DNA from: Polyangiaceae bacterium
GTDB lineage: Bacteria > Myxococcota_A > Polyangia > Polyangiales > Polyangiaceae
Assembly: GCA_029261965.1 (NCBI GenBank)
Contig: JAJDAH010000299.1
Span: forward strand, 1 to 50,344
DNA length: 50,344 nucleotides
Direction: 5' to 3'
Under the pieces are notes generated by a model. It was not told the DNA's origin and did not search any database. It saw only the letters and a program-made list of their open reading frames with translations. Position 1 is the first letter of the stretch. The number at the start of each line of letters is the position of its first letter. Shown one piece after another: positions 1 to 50,344 of this stretch. A program made the translations under genes and the position numbers.

Positions 1-70
1 GATCGCCGACGAGCTCAGTCGGGCAGCGCTTCGAATCGCCGCCGGCGAGCGCGAGGACCGAGAAGCGTGA
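1..70 (+). CDS. 3' end of an unidentified gene
   Basis: An open frame enters from the left edge (codons begin at base 2) and ends at the TGA at 68-70. Only 22 residues are visible; they end in a charged helix-like tail (AGEREDREA). The stop overlaps the GTG start of the next gene as GTGA, the same tight coupling seen throughout the window, so it is probably the preceding member of the sugar operon. The function cannot be told from this fragment. Confidence 0.6.
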   Translation, partial: IADELSRAALRIAAGEREDREA

Positions 71-768
71 ATGCCCGCGTGCGCGGCCCGCGGAGCTACC
101 TCGACGTTCGCTATTCGTCCGAGGCCCGGCCCTACACCGACTATCCCGAGCAGCTCGCGGGACATTTGACCAAGGAGTACCTCGCTGGGCGCCGGGGCGC
201 TTTGCTCGACCTCGGATCAGGCCGCGGCGAGTTTCTGCATGCGTTTGCCAACCAGGGTTTCTCGGCGGTCGGTGTGGATCGCTGTCGACCGACGGAGAAG
301 CGTTTCGCGGAGCGTATCGCGATCGCCGACTTCGAAACCGACGCGCTTCCTTTCGAGGACCAGGCGTTCGACGTCATTTTCAACAAGTCGGTCTTCGAGC
401 ACACCCGTGACATCACGCACCTGTTGAACGAGTGCCACCGAGTGCTGGTTCCCGGGGGGAGGATGATTTCGCTGGTGCCAGATTGGCGGGCGCAATGGCG
501 CCACTTCTTTGACGACTGGACCCACGTTCGGCCGTTCACCGTCGTGGGGCTTTCGGAATGCCTGACGTGTCATGGATTCGACGTGCGGGAGGCCAAGAGG
601 TTTCGCCAGTTGCCGGCTCTTTGGAAGCGTCCGTACCTACACGCTTTTGCCGATGTCGCGGCGCTACTGCCGGAGCGCCTGAAGACGAACAAGATCGTGC
701 GTTTCTCCAAGGAGTGGATGGTTCTAGTCGTCGCCGACCGACCGGAGACGACGGAGGGAAGCGGCTAG
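67..768 (+). CDS. Class I SAM-dependent methyltransferase
   Basis: Predicted cytoplasmic methyltransferase of 233 residues. The SAM-binding glycine loop is visible as LLDLGSGRGEFL (about residues 46-57), followed by GVDRC at the end of strand 2 and FNKSVFEHT with VPGGRMISLVPD, the motif IV/post-motif pattern of the Methyltransf_11/25 families. The GTG start at 67 overlaps the upstream stop by 4 bp; an ATG at 71 is out of frame. It lies in front of the NeuB-NeuA operon, so methylation of a sugar or sugar nucleotide is a reasonable guess, but the acceptor cannot be read from the sequence. A 109-bp spacer separates it from the NeuB-like gene. Confidence 0.8.
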   Translation: MNARVRGPRSYLDVRYSSEARPYTDYPEQLAGHLTKEYLAGRRGALLDLGSGRGEFLHAFANQGFSAVGVDRCRPTEKRFAERIAIADFETDALPFEDQAFDVIFNKSVFEHTRDITHLLNECHRVLVPGGRMISLVPDWRAQWRHFFDDWTHVRPFTVVGLSECLTCHGFDVREAKRFRQLPALWKRPYLHAFADVAALLPERLKTNKIVRFSKEWMVLVVADRPETTEGSG

Positions 769-877
769 CACGCCGCTTGCAGGGTCGGTTACAGAGTGTC
801 GGATGCAAGTGCCGGAAGTGTCGCTGGCATCCGTGGGATTGGAAGCTGCGCGTGAGTACCACTGCGAAGGAGAGCAA

Positions 878-1744
878 ATGGCTCGAGTGATGATAGGCGA
901 TACCCCCGTTGGCGATGGTGCCCCTTGCTATGTCGTCGGAGAAATCGGGATCAACCACAACGGCGACCTCGGAGTCGCTCGCAAGCTCGTCGACGCTGCC
1001 GCACTCGCCGGCTGCGCCGGCGTCAAGTTCCAGAAACGCACCATCGACGTCGTCTACAGTCCGGCGGAACTCGAAAAGCCCCGAGAAAACCCCTTCGGGG
1101 CGACGAATGGGCATCTCAAGCACGGTCTCGAGTTCGGTCAGGACGAGTTTCACAACATCGACGCGTACTGCCAGGACAAGGGCATGCAGTGGTTCGCGTC
1201 CTGTTGGGACGAGGCCTCGGTGGACTTCATCGAGAAGTTCGAGCCACCCGCGTACAAGATCGCCTCGGCCAGTCTGACCGACGACGCGCTCCTGCGACAC
1301 CATCGCCGCACCGGCCGACCCATCATCATGTCGACCGGCATGAGCACGCTCGCGCAGGTCGATCACGCCGTCGAAGTGCTCGGCACGGAGAACCTCGTCG
1401 TTCTTCACACGACGAGCGCCTACCCCGCGAAGGTCCAGCACCTCAACTTGCGCATGATACCCGTGCTCGCGGAGCGCTATGGAGTGCCGGTTGGGTACTC
1501 GGGTCACGAGGTGGGGCTGGCGACCTCGGTCGCGGCCGTCGCGATTGGTGCGTGCATGATCGAACGTCACATCACGCTCGACCGCGCCATGTGGGGGAGC
1601 GACCAGGCCGCTTCGGTCGAGCCTCAGGGCCTGATGAAGCTCATTCGCGACATTCGCATCGTCGAGAACGGCCTCGGCGATGGCCTGAAGCGCGTCACCG
1701 ACGAAGAGGTTCCCGTCATGAAAAAGCTTCGGCGGGTGGGCTAG
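878..1744 (+). CDS. NeuB-family nonulosonic acid synthase lacking the SAF domain
   Basis: The NeuB family condenses phosphoenolpyruvate with a six-carbon sugar to give a nonulosonic acid (sialic, legionaminic, pseudaminic or Kdn type). The family hallmarks are present: EIGINHNGD near the N terminus, KFQKRT, the TTSAYPA strand, GYSGHE and IERHITLDR. The ATG at 878 is chosen because GAAGGAG lies just upstream at 866-872; an upstream in-frame ATG at 803 lacks this and would add an uncharacteristic 25 residues. At 288 residues the protein is about 50-60 shorter than typical NeuB, because it stops after the TIM barrel and lacks the C-terminal SAF/antifreeze-like domain. The exact sugar is not determinable; NeuB-like Kdn or Kdo-like synthesis is an alternative to legionaminic or pseudaminic acid. 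Confidence 0.85.
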   Translation: MARVMIGDTPVGDGAPCYVVGEIGINHNGDLGVARKLVDAAALAGCAGVKFQKRTIDVVYSPAELEKPRENPFGATNGHLKHGLEFGQDEFHNIDAYCQDKGMQWFASCWDEASVDFIEKFEPPAYKIASASLTDDALLRHHRRTGRPIIMSTGMSTLAQVDHAVEVLGTENLVVLHTTSAYPAKVQHLNLRMIPVLAERYGVPVGYSGHEVGLATSVAAVAIGACMIERHITLDRAMWGSDQAASVEPQGLMKLIRDIRIVENGLGDGLKRVTDEEVPVMKKLRRVG

Positions 1745-1746
1745 GC

Positions 1747-2610
1747 GTGGATTCGAGCACGAGGGCCGTGCAGCCGCGCATGGGCGTGATGCAGGGGCGG
1801 CTGTCCCCGAAACCCGCCGACCGACTACAGGCGTTTCCAGCCGCCACGTGGGAGGCGGAGTTCGGCGCTGCGCACGATGCGGGTTTCGACTTCATCGAGT
1901 GGATTTTCGAAGCTGACGGGGCAAGAAATAATCCGCTCTGGTCTAGCGAAGGGCAACGCGCGATCCGCAAGAAGATCAGCGAAACCGGCGTCACCGTTTC
2001 GAGCGTGTGCGCCGACTTCTTCATGGTGCACCGGCTGGCGGGCACCTCCGCCGCCGAGGGCCGATGCAACGTCAACATCCTTCAACAGCTCATCGAGCGG
2101 ACCGCGGAGCTCGGCGCTCGGCGCATTCTCTTGCCTCTACTCGAAACCTCCGCGCTCGGTTCCCCCGAGCTCGAAGCCGAGGCCAGAGAAAACTTGTGGC
2201 AGTGCCTGCCGGCGGCCGAGCGTTACGACGTGACGATCGGGCTCGAGATGGACATCCCCGGAGACCAGTACGCTCGGTTCGTTTCGAGCTTCGATTCGCC
2301 GAGAATTCGTGCGTACTACGACAGCGGAAATTCGGCGGCGCAGGGCTACGACATCGCCGAGGACGTGCGGCACGTGCTGCCCATGCTCGAGGCCGTGCAT
2401 GTCAAAGACCGACAGCTGCACGGCCACAGTCGGATGCTCGGCGAGGGGGTCGCGAATTTCCCCGGGTTCTTCAGCACTCTAGACGAGGCGGGGTTTCGAG
2501 GTGACTTCGTGCTGCAGAGCTACTTCGGAGAGGACTACCTCTTCGACACTCTTCGCAACCTGAACTACCTGAAGGTCCAAGTCGGGCGGGCGAGGAGGAG
2601 GGCCGCGTAG
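1747..2610 (+). CDS. Sugar phosphate isomerase/epimerase (xylose isomerase-like TIM barrel)
   Basis: A 287-residue protein of the AP_endonuc_2/xylose isomerase-like TIM-barrel fold. The visible landmarks are GVMQGRLSPK at the first strand, FDFIEWIFE, the metal-ligand type motif GLEMDIPGD, YYDSGNSAAQGYD and AVHVKDRQLHG. The GTG at 1747 sits 2 bp after the neuB stop; ATG at 1780 (MGVMQGRL) is an equally good start and would remove an unstructured 11-residue lead. Its setting between the NeuB-like and Gfo/Idh genes suggests it makes or epimerises a precursor of the nonulosonic acid. The substrate is unknown; the annotation rests on fold and context. Confidence 0.75.
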   Translation: MDSSTRAVQPRMGVMQGRLSPKPADRLQAFPAATWEAEFGAAHDAGFDFIEWIFEADGARNNPLWSSEGQRAIRKKISETGVTVSSVCADFFMVHRLAGTSAAEGRCNVNILQQLIERTAELGARRILLPLLETSALGSPELEAEARENLWQCLPAAERYDVTIGLEMDIPGDQYARFVSSFDSPRIRAYYDSGNSAAQGYDIAEDVRHVLPMLEAVHVKDRQLHGHSRMLGEGVANFPGFFSTLDEAGFRGDFVLQSYFGEDYLFDTLRNLNYLKVQVGRARRRAA

Positions 2611-3675
2611 ATGCATTGTCTGTTCATCGGCCTCGGCGGGGTGGGCCAACGCCACCTTCGCAATGTCCGCGAGCTCTACGGTGCGGACGCGCGCATCTCC
2701 GCCTACCGGGTTCGCGGCGAAAAACGGGTGATCGGCGACAAGCTCGACGTCGTCGGGAGCGACGTGGCCGAGCGCTACGACGTAGAAGTGTTCGAGAACT
2801 TGGATGCGGCGCTCCGCGGACGGCCCGACGCCGTGTTCGTCACCAACCCGACGAGCGAGCACGTGCGGGCAGCGCAGCGTTCGGCCGAGGCCGGGTGCCA
2901 CCTTTTCGTCGAGAAGCCGCTTTCCCACGACCTCGACGGCGTCGACGAGCTCATTCGCACGGTGGACGGCACCGGTGCCGTGGCGTTCGTCGCCTATCAG
3001 CTGCGGCAGCACCCGGGGTTTCGTTCCCTCAGTCGTTGGGTGAGCGATCGAGTGGCGGGGGAGGTCCTCGCGGTGCACGCCGAGGTCGGTGAGTACCTGC
3101 CAGGGTTCCACCCCTACGAAGACTACCGGCGCATGTACGCGTCGCGACGCGACCTCGGTGGCGGGGTCACGGTCACGCAAATCCACGAGCTCGACTATCT
3201 CTACGCGCTGTTCGGGCTACCCAAGCGCGTGTTTTCGCTCGGCGGTCGCGTCTCGGATCTCGAAATCGACGTCGAAGATCTCTCGAGCTCTCTGCTCGAA
3301 TATCGGCGCCCAGGCGGCCAGGTCATGCCTGTGCACGTTCATCAGGATTATTTTCAGCGCCCGAAGCGGCGAGGTTGCCGACTCGTCTGTCAGCGGGGTG
3401 TCCTCGAATGGAACCTATCGGCGCAAGAGCTCTCATGGGTCGATGTGGATGGCAGTTTGCTCGAACACCGGAGCTTTTCGAGCCTCGAGCGCAACCAGAT
3501 GTTTCTCGACGAACTCAGTCATTTTTTTTCGTGCATCGACTCTGGTGAGCGACCGGAAGTGACCCTTCGAGACGGACGGGCGAGTCTGCGAATGGCGCTC
3601 GCGATTCTCGAATCACAGCGAACGGGCCAACCGATCGAGCTTGCTAGCGAGCTTGCGGACGAGGCAGCGGCATGA
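2611..3675 (+). CDS. Gfo/Idh/MocA-family NAD(P)-dependent sugar dehydrogenase
   Basis: A 354-residue protein. The N-terminal Rossmann motif is FIGLGGVGQRH (residues 4-14) and the family signature EKPLSHDL follows the TNPTSEH strand; the C-terminal half has the alpha/beta substrate domain with GGGVTVTQIHELDYL. Members oxidise or reduce sugar hydroxyls, often on UDP- or CMP-activated sugars or their precursors. It begins 0 bp after the preceding stop and its own stop overlaps the NeuA-like start by 4 bp (ATGA), so it is in the same transcript. Related genes accompany legionaminic acid-like clusters; which carbon it acts on is not visible. Confidence 0.8.
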   Translation: MHCLFIGLGGVGQRHLRNVRELYGADARISAYRVRGEKRVIGDKLDVVGSDVAERYDVEVFENLDAALRGRPDAVFVTNPTSEHVRAAQRSAEAGCHLFVEKPLSHDLDGVDELIRTVDGTGAVAFVAYQLRQHPGFRSLSRWVSDRVAGEVLAVHAEVGEYLPGFHPYEDYRRMYASRRDLGGGVTVTQIHELDYLYALFGLPKRVFSLGGRVSDLEIDVEDLSSSLLEYRRPGGQVMPVHVHQDYFQRPKRRGCRLVCQRGVLEWNLSAQELSWVDVDGSLLEHRSFSSLERNQMFLDELSHFFSCIDSGERPEVTLRDGRASLRMALAILESQRTGQPIELASELADEAAA

Positions 3676-4427
3676 GCCCCAGCGTTCTCGCGCTCGTGCC
3701 TGCGCGTGGCGGCTCGAAGAGCGTGCCGCGAAAAAACGTGTTGCCCATCGCTGGCAAGCCACTCATCACGTACTCGATCGAGCAGGCCCTGGGAGCGAGC
3801 CGCATCACGCGCACGGTCGTGTCGACTGATGACCGCGAGATCGCGGAGGTCGCTCGGGCGGCGGGCGCAGAAGTGCCCTTCGTGAGGCCGAGCGAGTACG
3901 CGGAAGACGACTCCACCGATTTCGACGTCCTGTTCCACGCGCTCGGCTGGCTGGCCTGGAACGAGGGATACGTTCCCGATCTGGTGGTGCATCTCCGACC
4001 CACCGAACCGGTCCGCGACGTCGCGAGAATCGATCGAGCGATCGAAGCGATGCTCTCCCACCCGGAAGCAGACTCGCTCCGATCCGTGAGTGTCGCCGAG
4101 CAGTCCCCGTTCAAAATGTGGGACCTCGAGGGCCCGTACCTCTCGCCGTTGCTTCGCGTGGAGGGTCTACGGGAGGCGCACTCGATGCCGCGTCAGCGGC
4201 TGCCGATGGCCTATCGGCAGAACGGTTACGTCGACATCGTCAGAAGCGGCACGATTCTGGTCTTAGGCTCGATTTGCGGAGAGCGCGTTTTGCCGTTTTT
4301 CGTCGAGCACGATGTGCCAGGTCTCGACTACCTCGAGCAGGTCGCGGAACTCGAGCGTGCGCTCACGGACCCGGCTCACGCGCCACGAATCTTCACGGAG
4401 GAACGATGCCAGCGCCATCCGGCCTAG
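3672..4427 (+). CDS. Acylneuraminate cytidylyltransferase (NeuA/PtmB-like)
   Basis: Activates a nonulosonic acid with CTP to CMP-sugar, the donor used by glycosyltransferases. The nucleotide-binding signature ALVPARGGSKSVPRKN (residues 7-22) is characteristic of CMP-NeuAc/CMP-Kdo synthetases; VSTDDREIAEVA and VVHLRPTEPVRD are the following conserved strands. At 251 residues it is the length of the single-domain NeuA/LegF/PtmB type without an esterase domain. The ATG at 3672 overlaps the upstream stop by 4 bp. Together with the NeuB-like gene it fixes the operon product as an activated nonulosonic acid, probably the donor for the Maf-type transferase at 15913-17916. Confidence 0.85.
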   Translation: MSPSVLALVPARGGSKSVPRKNVLPIAGKPLITYSIEQALGASRITRTVVSTDDREIAEVARAAGAEVPFVRPSEYAEDDSTDFDVLFHALGWLAWNEGYVPDLVVHLRPTEPVRDVARIDRAIEAMLSHPEADSLRSVSVAEQSPFKMWDLEGPYLSPLLRVEGLREAHSMPRQRLPMAYRQNGYVDIVRSGTILVLGSICGERVLPFFVEHDVPGLDYLEQVAELERALTDPAHAPRIFTEERCQRHPA

Positions 4428-5287
4428 CCGCTTCCACGACTTCCGCGCCCGAGGGTGCGAGCCGCTCGATTCGGGCCGCGTTCGACCTGAGCGGCAAAGT
4501 GGCGGTCGTGACTGGTGGAGCGGGACTTCTCGGTGTGCAGCACGCTGAAGCCATCGCCGAGGCCGGCGGTCTAGTGGTGCTCGCCGACATCGACGCCGAT
4601 GCGGCGAGGTGGCATTCGAAGGGTGTCGTCACTCGCACCGGCGGCGTCGTGGATGCGGTCGAGCTCGACGTCACTCGGCGGGCGTCAGCCGAAGCGGCGC
4701 TCGCGCGCGTGCTCGACCTTCATGGCCGAGTCGACATTCTCGTCAACAACGCGGCCAGCAACCCCAAAGTGGAAGATGGGGGTGTCACAGCCACTCGCGT
4801 CGAGACGTTCGAGATGCAGCGATGGGCTCGAGACATCGAGGTCGGGCTCACCGGGGCGTTCGTCTGCAGCCAAGTATTCGGAGGCCACATGGCCGAGGGC
4901 CAAGGCGGAGCGATTCTGAACATCGCTTCCGACCTTGGGATCATCGCGCCGGACCAGCGCATCTATCGGCGCGAAGGGCTCGACGAGTCCGAGCAACCTG
5001 TCAAACCCGTCACGTACTCCGTCGTCAAGGGCGGCCTGGTCATGCTCACGAAGTACCTGGCGACCTACTGGGCGCGAGCCGGCGTCCGGGTGAATGCCTT
5101 GTCGCCTGGCGGGGTCTACAACGAGCAGCCGCCGGACTTCGTCGACAAGCTCACCAATCTGATTCCGTTGGGTCGCATGGCAGAGCGTCACGAGTACAAG
5201 GCCGCGGTGGTGTTTCTGTGCTCCGACGCCGCTTCTTACATGACCGGTTCCAACCTGATCATCGATGGAGGTCGAACGTGCTGGTAG
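4406..5287 (+). CDS. SDR-family oxidoreductase, PtmA-like (flagellin modification type)
   Basis: A 293-residue classical short-chain dehydrogenase. It shows the cofactor motif VTGGAGLLG, the NNAAS motif, a catalytic Ser in ILNIASDLG and the TYSVVKGG (YxxxK) catalytic pair; it ends with IIDGGRTCW, a tail I associate with the PtmA flagellin-modification group. The ATG at 4406 follows GGAGG (4398-4402) and overlaps the NeuA-like gene by 22 bp; the longer frame from 4118 is a shadow of that gene. The first 25 residues before the Rossmann fold are a Ser/Ala-rich lead. Its role in nonulosonic acid synthesis is inferred from Campylobacter ptmA/ptmB neighbours. Confidence 0.8.
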   Translation: MPAPSGLAASTTSAPEGASRSIRAAFDLSGKVAVVTGGAGLLGVQHAEAIAEAGGLVVLADIDADAARWHSKGVVTRTGGVVDAVELDVTRRASAEAALARVLDLHGRVDILVNNAASNPKVEDGGVTATRVETFEMQRWARDIEVGLTGAFVCSQVFGGHMAEGQGGAILNIASDLGIIAPDQRIYRREGLDESEQPVKPVTYSVVKGGLVMLTKYLATYWARAGVRVNALSPGGVYNEQPPDFVDKLTNLIPLGRMAERHEYKAAVVFLCSDAASYMTGSNLIIDGGRTCW

Positions 5288-6351
5288 ATTCACTCGACGT
5301 TCTCGCGCTGGATATCGACGGCGTGCTCACCGATGGCCGCGTCGCTATCGGTCCCGGCGGGGAAATCAGCAAGGGCATCGCGTTTCGGGACCTCGATGCA
5401 CTCGGGAAGGTTCGCCGAGCGGGTCTGCACATCGCGTTGGTCACCGGCGAAGACGGGCCGATGGTCGATGCCTTGGCGGCCCGCGTCGGTGCGGACTCGG
5501 TGGTGCGCGCAGCGAAGGACAAACACGCCGCGATGCACAAGCTCGCCGACGATATCGGGATACCGACGAAGTCCTTTTGCTTCGTGGGCGATGCCGATCG
5601 GGACGTGCCTGCATTCGCATGCGTCGGCCTCAGCCTCGCCCCGGCGGATGCGTCCGAGTACGCACGGGCGAGTGCCAATCGGGTGCTGCAATCCAAGGGA
5701 GGCAGCGGCGCGGTCGCCGAGGCCGTGGACATCGTGTTGCGCACTCGGGGGGACGAGAAGAACGCCGGCGAACAGCGCCAGCTCTTGGTGCGCATCGCCG
5801 AGGAGAGCATCGATGCGCACCGACGACTGCTCGACGAATCGTTGCCGTTGCTTTTGCAGATCGTGCACGTGTTCACCAGAGCGATCCGTTCGGGAAACAA
5901 GATCCTGTTCTGCGGAAACGGCGGCAGCGCCGCGGACGCGCAACACGTCGCCGGCGAGCTCGTCGGCAGATTCCTCCTCGAAAGCGAGCCGTGGCCGGCG
6001 ATGGCGCTCACCACCGACAGCTCGATCCTGACGGCGATCGGCAACGATTGGAAATTCGAGGACATTTTCGCCCGGCAGGTCCGTGCGTTCGGCCGCCCCG
6101 GCGACGTCGTGGTCGGCATCAGCACCAGCGGCGAAAGCGCAAACGTCCTTCGGGCTCTCGAGGTCGCTGGAAGAATCGGCGCCGTGCGTGTCGGCTTCTC
6201 CGGTGCCGACGCCGGTCGACTCGGCAAGGTGAGTGACGTTTGCTTCGCGGCTCCGGGTCGTTCGACGCCGCGCGTCCAGGAGCTTCACATCCTCGCGTGG
6301 CACGCAATCTGTGAGCTGGTCGAACGCTCACTCACCCAGGACGCGGCATGA
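5278..6351 (+). CDS. HAD phosphatase (KdsC-like) fused to a SIS-domain isomerase (GmhA-like)
   Basis: Two enzymes in one 357-residue chain. The N-terminal ~160 residues are a cap-less C0 HAD phosphatase of the KdsC/CMP-NeuAc phosphatase type: LDIDGVLTDG nucleophile motif, VTGE, and GDADRDVPAF. The C-terminal ~195 residues are a phosphoheptose isomerase-like SIS domain: CGNGGSAADAQH, TTDSSILTAIGND, ISTSGESANVLRAL and QELHILAWHAICEL with its conserved His. The GTG at 5278 follows GGAGG (5267-5271) and overlaps the SDR gene by 10 bp. KdsC-type phosphatases dephosphorylate Kdo-8-P or Kdn-9-P; the SIS half isomerises ketose/aldose phosphates. The fusion suggests consecutive steps in sugar supply. 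It is the last gene before motA. Confidence 0.82.
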   Translation: MLVDSLDVLALDIDGVLTDGRVAIGPGGEISKGIAFRDLDALGKVRRAGLHIALVTGEDGPMVDALAARVGADSVVRAAKDKHAAMHKLADDIGIPTKSFCFVGDADRDVPAFACVGLSLAPADASEYARASANRVLQSKGGSGAVAEAVDIVLRTRGDEKNAGEQRQLLVRIAEESIDAHRRLLDESLPLLLQIVHVFTRAIRSGNKILFCGNGGSAADAQHVAGELVGRFLLESEPWPAMALTTDSSILTAIGNDWKFEDIFARQVRAFGRPGDVVVGISTSGESANVLRALEVAGRIGAVRVGFSGADAGRLGKVSDVCFAAPGRSTPRVQELHILAWHAICELVERSLTQDAA

Positions 6352-6379
6352 CGCCGCTCGAAGGTTCGGAGAAGGTGTC

Positions 6380-7147
6380 GTGGACAAAGCAACTCTGATC
6401 GGTGTCGTCGCCGGGTTCGGCCTCATCATCGGGTCGATCATGCTCGGTGGACCGCTTGGCGCCTTCATCAACATGCCGAGCTTGCTCATCGTCATCGGTG
6501 GCACGGTGGCGGCCTGTTTCATCATGGAAAAGATGGACAAGGTCATCGGTTCGATCAAGGTGGCGAAGAACGCCTTCTTCGACAAGGCCTCGAATCCCAC
6601 CGAGACCATCAAGCAGATCCTCGAGCTGTCCAACATGGCTCGGCGTGAAGGCATTCTCGCCCTCGAGAACCAGAAAGTGGATGACGAGTTCCTCGGCAAG
6701 GGACTCCGCATGGCCGTGGACGGGATCCCCCGCGAGGAGATCCGCGAGACCTTGATGGTCGAGCTCGTCGCGATGAAACAGCGCCACCAGCGCGGCCAAA
6801 AATTTTTCAAGTTCGCGGCGACGACGGCGCCCTCGATGGGAATGATCGGAACCCTCATCGGTCTGGTGCAGATGCTCCAGACTCTCGACGACCCGTCGTC
6901 GATCGGGCCGTCGATGGCTGTCGCCCTCCTGACCACGCTCTACGGAGCCGTCGTGGCGTTTTTTGTCTGTAACCCCATCGCCGAGAAGCTCGAGCGCCGT
7001 ACCGGCGAGGAGTCGACGAACATGACCGTGGTCATCGAAGGCATCGACTCGATCGTCAAAGGGCACAATGCGTCGGTCATCAAAGACAAGCTCGAGGCAC
7101 GTCTCGAACCGAAGAACCGCAGCGGAGACGAAAAGGAGGCCGCGTGA
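6380..7147 (+). CDS. motA: Flagellar stator protein MotA
   Basis: Inner-membrane stator subunit that, with MotB, conducts ions to drive the rotor. 255 residues with hydrophobic segments near residues 4-22 and 30-50 and a second pair (about 150-200), separated by a large cytoplasmic loop. The conserved ARREGILALE motif of the FliG-contacting loop and TTAPSMGMIGTLIGLV plus GPSMAVALLTTLYG (the two channel prolines) are visible. The GTG at 6380 is chosen for the GGAGAAGG at 6368-6375; the longer frame from 6233 overlaps the preceding gene. The ion cannot be assigned with confidence from the sequence. A TGGCACG element upstream at 6299 does not fit sigma-54 (it lacks the GC). Confidence 0.93.
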   Translation: MDKATLIGVVAGFGLIIGSIMLGGPLGAFINMPSLLIVIGGTVAACFIMEKMDKVIGSIKVAKNAFFDKASNPTETIKQILELSNMARREGILALENQKVDDEFLGKGLRMAVDGIPREEIRETLMVELVAMKQRHQRGQKFFKFAATTAPSMGMIGTLIGLVQMLQTLDDPSSIGPSMAVALLTTLYGAVVAFFVCNPIAEKLERRTGEESTNMTVVIEGIDSIVKGHNASVIKDKLEARLEPKNRSGDEKEAA

Positions 7148-7179
7148 TCGGCGTGTGCTGATCCCCCGGGCGTCGAACG

Positions 7180-7968
7180 ATGGAAGAGGAAGAATGTGTC
7201 TGTGAAGAAGGGGCGCCGCCGTGGATGGCCACCTTCAGCGACATGGCGACGCTTCTGCTGACGTTCTTCGTGCTTCTCTTGTCCTTCGCGAACATGGACG
7301 TCCAGAACTTTCGTGTGGCGCTCGGCTCGGTGAAAGAAGCGTTCGGCGTGCAGTTCAAGGTCTACGGTGACATCGAGGCCATGAGCACGACGCCGGTGGA
7401 GCTGTCGGACACTCAGAGCAGTCCTTACATCGTCGACCCGGGGTCGTTGATGGCCGAGGCGCTGAGTGAGGTTCAGAAGTACGTGTCCGAGCGCGGGATG
7501 CGCGACAAGGTCGCGGTCATCGGCACTCCGCGGGGGATCGTGCTGCGGATGAAGGACGTCGTGCTCTTCGACGTCGGTTCCGCCGACTTGAAAGAGAAAG
7601 GCAAACCTGCGCTGGATGTCATCGCTGATTTGTTCGAACGGTTCGACGGCACCATGGCCGTCGAGGGACACACGGACAACCGGCCGATCAGCACGAGTCG
7701 GTACCCCTCGAACTGGGAGTTGTCGACAGCCCGGTCGACCGCGGTCTTGCGATACCTGACCGTGGACAAGAAGCTCGACACGAAACGGCTCGGAGTCGCC
7801 GGCTATGCGGACGTGCGTCCTGTGCTTCCGAACGACAGCGCCGACCACCGTGCAAAGAACCGCCGAGTGGAGTTCGTGTTCGACTACGAAACCAAGGTGA
7901 CCGACGACGGCCAAGCGAAGAAAATGCCAATGTTCAAGATCCCGTTCGCCCAGCACACGGAGCGCTGA
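7180..7968 (+). CDS. motB: Flagellar stator protein MotB
   Basis: Stator partner of MotA that anchors it to peptidoglycan. 262 residues: a short acidic, Cys-containing N-terminus (MEEEECVCEEG), one transmembrane helix with the ion-binding Asp in FSDMATLLLTFF (about residues 18-29), a plug/linker, and a C-terminal OmpA-like domain with EGHTDNRPIS and SNWELSTARS, the peptidoglycan-binding loop. The gene follows motA by 32 bp and the pair is probably cotranscribed. The N-terminus with two cysteines before the helix is unusual but lies in a normally variable segment. Confidence 0.93.
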   Translation: MEEEECVCEEGAPPWMATFSDMATLLLTFFVLLLSFANMDVQNFRVALGSVKEAFGVQFKVYGDIEAMSTTPVELSDTQSSPYIVDPGSLMAEALSEVQKYVSERGMRDKVAVIGTPRGIVLRMKDVVLFDVGSADLKEKGKPALDVIADLFERFDGTMAVEGHTDNRPISTSRYPSNWELSTARSTAVLRYLTVDKKLDTKRLGVAGYADVRPVLPNDSADHRAKNRRVEFVFDYETKVTDDGQAKKMPMFKIPFAQHTER

Positions 7969-8005
7969 TCCCGCCAACTCGACCGGCGGCTCGAAAACGG
8001 GCACA

Positions 8006-8968
8006 TTGCCAAGCGTGAGACTCGTTCTTGGTGCGTTCTTGGTGCTCGCGGGGTGCTCTTCGGACCCCGCGGTGGGCGAGCCGGCGGATTCCGGAATTCC
8101 GACAGCCGAAGCGGGACCCGAGGCCGGCGCCGAAGCGGGCGTGGCCGGTCCCACCCCGCTAACCGTGATGACGTTCAACGTTTTGTGCTCTTTCTGCGGC
8201 GACCCCGCGGAGTACGACACCTGGGACGAGCGGCTGGTTTACTTCGAGGACCTGTTCAGTCGGTACGACGCGGATCTCATCGGACTGCAGGAGCTCACCC
8301 CCATCGGTGACGACGTGCCGCGCATCCTCGAGAGGGCGCCGGGCATGGCGGCGGTGTTTTACGCGCCCGACACTGGATTGCCGTACCCAGACTCGACGAT
8401 CTTGTACCGGGAGTCTCGTTTCGAGGTCGTCGAACGCGGGGAATACTGGTTGAGCCCGACTCCCGAGGAGCCGTTGAGCACAGGGTTCGCTGCGGGTACC
8501 CAGCTGCCGCGCTTGTTGGTTTGGACGGTGCTCGAGGATCGCATGGCCGGCCGTGAAATTTTCTTTGCCACGACGCACTTCGACAACAACACGCCGAGCC
8601 AGCCCATGAGCGCGCCGATCGTCATGGAGCGAACCGCTCCCTTCGTCGCGACACACCCGATCATCCTCACCGGAGATTTCAACTCCGATCTCGCCGACGA
8701 TGCCTACTCGACCTTGACTGGCGATATGGGCGGGTGGGGCTATGGGTTCGTCAACACGCAGGCCCTAGCCGCCGAGTGGCGCGTGGAAACCGACGAGTCC
8801 CCCGTTCCGAGCTACGATCTCGACCGACGAATCGACCATATTTTTGTCGCCGGCGATGGCGTTGCCTTCGACGTTTCCGAGTGGATCGTGGACCTGACTC
8901 GGTACGGTCCGCGGTTGACCTACCCGTCCGACCACTTCGCCATGGTGGCGACCTTGCAATACGAGTGA
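8006..8968 (+). CDS. Lipoprotein with endonuclease/exonuclease/phosphatase domain
   Basis: Exported lipoprotein of about 320 residues. A short hydrophobic signal ends at the lipobox VLAGC, followed by a Pro/Ala/Glu/Gly linker and a DNase I-like fold with its full catalytic set: MTFNVLC (Asn), GLQELT (Glu), TTHFDNN (His), LTGDFNSD (Asp/Asn) and YPSDHFAM (Asp-His). Substrates of the family range from nucleic acids to phosphoinositides and sphingomyelin, so the target is open. The start is TTG 8006 or, equally possible, GTG 8015. It is 37 bp after motB and may be cotranscribed with it; the next gene converges on it with a 16-bp gap. Confidence 0.75.
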   Translation: MPSVRLVLGAFLVLAGCSSDPAVGEPADSGIPTAEAGPEAGAEAGVAGPTPLTVMTFNVLCSFCGDPAEYDTWDERLVYFEDLFSRYDADLIGLQELTPIGDDVPRILERAPGMAAVFYAPDTGLPYPDSTILYRESRFEVVERGEYWLSPTPEEPLSTGFAAGTQLPRLLVWTVLEDRMAGREIFFATTHFDNNTPSQPMSAPIVMERTAPFVATHPIILTGDFNSDLADDAYSTLTGDMGGWGYGFVNTQALAAEWRVETDESPVPSYDLDRRIDHIFVAGDGVAFDVSEWIVDLTRYGPRLTYPSDHFAMVATLQYE

Positions 8969-8984
8969 GTCTTGGTGTCTTGTC

Positions 8985-9557
8985 TCAAGCAGCTTTTTCG
9001 AAACCCAAGAGATCGAGCAGATGGCGGGCATCCAGGGGCTTGTTGACCACGGCCACCGCTCCCGCCGAAAGGAACTTGTCTTCGAGCTGACGCGATGGGC
9101 GACCGGTCAGCGCGATGACCATCACGTGTTTGGTCTCCTTGGTTTTCCGGAGCGCGCGGCACACTTCGATGCCGTCGACGCCGGGCATGTAGGCGTCGAG
9201 CAAGACGGCATCCGGGCGGAACAGGCCCATCTGGATCAGCCCGTCGACGCCGCCTTCGGCGGTCTGAATCGTCAGCGAAGGCACGGTGCGCTTGAGCAGA
9301 CGCTTGGCAGTCCGGAGGAAGCTCGTGTCATCGTCGATCACCAACAGTCGAGCCACGCCCGCCAACGCCGGTGGAATCGGCATGTCGTGCTCGTGAAGGA
9401 ATCGGATCAACGCCCCTCGCTCGATCCGGCGATGTCCGCCGGGGGTTCGGTAGGCGACGAGGATGCCTTTTTCTATCCAATTGAGCACCGCCGAGGGGCT
9501 GACCTCGATCAGCTTGGCGACGGCATGTGAGCTGAAATAGTTATCCCTCTGCCCCAA
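8985..9557 (-). CDS. HTH-receiver response regulator (excisionase/MerR-like HTH, then REC)
   Basis: Predicted phosphorylation-controlled DNA-binding protein of 190 residues with the domains in reverse of the usual order. Residues about 5-60 form an excisionase/MerR-type helix-turn-helix with wing (SSHAVAKLIEVSPSAV, TPGGHRRIE). Residues about 68-188 are a receiver with LLVIDDDTS (acid pair), LLDAYMPGVDG (phospho-acceptor Asp), IALTG (Thr) and VNKPLDA (Lys), so all switch residues are kept. The TTG at 9557 is preferred because GGGAG precedes it by 6 nt; the frame stays open much further upstream but only as a shadow. Neighbours are convergent or distant, so its targets are unknown. No kinase gene adjoins it. 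Confidence 0.7.
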   Translation of the reverse strand: MGQRDNYFSSHAVAKLIEVSPSAVLNWIEKGILVAYRTPGGHRRIERGALIRFLHEHDMPIPPALAGVARLLVIDDDTSFLRTAKRLLKRTVPSLTIQTAEGGVDGLIQMGLFRPDAVLLDAYMPGVDGIEVCRALRKTKETKHVMVIALTGRPSRQLEDKFLSAGAVAVVNKPLDARHLLDLLGFEKAA

Positions 9558-9666
9558 AATGTTCTCCCGGATGATCCCTTTAGAATGCGACGAAGAGAAG
9601 CCGAGTTCAATGGCGTCGTCACGCCGCGCGATCTCCGTAGTATTGCGGAGTCCTGTCGGTTGCGCT
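9558..9666. promoter_or_regulatory. Spacer ahead of the HTH-receiver gene
   Basis: A 109-bp gap between the SUMF1-fold lipoprotein stop and the HTH-receiver start, more AT-rich near the latter. On the minus strand a TTGAAC/CATTCT pair about 17 nt apart (roughly 9579-9607) could be a sigma-70 promoter, and CTCCG/CGGAG arms (about 9626-9643) could form a weak hairpin after the lipoprotein gene. Neither is strong; no sigma-54 pattern is present. Confidence 0.25.
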
Positions 9667-10626
9667 TCAGGGTGACCGCGCGCACCTGAAGCCGACCGCC
9701 CCGGTGGAGACCTCGGGACTCGCTGGCGATCGCACGTACGCCATGCCAGCGGGTGGCACGCTCCGCCACGATCCGCCCCGCAAGGACTTTTGCGAGCCGG
9801 TGTCTGGTCCGGTGGGGTTCGAAACGTCGGCGCTCGAGTAGGAACCGACCCAATCGAACACCCACTCGGCGACGTTGCCCGATAGATCGAAGGCGACCTC
9901 GGGTGAGGCCCCTTCGGGACGCGAGGCGACCCGCGCCGGCGCGACGCCGTCGTGTTCCGGGCAGGCTGCCGTACCGCCGAGCACCGCGAGCTCGCACTGA
10001 AAGTCGTTGCCCCACGGGTATGCACGTTCGTCGGTCCCGCGTGCGGCGGCCTCCCACTCGGCTTCGGTCGGCAAGCGCCGGTCGCCGTCCCAGCGGCAAA
10101 ACTCTCGCGCCTCCGCCCAAGACACGCACGTGACGGGGTAGTCTTCACCGGTCTCGAAGGTGCACCCCTTGGCGAGATCGGAGCCCGGGGCAGGGCAGCC
10201 ACCGTCGTCGACGCATCGCCGATAGCGCGCGACCGTGACCTCGTAGGCGTCGAGCACGAAGGCGTCGAGTGTCACCGATCGCGCTGGCGTGTGGTCGGCA
10301 AACCCGTTGCCCAGGTTGGGCTCCAGACTGCCCATGGTGAACGCGGTCTCCGGGTAGCAGGTTTCCCGGTCGAACATCATCGAGTCGTCGCTGCGGAGCT
10401 CCCCACACGGGCCGAAGGTATCCGGGCTCGAGCCCGTGTCGGAGCCTGCATCCGCGCCGAGGGGCTTGGCCTCGGAGCGCGCGTCGGGCGTCCCGGCCAT
10501 CGGTTCCGGCGTTTGCGGGGCCGTGTCTGTTCCCGAATCGAGAGTCGGAGCGATGTCGAAGCTCTGGCCACCGCACGCGCACAATACGAACAGCGCCGGC
10601 GCGCACGCAGCAAGGGTGCGATTCAT
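9667..10626 (-). CDS. Lipoprotein with SUMF1/FGE-sulfatase fold, apparently non-catalytic
   Basis: Exported lipoprotein of 319 residues. The signal ends at VLCAC (Cys 18), followed by an Asp/Ser/Pro-rich linker to about residue 75, then a formylglycine-generating enzyme (SUMF1) fold: FTMGS, FVLDAYEVTVARYR, PVTCVSWAEAREFC, RRLPTEAEWEAAARG, GNVAEWVFD, SLRGGSW and GFRCA. The Tyr-Cys-x-Arg-x-Cys active pair of true FGE is replaced by AYVRSPASPE, so formylglycine formation is unlikely; many bacterial SUMF1 proteins are binding or structural modules. Its ATG overlaps the stop of the 90-residue gene by 4 bp, placing it at the end of the fliD-fliS transcript. Confidence 0.8.
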   Translation of the reverse strand: MNRTLAACAPALFVLCACGGQSFDIAPTLDSGTDTAPQTPEPMAGTPDARSEAKPLGADAGSDTGSSPDTFGPCGELRSDDSMMFDRETCYPETAFTMGSLEPNLGNGFADHTPARSVTLDAFVLDAYEVTVARYRRCVDDGGCPAPGSDLAKGCTFETGEDYPVTCVSWAEAREFCRWDGDRRLPTEAEWEAAARGTDERAYPWGNDFQCELAVLGGTAACPEHDGVAPARVASRPEGASPEVAFDLSGNVAEWVFDWVGSYSSADVSNPTGPDTGSQKSLRGGSWRSVPPAGMAYVRSPASPEVSTGAVGFRCARSP

Positions 10627-10895
10627 GCGTCGGGGTCTTCGGGGTGATCGTTCGCGGAGCTCTCGCCCGATTCGGAACGTCGTCGGTGAAGTGCGGCACT
10701 CGACAACTCGACGGTTGCCGCTGGCGTGGTCGCCGGCGCGCTCTTCTTGGCCGACTCGCCCGCGCCGTCGTCCTCGTTGTCCTCGGGCTTCTGGCGGGGT
10801 GCCCCGCCCTCGGAGGGGTGGCGGTGCACTTCGAGGTTGGGTGCGAACGCGCGTGTCGCGGTGGTCGCCGAGACAGCGCGCACACGCTCAGTCAC
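10623..10895 (-). CDS. Small hydrophilic protein of unknown function
   Basis: A 90-residue protein I do not recognise. It is rich in Ala, Ser, Glu, Asp and Pro, has no obvious membrane segment and is probably disordered (for example KPEDNEDDGAGES). Its reality rests on position: the GTG start overlaps the upstream stop as GTGA (10892-10895) and its stop overlaps the downstream ATG (10623-10626), the same coupling as the neighbouring genes. It would be translated with the methyltransferase/TPR protein and the SUMF1-fold lipoprotein. A spurious frame cannot be excluded. Confidence 0.55.
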   Translation of the reverse strand: MTERVRAVSATTATRAFAPNLEVHRHPSEGGAPRQKPEDNEDDGAGESAKKSAPATTPAATVELSSAALHRRRSESGESSANDHPEDPDA

Positions 10896-12190
10896 CGCGG
10901 TTCTCCCGAGCTCGCCGAAGTGGCCTGCGCGAGGCGAGTCTCGATTTCCGCATCGGCGTGTCTGCCCGCCTCGGCGAGCAGCTCTGCAAAAAGCAGGTGA
11001 GTGGCGGGACTGAGCTCGTCACCGAAGGCGCGCACCCGGTCGAGCCCCCAGATGCCGAGTTCGGCGTCCCCGAGCTGTCGCGAAGCCTTCGCCAGCTCGA
11101 CTGCTACCGCTTCGTCCGCTGGCCGAAGCGCGTTCGCCATGCGCAAACTCTCCAGGGCCGCGCTAGGGTGGGCTTCGGCAAGAACGAGCGCGAGAGTGCA
11201 CGCGCAATCGAAATCCGTCGGGCAAGCAGTGACCGCGGACGTTGCCAACTCGACGGCGTCGGACAACGATCCGGCCGCGAGCGACAGTCTGGCCACGCCG
11301 GCTGTCGGTCTCGGGTCCTCTGGGGCGAGCTCCCGGGCGCGGAAAAAGGCTCGCGCAGCGGCGTCGCCGTTGCCGAGGGCGATTTGCGCGTCCCCGTCGT
11401 GGAGCGCGGCTTGAATTTGCACCGGCAGACGGCTGCTTCGGGCGGCTTGGGCGAGGGCGTTCAATGTGGCGTCCACGTCGCCGGTGCCGGCGCAGACCGC
11501 GGCCCTTTCCAGGTGAAGCCAACCTTCGTCCGGCGAAGGCACCGCCACACACACCACAAACGAATGCTGGGCGTCCGCCCAGGTGACGACCTCGAATCCA
11601 CAGGTCTCGAGGGCGGCCTCCAGGCTCGATCTCGAAAACGCGCGCCGGGCCGGTGCTTCGAGGCTCTGGGCCGGATAGGCCGCCGGCTCCGCCACCAGGA
11701 CGCGCGCGCCCGTGGCGGTGCGCTTTCGGACCGAACGAAGAACACTTTCGTAGTCGATCGCGTGGCCGAGCACATCGGCGATGAGCACCGCGTCGGCGTC
11801 GTCGAGCGGTGGGGCGCTGGCGAGATCACTCACGAGGTACTCCGCTCGTGGCTCGTACGCGCGGGCGAAGTCGATCGCGTCGGGATCGCAGTCGACGCCG
11901 ACCACGCTCTCATGCGCTTCGACGAGGTGACGTGTCCCTACCGCGGCGCCGCACCCGACGTCGAGAGCACGCTTCGCCGTGGGAACTGCTGCGACGAGAG
12001 CCCGGTAGAAAGTCTCGGTTTTCGGAGCCGAGCTCGGAAGCTTGGGGTACGCGCGGACGCGGCCGCGGGGAACCCGCACGGTCACGTCGGAGTCGAAAAT
12101 CGCTCGGAGCTCGTCAGCACTCCCCGTTTGCTCGTATCGAGGTGAGCCGGCGGCGGAATCGCTTCGTCGCTGGGACGTCGGGTGGCTCAC
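10892..12190 (-). CDS. Methyltransferase fused to TPR-like helical repeats, in the fliD-fliS operon
   Basis: A 432-residue protein. The first ~60 residues are variable; residues about 70-210 carry a class I SAM methyltransferase with ALDVGCGAAVGTRHL, VVGVDCDPDAIDFA and DAVLIADVLGHA. Residues about 225-430 are Ala-rich helix pairs resembling TPRs (AFFRARELAPEDPRP, ALRPADEAVAVELAK). The GTG at 12190 overlaps the fliS stop as GTGA; the longer frame to 12250 would run into fliS. Sitting right after the flagellin chaperone, it is a candidate modifier of flagellin or its glycan, but no acceptor is visible. A general methyltransferase carried along in the operon is the alternative. Confidence 0.75.
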   Translation of the reverse strand: MSHPTSQRRSDSAAGSPRYEQTGSADELRAIFDSDVTVRVPRGRVRAYPKLPSSAPKTETFYRALVAAVPTAKRALDVGCGAAVGTRHLVEAHESVVGVDCDPDAIDFARAYEPRAEYLVSDLASAPPLDDADAVLIADVLGHAIDYESVLRSVRKRTATGARVLVAEPAAYPAQSLEAPARRAFSRSSLEAALETCGFEVVTWADAQHSFVVCVAVPSPDEGWLHLERAAVCAGTGDVDATLNALAQAARSSRLPVQIQAALHDGDAQIALGNGDAAARAFFRARELAPEDPRPTAGVARLSLAAGSLSDAVELATSAVTACPTDFDCACTLALVLAEAHPSAALESLRMANALRPADEAVAVELAKASRQLGDAELGIWGLDRVRAFGDELSPATHLLFAELLAEAGRHADAEIETRLAQATSASSGEPR

Positions 12191-12594
12191 CCTCGGACCT
12201 TTCGTTCGGCGCCAGCTTCTCGCGCCGCCTGCGGCACGGCTTCGTGCCACGCCTCTTTCAGGGGAGTCAGAACCTGGATGACGTCGGCGATGGGCTGCGG
12301 ATCACTCGTGGCATTGGCACGAGTCAGCTGATCCATCGCAAAGCCGTAGAGCCCCTCGAGGCGCTCGCACAACTCGGGGGCTGCGCTGTGGTCGAGCGCG
12401 ATGTAGAGCTCGCTCACGATGGCGTGAGACTTCGAGATGAGCTCCCGGCCTTTGGCCATTTCCCCTTTCTCGAAGCAGTACTTCGCGCCGTTCAGGAAGC
12501 GGAATAGACCGTCGTACAATGCCAAGAGCAGCTCGCCCGGGCTCGCGGTCTGTGCTCTGACTTGTTTGTACCGATCGACTGCTGACTCGAGCAT
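12187..12594 (-). CDS. fliS: Flagellin export chaperone FliS
   Basis: Cytoplasmic four-helix chaperone that holds flagellin unfolded for the export gate. 135 residues, usual length, with DRYKQVRAQTASPGELLLALY at the N terminus split over helix 1 (typical YxxxxxxTASPxxLixmLydG pattern), FLNGAKYCFEKGE and the helix YIALDHSAAPEL; the C-terminus is longer and more charged than most. Transcribed after fliD (21-bp gap) and coupled by a 4-bp overlap to the methyltransferase/TPR gene. Confidence 0.92.
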   Translation of the reverse strand: MLESAVDRYKQVRAQTASPGELLLALYDGLFRFLNGAKYCFEKGEMAKGRELISKSHAIVSELYIALDHSAAPELCERLEGLYGFAMDQLTRANATSDPQPIADVIQVLTPLKEAWHEAVPQAAREAGAERKVRG

Positions 12595-12615
12595 CTAGTG
12601 AGAACCCTTTCGAGT

Positions 12616-13947
12616 TTAACCCCCGCCGAACGCTGCGAGCAGATAGTCGAGCTGTGCGAGGTTACCGGCCACGGTCGCGTCCATGTTGATGAACTGCTTT
12701 CGGAGCTGTTCCTCCATCCGGGTGAGCCGCGCCGTTTCACGCTCGATCCGGTCCTCGATGCCATCCACCCTGGACTCCATGCCTTCTTCTCGAGCGGTGA
12801 GGGTTCCGTCGTTGGGATCGGTGAAGGTGTCGATGAGGTTGCGGAAGATATCCATGACGCCGTTGGTGGCGCTGTCGTCCCCCGCGAGCACGCTGGCAAC
12901 CGCGGCCGGATCGGCCTCGAGCGCGCTCGCGAGCTTCGTCTCGTCGAGCTTGAGCGAGCCGTCGTTGTTCAGGTTGACGCCGATGTTGGCGAGCATTTGT
13001 ACCGCGCCACTGCCCACGGTCGTCACGACCGTGTTCGAGAGCTGCGTAGTGATGTTGCGCAAGGCCGAATCTCCGGCCAGCTCCGGGTTGGTCCCCTTGA
13101 TCGAACCGAACCCGGCGGTCAGGTGAATCTTGCTGTTGACGTCGTTGAAAGCGTTGACGAAGGAGCGCACCTTTTCCGCCAGCGCGTCCGGGTCGGTTTC
13201 GACGTTGACCGTGATGGGGCCGGTGGTTTCTTCCGTCAGCGCTAGGGTCACCCCCTGAATCGCACCGCTGATTTGGTTCGTCGCTCGCGTGACGTTGAAC
13301 CCGTCGATGGTCACCGAAGCGTCTTGGGCGGCTTGTACGGTGTTCGCCGGAGTCGTGAGACCCAGGGAGGTCCCGTTCTCGGTGAACGAGACCGCGTTCG
13401 CCGCGCCGGTATCCAGCCCGCGAACCTGGAGACGATAGTTGGTTCCGTCGAAGAAGACCGATGCCCCGACGCGCTCGCCCGAGGCGTTGATTTTTCCCGC
13501 GATGCTTTCGAGGGTGTCGCTCGAGTCGATGGAGATCGAGACGGTCGACCCCGCGCCCACCTGGACGTCGAGCGAGCCGCTTTGGGAGAGCGCGTTCGTC
13601 GACGAGGCGAATGCGTCAGTGTACGTGCGCTGTTCTTTCGCCAACGCGTTGACGGTCACGTCGAAGGAGCCGGGGAGCGCCGAGCCGTTGGCGCTCGCCA
13701 CGACCGCCGAGCCGCTCGAGCTTGCCTTATAGCTGCCGACGTCCTGGAGCGAGTCGAGGTCGGAAACCGCGGATTTGAGCGACGCCAAAAGGCCCCCCAG
13801 GTCGCTCAGCGTCGAAACGGCCGCGTTGAGGTTGCTGACGTCCCGCTGCATGTTGCTGAGCGGAGCGGAGCTCGCGGCCACCAGACCACTCACCAGGAGG
13901 TCGATGTCGATTCCCGAGCCGATGCCGTTCAACTGAATCGCGGGCAT
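12616..13947 (-). CDS. fliD: Flagellar filament cap protein FliD
   Basis: Forms the cap that folds flagellin at the growing filament tip. 443 residues, typical length; the N-terminal GSGIDIDLLVSGLV and the heptad-like NMQRDVSNLNAAVSTLSDL match FliD_N, and the C-terminal coiled-coil (RVDGIEDRIERETARLTRM, FINMDATVAGNLAQLDYLL) matches FliD_C. The ATG at 13947 follows GAGG in GAGGACCTC. It heads the fliD-fliS-methyltransferase-small protein-SUMF1 operon and has its own sigma-54-type promoter at 13981-13996. Confidence 0.95.
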   Translation of the reverse strand: MPAIQLNGIGSGIDIDLLVSGLVAASSAPLSNMQRDVSNLNAAVSTLSDLGGLLASLKSAVSDLDSLQDVGSYKASSSGSAVVASANGSALPGSFDVTVNALAKEQRTYTDAFASSTNALSQSGSLDVQVGAGSTVSISIDSSDTLESIAGKINASGERVGASVFFDGTNYRLQVRGLDTGAANAVSFTENGTSLGLTTPANTVQAAQDASVTIDGFNVTRATNQISGAIQGVTLALTEETTGPITVNVETDPDALAEKVRSFVNAFNDVNSKIHLTAGFGSIKGTNPELAGDSALRNITTQLSNTVVTTVGSGAVQMLANIGVNLNNDGSLKLDETKLASALEADPAAVASVLAGDDSATNGVMDIFRNLIDTFTDPNDGTLTAREEGMESRVDGIEDRIERETARLTRMEEQLRKQFINMDATVAGNLAQLDYLLAAFGGG

Positions 13948-13980
13948 GAGGTCCTCTGCGCCTGAGTACGGTCTTGCCTA

Positions 13981-13996
13981 AGCAAGACGCCTGCCA
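13981..13996 (-). promoter_or_regulatory. Sigma-54 promoter of the fliD operon
   Basis: Minus-strand TGGCAGGCGTCTTGCT obeys GG-N10-GC with a near-consensus TTGC at -12. The predicted transcription start is about 13970, 23 nt before the fliD ATG, leaving room for the GAGG ribosome site. It lies directly after the T-run of the flagellin 1 terminator. Confidence 0.75.
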
Positions 13997-14040
13997 AAAA
14001 AAGGGAGCTGACCCCGCCGCACCGGCCCATCCGGCGCGGC
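13996..14040 (-). terminator. Terminator after flagellin gene 1
   Basis: On the minus strand a 10-bp GC stem (14031-14040 with 14016-14025, one G-U pair, 5-nt loop) follows the flagellin stop at 14063. A run of seven T comes 13 nt later at 14002-13996. The distance to the T-run is longer than ideal, so a Rho-assisted end is possible. Confidence 0.6.
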
Positions 14041-14062
14041 AGGGCCCTCTCCCGCGCTACTC

Positions 14063-14893
14063 TTATCCGAGCAAGCCGAACGCCAGCTGCGGCAGCTGGT
14101 TGGCCTGGGCGAGAACCGAGACACCGGCCTGGCTCAGGACCTGGTTGCGGCTCATCTTCGCCGTTTCGCTGGCGACGTCGACGTCTCTGATCCGCGAGTT
14201 CGCCGCCGACAGGTTCAAGCGCATGGTCTGAATCGAGCTCGTCGAGATGTCGAGTCGGTTCATCGCAGCACCAAACTTGGCGCGGCCGGTGGACACCGTG
14301 TTGATCGCCGTGTCGATGACGGCAAGCGTCGCCAACGCGGCGGTTGCTCCCGCACCCGAAACGGTGTTGCCGGTAGCCGTGACCGCCGAGAGACTGACGC
14401 CACCGAAGGTGACGGAAATCTTGTCGGACGCAACGTTGTCGAGGCCCACCTGGAAGGTGATGGTCGACGCGGTCGTGTTCACGAGTTGCTTGCCGTTGAA
14501 CTTGGCAGAATCTTGGATTCGGCTAATCTCCGCCTTGAGCAAGCCGAACTCGGTGTCGAGGAAGCCACGGTCGTTGGCGCTCAACGAGCCGTTGGACGCC
14601 TGCACCGAGATCTCGCGCATACGGCCCAGCACGCCGTGAATTTCGCCGAGTGACCCTTCCGCCGTTTGTGCCATCGAAATGCCGTCGCCGGCGTTTCGTT
14701 CGGCCACCGCGAACGAGCGGATTTGCGACTTCATGCTTTCGCTGATCGCTAGCCCGGCTGCGTCGTCTGCTGCGGTGTTGACTCGATAGCCGCTCGACAG
14801 CTTCGCGAAGCTGGATTGGAGCGCCTTCTGATTGCCAAAAAGACTCTTCTGCGCCTGAAGCGACGCGACGTTGGTTTGAATTGTAACTGCCAT
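14063..14893 (-). CDS. Flagellin 1, short D0/D1 form
   Basis: Filament subunit of 276 residues. The N-terminal D0/D1 signature is IQTNVASLQAQKSL, FAKLSSGYRVNTAADDAAGLA and the C-terminal one is TMRLNLSAANSRIRDVDVA and NQLPQLAFGLL. Only about 100 residues lie between, so there is no room for the large variable D2/D3 domains. The ATG follows AAGGAGAT. It is a paralogue of the second flagellin, of identical length. Several Ser/Thr in the central TATGNTVSGAGAT segment are plausible glycan sites for the Maf enzyme. Transcription appears independent: a sigma-28-like element lies at 14962-14988 and terminators lie on both sides. Confidence 0.95.
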   Translation of the reverse strand: MAVTIQTNVASLQAQKSLFGNQKALQSSFAKLSSGYRVNTAADDAAGLAISESMKSQIRSFAVAERNAGDGISMAQTAEGSLGEIHGVLGRMREISVQASNGSLSANDRGFLDTEFGLLKAEISRIQDSAKFNGKQLVNTTASTITFQVGLDNVASDKISVTFGGVSLSAVTATGNTVSGAGATAALATLAVIDTAINTVSTGRAKFGAAMNRLDISTSSIQTMRLNLSAANSRIRDVDVASETAKMSRNQVLSQAGVSVLAQANQLPQLAFGLLG

Positions 14894-14961
14894 GACGATC
14901 TCCTTCTTGGAGGTTGCGCCGCCGAGGTGGCGGCTCGGGCGTCAATGCCCTGCGACCCTCC

Positions 14962-14988
14962 AGAACGGGCCGGCGCAGGCAGTCTTGA
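14962..14988 (-). promoter_or_regulatory. Sigma-28-like promoter of flagellin gene 1
   Basis: Minus-strand TCAAGACT, exactly 11 nt, then CCCGTTCT. It parallels the flgM element (TAAAGGTC-N11-GCCGTTCG) and the FliA consensus (TAAAGTTT-N11-GCCGATAA). The predicted start is near 14955, giving a leader of about 60 nt. No GG-N10-GC site is found in this spacer. The leader holds two GGA triplets, one in the ribosome site, as a CsrA target would. Confidence 0.5.
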
Positions 14989-14989
14989 G

Positions 14990-15054
14990 AAAAAAATGAT
15001 CTCGCCTCCGGGGGAGGCGGATCCCGGCCCCGGCGCGCCTTCGCGGCCGGGGCC
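14990..15054 (-). terminator. Terminator between flagellin gene 2 and flagellin gene 1
   Basis: Read on the minus strand: a 9-bp GC stem (15046-15054 with 15026-15034), then a perfect 6-bp stem with a 3-nt loop (15013-15018 with 15004-15009), then seven T at 14996-14990. It would end the csrA-maf-flagellin 2 transcript and separate it from flagellin 1. Confidence 0.65.
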
Positions 15055-15085
15055 CGAACCGGGCATTGAGAGCTGCCCCGAGGCG

Positions 15086-15916
15086 CTATTGGAGCAGTCC
15101 GAGAGCCAGCTGTGGCAGCTGGTTGGCCTGGGAGAGCACCGAGACGCCAGCCTGGCTCAGGATCTGGTTGCGGCTCAGCTTGGCGGTTTCGGAGGCGACG
15201 TCGACGTCGCGAATGCGCGAGTTGGCTGCCGAGAGATTCAGCCGCATCGTCGAAATGCTGCTCGTGACGATGTCGAGGCGGTTCATCGCGGCGCCGTAGT
15301 CGGCACGCTTGGTGGAGATGGCGGTCAGGGCGCTGTCGATTCGGCCGAGCGCTGTGAGCGATCCGGTGGCACCCGCGCCCGCGAGCGTGGTGGTGCCTGC
15401 CAGAAGAGTTGTCAGGGCGACCCCGCCGAAGCTCAGCGTCAGCTGATCCGAGGCGGTGTTGTCGAGCCCGATCTGGAACTGAATCGACGTCGCTGTCGAG
15501 CTCAACAACTGGTTGCCGTTGAACTTGGCCGCGCCTTGCACGCGGGTGATCTCCGACTGGAGCGCGCGGAACTCGGTGTTCAGATATCCGCGGTCGGTGG
15601 CGCTCAGCGACCCGTTCGCTCCCTGCATCGCCAGCTCTCTCATTCGACCGATGACCGAATGCACCTCGCCGAGCGCACCTTCCGCCGTCTGCACCATCGA
15701 GATGGCGTCGTTCGCGTTGCGCTCTGCCACGACGTAGGATCGAATCTGCGATCTCATGCTCTCGCTGATCGCGAGCCCCGCGGCGTCGTCCTTGGCGCTG
15801 TTGATGCGGAAGCCACTCGACAACTTGGCGAAGCTCGTGCCGAGCATGCTTTGATTCTTGCCGAGGTTCATCTGCGCCTGCATCGAGGCGACATTCGTTT
15901 GAATTCTGAGACTCAT
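15086..15916 (-). CDS. Flagellin 2, short D0/D1 form
   Basis: Second filament subunit, also 276 residues, collinear with flagellin 1 without gaps: IQTNVASMQAQMNL, FAKLSSGFRINSAKDDAAG, TMRLNLSAANSRIRDVDVA and NQLPQLALGLL. The centre differs most (LLAGTTTLAGAGATGS). The ATG at 15916 overlaps the maf stop by 4 bp (ATGA); the open frame extending to 16801 is a shadow of maf. AGGAAGGGA lies about 10 nt upstream. It can be translated from the csrA-maf transcript and perhaps also from a weak internal promoter at 15936-15962. Confidence 0.93.
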   Translation of the reverse strand: MSLRIQTNVASMQAQMNLGKNQSMLGTSFAKLSSGFRINSAKDDAAGLAISESMRSQIRSYVVAERNANDAISMVQTAEGALGEVHSVIGRMRELAMQGANGSLSATDRGYLNTEFRALQSEITRVQGAAKFNGNQLLSSTATSIQFQIGLDNTASDQLTLSFGGVALTTLLAGTTTLAGAGATGSLTALGRIDSALTAISTKRADYGAAMNRLDIVTSSISTMRLNLSAANSRIRDVDVASETAKLSRNQILSQAGVSVLSQANQLPQLALGLLQ

Positions 15917-17916
15917 GGATTGGATTCCCTTCCTGTTACCTTCGAGGATGGCTGTTCCTTCAGCCGCGTCGCGACGGCGCGCACGGCGCCCTCCAGTTCT
16001 TCGAGCGCGCCGGCGAGCGCGTTCGTGACGGCTGCTTCTTCGCGGAGGGCTCCAAGTGCCGTCTCCGTCGTCCCGCCTGTCCCATGATCCGCGTGACCCT
16101 TGCGGGTGGCTGCCGTGACTGCCGCGTGTGCCCAAGTTTCGATGAACGGGACGGCGTGCAAGCGTTCGCGGAGCTCCTTCTCCGACTTCCCGAGCTCGGC
16201 GAATGCCACCGAAACGCTGGATGGATCTCCGCCGCGCGATGCGGCGAGTGCGTGTTCCGACAGCTTGCGGGTGAGCTCGGCCGCTCGGCGCGCCTCCCTC
16301 GCAGTGCTCGCGTGGCGCTCGGCCCAATCTCGGATCTCGCTTGCGGTCGGGAGCTTGGCGTGAAGCGCTGCTTCGGCGGCGATCTCCGCGGACGTGATGT
16401 TTCTTTCCGGCAGTTTTTCGACGACTTCGGCGAGCGAGCGCTCTTCGAACCCGACGATTCTCGCGCCGCCTTCGGTCGCGTTGACGACGGTGACCTCCGG
16501 GCGCTGCTCCGCCAGCGTGATCGCCGCACCTTCGAACCAGAGGCGAACCCCATTGAACGCGGGCCCCGCGGGGACGGTACCTTCGCCGCCCCACGCGGGG
16601 ACCTCGAACAACGGTTCGCGGTCGTGCATCCGTCCATGCTGGGTGCCGTGTGCCGAGTGCACCTCGTGATTCCAGTCGAGCTCGATCGTGCCCGACTCGC
16701 GGCAGACACGAGCTCGCGAGGTCTCGTAGCCGGTGCCCGCGGCGTAGGGATGGCCGTCGGTGTAGGCCATGTCCTGACCGACGAGCACGATCGGTCCGCA
16801 ACCCAGCCGCTCAGCCAGCGAAAAGAGCGCCGTCGAAACACTTCCGGCCAGGGGTACGCCGTGCCTGCCCGTCAGCTCTTGCAGAGGGCGACTGATGGCA
16901 TCGAGTGATTCGTAGATCGGTAGGAGAGGACCGCGGCCGGTTCGCGACACGGCCGGATGACCAACGATGCTGAAGGCGCGTACCGCCCGATCGATGAACG
17001 GGAGATCTGCGAGGCGGTGCGAAACGTCGATCGACTCGATGCAGCCGATGACCTGGGGCTCGACCTCGGCGGCGGCCAAGGCGCGTGCCGTGGAGTTCGC
17101 GCAGAAGACGATGCCTTTTTTCGCCGCTTGCCGCACGAACTCGATGTTTTTTGCGAGCGATGGGCCCGAGCCGACGACGAACGCTGGAACGCCCCGGAAG
17201 CATCCTTCCAGGGCGAGGGCCGTCGGTGCGGTTCGAAGCAGGTCGACGTTCTCGAGCAAGTTTTCCACCCAAGTACGCGCTCGGAGGTCCCACGTGTTGG
17301 CGTTGACGTTGACCCGCTGGACGAGTTGCTCGACCGTCAACAAGAGTTCCGCGTGCGCGTCTGGAAAGGCCTCAGCGTAGCCTTGTGACCGAACTACGGT
17401 GGCTCGCGGCTCGTGACGGGAGATGATCGGCCACGCCTGGACGAGGTCGTGAAGGTTGGTGAACACCGCGTGCGCGCCGATGTCCGAAGGACCGTGCTCG
17501 AGCACCGTTCGCAAAACCCCCGGCGCGGGATCGTAGATGGCGATCGTGTCGTTGGTTTCGGCTCGGAGAGCGCGGGCCAGGTGGCCCAGGCCCCAACCGA
17601 ACAGCAGGATGGGACCCGGCATTCGGTCTCGCAGCATCGAGCGGAGGTGGTCGAATCCGGGCGGTGCCCCGAGCGCTCGGCCATCGATATTCACGACCGG
17701 AGTTCCGTCGAGCAACCGACGGACCGATCCGAGGCCCTCGGCATCTTGCACTTCCCTCGCGGTGTGCCCGGAGCCCGCCAGCTGCTCGAGGTTGTCCGCG
17801 AGAAAATCGTCGGCGACGAACGGCGCGTCTCTCGAGTCGGCGAGTGCGGGCATGCGGTACCGGGGTTTCTCTATCAACAGGCGTGCCAAGATTGTTTCGT
17901 CGTTCGACGGGCACAT
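15913..17916 (-). CDS. Maf-type motility accessory factor, putative flagellin nonulosonic acid transferase
   Basis: A 667-residue protein of the DUF115/Maf family, glycosyltransferases that add sialic acid-like sugars to flagellin Ser/Thr in the cytoplasm (Campylobacter, Aeromonas, Clostridium, Magnetospirillum). Visible: an N-terminal domain with PILLFGWGLGHLARAL, then the DUF115 core with PAFVVGSGPSLAKNIEF, GIVFCANSTARALAAAEV and PIVLVGQDMAYTDGHPYA. The C-terminal 150 residues are helical and charged. The gene is 22 bp after csrA and overlaps flagellin gene 2 by 4 bp. With the CMP-nonulosonate operon at 878-6351 in the window, donor, enzyme and acceptor are all present. The sugar specificity is inferred. 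Confidence 0.85.
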   Translation of the reverse strand: MCPSNDETILARLLIEKPRYRMPALADSRDAPFVADDFLADNLEQLAGSGHTAREVQDAEGLGSVRRLLDGTPVVNIDGRALGAPPGFDHLRSMLRDRMPGPILLFGWGLGHLARALRAETNDTIAIYDPAPGVLRTVLEHGPSDIGAHAVFTNLHDLVQAWPIISRHEPRATVVRSQGYAEAFPDAHAELLLTVEQLVQRVNVNANTWDLRARTWVENLLENVDLLRTAPTALALEGCFRGVPAFVVGSGPSLAKNIEFVRQAAKKGIVFCANSTARALAAAEVEPQVIGCIESIDVSHRLADLPFIDRAVRAFSIVGHPAVSRTGRGPLLPIYESLDAISRPLQELTGRHGVPLAGSVSTALFSLAERLGCGPIVLVGQDMAYTDGHPYAAGTGYETSRARVCRESGTIELDWNHEVHSAHGTQHGRMHDREPLFEVPAWGGEGTVPAGPAFNGVRLWFEGAAITLAEQRPEVTVVNATEGGARIVGFEERSLAEVVEKLPERNITSAEIAAEAALHAKLPTASEIRDWAERHASTAREARRAAELTRKLSEHALAASRGGDPSSVSVAFAELGKSEKELRERLHAVPFIETWAHAAVTAATRKGHADHGTGGTTETALGALREEAAVTNALAGALEELEGAVRAVATRLKEQPSSKVTGRESNP
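15936..15962 (-). promoter_or_regulatory. Possible sigma-28-like promoter inside maf for flagellin gene 2
   Basis: Minus-strand TGAAGGAA, 11 nt, GAAGGTAA. The spacing fits the FliA class but only about half of the bases match, and it lies in the maf coding end. The predicted start is about 14 nt before the flagellin ATG. A weak candidate only. Confidence 0.25.
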
Positions 17917-17938
17917 TCGTCCCGCCGATGCTCGACAG

Positions 17939-18193
17939 TCAGCGAGTTGACGCGACCTTTCTTAGGTCGCTGACGCTGTGCACGCTGACGCCGGCGTCGA
18001 CGCAGACTTCAGTGGCCAAGGCGTCACGGTTCGCGGCTTCGACGTTGTCGTGCACCTCGCCGCGCAACACCGTGCGGCTGGCTGGCGCGCGGATCCCCAA
18101 GCGAACGGTGTTCTTGTGGAGTCCCGTGATGAAAATCTCGATGTCGTTTCCGATCACGATCCGTTGGCCGCGCCGGCGAGCAATGACGAGCAT
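17939..18193 (-). CDS. csrA: Carbon storage/flagellin translation regulator CsrA
   Basis: RNA-binding dimer that blocks ribosome access at GGA motifs; in FliW-containing bacteria it represses flagellin translation. 84 residues with the canonical MLVIARRRGQRIVIGNDIEI start and the RNA-contact end strand TVLRGEVHDNVEAAN. About 20 residues longer than enterobacterial CsrA; the C-terminal extension is the part bound by FliW in other systems. No ribosome-binding site precedes the ATG, which lies 2 nt from the transcription start predicted from the sigma-54-type site at 18206-18221. It heads the csrA-maf-flagellin 2 unit; its antagonist fliW is at 48676. Confidence 0.93.
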   Translation of the reverse strand: MLVIARRRGQRIVIGNDIEIFITGLHKNTVRLGIRAPASRTVLRGEVHDNVEAANRDALATEVCVDAGVSVHSVSDLRKVASTR

Positions 18194-18205
18194 GCCGTGC
18201 GTGAC

Positions 18206-18221
18206 TGCACGCGCAGTGCCA
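18206..18221 (-). promoter_or_regulatory. Sigma-54 promoter of csrA-maf-flagellin 2
   Basis: Minus-strand TGGCACTGCGCGTGCA: perfect TGGCAC at -24 and GTGCA at -12 with GG-N10-GC. The predicted start is about 18195, two bases before the csrA ATG, implying a near-leaderless message. Confidence 0.75.
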
Positions 18222-18319
18222 ACGCTCGACTCGGACGCGAGTGTCGTCGGGCACCAACGCCGTTTTTCAGCCGCCTGTCAGCGGCCGGCTCCAGCGCCCT
18301 CGATGCTCGGGGCGCGACT

Positions 18320-19198
18320 TCAGGAGAAGCGCAGCAGGCTGTTGTTGAGCGTGTTGCGCGAAACAGCGATCGCTTGCTCGATGCTCTGGCCCACTTGCAC
18401 GAGCTCGGTGTAGGTCGCGTAGGGGTCGGCACCGCCGACGTCGCTTTGGCGCTCGCTGATGGCCAGCTCGGCCTTTTGGAGGGCGGCCTGGCTGGTCTCC
18501 AGGCGACTGAGCATCACTCCGGCTCCGGCGCGAGCGCGGACGAGTTGGTCGCTCGAGGCATGGATCCCGTCGAGGCTCGCAGCGACCGCAGCTTGATCGT
18601 TCGCGGTCAGCGCGGCTCCGAGGGCGCTCACCGAGGCAAACACGTCGACTCCCCCCGCCGCGGTGAAAGCGATTGCCCCACTGACGTTCACCCGCGCCGC
18701 CAACCCCGGGCCGACCTCGATCTGTTGCACGTCGTCGTTGCCGGAGAAAACACCGGCAGTGGAAAACGGCCGGGTGTCCGTCGCAGTGCCCCCGAACAGG
18801 TACCCACGTCCACCCTTGGTGTTGGCGATGGAAACCAGCTGCTCCTCGAGCTCTCCGACCTCGGCGGCGAGAGCCGTACGCTCGTCTGCCGACAGCACGC
18901 CGTTGGCACCCTGTATGGCGATCTCGTCGAGGCGTCGAAGGATGACCGAGGCTTCGTCGAGCATGCCCTCCGACAGTTCGACGTCTCCCCGCACGGTGTC
19001 GATGGCTTTTTGATGCGTTGCGTTCTGAACGAGCATCGAGCGCATCCGGCTGAGATCGGCGGCGGCGATGGGATCGCTCGAAGGGGCGCCAACCCGTTCG
19101 CCTGTCGACGCGCGCCGCGCCGCCTCCGCCTGCCGCGAAGCGAGCGAGGCCAGTGAGCGCGTCACCGACTGAAACCTGATGTTGTCCGTGATTCTCAC
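18320..19198 (-). CDS. flgL: Hook-filament junction protein FlgL (HAP3)
   Basis: Joins hook and filament. 292 residues with flagellin-like ends: RITDNIRFQSVTRSLASL and STGERVGAPSSDPIAAADL at the N terminus, RRLDEIAIQGANGVLSADE, TKGGRGYLFGGTATDTRPF and a C-terminal helix ending SRNTLNNSLLRF. The GTG at 19198 overlaps the flgK stop by 4 bp. Last gene of the flgM-flgN-flgK-flgL unit; a 98-bp gap precedes the csrA promoter and holds only an imperfect hairpin. Confidence 0.93.
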   Translation of the reverse strand: MRITDNIRFQSVTRSLASLASRQAEAARRASTGERVGAPSSDPIAAADLSRMRSMLVQNATHQKAIDTVRGDVELSEGMLDEASVILRRLDEIAIQGANGVLSADERTALAAEVGELEEQLVSIANTKGGRGYLFGGTATDTRPFSTAGVFSGNDDVQQIEVGPGLAARVNVSGAIAFTAAGGVDVFASVSALGAALTANDQAAVAASLDGIHASSDQLVRARAGAGVMLSRLETSQAALQKAELAISERQSDVGGADPYATYTELVQVGQSIEQAIAVSRNTLNNSLLRFS

Positions 19199-20586
19199 CG
19201 GCCGACCGTAGCCATCAGCTCCTGCAAGAGCTGGTCCACCGTCGCGAGAACTTTTGCGGCGGCTTCATAGGCTCTTTGGTATCGAGTCAGCGAGATCATT
19301 TCCTCGTCGAGCGACACTCCGGACTGCGACTCGCGCATGGCGAATACTTGCGCCGACATGGCTTCGCGCATGACGGCCTCTTGGCCAGCTGCCGCCGCAC
19401 GATTGCCGACGTCGCCGACGATGTCCGCGTAGCCTTCGGCGAAAGTCCGCGTGCCCCCGGACGTGAGAGATAGGTTGGCGAGGTCCGCGAGCGCGAGGGC
19501 GTTGCCGGAGTTGCCGGCGAGTCCCGTGGGAGAGTCCGACGCCGCGATTCGGTCGGGTTGTCCGACCATAGCCGCATCGAGCGCTAGCGAGCGCGCCGCG
19601 CCGAGCGGCGTCGCAGCCACGCTGAAGAGTGCACGGCCGGTGACACCGTCGAGCCCGTAGCCGGTCGCGTGCTGGGTGTTGACGGCGTTGGCGACGTCAT
19701 AGGCGAGCTGGTCGAGGCGCGTCGCGACGTCGACGACCTCGACGTCGCGGGTGTCTCGGATCCCGGCGAGAGTGCCGCCACTCAAAAATTGAGTGATCTC
19801 CGTCGGTGAGCCTCCGCCGATCCCGCTGGCGAAGAGTTGCATCGAGCCGCCGGAGTCGAGGCCGATCGACAGCTGCCGGGCGTTGCCTCCTTCGACGAGA
19901 GTCGTGCCCGACGCCTGGATGACGAGCTCACCCTTGGAGTTGGTGAACGTGTGGACGTCGATGTTGGACGCGAGCCCGAGCAGCAAGCTCGTACGCTGGT
20001 CCTTGAGGTCGGCAGCGTCGTTGCCGCCGGCTTCGAGCATTTGAATTCGCCGATTGAGCAGCGCAAGCTCGCTGGCCTTGCCGTTCACGTCGGTGACGAC
20101 GTTTTGAGCCTTGCTCAGTAGTTCCTCGCGGATCTTGGCGAGGCGGTCGGCGGTTTCGCCCATACGTTCGGCGAACTGGGCAGCGCGTTCGAGCGTCGTC
20201 GCGCGCGCGGTCGGGTCTCCGGGATTCGTCGCGAGCTCGGAGAACGCGGACAGCATCGCATCGAGCGACGAGCCGACTCCGGGACCCAGGCCGTCGTCGA
20301 ACAGGCTCTCGATGCCGGTCAGGTGGCTTTGGCGCTCCTGGGCGGCGCTCGCCAACCCCGTGATCTCGAAGTAACGGCGTTCGGTGAATTGGTCGGTGGC
20401 GCGGCGAAGACCGGCAATTTCCACCGTGCCGTAGGAGCCGAGGGGTCGAGCCTGCAGCAGCGGGTCGCGCCGAACATAACCCTCGGTGTTGACGTTCGAC
20501 ACGTTCTGGCCGGTTATCGCCAGGCCGAACGACTGCGCCGCGAGGGCGTCCCGCGCGGTGTACAAGAGGCTGGAGAGGCCCGTCAC
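19195..20586 (-). CDS. flgK: Hook-filament junction protein FlgK (HAP1)
   Basis: First junction protein on the hook. 463 residues, usual length for the family without large insertions. The N-terminal rod/hook motif AITGQNVSNVNTEGYVRRD, EIAGLRRATDQFTERRYFE, and the C-terminal helix SLDEEMISLTRYQRAYEAA are diagnostic. The GTG start follows the flgN stop by 1 bp and the gene overlaps flgL by 4 bp. Confidence 0.95.
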   Translation of the reverse strand: MTGLSSLLYTARDALAAQSFGLAITGQNVSNVNTEGYVRRDPLLQARPLGSYGTVEIAGLRRATDQFTERRYFEITGLASAAQERQSHLTGIESLFDDGLGPGVGSSLDAMLSAFSELATNPGDPTARATTLERAAQFAERMGETADRLAKIREELLSKAQNVVTDVNGKASELALLNRRIQMLEAGGNDAADLKDQRTSLLLGLASNIDVHTFTNSKGELVIQASGTTLVEGGNARQLSIGLDSGGSMQLFASGIGGGSPTEITQFLSGGTLAGIRDTRDVEVVDVATRLDQLAYDVANAVNTQHATGYGLDGVTGRALFSVAATPLGAARSLALDAAMVGQPDRIAASDSPTGLAGNSGNALALADLANLSLTSGGTRTFAEGYADIVGDVGNRAAAAGQEAVMREAMSAQVFAMRESQSGVSLDEEMISLTRYQRAYEAAAKVLATVDQLLQELMATVGR

Positions 20587-20587
20587 G

Positions 20588-20956
20588 CTAGCCCTTGAGG
20601 TTCAACCTGAGCGCGGGTGGAGGCGACGAGTCGCTCGGGTGCGAGTCGAGCGGCTGCCCGCTGGCCAGGGCGAGCACGCTTCTGACCGAGTTGCGCGCGT
20701 GCACCAGCAACAGTTGGTTTGCCAGCGCAGCCCGCTGGATGCCTTCGAGCAGGTCGCGGTGGGCCGGTCCGGGTCGAACATCTCGCACGAGTCGACGAAT
20801 TATTGCGTTGAGCTCGGCCTTTCGAGTCGCCGCTCGATCGATTCCGTCGGCATCGAGCGTGCGCAGCGCCTGGTTCTCCTCGCCGAGCACCTGATCCATT
20901 TCCACGAGGGCTAGGTCGAGATCCTGGCCCCCAGTATCTTTCTCACTCTCTTCCAT
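20588..20956 (-). CDS. flgN: FlgN-like chaperone for the hook-filament junction proteins
   Basis: Predicted helical cytoplasmic chaperone of 122 residues. The pattern of a long helix with Leu/Glu repeats (ALVEMDQVLGEENQALRTL) followed by ATRKAELNAIIRRL fits the FlgN fold, which is poorly conserved in sequence. ATG 20956 is preferred over TTG 20962 because GAGG lies 6 nt before it. The assignment relies on its place between flgM and flgK, the standard location. The C-terminal 25 residues (SHPSDSSPPPALRLNLKG) look disordered. Confidence 0.75.
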   Translation of the reverse strand: MEESEKDTGGQDLDLALVEMDQVLGEENQALRTLDADGIDRAATRKAELNAIIRRLVRDVRPGPAHRDLLEGIQRAALANQLLLVHARNSVRSVLALASGQPLDSHPSDSSPPPALRLNLKG

Positions 20957-20996
20957 GCTCAACCTCGCGACTAGAAAAGGTCGCGCTGCGCGCTGA

Positions 20997-21278
20997 TCAA
21001 CCCGATGTGTCGATCAGACGTTCCGCGACGGCTCTGGCGTCGACCTCGAAGGTTCCGTCAGCGACGGCTGCCTTGAGCTCCTCGACTCGCTGGCTGCTCA
21101 CGCCCTGTCCCGTCCCGGAGGCCAACTCCCTTGCCTCGGACGAAATGTTGACGCTGGCTGCCTCAGTGGACTGTTGGCCCGGCGGTGCTGCTTCAGGCTT
21201 CGCGATTTTTGCCGTCGAAGTAACTGAAGACATTCTCTCGTACGCTGCGAGAGCCGGGTTGCCGCTGATTCCTTTCAT
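20997..21278 (-). CDS. flgM: Anti-sigma-28 factor FlgM
   Basis: Binds and inhibits FliA until the hook is finished, then is exported. 93 residues: a disordered N-terminal half and the FliA-binding C-terminal half with VNISSEARELAS and RVEELKAAVADGTFEVDA, followed by RAVAERLID. ATG 21278 is chosen because GGAGGAG precedes it; the frame from 21290 starts in that ribosome site. A sigma-28-type promoter lies 50-80 bp upstream, giving the usual feedback, and flgN follows after 40 bp. Confidence 0.9.
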   Translation of the reverse strand: MKGISGNPALAAYERMSSVTSTAKIAKPEAAPPGQQSTEAASVNISSEARELASGTGQGVSSQRVEELKAAVADGTFEVDARAVAERLIDTSG

Positions 21279-21332
21279 GGTCTCCTCCAAGTCGCGGAGC
21301 CCCCGAACTGGATGGTTCCACGCCGTATGGAA

Positions 21333-21359
21333 CGAACGGCTCGTGCGGTCGGACCTTTA
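21333..21359 (-). promoter_or_regulatory. Sigma-28 promoter of flgM-flgN-flgK-flgL
   Basis: Minus-strand TAAAGGTC, exactly 11 nt, GCCGTTCG, close to the FliA consensus TAAAGTTT-N11-GCCGATAA. The predicted start is near 21327, a leader of about 50 nt before the flgM ATG. No sigma-54 site is seen in this gap, which fits late-class control. Confidence 0.65.
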
Positions 21360-21360
21360 G

Positions 21361-21408
21361 AAAAAAAGATCCCGATGGCGCCGGCCAGCGACGGTAGCGC
21401 GCCTACCG
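21361..21408 (-). terminator. Terminator-like region after flgJ
   Basis: Downstream of the flgJ stop on the minus strand are a hairpin CGGTAG/CTACCG (21403-21408 with 21392-21397, 5-nt loop), a second small GC hairpin, and seven T at 21367-21361. The T-run directly abuts the flgM promoter -35 element. The main stem is about 25 nt from the T-run, so efficiency is uncertain. Confidence 0.45.
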
Positions 21409-21437
21409 TTGGCATAAGTACCTGAAATCAAAGAAGT

Positions 21438-21779
21438 TCACTTCGTGGCCCCTTGGCTCATCGCCCGGGCAACGACTTCGGCGAGACCGATGCCGCCGCC
21501 CCCGGCCACCGAGTCGGCCAGAGCGCCGACGACGACGCTGGAATACATGCCGCCTCCCGAAGTCATGGGCCCTTCGCCACCCAGTTGCGTGGTTTTCTGG
21601 AGCGAACCGAGCAGCTGACGGACAAAAATGGCTTCGAAGCTGCGCGCGGCTTCGAGGGCTTTGGGGTCGACTTCAGACTCGGCTGCCGGCGCGACGCGTG
21701 CGTGTGAGATAGCCAGGTTGCCATCGGTTTCAACCGATGGGGCGGGTAATGCCCCGACAGGCGTCATCGCGACGGTCAT
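21438..21779 (-). CDS. flgJ: Rod-binding protein FlgJ (N-terminal domain only)
   Basis: Scaffold for rod assembly. 113 residues corresponding to the rod-binding half of enterobacterial FlgJ; the muramidase half is absent, as in many non-enteric bacteria. Key motif: AARSFEAIFVRQLLGSLQKT followed by GGGMYSSVVVGALADSVAGGG and IGLAEVVARAM. The first ~35 residues are a variable lead. The ATG overlaps the flgI stop by 4 bp. A separate peptidoglycan hydrolase for rod passage would have to be encoded elsewhere. Confidence 0.9.
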   Translation of the reverse strand: MTVAMTPVGALPAPSVETDGNLAISHARVAPAAESEVDPKALEAARSFEAIFVRQLLGSLQKTTQLGGEGPMTSGGGMYSSVVVGALADSVAGGGGIGLAEVVARAMSQGATK

Positions 21780-22888
21780 TGGATGATCAACTCCGCGCGA
21801 AGTGCTCCAGCCGCGCGCAGCGCTTGAAGGATGCTCGCAAGCTCGCGGGGGGAGACGCCGAACGTCGAGAGCGCCTGGGCGAGGTCCGCGAGCGAGGCTG
21901 CGCCATCGACGTAGGTGAGGGCGGGGGTCTTCTCGACGGTATCGACGTCGGTGCGGTCGACGACGGCAGTGTCCCCGTCGGCCAGTTCCTTGGGCTGCAC
22001 GACCTCGGGCGTTTCTTTGACCGAGATGGTGATGCCCCCTTGCGCGATGGCAACCGGGGAGAGCCGGACGTCCCCGCCGGCGACGATCGTGCCGGTCCGC
22101 TCGTTGATGACCACGCGGGCGACGCTCGACGGCTTGACCTCGATCTGGCCGATCTTTGCTAGCAGGCCGACGGGGTTGCCCCTGAGCTTGCGCGGCGCCC
22201 GCACTTGGACTGCCCCACCGTCGATTGCTTTCGCGGCACCCTTGCCGAGCTTGGCGTTCAGTGCGTCGACCATCCGCTGTGCCGTCTGGAAACTCGGACG
22301 GCGAAGCGCGAGTGTCACGACGTCCTTTTTCGAGAACCGGGTCTTGATCTCGCGCTCGACGATGGCTCCGCCGGGGATGCGTCCGGCGGTCGTGATGTTC
22401 TCCTGCACGCCGGCGCCGGCGCCGCTCGCCGAGAATCCCCCGAGCACGAGCGAGCCTTGAGCGACGGCGTATACTTTGCGGTCCGCGCCGCGGAGCGGCG
22501 TCTGCAGCAGCACACCACCTCGCAGCGACTTGGCGTTGCCGATCGACGAAACAGTGATGTCGAGCTTGGAGCCCGCACGGGCAAACGGCGGAATGTTCGT
22601 CGTGATGACGACCGCGGCGACGTTGCGTAGCCGGAGCTGTCGCGCGTCCACCTGCACGCCCAGCCGTCGCAGCAGTGAGCGGAGTGACTGCATGGCAAAC
22701 GGCGCGGAAACGTCGTCCCCCGTGCCGTTCAGCCCGGTGATCACGCCGTAACCGAGCAATTGGTTCTCCCGAACCCCGACGACGTCGACGAGGTCGCGCA
22801 AGCGGTCCGCCCGAGCGTCGGCAGTGAACGTGGTGGCGACGCCGAGAGAAACGGCGAGCACCCAGCGAGCGAGCTTCGAGCTTTTCAA
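21776..22888 (-). CDS. flgI: Flagellar P-ring protein FlgI
   Basis: Periplasmic bushing around the rod. 370 residues, with a Sec signal peptide (VLAVSLGVATTFTADARA) and the family hallmarks RLRDLVDVVGVRENQLLGYG, GLNGTGDD, NVAAVVITTNIPPFARAG and SSIGNAKSLRGGVLLQTPL. The TTG at 22888 overlaps the flgH stop as TTGA. Its presence together with FlgH indicates a Gram-negative envelope with an outer membrane. Confidence 0.95.
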   Translation of the reverse strand: MKSSKLARWVLAVSLGVATTFTADARADRLRDLVDVVGVRENQLLGYGVITGLNGTGDDVSAPFAMQSLRSLLRRLGVQVDARQLRLRNVAAVVITTNIPPFARAGSKLDITVSSIGNAKSLRGGVLLQTPLRGADRKVYAVAQGSLVLGGFSASGAGAGVQENITTAGRIPGGAIVEREIKTRFSKKDVVTLALRRPSFQTAQRMVDALNAKLGKGAAKAIDGGAVQVRAPRKLRGNPVGLLAKIGQIEVKPSSVARVVINERTGTIVAGGDVRLSPVAIAQGGITISVKETPEVVQPKELADGDTAVVDRTDVDTVEKTPALTYVDGAASLADLAQALSTFGVSPRELASILQALRAAGALRAELIIQ

Positions 22889-23583
22889 AATGGCCTCACC
22901 TTATCCATGGTCTTGGAGAGCCAGCCGCGCTTCAGCTGGTCTTGGATGTCGCCGCGGCCGGTGAACTCGACCTGAGCGTCGGCGAGATAGGACGACGCGA
23001 TGGCGTTGTCGGTCCCGATATCCGTCGGTCGCGCGATCCCTGAGATGTAGAGGTGGTACTCCTCGTAGTTGATCATGACGACCTTCGTGCCTTCGATGAA
23101 CAGGTCGCCGTTGGGTAGCTGCTCCCGGACGCGCACGGCGATGCGCCCTTTGAGCTCGCCCTTTCGACTCGTTTGCCCGTCTCCCTTGAAGTCCGCCTTC
23201 GACATCAGCGAGACGAGTTGGCCGGGGTTGATGTTCGGGTACGCCTTCTTGATGGCGGGAACCAAGCCGACGAGGGCGTCGATGCCGGACTCGCGTTCGT
23301 TGTTTCTACTGAGCTTGGTCGACGCGTCGCCCTGGGCGTCGGCTCGCTCGTCGATTTTCACGAACACGATGTCGCCGACTCTCACGGCGCGGGTGTCCTC
23401 GAGGTAACCGGCTACTGCCTCCGTGTAGATCGAGCCGGTGGTAGGTTTGTTCTGTTCGCTCGTGACCGCGTATTGTCCGATGTCTCGCTTGCGTTCGCGC
23501 GGATTGAACGGCCGGATGTGATTCGGACCACAAGCGAGAAGCTCGCTCGCGATACCGAGCACGAGAAGCCACCTGGCGTTCAT
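22885..23583 (-). CDS. flgH: Flagellar L-ring lipoprotein FlgH
   Basis: Outer-membrane ring subunit. 232 residues with the lipobox LLACG at Cys 18. Conserved FlgH elements: GSIYTEAVAGYLEDTRAVRVGD split around the DIVFVKIDERADAQGDAS strand, KADFKGDGQTSRKG, LPNGDLFIEGTKVV and ISGIARPTDIGTDNAIASS. The ATG at 23583 overlaps the flgA stop by 4 bp. A typical 230-residue length. Confidence 0.95.
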   Translation of the reverse strand: MNARWLLVLGIASELLACGPNHIRPFNPRERKRDIGQYAVTSEQNKPTTGSIYTEAVAGYLEDTRAVRVGDIVFVKIDERADAQGDASTKLSRNNERESGIDALVGLVPAIKKAYPNINPGQLVSLMSKADFKGDGQTSRKGELKGRIAVRVREQLPNGDLFIEGTKVVMINYEEYHLYISGIARPTDIGTDNAIASSYLADAQVEFTGRGDIQDQLKRGWLSKTMDKVRPF

Positions 23584-24314
23584 CGGTTCACCTCGATGAC
23601 TCGGGCTCGGTGCCGAGAGACAATCTTGGCGCGCACCGTTCGCCCGGTTTTGGCTACGCGGAATCGCACGACTTCTCCGACATCGCCGTCGTCGAGTGCG
23701 ATGCCAGCGGTGCTCACGGTCGCCGCGCGCCGCTCGATCACCAAGGAGACTCGTGTGCCCTTGCCGACGTCGGCACGGGCGGCGTCGGCGCTCACATCGA
23801 TGACGATGCTCACCGGCAGGTGGAGCACGGACTTGCCGCCCACCTCGATGTCGACGGTTACCGTCGAGCTGAGCTTGCCCGCTCGTTTTGGCAGTTTCGG
23901 GATGCGGGCTTTGCCCGCGGTGGCCCGCGGCGAAACCACGATGGCGCGACTCGGTGACACCTTGAGCAACATCACGCCGCGTGGAAGCGCGTCACGGATC
24001 GCGGAGTCGAGGAACGTCGCGAGCTCCTTCGGCTCGATCCGGCGCGCAGCTGTTTTGACTCGCACGACGGCCGGCAGCCGAAGCTTGCTCACGTCTATCC
24101 CGGCGTTTCGAAGGTGGCGACGGATCTCCCGCGCCGTCACCAGCCGGCTGCCGCCGGGGGGCGCCGCCGGGCCGAGGTCCACGGCAGCAGCGGCGTCCGC
24201 TGCGGAATCAACGACGTCACCGACGGTCACCCTTTCGGCGTCGATGGTCCGCACGGGCTCCGCCGATGCGGGCGCCGAAACGGCGAGGACGAATGCGAAT
24301 GCTGCGCGTTTCAA
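23580..24314 (-). CDS. flgA: P-ring assembly chaperone FlgA
   Basis: Periplasmic chaperone for FlgI. 244 residues with a Sec signal ending near SAPASA, a SAF-like domain and the C-terminal ChapFlgA region with GIALDDGDVGEVVRFRVAKT and ending GRTVRAKIVSRHRARVIEV, the usual signature. The start is TTG 24314, supported by GAGG 6 nt upstream on the minus strand. It follows flgG by 3 bp and overlaps flgH by 4 bp. Confidence 0.9.
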   Translation of the reverse strand: MKRAAFAFVLAVSAPASAEPVRTIDAERVTVGDVVDSAADAAAAVDLGPAAPPGGSRLVTAREIRRHLRNAGIDVSKLRLPAVVRVKTAARRIEPKELATFLDSAIRDALPRGVMLLKVSPSRAIVVSPRATAGKARIPKLPKRAGKLSSTVTVDIEVGGKSVLHLPVSIVIDVSADAARADVGKGTRVSLVIERRAATVSTAGIALDDGDVGEVVRFRVAKTGRTVRAKIVSRHRARVIEVNR

Positions 24315-24317
24315 GCG

Positions 24318-25103
24318 TTACCTCATTTGCGTGGCTGCGCGGAGCATCTCGTCCGCTGCCGCGATGACACGCGAGTTGACTTCGTAGTTTCGCTGGGCGC
24401 CGATGAGACCGATCATTTCTTCGACCACGTCGACGTTGGCTTGTTCGAGGGCGCCCTGAAGTAGTGTGCCCCGACCATCCGCGCCGGGGTTACCGAGCTG
24501 TGGGTCGCCGCTGGCTGCGGATTGCGAGTAGAGATTGTGTCCGAGCGAGCTCAGTCCGGAGGGATTGATGAAAATGGCCGTCTGGATCTGCCCGACATCC
24601 ACCGGCTCGGGTTGCCCGGGAACGGTCGCGCTGACCGCACCGGTGGACGAGATCGAGAGGCTCGTCGCCTCCGGCGGGATCGTGACAGGCGGGTCGAGCA
24701 CCAGGCCTTCGGGAGTGACCAGTCGCCCCTCGCCGTCCGCACGCAGAGTGCCGGACCTCGTGTACGCGGGTGTCCCATCGTTCTGCTGCACGACGAAGAA
24801 GCCGTTGCCCTCGATCGCGACGTCGAGGGGGTTGTTCGTCATGTTGATGGCCCCTTGCTGATGAATGCGAGCGGTCCCGACGACTTTGACTCCGTTGCCG
24901 ACTTGCAAACCTGTCGGATCGACGTTTGTCGGCCCAGTGCGAGCGCCTGGGGCTCGCACCGTCTGGTAGAGCAAGTCCTGAAAGCTCGCGCGCTGCTTCT
25001 TGAAACCAACCGTATTCGCGTTGGCGATGTTGTTCGAAATTGATTCGAGGTTGGTCTGTTGGGCAGACATCCCGGTGGCAGCGACGTGGAGCGATCGAAA
25101 CAT
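24318..25103 (-). CDS. flgG: Distal rod protein FlgG
   Basis: Distal rod subunit. 261 residues, the standard length. The N-terminal signature MFRSLHVAATGMSAQQTNL and NNIANANTVGFKKQRASFQD, GNGFFVVQQNDGTPAYTRSG and the C-terminal ANVDVVEEMIGLIGAQRNYE are diagnostic. ATG 25103 is chosen for the GGAG 9 nt upstream and family N-terminus; a 19-residue extension to 25160 would start upstream of the predicted transcript. It heads flgG-flgA-flgH-flgI-flgJ. No separate flgF is present in the window. Confidence 0.95.
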   Translation of the reverse strand: MFRSLHVAATGMSAQQTNLESISNNIANANTVGFKKQRASFQDLLYQTVRAPGARTGPTNVDPTGLQVGNGVKVVGTARIHQQGAINMTNNPLDVAIEGNGFFVVQQNDGTPAYTRSGTLRADGEGRLVTPEGLVLDPPVTIPPEATSLSISSTGAVSATVPGQPEPVDVGQIQTAIFINPSGLSSLGHNLYSQSAASGDPQLGNPGADGRGTLLQGALEQANVDVVEEMIGLIGAQRNYEVNSRVIAAADEMLRAATQMR

Positions 25104-25155
25104 GGCTTCTATCTCCAAAGGCGGCCGAGTGGGCCGTCCGTTGTCCCGAACAAGA

Positions 25156-25171
25156 TGCAATGCTGATGCCA
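25156..25171 (-). promoter_or_regulatory. Sigma-54 promoter of the flgG-A-H-I-J operon
   Basis: Minus-strand TGGCATCAGCATTGCA: TGGCA at -24 and a perfect TTGCA at -12 with GG-N10-GC. The predicted start is about 25145, 42 nt before the flgG ATG. It lies just past the stop of the Cys-rich lipoprotein gene. Confidence 0.8.
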
Positions 25172-25175
25172 GCGC

Positions 25176-25547
25176 TCAGCCACCGCCGGCTCCATCGTTG
25201 GCGGCATCTGCGTCGCTCGGTGCGTCCGCATCGGCATCTGCATCTGCGGTGGCGTCTGATGACGAGTCGCTCGCGGCGTCCAGCAGAGGCATCGAAGAGT
25301 CTTCGGTCGAGGCATCAGGCGCTGGCGGCGGATCCGGCGGTCCGTCGGGGTTGGCTGTGCTGCCGCCCTCCGAGCCTCCCTCATCGGATGCGTCGCCGGT
25401 CTGCTTCACGGCGCAGACTCCTTGCCGGCAACGCAAACCGCTCGTGCAATCGCTGTGTCTCAGGCAGGCGTCGGCGCAGCCACTCGTCAGCGCGAGCACG
25501 GCGCCGGCGGCCAGAAGTATCGGAACCAGCAGATCAGAAACGCGCAC
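25176..25547 (-). CDS. Cys-rich lipoprotein with long Asp/Ala/Ser tail, unknown function
   Basis: Exported lipoprotein of 123 residues I cannot assign to a family. A signal ends at LTSGC (Cys 24). It is followed by a compact Cys-rich segment (ADACLRHSDCTSGLRCRQGV then CA; six Cys within about residues 24-46), a small disulfide-knot type common in myxobacterial surface proteins. The remaining ~75 residues are Asp/Ala/Ser/Pro-rich and probably disordered. It overlaps the outer-membrane protein gene by 14 bp, so the two are one transcript, predicted to start from the sigma-54-type site at 26131-26146. This places it in the flagellar regulon by inference only. Confidence 0.7.
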   Translation of the reverse strand: MRVSDLLVPILLAAGAVLALTSGCADACLRHSDCTSGLRCRQGVCAVKQTGDASDEGGSEGGSTANPDGPPDPPPAPDASTEDSSMPLLDAASDSSSDATADADADADAPSDADAANDGAGGG

Positions 25548-26076
25548 GGATACCTGCCGAGAAGAGCGCCCACATCAAGACGCTGTTTTTGGGGAGATCG
25601 CTGCCGAGAGGCAGCGCGTTGAACGAAGGTTCGAGCAGCAAGCTCGTCTTCTTGCCGAGCGGAATGAGAAATTTTGCGCCGACGCCACCTCCTATCAACG
25701 TACGTGGTGCCACTGTGCCGGTGACGTTGACGAACGCCCCTACGCTCTCGGAAAGCCATCGGATGTAGCGGACCTCCGCTCCGATGGCCGCCCGTGGCTC
25801 GATCTCGACGAACGCGCGAAATCCGAATGCCTCGTACTCCGTCTCGTCGACGTGGATGTCCGCCCCGCCGAAGATCCGTGTGCGCGCCCGTTCCCACGCG
25901 ATGCTGCTGTCGCCCGGATTGCCGCCCTGAAGGCCCGTGGCCAGCCCGAGCTCGCCGTCCACGACCCACCTCTGCGCGAGCGCCTCGGGCGCCAGAAGTG
26001 TGGCGGCAATGAACGTCGCGACCGTGACGCTGAGCCGAATCTGCCAGCTGAATTTCGAGGAGTTTGGATGAATCAC
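25534..26076 (-). CDS. Predicted outer-membrane beta-barrel protein, unknown function
   Basis: A 180-residue exported protein. The signal peptide (VATFIAATLLAPEALA) is followed by alternating strands such as ARTRIFGGADIHVDE, YEAFGFRAFVEIEPRAAIG, LIGGGVGAKFLIPLGKKTSLL, and the chain ends in the aromatic strand FSAGIRARF, as in outer-membrane barrels of about eight strands. I recognise no named family. The start is GTG 26076. It sits between the fleQ terminator and the flgG operon, with a sigma-54-type promoter 55-70 bp upstream, so coexpression with the flagellum is likely. Possible roles include an outer-membrane collar, sheath or motility-related envelope protein; all are speculative. Confidence 0.7.
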   Translation of the reverse strand: MIHPNSSKFSWQIRLSVTVATFIAATLLAPEALAQRWVVDGELGLATGLQGGNPGDSSIAWERARTRIFGGADIHVDETEYEAFGFRAFVEIEPRAAIGAEVRYIRWLSESVGAFVNVTGTVAPRTLIGGGVGAKFLIPLGKKTSLLLEPSFNALPLGSDLPKNSVLMWALFSAGIRARF

Positions 26077-26130
26077 GGCGTGATGACTGGGGTCTTGCTT
26101 GTGGCCCGCTCGTACTCTGGTCCCACTGAT

Positions 26131-26146
26131 CGCAAGCCGCGCGCCA
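26131..26146 (-). promoter_or_regulatory. Sigma-54 promoter of the outer-membrane protein/lipoprotein pair
   Basis: Minus-strand TGGCGCGCGGCTTGCG: TGGC and TTGC with GG-N10-GC. The predicted start is about 26120, a 44-nt leader before GTG 26076. It lies between the fleQ terminator and the gene it would drive. Confidence 0.65.
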
Positions 26147-26160
26147 ACGGTGGCTGAACG

Positions 26161-26186
26161 AAAAAAGGCGGGCTCGAAGCCCGCCT
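26161..26186 (-). terminator. Intrinsic terminator of fleQ
   Basis: On the minus strand a perfect 9-bp stem (26178-26186 with 26166-26174, loop of 3) is followed at once by six T (26166-26161). It stands 34 bp after the fleQ stop. This is the clearest Rho-independent terminator of the window. Confidence 0.9.
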
Positions 26187-26219
26187 CTTGGCGCCGCCAC
26201 CGAATCGGTGAGCTTTCGC

Positions 26220-27350
26220 TCAGGCCGCTTTCGACATGCGCTTGCGCTTCAGCATCTCGACCAAGGTGGTCCGGTTGAGCCCCAGCAATTGGGCCGCGCG
26301 GTTTTTGTTCCAGCTCGTCCGGTCGAGCGCCTGACGGATCAGGCCGTTCTCGAAGAGCTCGACAGCGTTGCGCAGATCGATGCCGGAATCTGGTAGCTGA
26401 GGCGCAGCGCGTCGTTCGCCGCCGAGCCCGCGAACGCGTGAGGGCAGGTCTTGCGGCTCAATCCGCTCGCCGGCAATGAGCAAGACCGCGCGCGCTATCG
26501 TGTTCTCGAGCTCTCGAACGTTGCCGGGCCAGTCGTATGTGACCAAGAGCTGGGCGGCGGAGCGGGAGATTCCCGAAACGTTTCGACCGGTCTTTTTGCG
26601 AGCCTGAATGAGGAAGTGTTGCACCAACAGCGGCACGTCCTCAGCACGCTCACGCAGCGGCGGAACGTCGAGATGGATGACGTTGAGCCGGTAGTACAGA
26701 TCCTCGCGGAAGGTTCCCGCCGCGACGGCCTTTTCCAAATCGATGTTCGTGGCAGCGACGATTCGCACGTCGGCCTGAAGCGTCCGTGTGTCGCCCACAG
26801 GGGAGTACTCGTGGCTCTGCAGGATGCGGAGCAGCTTCACCTGGAGCGCGAGCGGCATCTCGCCAATTTCGTCGAGAAACAGCGTGCCACCCTGGGCTTG
26901 GGCGATGCGCCCCGCCTTCGCCGCGTGGGCGCCGGTAAAGGCACCTCGGGCGTGCCCGAACAACTCGCTCTCGAGAAGGTTTTCGGGGATGGCGCCGCAG
27001 TTGATGGCGACGAAGCTCGCCTCGTTGCGCGGGCTCGCGCTGTGTACTGCGCGCGCTACGAGCTCTTTGCCCGTGCCGCTCTCACCGGTCACGAGCACCG
27101 TGCAATCGGTGTCCGCGACTCGATCGATGACCCGATAGAGGTCGACGAGCGATTCGGCGCTACCGATGACTCCAGCCATGCTTCGCGGCATCTGGCCTGA
27201 GACTCTCGGAGCCGGCGTGCCCTCGACGTCACTGATCTCCCCACCTGCCGGGAACACTCCCGAGTCGAACACTCCCGAGCCGCGCTCCTCGTCGTCCAAG
27301 CGAATGGTGATGTTTTCTGTCGGGGCGGCGTTGTCGGTGGTGTTCATCAT
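26220..27350 (-). CDS. FleQ/FlgR-like sigma-54 activator lacking a receiver domain
   Basis: Enhancer-binding ATPase that opens sigma-54 promoters. From ATG 27350 it has 376 residues: about 60 residues of disordered lead, then an AAA+ core with Walker A GESGTGKE, the sigma-54 contact loop GAFTGA, Walker B TLFLDEIGEM and RLNVIHLDVPPLRER, and a Fis-type HTH at the C-terminus (NKNRAAQLLGLNRTTLVE) of FleQ/FlrA type. Neither a receiver nor a recognisable FleQ N-terminal domain is present. The start is uncertain: GAAGGAG lies 12 nt before 27350, while ATGs at 27362 and 27371 also fit; 27479 would precede the predicted transcript. It is the obvious activator for the sigma-54 sites here, including its own. 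Confidence 0.9.
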   Translation of the reverse strand: MMNTTDNAAPTENITIRLDDEERGSGVFDSGVFPAGGEISDVEGTPAPRVSGQMPRSMAGVIGSAESLVDLYRVIDRVADTDCTVLVTGESGTGKELVARAVHSASPRNEASFVAINCGAIPENLLESELFGHARGAFTGAHAAKAGRIAQAQGGTLFLDEIGEMPLALQVKLLRILQSHEYSPVGDTRTLQADVRIVAATNIDLEKAVAAGTFREDLYYRLNVIHLDVPPLRERAEDVPLLVQHFLIQARKKTGRNVSGISRSAAQLLVTYDWPGNVRELENTIARAVLLIAGERIEPQDLPSRVRGLGGERRAAPQLPDSGIDLRNAVELFENGLIRQALDRTSWNKNRAAQLLGLNRTTLVEMLKRKRMSKAA

Positions 27351-27400
27351 TTGAAAAGTCATCTCCTTCATGGACCCAAACGCGGGTGAACCATCGCCAG

Positions 27401-27416
27401 AGCAAGGCGCGGGCCA
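27401..27416 (-). promoter_or_regulatory. Sigma-54 promoter of fleQ
   Basis: Minus-strand TGGCCCGCGCCTTGCT: one mismatch in the -24 box and perfect TTGC at -12, GG-N10-GC. The predicted start is about 27390, which excludes the longest reading frame start at 27479 and suggests self-activation of fleQ. Confidence 0.7.
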
Positions 27417-27738
27417 ACCGCCAGAAACCTGGCTGCTAGGCGTGGAACTCTTGGCGATTGCCGGTTTGGTCGAGTCCACGCGAGACGCGCGTCATGGGTC
27501 AGGAGTTACCCAGGCAACTTCCGCGTGGGACAAAGTCCGACAGGTCAATTATCACTAATAAATGCGAATAGTTATGTGATGATTCGACAGGGTCGAGGCA
27601 TGGCGGGTCAAAAAAACCCCATGAGGTCGCTAGACACCCATGGCGCTGCGGCCAAACGTCTCGATGTCGTCTTGGACGGCCGAAATCGCCAAGCCTTGAG
27701 CTGAATGTTTCAGCCGGTATCGGCCGCCACCGAGCGCC
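27417..27738. promoter_or_regulatory. Divergent control region between fleQ and flgB
   Basis: No gene. About 320 bp lie between the back-to-back sigma-54-type promoters of fleQ and flgB. It contains an AT-rich island (about 27540-27585, in otherwise GC-rich DNA) with a GATAAT hexamer on the minus strand (27548-27553), a possible sigma-70 -10 element, and an A-run within GGG...CCC (27606-27620). An activator enhancer and a bending-protein site would be expected here, but I cannot define their sequence. Confidence 0.4.
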
Positions 27739-27754
27739 TGGCACGCGGCGTGCT
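27739..27754 (+). promoter_or_regulatory. Sigma-54 promoter of flgB-flgC-fliE
   Basis: TGGCACGCGGCGTGCT: perfect TGGCACG at -24, GTGC at -12, GG-N10-GC. The predicted start is about 27765, only 4 nt before the GTG of flgB. Confidence 0.75.
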
Positions 27755-27768
27755 CCAGGCACGGCATC

Positions 27769-28167
27769 GTGGACGCGCTGTTCGCCCCTGTCGCCCCTCT
27801 GCAGAAGTCGCTCGACTACCACCTCGAGCGACACAACCTGCTGGCGTCGAACGTCGCGCACGTCGAGACGCCCGGTTTCAAACCTCGGGACCTTCGTCGC
27901 GTCGACGATACGTTCCCGGCGACCTTTGCCGTTGCGCTAGAGCGGACGAGCTCGGCGCACATGGCATCGCCGGCGGGCAGTGCGGCACCGATGGCCGGTC
28001 GCGTTTTCCACGATTTGTCCGCCGGCCGCGGTCGGGACAACAACTACGTCTCGCTCGATCGCGAGGCGTCGAAGGTGGCGGCGAACCACATTCGCTACGA
28101 CGTGGTTTCCGCCATCGTCTCAGCGGAGCTGAGGCAGCTCGCCTACGCCGCGAACGACTCTCGTTAG
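27769..28167 (+). CDS. flgB: Proximal rod protein FlgB
   Basis: Proximal rod subunit. 132 residues, standard length. LQKSLDYHLERHNLLASNV and HVETPGFKPRDLRR match the rod-protein N-terminus; the C-terminal half (GRDNNYVSLDREASKVAAN, YDVVSAIVSAELRQL) matches FlgB. The start is GTG 27769; no clear ribosome site precedes it and the predicted transcript begins only 4 nt upstream. The next possible in-frame start lies well inside the conserved region. flgC follows after 23 bp. Confidence 0.93.
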   Translation: MDALFAPVAPLQKSLDYHLERHNLLASNVAHVETPGFKPRDLRRVDDTFPATFAVALERTSSAHMASPAGSAAPMAGRVFHDLSAGRGRDNNYVSLDREASKVAANHIRYDVVSAIVSAELRQLAYAANDSR

Positions 28168-28190
28168 CGCGACCCCGAGGAGGTTTTTGC

Positions 28191-28622
28191 ATGTTGGGAA
28201 TTTTTAGCGCCATGGAAATCTCGGCCTCGGGCCTTTCGGCCGAGAGGGTCCGAATGAACACGATCGCCTCCAACCTCGCGAATGCAAAAACGACACGCAC
28301 CGAGGAAGGCGGCCCGTATCGCCGTCTCGATCCCGTTTTCGTCGCTCGTCCGCTCGGTCAAGCCCGTTTCAGCGCTGGAACGGATGCTTCCGCTTCGGTG
28401 GTGCACGTGGACCGGATCGTCGAGGACCAGCGACCGGGCATGATGGTTCACCAACCGGGCCACCCCGACGCCGACGAAGCGGGCTACGTCGAGTATCCCA
28501 ACGTCAACGTCGTCGAAGAAATGGTGAACATGATAACCGCTTCTCGCGCGTACGAGGCGGGGGTCAGCAGCGTTTCCGCCGTGAAGCGAATGGCGCGCTC
28601 GGCCATCGACATCGGCGGCTGA
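28191..28622 (+). CDS. flgC: Proximal rod protein FlgC
   Basis: Rod subunit of 143 residues. FSAMEISASGLSAERVRMNT, IASNLANAKTTRTEEGGPYR and the C-terminal EYPNVNVVEEMVNMITASRA are diagnostic. ATG 28191 has a GAGGAGG ribosome site at 28177-28183. The longer frame from 27705 is a shadow of flgB. fliE follows after 4 bp. Confidence 0.95.
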   Translation: MLGIFSAMEISASGLSAERVRMNTIASNLANAKTTRTEEGGPYRRLDPVFVARPLGQARFSAGTDASASVVHVDRIVEDQRPGMMVHQPGHPDADEAGYVEYPNVNVVEEMVNMITASRAYEAGVSSVSAVKRMARSAIDIGG

Positions 28623-28626
28623 TTCC

Positions 28627-28992
28627 ATGAGCTTGATGCCCGTTCAGGCTCCCGGTATCGCGCTCGCGCAGCCCAACGAGCCGCTGAGCATCGCGGATGG
28701 CGCCGCCCAGCCGCTCGACGGGTTGGCACCGCAAGCGCTCGACGAGGCGTCGAAAACCCCCGGGATCGGCGTCGACCCTTTCGGGGACATTCTCGGCCGA
28801 ATGGTGCAGAGCGCGAACGCGACCGGCCTAGAGGCGGCTCGCGCCGCGGATGAATTCGCGGCGGGCACTCGAGACGACATCCACGGGACGATGATTGCGT
28901 TGAGCAAGGCGGACATCGAATTTCGGCTGGCCAGCAACGTTCGTAACAAGATCGTGGACGCGTTCTACGAGCTTTGGCGCATGCAGGTCTGA
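28627..28992 (+). CDS. fliE: MS-ring/rod adaptor FliE
   Basis: Connects the MS ring to the rod. 121 residues, slightly long because of a variable Pro/Ala-rich N-terminal 45 residues. The conserved C-terminal part is VDPFGDILGRMVQSANATGL, DIHGTMIALSKADIEFRLA and SNVRNKIVDAFYELWRMQV. Third gene of the flgBC-fliE unit; the fliF promoter lies in the 54-bp gap that follows. Confidence 0.92.
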   Translation: MSLMPVQAPGIALAQPNEPLSIADGAAQPLDGLAPQALDEASKTPGIGVDPFGDILGRMVQSANATGLEAARAADEFAAGTRDDIHGTMIALSKADIEFRLASNVRNKIVDAFYELWRMQV

Positions 28993-29017
28993 GCCGGAGT
29001 CCGGGTCGACGCGATGC

Positions 29018-29033
29018 TGGTTCCAAAATTGCA
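29018..29033 (+). promoter_or_regulatory. Sigma-54 promoter of the fliF operon
   Basis: TGGTTCCAAAATTGCA: TGG at -24 and perfect TTGCA at -12 with GG-N10-GC. The predicted start is about 29044, 3 nt before GTG 29047 or 39 nt before the alternative ATG 29083. Confidence 0.65.
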
Positions 29034-29046
29034 ACGAAACTGAGCC

Positions 29047-30681
29047 GTGGCCGACGAAGAGCAGCCAGCGAGGAATCAGCTCATGGGGTTCTGGGCGTCC
29101 CTGTCCACCGCCAAGCGGGTGGCGCTGCTCGTCGTCACGCTCGGCGTGCTCGTCGGCGTGCTCGCCATCGCGGGTGTCGGCTCCATCGAGCGCCAAGGTT
29201 ATCTGTTCACCGAGCTGACGCCCGAGGACGCCGCGGCGGTGGCGGAAAAGCTCAACGAGCTCAAGATCCCTCACGAAATCGAGGCGAACGGGACGGCAAT
29301 CACTGTCTCTCACGACCGCGTGCACGCGCTCCGCCTCGAGCTCGCCTCGGCAGGGCTGCCCCGGGGAGGCTCGGTGGGCTTCGAGATCTTCGATCAATCG
29401 CACCTCGGCGCCACCGAATTCGAACAGCAGGTCAACCTGCGGCGAGCGCTCGAAGGCGAGCTGGGTCGGTCGATTCGCACGATCGACGGTGTTCAAAACG
29501 CACGCGTCCACCTCGTGATGGCCGAGCGTCGTCTTTTCGTGGCTCGCGACGAACAGGCCTCGGCGTCGGTCGTCCTGCAGCTCAACAAGGGCGTGAGCTT
29601 CGGCAAAGCAGAAGTGGCTGGGATCGTTCACCTCGTGGCTTCGGCCGTGCCCGGCTTGCAACACGAGGGCGTCTCGGTGGTCAACACCGACGGGTTGACG
29701 CTGCACCGTCCAAACGCCGACGGTTCGACCGCCGGCGGTGGGTCCGATCTCCAGGCGGAGCAGTCGAGAGAGGTTGCTCTCAAGATGGAGGACCTGGCGC
29801 GCTCGCTACTCGAGCGAGCCGTGGGACGCGGAAAGGCCGATGTCCGGGTGCACGTCGATCTCGATGCGGCCACCCGGGAGCGCACCGAAGAGCACTACGA
29901 GCCGAGCCAGACCGCGCTTCGGAGCGAGCACAAGGTCGAAGAATCTGCCGCGGGCGAGGGGGCCACCGTGGCGGGGGTGCCAGGCGCGCAGACCAACCTG
30001 CCGGACGGGGACCCGGAATTCGCGCCGCCGGAGGAAGAGCTCGCGGCCGGCGCTGGTGGGCTCGTTCGTCGAAGCCAGACCCGCAACTGGGAAGTCGACC
30101 GAGTCACCGAGAAGGTGCGAACTCCCGCAGGTCGGATCAATCGGGTCTCGGTGGCCGTGCTGATGGACGGCAACTACGAGGAGAAGGAAGGCGCGCTCAC
30201 CTACGTTCCCCGTAGCAAGGAGGAGCTCGAGCGTTTTGGCGAGATCGTCAAGAGCGCCGTGGGTTTCAACGCCGAGCGGGGCGACCAAATCCGCATCGAG
30301 AACGCCGAATTCGCCAAGCTCGACGGTTTCGACGACGACGTGGCACCGCCGGTCCCGCTGTACCAGCAGCATTGGAAATACCTGGCGATCGCCGGCGGAG
30401 TGCTCGTCGTGCTCTTGGCGATCATCGTCTTGCTCTGGCGTCGAGGCAGCAAGGGCAAAGCTCAGCCGGCGAAGGTCAAGGCTTTGGAGCAGGGGGCATT
30501 GCTCGCCGAGCTCGAAGCTGCCGGCATGCCGGGGGTAGCTGGCCAGCTCGCGAGCGGCCTCGACTACCGGGCCAAGGCGTTGGAAATCGCCGAGCACGAT
30601 CCGGCGACGGCCGCCGTAATTCTTCGGCGCTGGCTGAACAGTGCCGAGGCGACCGGCGTCGCAGATTCGGCACGGTCCTAG
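29047..30681 (+). CDS. fliF: Flagellar MS-ring protein FliF
   Basis: Inner-membrane ring on which the motor assembles. 544 residues: first transmembrane helix about residues 20-40, periplasmic ring-building motifs (LFTELTPEDAAAVAEKL, HALRLELASAGLPRGGSVG, FEQQVNLRRALEGELGRSI), a disordered Gly-rich loop around residues 300-345, second helix about residues 442-462 and the C-terminal FliG-binding segment. GTG 29047 is the longest start; ATG 29083 has a GAGGAA ribosome site 8-9 nt upstream and is a serious alternative that would move the start to residue 13. Confidence 0.95.
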   Translation: MADEEQPARNQLMGFWASLSTAKRVALLVVTLGVLVGVLAIAGVGSIERQGYLFTELTPEDAAAVAEKLNELKIPHEIEANGTAITVSHDRVHALRLELASAGLPRGGSVGFEIFDQSHLGATEFEQQVNLRRALEGELGRSIRTIDGVQNARVHLVMAERRLFVARDEQASASVVLQLNKGVSFGKAEVAGIVHLVASAVPGLQHEGVSVVNTDGLTLHRPNADGSTAGGGSDLQAEQSREVALKMEDLARSLLERAVGRGKADVRVHVDLDAATRERTEEHYEPSQTALRSEHKVEESAAGEGATVAGVPGAQTNLPDGDPEFAPPEEELAAGAGGLVRRSQTRNWEVDRVTEKVRTPAGRINRVSVAVLMDGNYEEKEGALTYVPRSKEELERFGEIVKSAVGFNAERGDQIRIENAEFAKLDGFDDDVAPPVPLYQQHWKYLAIAGGVLVVLLAIIVLLWRRGSKGKAQPAKVKALEQGALLAELEAAGMPGVAGQLASGLDYRAKALEIAEHDPATAAVILRRWLNSAEATGVADSARS

Positions 30682-30704
30682 CATCCGCGAGACGGACGTC
30701 GCAG

Positions 30705-31724
30705 ATGAGCGAAGACAGCAAAGCTACCGTGACCGCTTCGGGCTCCGGTTTGTCGGGTCCCGAGAAGGCTGTCTTGATGCTCCTGTCCCTCGAGGAGGGC
30801 ATGGCTGCGCCGATCGTCAGTGAGTTGGACGCGGCCGACCTCAAACGGCTCCGGGAGGTTGCCGCGGAGATGCGTACCGTACCCGCCGCGGCACTCGAAG
30901 AAGTCTACGAAGAGTTCGTCAGCAAGAGCGGCGAAGCTGTCGCTGTTCCGCGAGGTGGAGTGCGCTACCTGCGCCGACTCTCGACACGCGCCCTCGGCGA
31001 AGCACGTGCCGACGAGATTTTCATGGACGCGCCGCCGTCGGCCCTCGATCGGCTGGCCGCCGCCGAGCCGTCAGCTCTTGCGGCGGTGCTGGAGAACGAG
31101 CATCCGCAGCTCATCGCCGCGATGATGTCCCAGATCGACGCGGACAAAGGCGCGATGCTCATCGAGATGTTGCCGGAGCCCGTCCGCCCCGAGGTACTCG
31201 CTCGACTCGGCACGATGACGGAGGTTCCGGGCGCGTTGCTCGAGGATGTGGCCACGGCCATCAGCGCCGAGCTACCGAGCGGCGACGGGGGCAGTGCCAT
31301 CAGCGTCGATGGCGTCGCGCGCTCGGCTGCCGTGGTCCGCATGCTCGGCAAAGAGACTTGCGAGCTGCTGCTCGGCGATCTCGAGGAAAGCAACGAGGAC
31401 CTTGCTGCCGAGATTCGAAGAGCCATGTACAGCTTCGACGACCTGAGACTCATCGACCCCAAATCGCTCCGCGAGCTGCTCAAGGCGGTTCCTGGCGATC
31501 GACTCACGCTCGCGCTCAAGACCGCGAGCGAAGATCTCAAGACCCATCTGTTTTCCAGTATGTCGAAGCGCGCTGGAGACTTGATCCGCGACGACCTCGA
31601 GATGCTGGGCGGCGTGCGTCTCGCAGACGTCGAAGCGGCCCAAGCGGAGATCGTCGAGATCGCGCTCAGGCTCGAAGCGGAAGGCACCCTGTCACTCGGG
31701 AGCGACAACGATGAAGTCGTCTGA
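30705..31724 (+). CDS. fliG: Flagellar motor switch protein FliG
   Basis: Rotor subunit that contacts MotA. 339 residues in three Armadillo-like domains: N-terminal LSGPEKAVLMLLSLEEGMA, middle domain with the NEHPQLIAAMMSQIDADKGA (EHPQ) motif, and C-terminal torque domain MSKRAGDLIRDDLEMLGG with the charged Arg/Asp residues kept. ATG 30705 has only a weak ribosome site and lies 23 bp after fliF; the frame from 30372 is a shadow. The stop lies 14 bp inside fliH. Confidence 0.95.
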   Translation: MSEDSKATVTASGSGLSGPEKAVLMLLSLEEGMAAPIVSELDAADLKRLREVAAEMRTVPAAALEEVYEEFVSKSGEAVAVPRGGVRYLRRLSTRALGEARADEIFMDAPPSALDRLAAAEPSALAAVLENEHPQLIAAMMSQIDADKGAMLIEMLPEPVRPEVLARLGTMTEVPGALLEDVATAISAELPSGDGGSAISVDGVARSAAVVRMLGKETCELLLGDLEESNEDLAAEIRRAMYSFDDLRLIDPKSLRELLKAVPGDRLTLALKTASEDLKTHLFSSMSKRAGDLIRDDLEMLGGVRLADVEAAQAEIVEIALRLEAEGTLSLGSDNDEVV

Positions 31725-32478
31725 TTCTGCCCGAAAAGCCCTCGCGACTCACGAGTTCGACGAGGTGAGGGCGGGGGGCGTGAGCGTGCCGGCTTGGCTG
31801 GGCGCATCTGCCACGGTGGCGGCACGAACCCTCGATGTCACGACGCTGAGGCCGCCGCGCATGCCTCGCGGGATGTCGGCGCCTGGGCTGGTCGATGGTG
31901 TCCCTGAAGCGGCGAGCAATCGTCCTCGAGGTGACGATTCGGCGCCCAGCGCGTTCGACGAAGCCGACGCCCAGGGCGTCGACTCGAGCATGGCGGTCGA
32001 CGGATTCGAGCGGCCGCGAACCGACACTTACGCCGACGAGATCGCTCCGGCGATCGACGATGAAGCGCTCGCGACGATCGCTACGGCGGTGGAGAACATT
32101 TCGGAGCTCCGCGCTCAGCTGTTCCAGCGTGCCGAGCAACAGGTCGTCGAGCTGGCACTGCTCGTCGCCCGAAGAGTCGTGGCGCGCGAGGTCACGATTG
32201 AGCCAGAGTTGGTGAGGGACTTGGTGCGTGAGGGCCTCGCGGCCCTCGGGGAGCACGATCGCGTATTTGTCCGGATTGGTAGTGGTTTTTCGGACGTTCG
32301 GCGGGAGCTCGTCGCCCGTCTCGACGGCAGCGCGGCGAGCTGCGACGTGGCCGTCGACCCCGAGCTGCCGAGGTTCGGGTGCATCGTCGAGACTGAACTC
32401 GGCGAAGTGGACGAGTCCATCGATACGCGCCTAGACCTGTTGACGAACGCGATTCTCGCCGAGGACGAGCGTGTTTGA
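31711..32478 (+). CDS. fliH: Flagellar assembly protein FliH
   Basis: Regulator and stator-like stalk of the FliI export ATPase. 255 residues; the N-terminal ~110 are Pro/Ala/Asp-rich and variable, while the C-terminal part holds the V-ATPase E-like helix LFQRAEQQVVELALLVARRV and SGFSDVRRELVARL plus PRFGCIVETELGEVDESIDT, the FliH/YscL signature. It overlaps fliG by 14 bp and fliI by 8 bp. Confidence 0.9.
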   Translation: MKSSDSARKALATHEFDEVRAGGVSVPAWLGASATVAARTLDVTTLRPPRMPRGMSAPGLVDGVPEAASNRPRGDDSAPSAFDEADAQGVDSSMAVDGFERPRTDTYADEIAPAIDDEALATIATAVENISELRAQLFQRAEQQVVELALLVARRVVAREVTIEPELVRDLVREGLAALGEHDRVFVRIGSGFSDVRRELVARLDGSAASCDVAVDPELPRFGCIVETELGEVDESIDTRLDLLTNAILAEDERV

Positions 32479-33814
32479 GCAGGCGTCGGCTCGATTGTCG
32501 CGGGCCGCGGAGGTTGGCCGAACCGCGCTCGCCCATCAGCCGTGCGGCGTCGTGCTGGAAGTCGTGGGTTTGGTGGTGGAAGTCGGCGGACTGAGCGCTG
32601 CGGTCGGTGAGACCCTCGAGATCGTCGCGCCCGACGGCTCGCGGCTCCACGTCGAGGTCGTCGGCTTCCAACGCAACCGCTTGTTGGCAACGCCGCTCGG
32701 TAGCGTGAGCGGGATTCGGCCGGGGGCCACGGTCGTCAGGACGGGACGGGTGTCGCGCGTCGCGGTCGGAGAGGAGCTGCTCGGGCGGGTGCTAGACGCT
32801 TTCGGTGCGCCGCTCGACGACGGTGGGTTGCCGCTCACGCTCGCCCATCGTCCGGTGGATGCCGAGCCGCCACCGCCGTTTCAGCGGCGACCCATCGACG
32901 AGGCGTTTTCGACGGGCATCCGCGCCATCGATGCTTTGCTGACGCTCGGCATCGGCCAACGGGTGGGGATATTCGCCGGCGCTGGAGTCGGAAAAAGCAC
33001 CTTGCTCGGGATGATTTGTCGCTCTTCCCAAGCCGACGTCAACGTCGTGAGCCTGGTCGGCGAGCGGGGACGAGAGGTCAACGATTTCGTGCGCAATGCG
33101 CTCGGTCCCGAAGGACTTGCCCGTTCGGTCGTCGTCACTGCCACGAGCGACCAGCCCCCGCTGGTGCGCTCCCGTGGTGCCCAAACGGCCACCGCCATCG
33201 CCGAGTACTATCGTGATCAAGGCAAGAGCGTTCTGCTGGTCATGGACTCGGTGACCCGGTACGCCATGGCGCTCAGGGAAGTTGCGCTCGGTGCGGGCGA
33301 GCCACCGGCGACCAAAGGGTATCCGCCCTCGGTATTCGCGGCCCTACCTCGACTGCTCGAACGCGCCGGCACGTGCGCTGGCCCCGGTGTGATCACGGCC
33401 CTCTACACGGTGCTCGTCGAAGGCGATGACCTGAGCGATCCCGTGGCCGACGCGGTCAGAGGGATTCTCGACGGCCACATCGTGCTGTCGCGTTCGTTGG
33501 CCGAGCGCTCACATTTCCCGGCGATCGACGTCCTCGCGAGCATCTCGCGCTTGGCGCCCGAGGTGGCCGATCCGCCGCGACTTCAAGCGGCGGCGCAGGT
33601 TCGGGGCCTGCTCGCTACCCACAAGGACGCGGAGGACTTGATTCAGGTGGGTGCCTACGTCGCGGGTAGCGACCCGCGAGTCGACGTTGCCGTCAAGATG
33701 GCGCCGGCCATCGATGCCTTCCTCCGGCAGAGCGTGTCGGAGCGCACGGGCGTGGACGAGACCCGCGCCCGCCTCCAGGCTCTCGCTCAGACGTCCTTGG
33801 GGGCTGGCGGGTGA
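32471..33814 (+). CDS. fliI: Flagellum-specific export ATPase FliI
   Basis: F1-beta-like hexameric ATPase of the export apparatus. 447 residues, normal length. Walker A GIFAGAGVGKSTLLGM, VSLVGERGREVNDF, the Walker B strand SVLLVMDSVTRYAMALREV and GYPPSVFAALPRLLERAG are all intact. The start is GTG 32471, 8 bp inside fliH; fliJ overlaps the end by 4 bp. Confidence 0.96.
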   Translation: MFEQASARLSRAAEVGRTALAHQPCGVVLEVVGLVVEVGGLSAAVGETLEIVAPDGSRLHVEVVGFQRNRLLATPLGSVSGIRPGATVVRTGRVSRVAVGEELLGRVLDAFGAPLDDGGLPLTLAHRPVDAEPPPPFQRRPIDEAFSTGIRAIDALLTLGIGQRVGIFAGAGVGKSTLLGMICRSSQADVNVVSLVGERGREVNDFVRNALGPEGLARSVVVTATSDQPPLVRSRGAQTATAIAEYYRDQGKSVLLVMDSVTRYAMALREVALGAGEPPATKGYPPSVFAALPRLLERAGTCAGPGVITALYTVLVEGDDLSDPVADAVRGILDGHIVLSRSLAERSHFPAIDVLASISRLAPEVADPPRLQAAAQVRGLLATHKDAEDLIQVGAYVAGSDPRVDVAVKMAPAIDAFLRQSVSERTGVDETRARLQALAQTSLGAGG

Positions 33815-34254
33815 GTCGGCGCAAGCGCATCGGGCGTCTCATCGAGGTCCGCGAGCGTGAGCTGAACCAAGAGCTCGCCGAGCTCGGTCGCGCGCGCCAC
33901 GAAGAAAAGAGCGCCGAACACGCGGTCGAAGCGGCGCGGAGCGCTCGAAAGTCGGCGCTCGCCAAGCGCGAGGGCCTCGCAAGTGCCGAAAGGCAGGGTC
34001 GCGATTGGGTCGACCAGGACGACTGGGTGGCGCACCTCGACCTGCGGCTAGACGTCGCCCTCGCCGAGCTCGCTCGAGTCGTGGCCGAGACCACACGCGT
34101 CCACCAACGGGTCACGGCGGCGTACAAGGCCGTACAGCAGCTCGAGTCCTTGGCGCAGAGACTCGCGCAAGAGGAACGCACCGCGGCGGAGCGCAGCGAG
34201 CAGAAACAAAGCGACGAATTCGCTTCTCGAATGGTGACCGGCGGGCGCGCGTGA
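33811..34254 (+). CDS. fliJ: Flagellar export protein FliJ
   Basis: Coiled-coil protein that couples the ATPase to the export gate. 147 residues, almost entirely charged heptad helix (RLIEVRERELNQELAELGRA; VAETTRVHQRVTAAYKAV), as expected for a family conserved in shape more than sequence. GTG 33811 overlaps fliI as GTGA and its stop overlaps the fliK ATG (TGATG). The assignment rests on coiled coil, length and position. Confidence 0.85.
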   Translation: MSRRKRIGRLIEVRERELNQELAELGRARHEEKSAEHAVEAARSARKSALAKREGLASAERQGRDWVDQDDWVAHLDLRLDVALAELARVVAETTRVHQRVTAAYKAVQQLESLAQRLAQEERTAAERSEQKQSDEFASRMVTGGRA

Positions 34255-34850
34255 TGGAACGCGGCGTGAGACTACCGCCACTTCATGTGGGAGACCCGGC
34301 GGAACGTGATTCACGTCAAGGACGTGACGGTGACGACGAAGAGTGGGCCTACGCGTTGGCGGCGACGGTTGCCGAGCAAATACCGCCCGTGAAGAAGCTT
34401 CGAGCAGGCAACGCCGCGCCGACTGGTTGGCGGTCGAGCGACGTGAACCTGACGGATGCGGCACGGTCTGCCGCGGCCAAACCCGTTGCTCGGGGTCATG
34501 GCGCCGACAAAGTGAGCGCCGAGCGAGTGACGTTGCGTGTGCAAGCCGGTGACCTCGGCGAGGTTGCCGTCACGCTCAATCGCGACGCAAACGGCGTTCG
34601 GGTGTCGATCGACACCGTCGAATCCCGGGCGATCGCCGCCATGAAAGCCGAGCGAGGGGTGCTCGTGCGAGCTCTGCAAGCCATCGGCGTTCGCGTCCAG
34701 TCGGTCACCTTCGGGACTGGCACCGGTCTTGCTGGGGTACGTGTCGAAGCTCATGAACGAAGTCAGGAAGTTCCCGACCGATACAGCCGCTCGACACCGT
34801 CGAAAGACGGACGCGCGCGCTCCAAGCGTCGTCTGGACGTGGTGGGGTGA
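34254..34850 (+). CDS. fliK: Short FliK-like hook-length control protein
   Basis: Secreted ruler that switches export from hook to filament. Only 198 residues against the usual 300-600. The C-terminal switch domain (Flg_hook) is recognisable: RVTLRVQAGDLGEVAVTLNR, VRVSIDTVESRAIAAMKAE, LVRALQAIGVRVQSVTFG. The N-terminal ruler is reduced to about 85 residues, followed by a basic C-terminal tail (SKDGRARSKRRLD). ATG 34254 overlaps the fliJ stop; a GTG at 34251 is also in frame. flgD follows after 6 bp, the normal fliK-flgD order. Confidence 0.85.
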   Translation: MERGVRLPPLHVGDPAERDSRQGRDGDDEEWAYALAATVAEQIPPVKKLRAGNAAPTGWRSSDVNLTDAARSAAAKPVARGHGADKVSAERVTLRVQAGDLGEVAVTLNRDANGVRVSIDTVESRAIAAMKAERGVLVRALQAIGVRVQSVTFGTGTGLAGVRVEAHERSQEVPDRYSRSTPSKDGRARSKRRLDVVG

Positions 34851-34856
34851 CGCGTC

Positions 34857-35537
34857 ATGATTGACTCGATCGGTGGCACGACGACCGGAGGTCTCACGGA
34901 AGCCCTCGGGAGCGGCGGGGACGACTTGGGTCGTGATGCATTCCTGAAGCTCTTGACGGCCCAGCTCCAGTACCAAGATCCACTCAAGCCCGTCGAGAAT
35001 CACCAGTTCATCGCCGAGCTCGCCCAGTTCTCTGGGCTTGAGCAGTCAGTCGGCATCAACGATCGCCTCGACATGCTGATGACGCAAACGCGCGGGCTCG
35101 CGAACACCGAGGTGGTCAGTCTCGTCGGCAAGCAGGCGACGGTGAAGGGGTCGATCGTCTCCGTCGACGGCACTGGCGTTGGGACGCCGGTTGCGTTCAC
35201 CCTCGATGCGGACACCGAGACGACACAGGTGTCGATCCGCGACCAGACAGGAAACGTCGTGCGCACCATCGACATCGGCGCGCGCAACGACGGTCTGGTG
35301 CAAGTGACTTGGGACGGCCGCAGCGATGCGGGCGTCGTGCAACCCGCAGGCGCGTACAGCGTGTCCGTCAACGCCCGAGGGCCTGGCGACGTACCCGTCG
35401 GTGTGAGTCAGGAAGCGACCGGCCTCGTCGAGGCTGTGTCCTTCGATCAAGGATTCCCGCTGCTTCATCTCGACAGCGGGATCAGTGTCCCAGTATCCGA
35501 TCTACTTCGGGTCGAAACATCACAAGTCGGCCCATAG
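34857..35537 (+). CDS. flgD: Hook cap/assembly protein FlgD
   Basis: Scaffold at the tip of the growing hook. 226 residues: the N-terminal export region with LGRDAFLKLLTAQLQYQDPL and HQFIAELAQFSGLEQSVGIN, then a Tudor/FnIII-like pair of domains with VQVTWDGRSDAGVVQPAGAY, the FlgD-Ig motif. Ends 25 bp before flgE. Confidence 0.94.
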   Translation: MIDSIGGTTTGGLTEALGSGGDDLGRDAFLKLLTAQLQYQDPLKPVENHQFIAELAQFSGLEQSVGINDRLDMLMTQTRGLANTEVVSLVGKQATVKGSIVSVDGTGVGTPVAFTLDADTETTQVSIRDQTGNVVRTIDIGARNDGLVQVTWDGRSDAGVVQPAGAYSVSVNARGPGDVPVGVSQEATGLVEAVSFDQGFPLLHLDSGISVPVSDLLRVETSQVGP

Positions 35538-35562
35538 CCGAAAGGAAATCCAGGAGGCTCCC

Positions 35563-36858
35563 ATGGTTTTGAAGGCGATGAATACAGGCGTTTCCGGTCT
35601 TCGCGCGGAAGGCGAAGCACTGGGTGTGGTTAGCGACAACATTGCTAACGTCAATACGGTTGGCTTCAAGGGCCAACGGGTCGTCTTTCAAGACGTCCTA
35701 GGTCACTCGATCCTCGCGGGCGAGGGCTCGAACTTGCCCGGGTCCGGAGTGCGGGTCGGTGCAGTCCAACAGATGTTCACCCAGGGTTCGCTCTCCAATA
35801 CTGGAGTCGCGACGGATCTGGCGCTGAACGGAGACGGCTTCTTTGTCGTCAAGGGCACCATCGAAGGCGTCTCGGGAAACTTCTACACCCGAGCCGGCCA
35901 ATTCAAGGTGGACGCCCAGGGCGGACTGACGAACCTGAACGGCTTGGCCGTGCAGGGTTACGCCGCGAATCCCGATGGGACGTTTGCCGCATCGGCCAGC
36001 TCCCTGATGGTTCCGACCTCGGCCATTCCGCCGAAGATCACCGAGAACATCGAAATTACCGCCAATCTCGATGCGGCCGCGACCGTGCCGACGTTGCCGT
36101 TCGACATCAACGACCCATCGGGCACGTCGAACTTCTCGACGTCGATCACGGTCTACGATTCGCTCGGAAGCTCCCACGCCGTGGACGTGTACTTCCGCAA
36201 GACCGCGCCGAACACGTACGACTATCACGCCGTCACTGCGGGAGACGATCTCGTCCCGGCGGCGCCGGGAACCAACGTCGAAATCGGCAGCGGTAGCCTC
36301 GGTTTCACGACTGGCGGTGCACTCGACACGGTGACCACCGGCGCGGCGATCTCGGTCGACTTCGCCGGAGCCACGGCGGGTCAGGCGATCGCACTCGACT
36401 TCGGGTCCCCGATTGCCGGCGGTGGTACGGGTCTCGACGGCGTCACGCAATTCGCGTCGGCGGCGAGCGTGTCGTCGCAGTCTCAGGATGGTTATTCGTC
36501 CGGTGACTTCGGTGGCGTTGCGGTCGACGGCATGGGCGTCGTCAAGGGCCTCTACACGAATGGCGAGAAGATCGCGATTGGTCAGCTCGCCATCGCCAAG
36601 TTCCGTTCGAACGAAGGTCTGGGTCGCGCGGGTCAAGGGACCTATATCGAGACTCGCGAAAGCGGTAGCGCCGCCCTCGGTACGGCTGGCAGCGGCGGAA
36701 GGGCTTCGGTGAGTGCCGGAGCGCTCGAGGGATCGAATGTGGACCTCGCGGAGCAGTTCGTCGGTCTCATCCAACACCAGCGGTCTTTTTCGGCGAACTC
36801 ACGAACGATCACGACCGCCGACGAGATGCTGCAAGAGCTCATCAACATCAAGCGATAA
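35563..36858 (+). CDS. flgE: Flagellar hook protein FlgE
   Basis: Hook subunit of 431 residues. N-terminal MVLKAMNTGVSGLRAEGEAL, DNIANVNTVGFKGQRVVFQD, LALNGDGFFVVKG, a central FlgE D2-type segment (SITVYDSLGSSHAVDVYFRK) and the C-terminal SNVDLAEQFVGLIQHQRSFS. ATG 35563 follows CAGGAGG; the frame from 35485 has an uncharacteristic lead. A CGGTAG/CTACCG hairpin lies 19 bp past the stop and a possible sigma-54 site for fliL follows. Confidence 0.95.
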   Translation: MVLKAMNTGVSGLRAEGEALGVVSDNIANVNTVGFKGQRVVFQDVLGHSILAGEGSNLPGSGVRVGAVQQMFTQGSLSNTGVATDLALNGDGFFVVKGTIEGVSGNFYTRAGQFKVDAQGGLTNLNGLAVQGYAANPDGTFAASASSLMVPTSAIPPKITENIEITANLDAAATVPTLPFDINDPSGTSNFSTSITVYDSLGSSHAVDVYFRKTAPNTYDYHAVTAGDDLVPAAPGTNVEIGSGSLGFTTGGALDTVTTGAAISVDFAGATAGQAIALDFGSPIAGGGTGLDGVTQFASAASVSSQSQDGYSSGDFGGVAVDGMGVVKGLYTNGEKIAIGQLAIAKFRSNEGLGRAGQGTYIETRESGSAALGTAGSGGRASVSAGALEGSNVDLAEQFVGLIQHQRSFSANSRTITTADEMLQELINIKR

Positions 36859-36876
36859 CGAGCGCAGTCCGCGGGG

Positions 36877-36893
36877 CGGTAGCCCATCTACCG
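36877..36893 (+). repeat. Hairpin CGGTAG-N5-CTACCG after flgE, same as the one after flgJ
   Basis: Perfect 6-bp inverted repeat with a 5-nt loop just downstream of the flgE stop. The identical arms and loop length recur at 21392-21408 just downstream of flgJ; loops differ (CCCAT versus CGCGC). No T-run follows here, so it is not a classical terminator; RNA 3'-end protection or a protein site is possible. Confidence 0.5.
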
Positions 36894-36915
36894 TCGCGCG
36901 GATGAGCTGCGCTCG

Positions 36916-36931
36916 AGGTTCGCCGCTCGCA
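36916..36931 (+). promoter_or_regulatory. Possible sigma-54 promoter of the fliL operon
   Basis: AGGTTCGCCGCTCGCA fits GG-N10-GC, with TCGCA at -12 as in the flhA site but a weak -24 box. The predicted start is about 36942, which would place most of the GAGGAGG ribosome site upstream of the transcript, so the call is tentative. Confidence 0.4.
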
Positions 36932-36950
36932 CGAACGAGGAGGAACCGTC

Positions 36951-37445
36951 GTGGCCGAATCCGAAGAAGCAGCGCCCGAAGAAGAAGGCAAAAAGAAGGG
37001 CGGTGCGGTCAAGATCATCTTGCTGGTCGTCGTGGTTCTCGTCCTGGTCGGTGGCGCAGGAGTCGGAGGTGTCATGTACGCGAAGAGCGCGGTGGCGGCC
37101 CCGGCGGAAGAACCGGCAGAGCCGAGTCCCGAGGACCAGCCCCGGTTGATGGCGCGCTTCAGCCCCATCGTGGTCGACGTGCGGAACGACGAAGGAAAGG
37201 TTCACCACCTCAAGGTGGGTTTGGCCGCGGAGTATCCCGAAACTGTGACCGAAGACGAGTTCAAGAAGTTTCAACCACGCGGTCGGGAGGCGGCTATCGC
37301 TTACCTGCGCGCGCAGACGTTCGAGCGGCTAACAGCATCCAAACACTTCGACGACGTTCGCACCGAGCTCGAGGCGAAGATTACCGAGGCGATCGGTGAA
37401 AAACGCGTGCTGCGGATTCTCGTGACGGATTTCGTCGCGCAATGA
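36951..37445 (+). CDS. fliL: Flagellar basal-body associated protein FliL
   Basis: Inner-membrane protein that supports the stator. 164 residues: charged cytoplasmic N-terminus (EEAAPEEEGKKKGGA), one transmembrane helix (VKIILLVVVVLVLVGGAGVG), then the periplasmic stomatin-like domain, PIVVDVRNDEGKVHHLKVGL and the C-terminal GEKRVLRILVTDFVAQ. GTG 36951 follows GAGGAGG. It overlaps fliM by 4 bp. Confidence 0.92.
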   Translation: MAESEEAAPEEEGKKKGGAVKIILLVVVVLVLVGGAGVGGVMYAKSAVAAPAEEPAEPSPEDQPRLMARFSPIVVDVRNDEGKVHHLKVGLAAEYPETVTEDEFKKFQPRGREAAIAYLRAQTFERLTASKHFDDVRTELEAKITEAIGEKRVLRILVTDFVAQ

Positions 37446-38380
37446 ACGACCGCGCTCCCGTCGTCCCCCCCAATTCGACAGGGCCCCGCGCGTTGAGCTC
37501 GAGGCCGAGCTCGACGGGCGCGTCCGGGGGAGTGCGGCCGCTCGATCTCACGGGTCGCGAGCGACACCTGAGATCCGCCATGCAGGCGATGACGAAGATT
37601 GCCGTGACTTTCACTCGAGGGGCGAGAAAAACATTGCCGTTTCTCATGCGCCAACGCGGAAGGCTCGACCCGAGTGGAGTCGCGATTCTCGACCCGACGT
37701 CCGCCGAGTTTTGCTCGCAAGGGCCTTCGGTCGAAGTCCTGCTCGAGTGCGACGAGTCGTCGAGTTGGGCGATTCTCCGGCTCGACGCTGGGGCTCTGGC
37801 GATCGTTCTCGAAGGCACCCTCGGGAGTCGCGAAACCTCCTCTGCGTCGGAGCTCACCGGTGAGCTGAGCCCAGCCCAACGCGCGCTGGTCGGAAAGATC
37901 GCCCAGGCGCTGGCCGAAGATTTCGTCGCAGCGGTGAAGGCCGAAACAGGACAACAATTGGTCGCGAAGGACTGGTACGGCCTGGCGGGCGGCGAGGACC
38001 GGGAGCTGCCCGAGTCCGACGGTCTGACGGTCCGATGCACGTTTTCCGGAGTCGAAGGCGCCGGCATCGTCATCGCCAGTAGCGCCGAGGGCCTCGAAGC
38101 CGCGGTCCGCGAGAACGAAATCGACGAACCGGCTCACGGCGATCCGCGAATGGGGGATGCCATGCGGGACGTTCCGGTCGACGTCGTAGTCGAGCTCGGT
38201 CGCTTGACGCTCGGCCTGCGCGAAGTCTTGACGCTCAAGGCCGGCGACGTCGTCCGTTTGAACGCTGCCGTCGACGATCCGGTGTCGGTTCGGGTGGCAA
38301 ATCTCGAGAAGTTGGGCGGAGTTCCGGTGGTTTCGCGGGGCCAGCTCGCGGTCGAGATCCGTGGTCGGCACGGAGAGTGA
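37442..38380 (+). CDS. fliM: Divergent flagellar motor switch protein FliM
   Basis: C-ring subunit. 312 residues: an unusual Pro/Ser-rich N-terminus, a CheC-like middle domain starting around LTGRERHLRSAMQAM with GELSPAQRALVGKIAQALAE, and a C-terminal SpoA domain VPVDVVVELGRLTLGLREVL ending in VSRGQLAVEIRG. The usual N-terminal LSQxEIDALL motif for CheY-P binding is not present. The call as FliM, not a second FliN, rests on length and the fliL-fliM-fliN order. The fliN start lies 37 bp downstream. Confidence 0.85.
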   Translation: MNDRAPVVPPNSTGPRALSSRPSSTGASGGVRPLDLTGRERHLRSAMQAMTKIAVTFTRGARKTLPFLMRQRGRLDPSGVAILDPTSAEFCSQGPSVEVLLECDESSSWAILRLDAGALAIVLEGTLGSRETSSASELTGELSPAQRALVGKIAQALAEDFVAAVKAETGQQLVAKDWYGLAGGEDRELPESDGLTVRCTFSGVEGAGIVIASSAEGLEAAVRENEIDEPAHGDPRMGDAMRDVPVDVVVELGRLTLGLREVLTLKAGDVVRLNAAVDDPVSVRVANLEKLGGVPVVSRGQLAVEIRGRHGE

Positions 38381-38417
38381 ATACGGGAGCGTCGAGGAGC
38401 CACCACATGAGGAATCC

Positions 38418-38816
38418 ATGAGCGAGTCGAGCACCGAGAGCACGCCGAGCGTCACTTCGCCGACGGCTTCGGTCCCGCCGGACGCCGACGTGGCTGGCGC
38501 GGGAGTGGCGGCCATGTCGATTCCGCCGGATCTGGAATCGAGCCTGCGCGGCATCGACAGCCTCGGATTCGTGATGGACGTTCCGGTGGAGCTCACGGTC
38601 GTGATCGGGCGGCGCTCGATGCGAATCGGCGAAGTCTTGCGGCTCGGGCCAGGTTCGATTCTCGAGCTCAGCAAGTCGAATGGTGAACCGCTCGACATTT
38701 TCGTGAACGACCGCCTCATCGCTCGAGGTGAGGCGGTGGTCGTCGCCGAGCGCTATGGGGTGCGCATCACCGAGGTCCTCGCGGTGGACGAAGGACCGTC
38801 GCGAGGCTCGCCATGA
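38418..38816 (+). CDS. fliN: Flagellar motor switch protein FliN
   Basis: C-ring base subunit, also binds FliH. 132 residues: Ser/Thr/Pro-rich lead then a SpoA domain, MDVPVELTVVIGRRSMRIGE, LRLGPGSILELSKSNGEPLD and IARGEAVVVAERYGVRITEV. ATG 38418 is chosen for GAGGAA 5-6 nt upstream; a GTG at 38361 inside fliM would add 19 residues. Overlaps fliO by 4 bp. Confidence 0.94.
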   Translation: MSESSTESTPSVTSPTASVPPDADVAGAGVAAMSIPPDLESSLRGIDSLGFVMDVPVELTVVIGRRSMRIGEVLRLGPGSILELSKSNGEPLDIFVNDRLIARGEAVVVAERYGVRITEVLAVDEGPSRGSP

Positions 38817-39670
38817 CCGCGCGCTCTATTGAGACCAGCGGAGGCCGCGCGCGCGGCATCGTCGCGATCACGACGCTCGCTGTCATGGTTCTGGCGCTGC
38901 CCGGCCAAGCTCTGGCGCAGACCGGCGGCGTCGAACCCGAGATCGAGCCGGCCCCAGCGGCCGAGCCCGTGGTCGAAGAAACCGTCGCGCCAGCCGCGCA
39001 GCCCACGGAGGTGGCGCTGGACGCATCGGTGGGTGAGTCCGGTTCGAGAGCGTGGCTGTCTCAACGATCCCCCAAAAGTGCGATGAAGGAGCCGAGCACC
39101 GGGATGGGGTGGCGCACGGCGCTGCTCATCTTGTTTCTCGTCGCGCTCGGCGGCGGCGCGCTCTACTTGCGCACCCATCGGCCGGCGAGTGTGAAGAAAA
39201 GAATCAAACACCTCGAAATCGTCGACACCGCGAGCGTGGGTCCCAAGGCCCAAGCGGTGGTCGCGCGCGTCGGTGGACGCCTCCTCTTGCTCGGTGTCAC
39301 CGAAAGCAACGTGCAACGACTGGCCTGGCTCGACGAAGAGCAGGAAGGCGAGGGCGATAACGTCATCGACTTCGAATCGCGCGCTCTCGCCCGTCGCGGC
39401 GCTTCGGTGCCGGCGAGAGCGGAGCTCGAGCAGGCTTCGCTCGAGGCGCGCCCTCGGCGGTTCCGCGACATTCTCCGTTCGGTCATCCAGCGGGAGCCCG
39501 AGATCGGTGCTCCGGAGCGCCCGGAGGAGGACGCAGCGGTGCTGCTCGCGAGCGAGATGCAAGACGTCATCAAGCCGCGCGCCGCCCGCACGGTGATCGA
39601 CATCGAGCAACAGGCTGCCGGGTTGGCCGCCCGTCTCCGGGAGAGGCGATCCATCGGTGGCCCGCGCTAA
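38813..39670 (+). CDS. fliO: FliO-like export apparatus assembly protein
   Basis: Membrane protein that helps FliP assemble. 285 residues, much longer than the usual 100-150. It has an apparent signal or first membrane segment (VAITTLAVMVLALPGQALAQ), an acidic Pro/Ala-rich linker, a transmembrane helix (ALLILFLVALGGGALYL, about residues 104-120), then the conserved FliO patch KHLEIVDTASVGPKAQAVVA, GGRLLLLGVTESNVQRL. A further ~110-residue charged cytoplasmic tail is not explained by the family. It overlaps fliN by 4 bp and precedes fliP by 12 bp. Confidence 0.82.
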   Translation: MTARSIETSGGRARGIVAITTLAVMVLALPGQALAQTGGVEPEIEPAPAAEPVVEETVAPAAQPTEVALDASVGESGSRAWLSQRSPKSAMKEPSTGMGWRTALLILFLVALGGGALYLRTHRPASVKKRIKHLEIVDTASVGPKAQAVVARVGGRLLLLGVTESNVQRLAWLDEEQEGEGDNVIDFESRALARRGASVPARAELEQASLEARPRRFRDILRSVIQREPEIGAPERPEEDAAVLLASEMQDVIKPRAARTVIDIEQQAAGLAARLRERRSIGGPR

Positions 39671-39682
39671 CGGAGAAGCGCG

Positions 39683-40345
39683 GTGAATACCGTCGCGGGT
39701 CAGCTACTCGGTGACACCCAACTCACCGCGCCGCTGAAGATCCTCCTGATCCTGACGGTCTTGGCGTTTCTGCCGGCCGTCATTCTGACGATGACGTCGT
39801 TCGTCAGAACCGTGGTCGTGCTTTCTTTCGTGCGTCACGGGGTTGGTTCGCCGCAGACGCCGCCCACCCAGGTCATCGTCGGGCTCTCCCTATTTCTGAC
39901 GCTCTTCACGATGGCGCCGGTGATGGACGAGGTGAAGCTGGTCGCGCTCGACCCGTATTTGGCGGGCCAGTTGTCCGACATCGATGCCCTCAGCCGTGCG
40001 GCGGAACCCCTGAAGATGTTCATGCTGAGGCAGACCCGGCAGGAGGATCTGCTGCTGTTCTACGACGCCACGGCAACGCCCCTGCCGGCGACTCCCGCCG
40101 ATGTTTCAATCCGCCTGGCCCTGCCGGCCTTCGTCATCTCCGAGCTGACGACCGCGTTTCAGATGGGCGTCATGATCTTGCTTCCGTTCCTCGTCGTGGA
40201 TCTCGCGGTGGCGTCACTCTTGATGAGCATGGGAATGATGATGGTGCCGCCGACCACGATGAGCTTGCCGATCAAGCTCTTGTTGTTCGTGCTGGTGGAT
40301 GGCTGGAATCTCGTCGCCGGTTCACTCCTACGGAGCTTCGTATGA
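39683..40345 (+). CDS. fliP: Flagellar export gate protein FliP
   Basis: Core of the type III export gate. 220 residues; multiple membrane helices with LILTVLAFLPAVILTMTSF, VVLSFVRHGVGSPQTPPTQV and LPAFVISELTTAFQMGVMIL, MGMMMVPPTTMSLPIKLLLF, which are near-invariant. GTG 39683 follows GGAGAAG. It lacks an obvious long cleavable signal. fliQ overlaps by 4 bp. Confidence 0.96.
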   Translation: MNTVAGQLLGDTQLTAPLKILLILTVLAFLPAVILTMTSFVRTVVVLSFVRHGVGSPQTPPTQVIVGLSLFLTLFTMAPVMDEVKLVALDPYLAGQLSDIDALSRAAEPLKMFMLRQTRQEDLLLFYDATATPLPATPADVSIRLALPAFVISELTTAFQMGVMILLPFLVVDLAVASLLMSMGMMMVPPTTMSLPIKLLLFVLVDGWNLVAGSLLRSFV

Positions 40346-40611
40346 CGAGTGACTACGCCATCGAGCTGTTGCGTGGCGTGTTGATCATTGCCGCGAAGAC
40401 AGCCGGTCCCATGTTGCTGGTGGCGCTCGCGGTCGGTCTCTTGGTGGGCATCCTCCAGGCGGCCACTCAGGTCAACGAAGCCAGCATCAGCTTCGTCAGC
40501 AAGCTCCTGGCGATGAGCTTCGCCTTCGTCGCCATCGGCGGTTGGACGGTTCGACAACTGATCGAGTTTACGGCGCAGACCATCGGATCGATAGCCAACG
40601 TCGTTCAGTGA
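40342..40611 (+). CDS. fliQ: Flagellar export gate protein FliQ
   Basis: Two-helix gate subunit of 89 residues with AGPMLLVALAVGLLVGILQA, TQVNEASISFVSKLLAM and a C-terminal hydrophobic helix. ATG overlaps fliP; the stop overlaps the fliR GTG (GTGA). Length and motifs are standard. Confidence 0.95.
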   Translation: MTSDYAIELLRGVLIIAAKTAGPMLLVALAVGLLVGILQAATQVNEASISFVSKLLAMSFAFVAIGGWTVRQLIEFTAQTIGSIANVVQ

Positions 40612-41390
40612 GTGTTCTCGAAACACTCGTGCGCGACGAGATGGCCACCTTCTCGCTCGAGACAGCGCGTGTGGTCGGCTTGGTCATCGTGGCGCCGCTT
40701 CCTTGGGTCAACACACCAACCCGGGTTCGTGCCGCGATCGCGTTGATGCTAGCGGTCGTGGCTCACGGCCAGGTCGACGTGCCGGCTCGGGTGATTCAAA
40801 CGGTGCCCATGTGGTTCATCGCCACCGCCTGCGAGTTTCTCGTTGGCGCGGCGATCGGATTCGTCGTGCGACTTGCGATTTCGGTGGCGGAAATCGCCGC
40901 GAGTGTGCTCGCTCCACACATCGGCTTCGGCGCCGCCCAGCTGTTGAACCCGGCAACCCAGAGCACCGAAACCGTGCTGGGGACGTTGTTTCGTACCTTC
41001 GCGATCTTGTTCGCGATTCTCGCCGGCATGCATCACGTGTTCATTGGTGGCTTGCTTGCGAGCTTTCGAGCGATCCCGGTGGGCTCGATGCCTGACGTGA
41101 CCCTGGCAGTTCCCGTGCTGCTGTCGCTCAGTGCCGACGCGCTCGCCACGGGGGTTCGGCTGGCGATACCGGTCCTAGCGGTGCTGTTCATGACGCAAAT
41201 CGCGCTGGCTTTCGTTTCTCGGGCAGCACCCGCCATGCAGATTTTCAGCATCGGTTTTGCGATCACGTTGGCGGTCGGTACGACCGTGCTGATTTTCGCC
41301 GCCCCCGACATTTCGCGCGAGCTCCTGGTGGAGGTCTCGAGGGTCGGGCCGCGCATCGAGTTGGTGCTCGTTGCCATGAGGGGGTCGTGA
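40608..41390 (+). CDS. fliR: Flagellar export gate protein FliR
   Basis: Gate subunit of 260 residues with six or so membrane helices. Features: RVVGLVIVAPLPWVNTPTRV, EFLVGAAIGFVVRLAISVAE, LAPHIGFGAAQLLNPATQST, RTFAILFAILAGMHHVFIGG and SRAAPAMQIFSIGFAITLAV, the conserved P-x-M-x-IF motif. GTG 40608 overlaps fliQ; the frame from 40542 is a shadow. flhB starts immediately after the stop. Confidence 0.94.
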   Translation: MSVLETLVRDEMATFSLETARVVGLVIVAPLPWVNTPTRVRAAIALMLAVVAHGQVDVPARVIQTVPMWFIATACEFLVGAAIGFVVRLAISVAEIAASVLAPHIGFGAAQLLNPATQSTETVLGTLFRTFAILFAILAGMHHVFIGGLLASFRAIPVGSMPDVTLAVPVLLSLSADALATGVRLAIPVLAVLFMTQIALAFVSRAAPAMQIFSIGFAITLAVGTTVLIFAAPDISRELLVEVSRVGPRIELVLVAMRGS

Positions 41391-42458
41391 GTGGCTGAAA
41401 CCGACCAGGACTCGAAAACAGAGGACGCGACTCCAGAACGGCGGCGCAAGGCGCGCGACGAGGGGCAGTTTCCGAAAGCGAAGGACGCGGGGGCCGTGGT
41501 GGCGTCGGTGGCTGCTCTGCTCGTCGCTGCCGCGATGAGCGACACCTATCTGCAGACCCTGCGTGAGCTCACGATTCAGTCGCTCGACGACCCGTTCAAT
41601 CTGGTACGCGGCGACCCGGCGCTGCTCGGCCGACGGGTCGGTGAAGCGCTCGCTTTATTGGTCATCCCGACGGCGATTGCCGCGGCCATCGGCGCGACGG
41701 CGATGGGGTTCGTCGAGGCGGGTTTTCATCCCAGGCTCGAGCTCGCCGCCCCGAAATGGAGCCGCATCGACCCACTCAGCAAGATGAAACAGCTATTTTC
41801 TCCCTCGCAAGCCATGGTGAACATCGCCCTGTCGTTGGGGCGTGTCGCTGTGGTCGCGGGGGTCGCCTACGCCGTGCTCGCTGGCGCCTTTCCGGTGCTC
41901 ACCCGGTTGGCGCGAGCCGGGCTCCCGGCTGCCGCCGCCGAGCTCGTCGGAGTGGCGATGCGGCTGGCGATATGGGCGAGCGTCGCTCTCGCGGTGCTAG
42001 CGGTGCTCGACTACGCGCACAGTCGGTTCAAGCACGAGAAGAACATCAAGATGTCCCGCCAGGAGCTCAAGGACGAGCTTCATCAGCAGGAAGGCGATCC
42101 TCGCCTCAAGCAGCGTCAGCGTTCCCGTGCCCGAGAAAACATCAAGCGCGGGCTCGCCAAGGAGGTCAAGTCCGCCGACGTCATCGTCACCAACCCGACG
42201 CACGTGGCGGTCGCGCTCCGCTACAAGATGGAGCAGGGCGCGCCGGTCGTCGCGGCGAAGGGTTACGATGAGATCGCGCTCTACATCCGGAAGCTCGCGG
42301 GCGAGTACGATATCCCGATCGTAGAAAACCCGCCGTTGGCGCGCGCGCTCGCCGCCGAGGTCAAGGCCGGGCGAACCATTCCTGTCGAGCTCTACACTGC
42401 GGTCGCGGAGGTACTGGCTTTCGTCTTTCGCCTCAAAGAGCGTGGCGTTCGTGGATAG
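41391..42458 (+). CDS. flhB: Export gate switch protein FlhB
   Basis: Controls the change of export substrate. 355 residues: N-terminal SKTEDATPERRRKARDEGQF, four membrane helices, and the cytoplasmic domain with the self-cleaving NPTH motif at residues 268-271 (IVTNPTHVAVALRY) and VVAAKGYDEIAL. GTG 41391 is immediately after fliR. The intact NPTH site means the normal autocleavage-dependent switch can work with the short FliK. Confidence 0.96.
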   Translation: MAETDQDSKTEDATPERRRKARDEGQFPKAKDAGAVVASVAALLVAAAMSDTYLQTLRELTIQSLDDPFNLVRGDPALLGRRVGEALALLVIPTAIAAAIGATAMGFVEAGFHPRLELAAPKWSRIDPLSKMKQLFSPSQAMVNIALSLGRVAVVAGVAYAVLAGAFPVLTRLARAGLPAAAAELVGVAMRLAIWASVALAVLAVLDYAHSRFKHEKNIKMSRQELKDELHQQEGDPRLKQRQRSRARENIKRGLAKEVKSADVIVTNPTHVAVALRYKMEQGAPVVAAKGYDEIALYIRKLAGEYDIPIVENPPLARALAAEVKAGRTIPVELYTAVAEVLAFVFRLKERGVRG

Positions 42459-42500
42459 CCAGCCCGCTGGCCGGTTTTGCCGGGAGGGGGGTTTACCCCG

Positions 42501-42516
42501 TGGAACCATGTCGGCT
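42501..42516 (+). promoter_or_regulatory. Weak sigma-54-like site before the copper enzyme gene
   Basis: TGGAACCATGTCGGCT has a good -24 box and GG-N10-GC, but CGGC instead of TTGC at -12. The predicted start is about 42527, 9 nt before GTG 42536. A TAGAAT hexamer at 42524-42529 could instead be a sigma-70 -10 element giving a leaderless message. Only one of these, or neither, need be real. Confidence 0.3.
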
Positions 42517-42535
42517 TGGCGCGTAGAATCGAGCT

Positions 42536-43621
42536 GTGACGAAGACCCGCCTTACTTTCCTGATGCTGGGTGCGATTCTTGTGGTTGGGTGTGGGGGCTC
42601 CGAGTCGAGCGTTTCAGGCGCGGCGGGCGCCGACGGTTCGGGTGGTGCAACGAGCGTCGGAGGAGCAGCGGGTTCGGCTGGGCAAGCCGGGGGTCCGACC
42701 GGAGGCGCGGGTGCGCCGACGTTCTTGGACGAGTTCAGCGTGGAGATTGGGCCAATCTCGGTTCAACCCGGCGTCGAGCGCACCCAATGCGTCGTCAAGC
42801 GCCTCGGCAATCCGACGCCCATCAACGTCGGAAGGGTGAGCAACGTCATCAGCAGCTCGTCCCACCACATGATCGTCTACAAGAGCAGCGACACGACGGA
42901 ACGTCCTCAACCGTTCAGCTGCACGCCGTTTCTCGACACCCTCAACCCGGCGAATGGGGCCCCGCTCTTGATTTCTCAGCGCAAGGACGACGAGCTGGTC
43001 TTGCCTCGGGGAGTGGCTTTCCAACTCGATGCCGACCAGATGATTCGGCTCGAGCTCCACTACATCAACACTCAACCCGATCCGCTCGACGTGGTCGCCT
43101 CCTCGACCTTCTCGACGATTCCGGATGAGCAGTTCGAGCAGGCCGCGGATTTCATGTTTCTCGGAACCCCTGACATTTCGATTCCCCCTCGGTCCGAATG
43201 GTCCGTGACCTCGCATCTCGCGCTCCCGCCGGAGCTCGAAGGGGTCGAATACTTCGCCATCACGGGTCACACACACCAACTTGGGACCAGCGTGAGCATC
43301 GCCACCGCGACGGATGCCGGCGACCCGGGTACCGCGGTCTACGACGTGCCGGGGTGGCTCTGGGACGAGCCAGACACGGTGATTCACGACCCGCCGTTCC
43401 GCGTCCCGTCCGGTGGGGGGTTCAACTTCACGTGCAACTACAACAACACGACGAATCGGAACGTGCAGTTCGGAGAATCCGTCGACGCCGAGATGTGCTT
43501 CTTCTGGGCGTACTACTACCCGAGCCAGGGTTCGAAGCTCTGCGTGCACACCGACATGTTCCTTGGTGGCATAGACGCGTGCTGTCCGGGTAGCCCGATC
43601 TGCGATCTCATCGCGTTCTAG
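42536..43621 (+). CDS. Lipoprotein resembling copper type II monooxygenases (PHM/DBH fold)
   Basis: Exported lipoprotein of 361 residues. The lipobox VVGC is at Cys 19, followed by a Gly/Ala/Ser linker to about residue 60. The rest matches the peptidylglycine alpha-hydroxylating monooxygenase fold. All six copper ligands of PHM have counterparts: His 110-His 111 (SSSHHMIVYK) and His 175 (LELHYINT) for CuH; His 245 and His 247 (TGHTHQLG) and Met 320 (DAEMCFFW) for CuM. Such enzymes hydroxylate C-H bonds using O2 and ascorbate. The gene is on the same strand between flhB and flhA but in its own gap; a flagellar link is only positional. The substrate is unknown. Confidence 0.82.
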   Translation: MTKTRLTFLMLGAILVVGCGGSESSVSGAAGADGSGGATSVGGAAGSAGQAGGPTGGAGAPTFLDEFSVEIGPISVQPGVERTQCVVKRLGNPTPINVGRVSNVISSSSHHMIVYKSSDTTERPQPFSCTPFLDTLNPANGAPLLISQRKDDELVLPRGVAFQLDADQMIRLELHYINTQPDPLDVVASSTFSTIPDEQFEQAADFMFLGTPDISIPPRSEWSVTSHLALPPELEGVEYFAITGHTHQLGTSVSIATATDAGDPGTAVYDVPGWLWDEPDTVIHDPPFRVPSGGGFNFTCNYNNTTNRNVQFGESVDAEMCFFWAYYYPSQGSKLCVHTDMFLGGIDACCPGSPICDLIAF

Positions 43622-43681
43622 TCTATCCATCGGGCCGGACCCCGGAACGGTTCGCGTTCGTCAAGCCGTTGACGGTCGCCA

Positions 43682-43697
43682 TGGCACAGCGTTCGCA
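43682..43697 (+). promoter_or_regulatory. Sigma-54 promoter of flhA-flhF-fliA
   Basis: TGGCACAGCGTTCGCA: perfect TGGCAC at -24 and TCGCA at -12 with GG-N10-GC. The predicted start is about 43708, one base before GTG 43709. Confidence 0.72.
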
Positions 43698-43708
43698 ACG
43701 AGCGGGGC

Positions 43709-45805
43709 GTGTCTACGGCCTGGGCAGCCCTGAAGAAGTCCGAGCTCCCTGGTGAACTAGCGGTTCCGCTCGGCATCGTGAGCATCGTCATGATGATGGT
43801 GCTCCCGCTTCCGCCAATCCTGATCGACATGCTTTTGGCGATCAGCCTGGCGATGGCCATTGGGGTGTTCCTCATCGGCCTTTTCATGGAAACGCCGCTA
43901 CAATTCAGCGCGTTTCCTGCTGTCATCCTCGTGGCGACGCTGCTCCGGCTCAGTGTCAACGTGGCGACGACTCGCCTGATTCTGCTGAAGGGCGGTGAGG
44001 GGCAGGCCGCTGCCGGCCACGTCGTGGAGACCTTCGGTCGATTCGTCGTCGGCGGCAACGTCGTCGTCGGTCTCGTCGTGTTCCTGATCTTGGTGGTCAT
44101 CAACTTCGTTGTCATCACGAAGGGCGCCGGTCGCGTAGCGGAGGTCGCCGCCCGATTCGCCCTCGACGGCATGCCTGGCAAGCAGATGGCCATCGACGCG
44201 GACCTCAACGCCGGCATCATGACCGCAGAGGCGGCGAGAGATCGTCGCAGTCAACTCGAGCGTGAAGCCGACTTTTTCGGCGCGATGGACGGCGCGAGCA
44301 AGTTCGTCAAGGGCGACGCGATCGCCGGATTGCTCATCACGGCCATCAACCTCATCGGCGGGCTGTTGCTCGGCATGGCCGCCGGAATGGACCTCAGCGA
44401 CGCGGCCGAGACCTTTTCAATCCTGTCGGTCGGCGACGCGCTGGTGAGTCAAATCCCGGCGCTTCTCATCTCCACGGCGGCTGGTGTAGTGGTGACTCGC
44501 TCGGCGACCGGCGATCAGCTCGGCCGAGCTTTGAAAGTCCAGCTGCTCGGCAGTCGCCGCGCCGTCGTGGCGACTGCCGGGGTTCTGACGATGATGGCCC
44601 TAGTGCCCGGCATGCCGGCGGTGCCGTTTCTAGGCCTCGCGGGGCTTCTCGGGTATTCCGCCTGGCGCACCAACAAGAAGGAGGAGGAGGCCACCGCGGT
44701 CGAGGAGGTTGCCGATCCGGCCCCGGCCCCGGGCTCGAGCGAGGACATCGACGCCGCTCTTCCGTTGGACGTGCTCAGCCTCGAGGTCGGCTACGAGCTC
44801 ATTCAGGCGGTCGACCCGCAGATGGGAGGAAACCTCGTCGATCGCATCGGGGCCCTTCGAAAACAGATTGCCATAGAGCTCGGCGTGGTGATTCCGCCGG
44901 TGCACATCCGGGACAACCTCCAGCTCGACCCCGGCGAGTACCGGTTCTTGTTGCTGGGAACCGCATTGGCCGGTGGCGATACGCGGGGCGGAAAGCTGCT
45001 CGCCATGGATCCCACGGGCACCGCGCCGACGATCGAAGGGGAGGCAACCACCGACCCGGCCTTCGGCACTCCTGCGAGGTGGGTTGCGGCCCGTGACAAG
45101 GATCTCGCCGAAGCCCTGGGCTACACGGTCGTCGACCACGCAACCATCGTCGCGACTCACCTCGCTGAAGTCGGTCGACAGAACGCCCACAAGATCCTCG
45201 GAAGGAACGAGCTGGGGCACCTCTTCGACGTGTTCGCGCGGGCGACGCCGAAGCTCGTCGATGACCTGGTACCGAACTTGCTCTCCTTCGGGGAGGTGCT
45301 CACGGTGATGCGAAATCTTTTGAGGGAGCAAGTCAGCATTCGCGACTTGCGCACGGTCATCGAACAGCTGATTGAAGCTGCCCCTCAAACCCGCGACACC
45401 GAGCAGCTCACCGAAATCGCGCGACAGAAGCTGTCGCGGCAGCTGACGGCGCTGTATCAAGGTTCTGACGGTACGATCGCCACGCTGGTGCTCGACCCGG
45501 ACGCCGAGGAGATGTTTCGCCGGTCGCTGCGCGAGATCTCCCAAGGTACCGGCGGCGCGCTCGATCCGGAAAAGACGCAGGCGCTCGGCGTCGCGCTCGA
45601 AGCGGCGGTCGCGCGCATGGAGGCGTCGGGCCGGAAGGCCGTTCTCATCACCAGTCCCGATCTTCGTCGCTACATCCGCGCGTTCGCGGAGCGGCGGTGC
45701 CCTCGATTGGGCGTTCTGTCTTTCCGTGAGGTCGAGGCCGACGTGCAGATACGTCCGGTCGAGACGGTCTCACTCAAACCCGAACCGGCAGCACCAGCCG
45801 CGTAA
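43709..45805 (+). CDS. flhA: Export gate protein FlhA
   Basis: Largest gate subunit, forms the nonameric cytoplasmic ring. 698 residues: eight or so N-terminal helices beginning LAVPLGIVSIVMMMVLPLPP, with RLSVNVATTRLIL, the FHIPEP-type loop region ITKGAGRVAEVAARFALDGM and DADLNAGIMTAEAARDRR, LISTAAGVVVTRSA; then the C-terminal domain with VPPVHIRDNL-like IPPVHIRDNLQLDPGEYRF, LLREQVSIRDLRTVIEQL. The GTG at 43709 gives a short 20-residue lead; no later start keeps the first helix. The predicted transcript begins next to it. Confidence 0.96.
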   Translation: MSTAWAALKKSELPGELAVPLGIVSIVMMMVLPLPPILIDMLLAISLAMAIGVFLIGLFMETPLQFSAFPAVILVATLLRLSVNVATTRLILLKGGEGQAAAGHVVETFGRFVVGGNVVVGLVVFLILVVINFVVITKGAGRVAEVAARFALDGMPGKQMAIDADLNAGIMTAEAARDRRSQLEREADFFGAMDGASKFVKGDAIAGLLITAINLIGGLLLGMAAGMDLSDAAETFSILSVGDALVSQIPALLISTAAGVVVTRSATGDQLGRALKVQLLGSRRAVVATAGVLTMMALVPGMPAVPFLGLAGLLGYSAWRTNKKEEEATAVEEVADPAPAPGSSEDIDAALPLDVLSLEVGYELIQAVDPQMGGNLVDRIGALRKQIAIELGVVIPPVHIRDNLQLDPGEYRFLLLGTALAGGDTRGGKLLAMDPTGTAPTIEGEATTDPAFGTPARWVAARDKDLAEALGYTVVDHATIVATHLAEVGRQNAHKILGRNELGHLFDVFARATPKLVDDLVPNLLSFGEVLTVMRNLLREQVSIRDLRTVIEQLIEAAPQTRDTEQLTEIARQKLSRQLTALYQGSDGTIATLVLDPDAEEMFRRSLREISQGTGGALDPEKTQALGVALEAAVARMEASGRKAVLITSPDLRRYIRAFAERRCPRLGVLSFREVEADVQIRPVETVSLKPEPAAPAA

Positions 45806-45817
45806 TCGTGAGGTAGC

Positions 45818-46939
45818 GTGCAATATCAAACGTTTCGCGGATCCGATGTCCAGGAGGCCCTGTCGGCTGTCAAGTCGGCGCTCGGCACCGGCGCACTGAT
45901 TCAGTCCACCCGTCACGTCAGCAATGGACGGTCCGGCGGGCTCGGCAATTCCTTCGTCGAGGTGGTGGCCGCGCCCGGCGCGCAGAGCCTCGGACGTGGC
46001 AGCTGGTTCCCCTTCGCCTCGACACGCCCCGGGCAACGGTCGACGGCGGGAGTCGCGCCCTCGGCGCCGGCTTCGCGGTCGCGGTCATCTTCGAAGAGGT
46101 TGGACCCCGAGCAAGTCGAGAACGAGCTTGGCGCACTCCGAGCGATGCTCGAGGAGTTAAGCGCGACCCGCCCGCCGCGTGAGCGGGCCCGAGCGATGCT
46201 CCACGCCGCGGGCGTGGAAGGAGTGCTCGCTCGTGATCTCGGAAAAGGAGCGACACGCGCGGCGAAAGCCGGGCGTGAGGCGCTGCGATTGTTCCTTCGG
46301 GAACGCCTCGCCGCGCGAACGTTCGTGCAGCCCAATCTGGTTGCTCGCGCGGGGCGACGAGTCATCGCGTGCGTCGGGCCGACCGGTGTCGGAAAAACGA
46401 CGACGCTGGCCAAGTTGGCCGCCAAGGCACACCTCGACCTCGGTCGGAGCGTGTCCGTCATCAGTCTCGACACCTTCCGGGTAGGGGCGACCGACCAGTG
46501 GCAGCGCTACGCGCGCCTCATAGGGATCCCATTCGACGTCGCGGATAGCCCGGACACCTTCGAGAAGCACGTTCGAGACCGGAACACCGACATCGTTCTC
46601 GTCGACACCACCGGTCGAGCGTCGAGCGACGCCGTGACCATTCCGCTCGACCAATGCTTGAGCCGTGCTGAGGGCTACGAGGCCGACACTCTCTTGGTGG
46701 TTCCGGCGTGGCTCCGCGCGGTCGACGCCGAGCGCATCCACCTCGTGTACACGGACCCGGAGCCCACCGGGGTCGTCGTCACCAAACTGGACGAAACGAC
46801 GATTGTCGGGGGGAGTCTTCACGCGGCGCTGCCCGCTCAGCTCCCTTTTGCCTATCTGTGCGACGGCCCCCGCGTCCCCGAAGACATCCACGAAGCGAGC
46901 GTCGAACGAATCGTCGACGCCGTGCTTTTGGAGCTATGA
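45818..46939 (+). CDS. flhF: Flagellar SRP-like GTPase FlhF
   Basis: Sets flagellar position and number. 373 residues: N-terminal MQYQTFRGSDVQEALSAVKS (B domain), helical N domain about residues 90-165, and the NG GTPase: VGPTGVGKTTTLAKLAAKA (G1), SLDTFRVGATDQWQRYA, VLVDTTGRA (G3) and VVTKLDETT (G4). GTG 45818 lies 12 bp after flhA and follows GAGG. Its usual partner flhG is not next to it; fliA follows after 4 bp. Confidence 0.94.
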   Translation: MQYQTFRGSDVQEALSAVKSALGTGALIQSTRHVSNGRSGGLGNSFVEVVAAPGAQSLGRGSWFPFASTRPGQRSTAGVAPSAPASRSRSSSKRLDPEQVENELGALRAMLEELSATRPPRERARAMLHAAGVEGVLARDLGKGATRAAKAGREALRLFLRERLAARTFVQPNLVARAGRRVIACVGPTGVGKTTTLAKLAAKAHLDLGRSVSVISLDTFRVGATDQWQRYARLIGIPFDVADSPDTFEKHVRDRNTDIVLVDTTGRASSDAVTIPLDQCLSRAEGYEADTLLVVPAWLRAVDAERIHLVYTDPEPTGVVVTKLDETTIVGGSLHAALPAQLPFAYLCDGPRVPEDIHEASVERIVDAVLLEL

Positions 46940-46943
46940 AAAC

Positions 46944-47720
46944 ATGAGTGCAAACAAAACGCGCGCGGCGGCGTCTCCTCCGTCCAGGACAGCCGCAGAG
47001 AACGCGGAAATCTACGAGCGGTACTTGCCGGTGGTTCGCCGGATCGCGATGCGCACGGTGCGGACGCTGCCGTCGTCGATCACCATCGACGACGTGATTA
47101 GCGCCGGCTGGGTCGGCATGGTGGAGGCGACGCACCGAAGAACCCCGGACATGGATGAGGAGCATTTCGAGGCGTACGCGTCCTACCGAGTGCGGGGTGC
47201 GATTCTCGACTATCTGCGCGCTCTCGACCCGATGAGTCGGAAGCTGCGAGGCGCGTCCCGCAAGGTCACCGACGCGATCGGAGATTTGGTTTCGAAGCTC
47301 GGTCGTGCACCGGAGCAGGAAGAGATCGCCAACGAGCTGGGGCTCGGACTCGACGAGTACCACGGGCTCCTGAGCCAAATTGGCGAAGCGGGCTACGCGC
47401 GCCTCGAGCTCAGCGAAATAGCCGAGCCCTCGGCGCCGGAGATGTCCCCCGAGGCCGTGACCGGTCGACGGGAAATGATCGATCGGGTCACCGACGCGGT
47501 CGAAAACCTTCCCGAGCGCCTGCAGCTCGTCATGGGGCTCTACTACCAGGAGGAGTGCAGCTTCCGGCAGATCGGCGAGGTCCTCGGAGTCACCGAGTCC
47601 CGTGTTTGTCAGCTCCACTCCGAGGCGATCCACCTGATTCGCGCCAGTATCGACGGCAAGCCGATGATTCCGAAGCGGCGTCGTCGAAAAGGCTCGGTTC
47701 AGCCGGGGACCCGGGCGTGA
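46944..47720 (+). CDS. fliA: Flagellar sigma factor FliA (sigma-28)
   Basis: Directs RNA polymerase to late flagellar promoters. 258 residues with region 2 (YERYLPVVRRIAMRTVR, DDVISAGWVGMVEATHR, YASYRVRGAILDYLRALD), region 3 and region 4 (LVMGLYYQEECSFRQIGEVL, VTESRVCQLHSEAIHLIRA). ATG 46944 starts 4 bp after flhF; the frame from 46665 is a shadow. Partner FlgM and two sigma-28-like promoters lie in the minus-strand arm. Confidence 0.95.
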   Translation: MSANKTRAAASPPSRTAAENAEIYERYLPVVRRIAMRTVRTLPSSITIDDVISAGWVGMVEATHRRTPDMDEEHFEAYASYRVRGAILDYLRALDPMSRKLRGASRKVTDAIGDLVSKLGRAPEQEEIANELGLGLDEYHGLLSQIGEAGYARLELSEIAEPSAPEMSPEAVTGRREMIDRVTDAVENLPERLQLVMGLYYQEECSFRQIGEVLGVTESRVCQLHSEAIHLIRASIDGKPMIPKRRRRKGSVQPGTRA

Positions 47721-47742
47721 AGAAGTTTTTGCTCAACTCTGG

Positions 47743-48573
47743 GTGGTCATGGCCGTTCAGCTCCCGAGGACCCACGTCGTAATGGCCAAGACGCGCAAGC
47801 TCGGGCTCGTGCAGAACTCCCTGCCGGTCGACCATGAAGGGGTGCACAGCGGCGTCTTCCGTGCCGAGGCGCGGGTTTGGGCCAAGCCGAGCGAAGCCGA
47901 GACCTTTGCTCTGCACGACGCCAAAAACATGGCATGCGCTCTTCACTCGAATATCGAATGGCTCGCCAGCACGCTCCGAAACGAGCGGCGAGCCCCGGCG
48001 GGCGACGATGTACTCGAAGCAATCGCCGAGGCCCTGAGCGCGTCCACGCGACTGAGCTCCCACCTCAAGTCGGCGCTCGACGAGCGGCGAGCGCGCAAAG
48101 ACGGTCTTCAAACCACACCGACCGTCGTGCACGTGCCGACCTTGATCGGTTGCGCCATCGACCGTTTGCGACGTCGCTTCGAGGCATCCGGGGTCGAGCT
48201 CGACGTGCAGGGTTCCAGCGACGGGCGCGTCATGCTCGACCGACCGCTGATCTCTCGTGTGCTCGACAACCTCATCGAGAACGCGCTGCGATTCTCGCCC
48301 ACCGGCTCGCGCGTGGAAGTGCACTACGGCCGCTATGGCCAAAACCTGGTCGTCACCGTCTCCGACAGCGGCCCCGGTGTCGCGGCACAGGAACGCGAGC
48401 GGATTTTCGGCATGTTTCAGAGCGGCCCGGACGAGAGCCCGACGAGCACCGGAGTCGGCTTGGCATTTTGCCGTTCAGTCGCCGAAGCCCACGGCGGGTG
48501 CTTAGCGGTCGAAGATGCGCGCGGGGGCGGTGCGTGTTTTCTACTCAGTGTTCCATGGGCCGAGGCGAACTGA
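47743..48573 (+). CDS. Soluble sensor histidine kinase without a recognised input domain
   Basis: A 276-residue cytoplasmic kinase. The phospho-acceptor is probably His 58 in FALHDAKNMACALHSNIEWL (H-x-x-K-N type H-box), followed by a dimerisation helix and a HATPase_c domain with NLIENALRFSP (N box), DSGPGVAAQE (G1) and STGVGLAFC (G2). The N-terminal ~50 residues are too short for a sensor domain. The start could be GTG 47743, ATG 47749 or ATG 47782. It follows fliA by 22 bp and likely shares its transcript. The locus activator FleQ has no receiver, so its response regulator is not obvious. Confidence 0.82.
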   Translation: MVMAVQLPRTHVVMAKTRKLGLVQNSLPVDHEGVHSGVFRAEARVWAKPSEAETFALHDAKNMACALHSNIEWLASTLRNERRAPAGDDVLEAIAEALSASTRLSSHLKSALDERRARKDGLQTTPTVVHVPTLIGCAIDRLRRRFEASGVELDVQGSSDGRVMLDRPLISRVLDNLIENALRFSPTGSRVEVHYGRYGQNLVVTVSDSGPGVAAQERERIFGMFQSGPDESPTSTGVGLAFCRSVAEAHGGCLAVEDARGGGACFLLSVPWAEAN

Positions 48574-48587
48574 CGCGCCGATGTCGA

Positions 48588-48603
48588 TGGCACGGTAGCT
48601 GCA
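48588..48603 (+). promoter_or_regulatory. Sigma-54 promoter of fliW
   Basis: TGGCACGGTAGCTGCA: perfect TGGCACG at -24 and CTGCA at -12 with GG-N10-GC. The predicted start is about 48614, 62 nt before the fliW ATG; that leader contains a 6-bp CTCGGC/GCCGAG hairpin and an AGGAG ribosome site. Confidence 0.75.
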
Positions 48604-48675
48604 ACCGTAGAAACCAGCTGAACCCGCGACGAGCCTCGGCGAGCGAGCCGAGCCACGACTAACAGGAGCCGAACG

Positions 48676-49143
48676 ATGGAGATTGAGAGCGAACGCTTTG
48701 GAAACATCGAGCTGGACGAGGATTCCGTCATCAACTTTCCCGCTGGCGTGATCGGATTCCCCAACGAAAGGGGATTCATCCTGGTGAAGCATGGCGATTC
48801 CTCGACGATCGGGTGGTTGCAGTCGATCGAAACACCAGCACTCGCGTTCCCCGTCGTTTCCGCTCACGGGTTCGACGAGTACCCCGACGTCTCGTTGGGC
48901 GAGGTTGCGGAAAAAGCGGGGGTTGCCGGCGACGACATGGCCGTTCTCGCCGTGCTCTCGGCGAAGTCAGGGACGCCGTCGACCGTCAATCTCCTGGCGC
49001 CCATCGTCGTCAACGCTGACACCCGGACCGCTGCACAAATCATCCTCGAAGGGTCACGCTACTCGACGCGTGAGCTCTTCATCCTGCCGGGCATCGCCCG
49101 CAGCAACCCGCCAGCAGCGGCGACCGGTACCGACGGCAGCTGA
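48676..49143 (+). CDS. fliW: Flagellar assembly factor FliW
   Basis: Binds CsrA and flagellin in turn, so free flagellin releases FliW to sequester less CsrA and shut its own translation down. 155 residues: ERFGNIELDEDSVINFPAGV, IGFPNERGFILVKHGDSSTI, SIETPALAFPVV, SAKSGTPSTVNLLAPIVVNA and a C-terminal QIILEGSRYSTRELFI region, all typical. ATG 48676 has AGGAG 8-9 nt upstream. It is 30 kb from csrA but has the same type of promoter, suggesting joint timing. Confidence 0.94.
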   Translation: MEIESERFGNIELDEDSVINFPAGVIGFPNERGFILVKHGDSSTIGWLQSIETPALAFPVVSAHGFDEYPDVSLGEVAEKAGVAGDDMAVLAVLSAKSGTPSTVNLLAPIVVNADTRTAAQIILEGSRYSTRELFILPGIARSNPPAAATGTDGS

Positions 49144-49170
49144 TCTCGCGAGCTTGTTCTCTAAACCGCC

Positions 49171-50344
49171 ATGACCGATAGCTCGACCGGCGCGAACATT
49201 CTTGTCGCGGAATCCGACCGCCAGCGATCAGCCGAACTTGGGAGCCATCTCGAGGGCGGCGGCCATCGTGTGACGTACGCCGAGCAGGTCTCGGCGGTGC
49301 TCAGTGCGCAGGCGGAGGGGCCGCCGGATGTGTTCCTGGTCAGCTCCGAGCTCGAGGGCGGGTCGATATTCGAGCTCTGCTCCGATCTGCGGGCCTCGGA
49401 GAACGAGGGTGCCTACTCGCCGATCGTCCTGTTTTCGCCCGAGTGTCCGGGCGAAGAGACCATTTCCGCCGGGATCCTGGCGGGGGCTGATGATTTCGTT
49501 TCATTTCCAGCCCGCCAGACCGAATTCCAGGCCCGACTGACGGCGCAGCTACGCAACAAACGTCGTCACGACATGTTGCCAACGATTCTCGACGAGGCGC
49601 GACGGTTCGAGCGAGAGGCGAGCGTCGACCCGTTGACCGGGATGCTCAATCGCCGTGCCCTCATGGCGTTCCTCACCCGCGGGCTCGGGACCCACTCGAT
49701 GCTCGCCGCGGTTTTTGTCGACCTCGACCACTTCAAGAGCGTGAATGACACCTACGGGCACCAGGCCGGTGACGACGTGCTCAAAGCAGCCGCCGGCTGT
49801 CTCAAACAGGGAACACGACCGAGCGACGCCGCCGGACGCATGGGAGGTGAGGAGTTCGTGGTCGTGCTACCGGGAGCCAACGAGTCGGGCGCGATGATCG
49901 TCGCCGAGCGTCTCCGGGCAGCGGTCGAAGCGCTCACCTTTCCTTCGGAAGGGTACCCTTCGAAGGTGACGGCGAGTCTCGGTGTGGCGATCTTCGACTT
50001 GGCGCACCCCGACGCCAGCGCGGAAGCATTGCTCGAACGCGCCGACGGGGCTCTCTACGCGGCCAAAGAAGGCGGACGCAATCGCGCGATCATGGCCCGG
50101 CCGGCCGAAGGCGATACCTCTCCCGAGCCGTGCGAGAGGGCGGTCGCCGTCCAGAACGAAGCGACCGAGGGGGCCCCATCGGAAGACAGCGCCCCGGCGT
50201 CTTCGGTTCCGGGCTCCCGCCCTCGGGTTCGGAGCGCCCCTCCGTTGTCCAAACCAGGTTTGCCGACGCCCGACGCTTCGGGCACCGTCACCGACGTCGA
50301 GGCAACGCTAATCAGCGAGCTCGAGAGTGGGCGTTCGGCGCTTC
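49171..50344 (+). CDS. Receiver-like GGDEF diguanylate cyclase (cut by window end)
   Basis: Makes cyclic di-GMP from two GTP. The frame is open to the window edge with at least 391 residues. Residues 1-125 look like a receiver domain, but the phospho-acceptor Asp is replaced by Ser (VFLVSSELEGG), so it is probably not phosphorylated. Residues about 150-310 are a GGDEF domain with DPLTGMLNRRAL, FVDLDHFKSVND, the inhibitory I-site RPSD at 216-219 and the active GGEEF at 225-229. The tail is Pro/Ser-rich and continues beyond the window. Gap to fliW is 27 bp; cyclic di-GMP control of motility or of FleQ is plausible. Confidence 0.85.
   Translation, partial: MTDSSTGANILVAESDRQRSAELGSHLEGGGHRVTYAEQVSAVLSAQAEGPPDVFLVSSELEGGSIFELCSDLRASENEGAYSPIVLFSPECPGEETISAGILAGADDFVSFPARQTEFQARLTAQLRNKRRHDMLPTILDEARRFEREASVDPLTGMLNRRALMAFLTRGLGTHSMLAAVFVDLDHFKSVNDTYGHQAGDDVLKAAAGCLKQGTRPSDAAGRMGGEEFVVVLPGANESGAMIVAERLRAAVEALTFPSEGYPSKVTASLGVAIFDLAHPDASAEALLERADGALYAAKEGGRNRAIMARPAEGDTSPEPCERAVAVQNEATEGAPSEDSAPASSVPGSRPRVRSAPPLSKPGLPTPDASGTVTDVEATLISELESGRSAL

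Follow-up and report, generated by a model that had tools for sequence, protein, structure and literature searches.

What do two exported proteins of no named family contribute to the flagellum, if their genes lie in the middle of a flagellar gene cluster? We addressed this question in a window of 50,344 nucleotides (the whole stretch of DNA that was analysed), the content of which is a whole flagellar cluster. The window belongs to a GC-rich, myxobacterial-type genome of 9.6 Mb in 480 contigs. The original prediction placed a tight gene pair between fleQ and flgG and proposed it as a candidate for a lineage-specific outer-membrane part of the flagellum. Both open reading frames were found at that location, between the activator gene and the flgG start codon (ATG at ~25103), and they overlap (Table 1). 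In the product of the neighbour called fleQ, Pfam detected only AAA+ and Fis-type HTH domains, and no FleQ or receiver domain in its N-terminal region of ~100 residues.

Table 1 Features of the barrel-lipoprotein locus in the window, and related loci
Feature	Position	Strand	Evidence
Predicted 8-stranded outer-membrane beta-barrel protein, 180 aa	25534..26076	(-)	ORF; AlphaFold2; fold matches; 46-member family alignment
Barrel protein: signal peptide ~residues 1-34; mature barrel 35-180			
Putative Cys-rich outer-membrane lipoprotein, 123 aa	25176..25547	(-)	ORF; motif conserved in orthologous loci
Overlap of barrel and lipoprotein genes, 14 nt	25534..25547	(-)	ORF coordinates
Lipidated Cys and four-Cys mini-domain, C-x3-C-x-R-x-S-D-C-x5-C-x4-C	25413..25478	(-)	Spacing near-invariant in 58 loci
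Flanking sigma-54 activator gene (FleQ/FlbD-like; AAA+ and Fis HTH)	26220..27479	(-)	Pfam and NCBIfam
Flanking flgG, first gene of flgG-flgA-flgH-flgI	24318..25103	(-)	TIGR02488, 346.6 bits
Sigma-54 (-24/-12) promoter of the pair, TGGCGCGCGGCTTGCG	26131..26146	(-)	Motif score; comparable sites in relatives
Separate sigma-54-like site upstream of flgG, TGGCATCAGCATTGCA	25156..25171	(-)	Score 14.7 of 15.2
Strong sigma-54-like site, fliD	13996-13981	(-)	Gene assigned by position
Strong sigma-54-like site, flgB	27739	(+)	Gene assigned by position
Strong sigma-54-like site, flgD	34718	(+)	Gene assigned by position
Strong sigma-54-like site, fliW	48588	(+)	Gene assigned by position
Loci of family f37 with a divergently paired barrel homologue: L145, L146, L149, L150, L151, L153, L154, L156, L164			

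We searched 145 relatives for the barrel protein and aligned 46 orthologues, which share 21-55% identity with the window protein. The lipoprotein gene lies directly downstream of the barrel gene in all 44 of these first-set loci with sequence at that point, and the remaining two of the 46 stop at a contig edge. The overlap is exactly 14 nt in 15 of the 46 loci and 4 nt in 13, and an overlapping lipoprotein start codon is available in 38. The two genes are likely to be translationally coupled through the 14-nt overlap.

The original prediction described one protein of the pair as an outer-membrane barrel, and the structure prediction agrees. The AlphaFold2 model computed from the 46-orthologue alignment has eight strands at a mean pLDDT of 92.8. 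It forms a closed antiparallel barrel and matches NspA, the OprF N-domain, OmpA and OmpW at Z scores of 14-17 (16.5 for both NspA and the OprF N-domain). The protein is thus predicted to belong to the class of small 8-stranded outer-membrane beta-barrels (OmpA/OmpX/NspA). Family members carry an N-terminal hydrophobic signal (by inspection) and in 44 of 46 cases end in L, F or I; the barrel presumably sits in the outer membrane. Although it shares the eight-stranded fold of OmpA/OprF/NspA/OmpW-type barrels, it is only 8-13% identical to them and differs in its very short, highly conserved extracellular loops and in its occurrence in flagellar operons.

The proteins were also said to belong to no recognised family, which held up. 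Pfam and NCBIfam scans gave neither window protein a family name, and a PDB sequence search with the barrel profile returned no match. The Pfam family OMP_b-brl (PF13505) did not match the window barrel and matched four of the 46 members (best E 5.2e-5). According to Pfam, the OmpA peptidoglycan-binding domain (PF00691) is missing from the barrel protein and its family, and neither protein of the pair has a periplasmic peptidoglycan-binding domain.

The termini of small outer-membrane barrels are periplasmic as standard, and we oriented the model accordingly to compare conservation on its two sides. With the termini taken as periplasmic, the extracellular rim and its three-residue shoulders reach 2.63 bits, compared with 1.84 bits for the periplasmic turns. 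The conserved residues, which cluster at this extracellular rim, comprise G48-x-E-G-G52, E91-x-E93-P, P124-x-T-L and G158-x-D-L-P162 (motifs SGxEGG, ExEP, PxTL and GxDLP). In ordinary porins the surface loops are normally the variable part. The reverse pattern seen here makes a fixed binding partner at the rim plausible.

The second protein begins with a signal peptide and a lipobox (L-T-S-G-C24). A mini-domain with four Cys follows, and then a tail of 72 residues that is disordered, acidic and rich in Asp, Ala, Ser and Pro. The family motif is C-x(3-6)-C-x-R-x-[ST]-D-C-x5-C-x4-C, and C24, C28, C34, C40 and C45 are invariant among 51 aligned sequences. By these sequence features, above all the invariant lipobox Cys, the protein is a putative outer-membrane lipoprotein. 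The tail varies from 6 to 180 residues across loci and is of low complexity (Asp/Ala-, Gly- or Thr/Gly-rich). A small Cys-knot lipoprotein had been proposed. The Cys-rich lipoprotein with its lipobox is borne out, but the lipid-anchored Cys is followed by four Cys, which allow two disulphides at most, and the predicted structure of the mini-domain (pLDDT ~89) is a small hairpin rather than a knot. The mini-domain appears distantly similar to the myxobacterial Cys repeat TIGR04201 (Myxo_Cys_RPT), which scored 13.3 bits (E 0.071) against the window lipoprotein fragment, below the curated cut-off of 25 bits, and gave weak matches in 25 of the 51 members (best E 2e-4). The lipoprotein profile alone is not specific, because it found weaker Cys-rich matches in every genome. 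In most flagellated genomes the flagellar-linked copy was clearly the best match (E ~1e-8 to 1e-17).

The pair was further predicted to have its own sigma-54-type promoter. The site at 26146-26131 conforms to the -24/-12 consensus: its GG and GC elements are spaced ten bases apart. Its score of 14.7 of 15.2 is the joint best across the 50-kb window and was reached in none of 2000 shuffles of the 143-nt upstream region. The window has eight sites scoring at least 14.2, against ~1.2 expected. Since flgG has a sigma-54-like site of its own, the pair may be transcribed as a separate unit, and the strong sites before flgG, fliD, flgB, flgD and fliW suggest sigma-54 control of much of the flagellar cluster. 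A comparable site precedes the pair in 12 of 13 loci of the fleQ type, window included (shuffle p ≤ 0.035 each). In loci with motB immediately upstream of the pair, by contrast, the barrel gene as a rule lacks a preceding sigma-54 site, and motA mostly lacks one as well. A sigma-54 promoter as a general feature of the pair was thereby ruled out: the promoter is real for the subclade of the window but does not define the pair.

We compared the distribution of the barrel, detected with the family profile, to that of FlgG. The barrel occurs in 57 of the 145 relatives: 52 have both proteins, five the barrel only, seven FlgG only and 81 neither (Fisher p ~1e-25, without phylogenetic correction). 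Flagellin is present in all five genomes with the barrel only (G044, G069, G118, G136 and G138), and G044 and G069 also have FlgI, so the missing FlgG looks like the result of assembly gaps. In six genera (g5, g13, g21, g28, g31 and g42), one species has barrel and FlgG and another has neither, which points to repeated joint loss of the pair and the flagellum. Three matches in non-flagellated genomes (G004, G041 and G017) from a single-sequence search were lost with the family profile. As a separate observation, G044 (locus L066) has fifteen Flagellin_N matches, an unusually large set for one genome.

We extended the comparison to a sample of 331 genomes across the phylum. Within the same class but outside the order, the barrel was found in 13 of 14 FlgG-positive genomes and, among the genomes listed, in no FlgG-negative one. 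Clear matches without FlgG at the phylum level were confined to G044, G283 and G370, all of which have flagellin. One weak, partial match (G325, E 5e-4) was not counted as a member. Homologues common in non-flagellated relatives had been named as the finding that would speak against a flagellar part; apart from the weak match in G325, neither the 145 relatives nor the 331-genome sample yielded a barrel-positive genome that lacks flagellar genes. A single-sequence barrel scan of genome contigs gave no match. A 10-row barrel alignment searched against genome contigs gave ten loci, from Polyangia, Polyangiaceae or Myxococcales and including two labelled only as a proteobacterium or a delta proteobacterium MAG; most of the pair's nearest relatives that carry a name are MAGs under the labels Polyangia, Polyangiaceae or Myxococcales. 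These results support a lineage-specific pair: it belongs to the class Polyangia, and its relatives in other classes of Myxococcota are divergent. The seven flagellated relatives without the barrel (G008, G046, G048, G071, G083, G089 and G122), of which five belong to the same family and retain a near-intact surrounding flagellar locus, indicate an accessory rather than a core flagellar part. At the site of the pair in G008, between flgG and the activator gene (locus L082), there is a gap of 550 bp in which neither the barrel nor the lipoprotein has an intact frame; the pair may have been lost there recently.

The gene order around the pair varies. The order motA-motB-barrel-lipoprotein-flgG prevails in most of the family, and the pair follows motA-motB again in the distant family f15. 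The subclade of the window has the order activator-barrel-lipoprotein-flgG, two genomes have flgA-barrel-lipoprotein-flgH, several families have fliC-fliD-fliS-barrel-lipoprotein, and in family f6 the pair lies beside flhA/flhF. Of the Polyangia loci with enough sequence to judge, nearly all have flagellar neighbours; a few loci, among them L173, L177 and L178, have no flagellar neighbour in the stretch read.

The constant pairing, the nearly constant location in flagellar clusters and the occurrence only with flagellum genes suggest that the swimming flagellum probably has, in this pair, an outer-membrane part not described before. Our main reading, to which we assign a probability of roughly 0.6, is that the pair is a dedicated outer-membrane accessory of the Polyangia flagellum, copies of which form a ring, collar or anchor around the L ring or the filament exit. 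The small OmpA-type barrel would be embedded in the outer membrane, and the lipoprotein would rest against it through the compact Cys-rich domain at its lipid anchor, with the disordered hydrophilic tail pointing away. Because the mini-domain begins some three to six residues past the anchor, it would have to lie against the membrane, by the rim of the barrel. Several copies of the pair would most likely encircle the L ring (FlgH) or the filament exit site, and the module may form a seal around the rotating shaft or reinforce the outer membrane there, brace the stator/L-ring region, or both. Such a role would resemble that of the Helicobacter FapH ring or the Vibrio H-ring, with another kind of protein as the building material. 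We infer the contact between barrel and lipoprotein, the ring and the sealing or anchoring role from the models, the conservation and the gene context.

An unlikely alternative is that barrel and lipoprotein anchor the stator against torque by tying the MotAB region to the outer membrane. In most of the family, and also in f15, the pair stands directly after motA-motB, which would fit such a role, and there is a parallel in the same phylum. In the gliding machine of Myxococcus xanthus, the OmpA-like outer-membrane barrels GltA and GltB are part of a trans-envelope complex, and the outer-membrane lipoprotein CglC aids their integration into the outer membrane (PMC4488436). This system, likened to the pair by description only, is the nearest in layout (OmpA-type barrels with an outer-membrane lipoprotein in a motility machine of the same phylum), but it serves gliding and not the flagellum, and a TPR partner of the GltC type was not seen with the pair. 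Other families, however, place the pair with fliC-fliD-fliS or fleQ and not with motAB, the motA-motB genes of the window are ~17 kb away, and both proteins lack a periplasmic peptidoglycan-binding domain. Lineage-specific scaffolds that surround the motor and are tied to stator assembly are known from elsewhere, namely the H-ring and T-ring of Vibrio (FlgO, FlgP, FlgT, MotX and MotY) and the FlgP basal disk of Campylobacter (PMC7990780). They include outer-membrane lipoproteins, as the pair does, but consist of these and periplasmic proteins and not of integral barrels. The FlgO, FlgP and FlgT families had no Pfam match in either protein or its family, and a search for FlgO (PF17680) found no match in the genome of the window and likewise none in any control genome.

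Still less probable, in our view, is a part of a flagellar sheath or surface, in which the barrel would enter an outer-membrane sheath around the filament and present on the surface the Cys-rich lipoprotein, whose tail would resemble a brush. In several families the pair clusters with fliC-fliD-fliS, which is compatible with this, as is the conserved extracellular rim, and outer-membrane barrels are known in sheaths elsewhere (Vibrio OmpU/OmpT and Helicobacter FaaA; PMC7175336). The Cys repeat is also similar in type to that of TraA, a myxobacterial protein with the repeat TIGR04201 that is a proposed surface receptor and is encoded with TraB by an overlapping gene pair (PMC3325183). TraA has a Cys spacing similar to that of the lipoprotein, and the genes of our pair overlap as well. 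The lipoprotein nevertheless differs from it in scoring below the TIGR04201 cut-off and in having a single copy immediately next to the lipid anchor, and neither PA14 nor MYXO-CTERM was seen in it; TraB contains the PF00691 domain that the barrel lacks. Against a sheath role, the sheath review does not mention myxobacteria (PMC7175336), and some flagellated relatives have no pair.

A general outer-membrane protein and lipoprotein of non-flagellar function that merely hitch-hike in the flagellar region could be expected from the abundance of Cys-rich lipoproteins of this general type in the phylum and from homologues outside flagellar clusters in family f37, but this explanation is strongly disfavoured and very improbable, given a flagellar context kept through many rearrangements, the joint loss in six genera, the absence of pairs without flagellar genes and the clearly weaker matches of the other lipoprotein copies in most flagellated genomes. 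In f37, a family of another class, a divergent barrel homologue forms a divergent pair with a larger Cys-rich lipoprotein; the two genes lie away from flagellar clusters, in genomes in which flagellar genes are still present. The partnership may therefore predate its flagellar confinement, and its ancestral role may be broader. Whether the relatives in f37 and f48 are orthologues of the barrel is uncertain.

We compared the dedicated outer-membrane accessory of our main reading with described flagellar parts. The nearest described case by function is FapH (HP0838) of Helicobacter pylori, a lipoprotein that forms a ring and is encoded in the same operon as the motor accessory gene flgP; it is dispensable for soft-agar motility and protects the outer-membrane barrier during rotation (PMC11756786). 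Like the module proposed here, the FapH ring is a lineage-specific flagellar accessory that is associated with the outer membrane and includes a lipoprotein. It has no known barrel partner and comes from a different phylum, and we compared it with the pair by description only. Lineage-specific outer-membrane parts are known for the motors of Vibrio and Campylobacterota, and our searches turned up none for flagellated Myxococcota. The ring-forming parts described so far are lipoproteins and periplasmic proteins, not small integral barrels. A literature search, with subscription literature mostly outside its scope, found no earlier account of such a barrel in flagellar motors or of flagellar outer-membrane parts in Myxococcota.

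It is possible, at somewhat less than even odds, that a dedicated integral beta-barrel and a Cys-rich lipoprotein make up a class-wide, undescribed flagellar outer-membrane substructure that arose in parallel to the barrel-plus-lipoprotein layout of the gliding motor in the same phylum. The lineage-specific distribution and the linkage to flagellar operons support the proposal of a lineage-specific part tied to the flagellum. The pair provides named, testable candidates for an outer-membrane part of the flagellum in the Polyangia, a large group from soil and water whose members are mostly uncultured. Because the module was repeatedly lost together with the flagellum, it is relevant to the retention, loss and modification of flagella in a phylum famed for gliding.

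Elsewhere in the cluster, between flhB and flhA (42536-43621, plus strand), we observed a gene whose product resembles a lipoprotein and is rich in Gly and Ala in its N-terminal region. The C-terminal part of this product matches the copper type II monooxygenase domain PF03712 (E 3e-12); such a protein is unusual among flagellar export genes.
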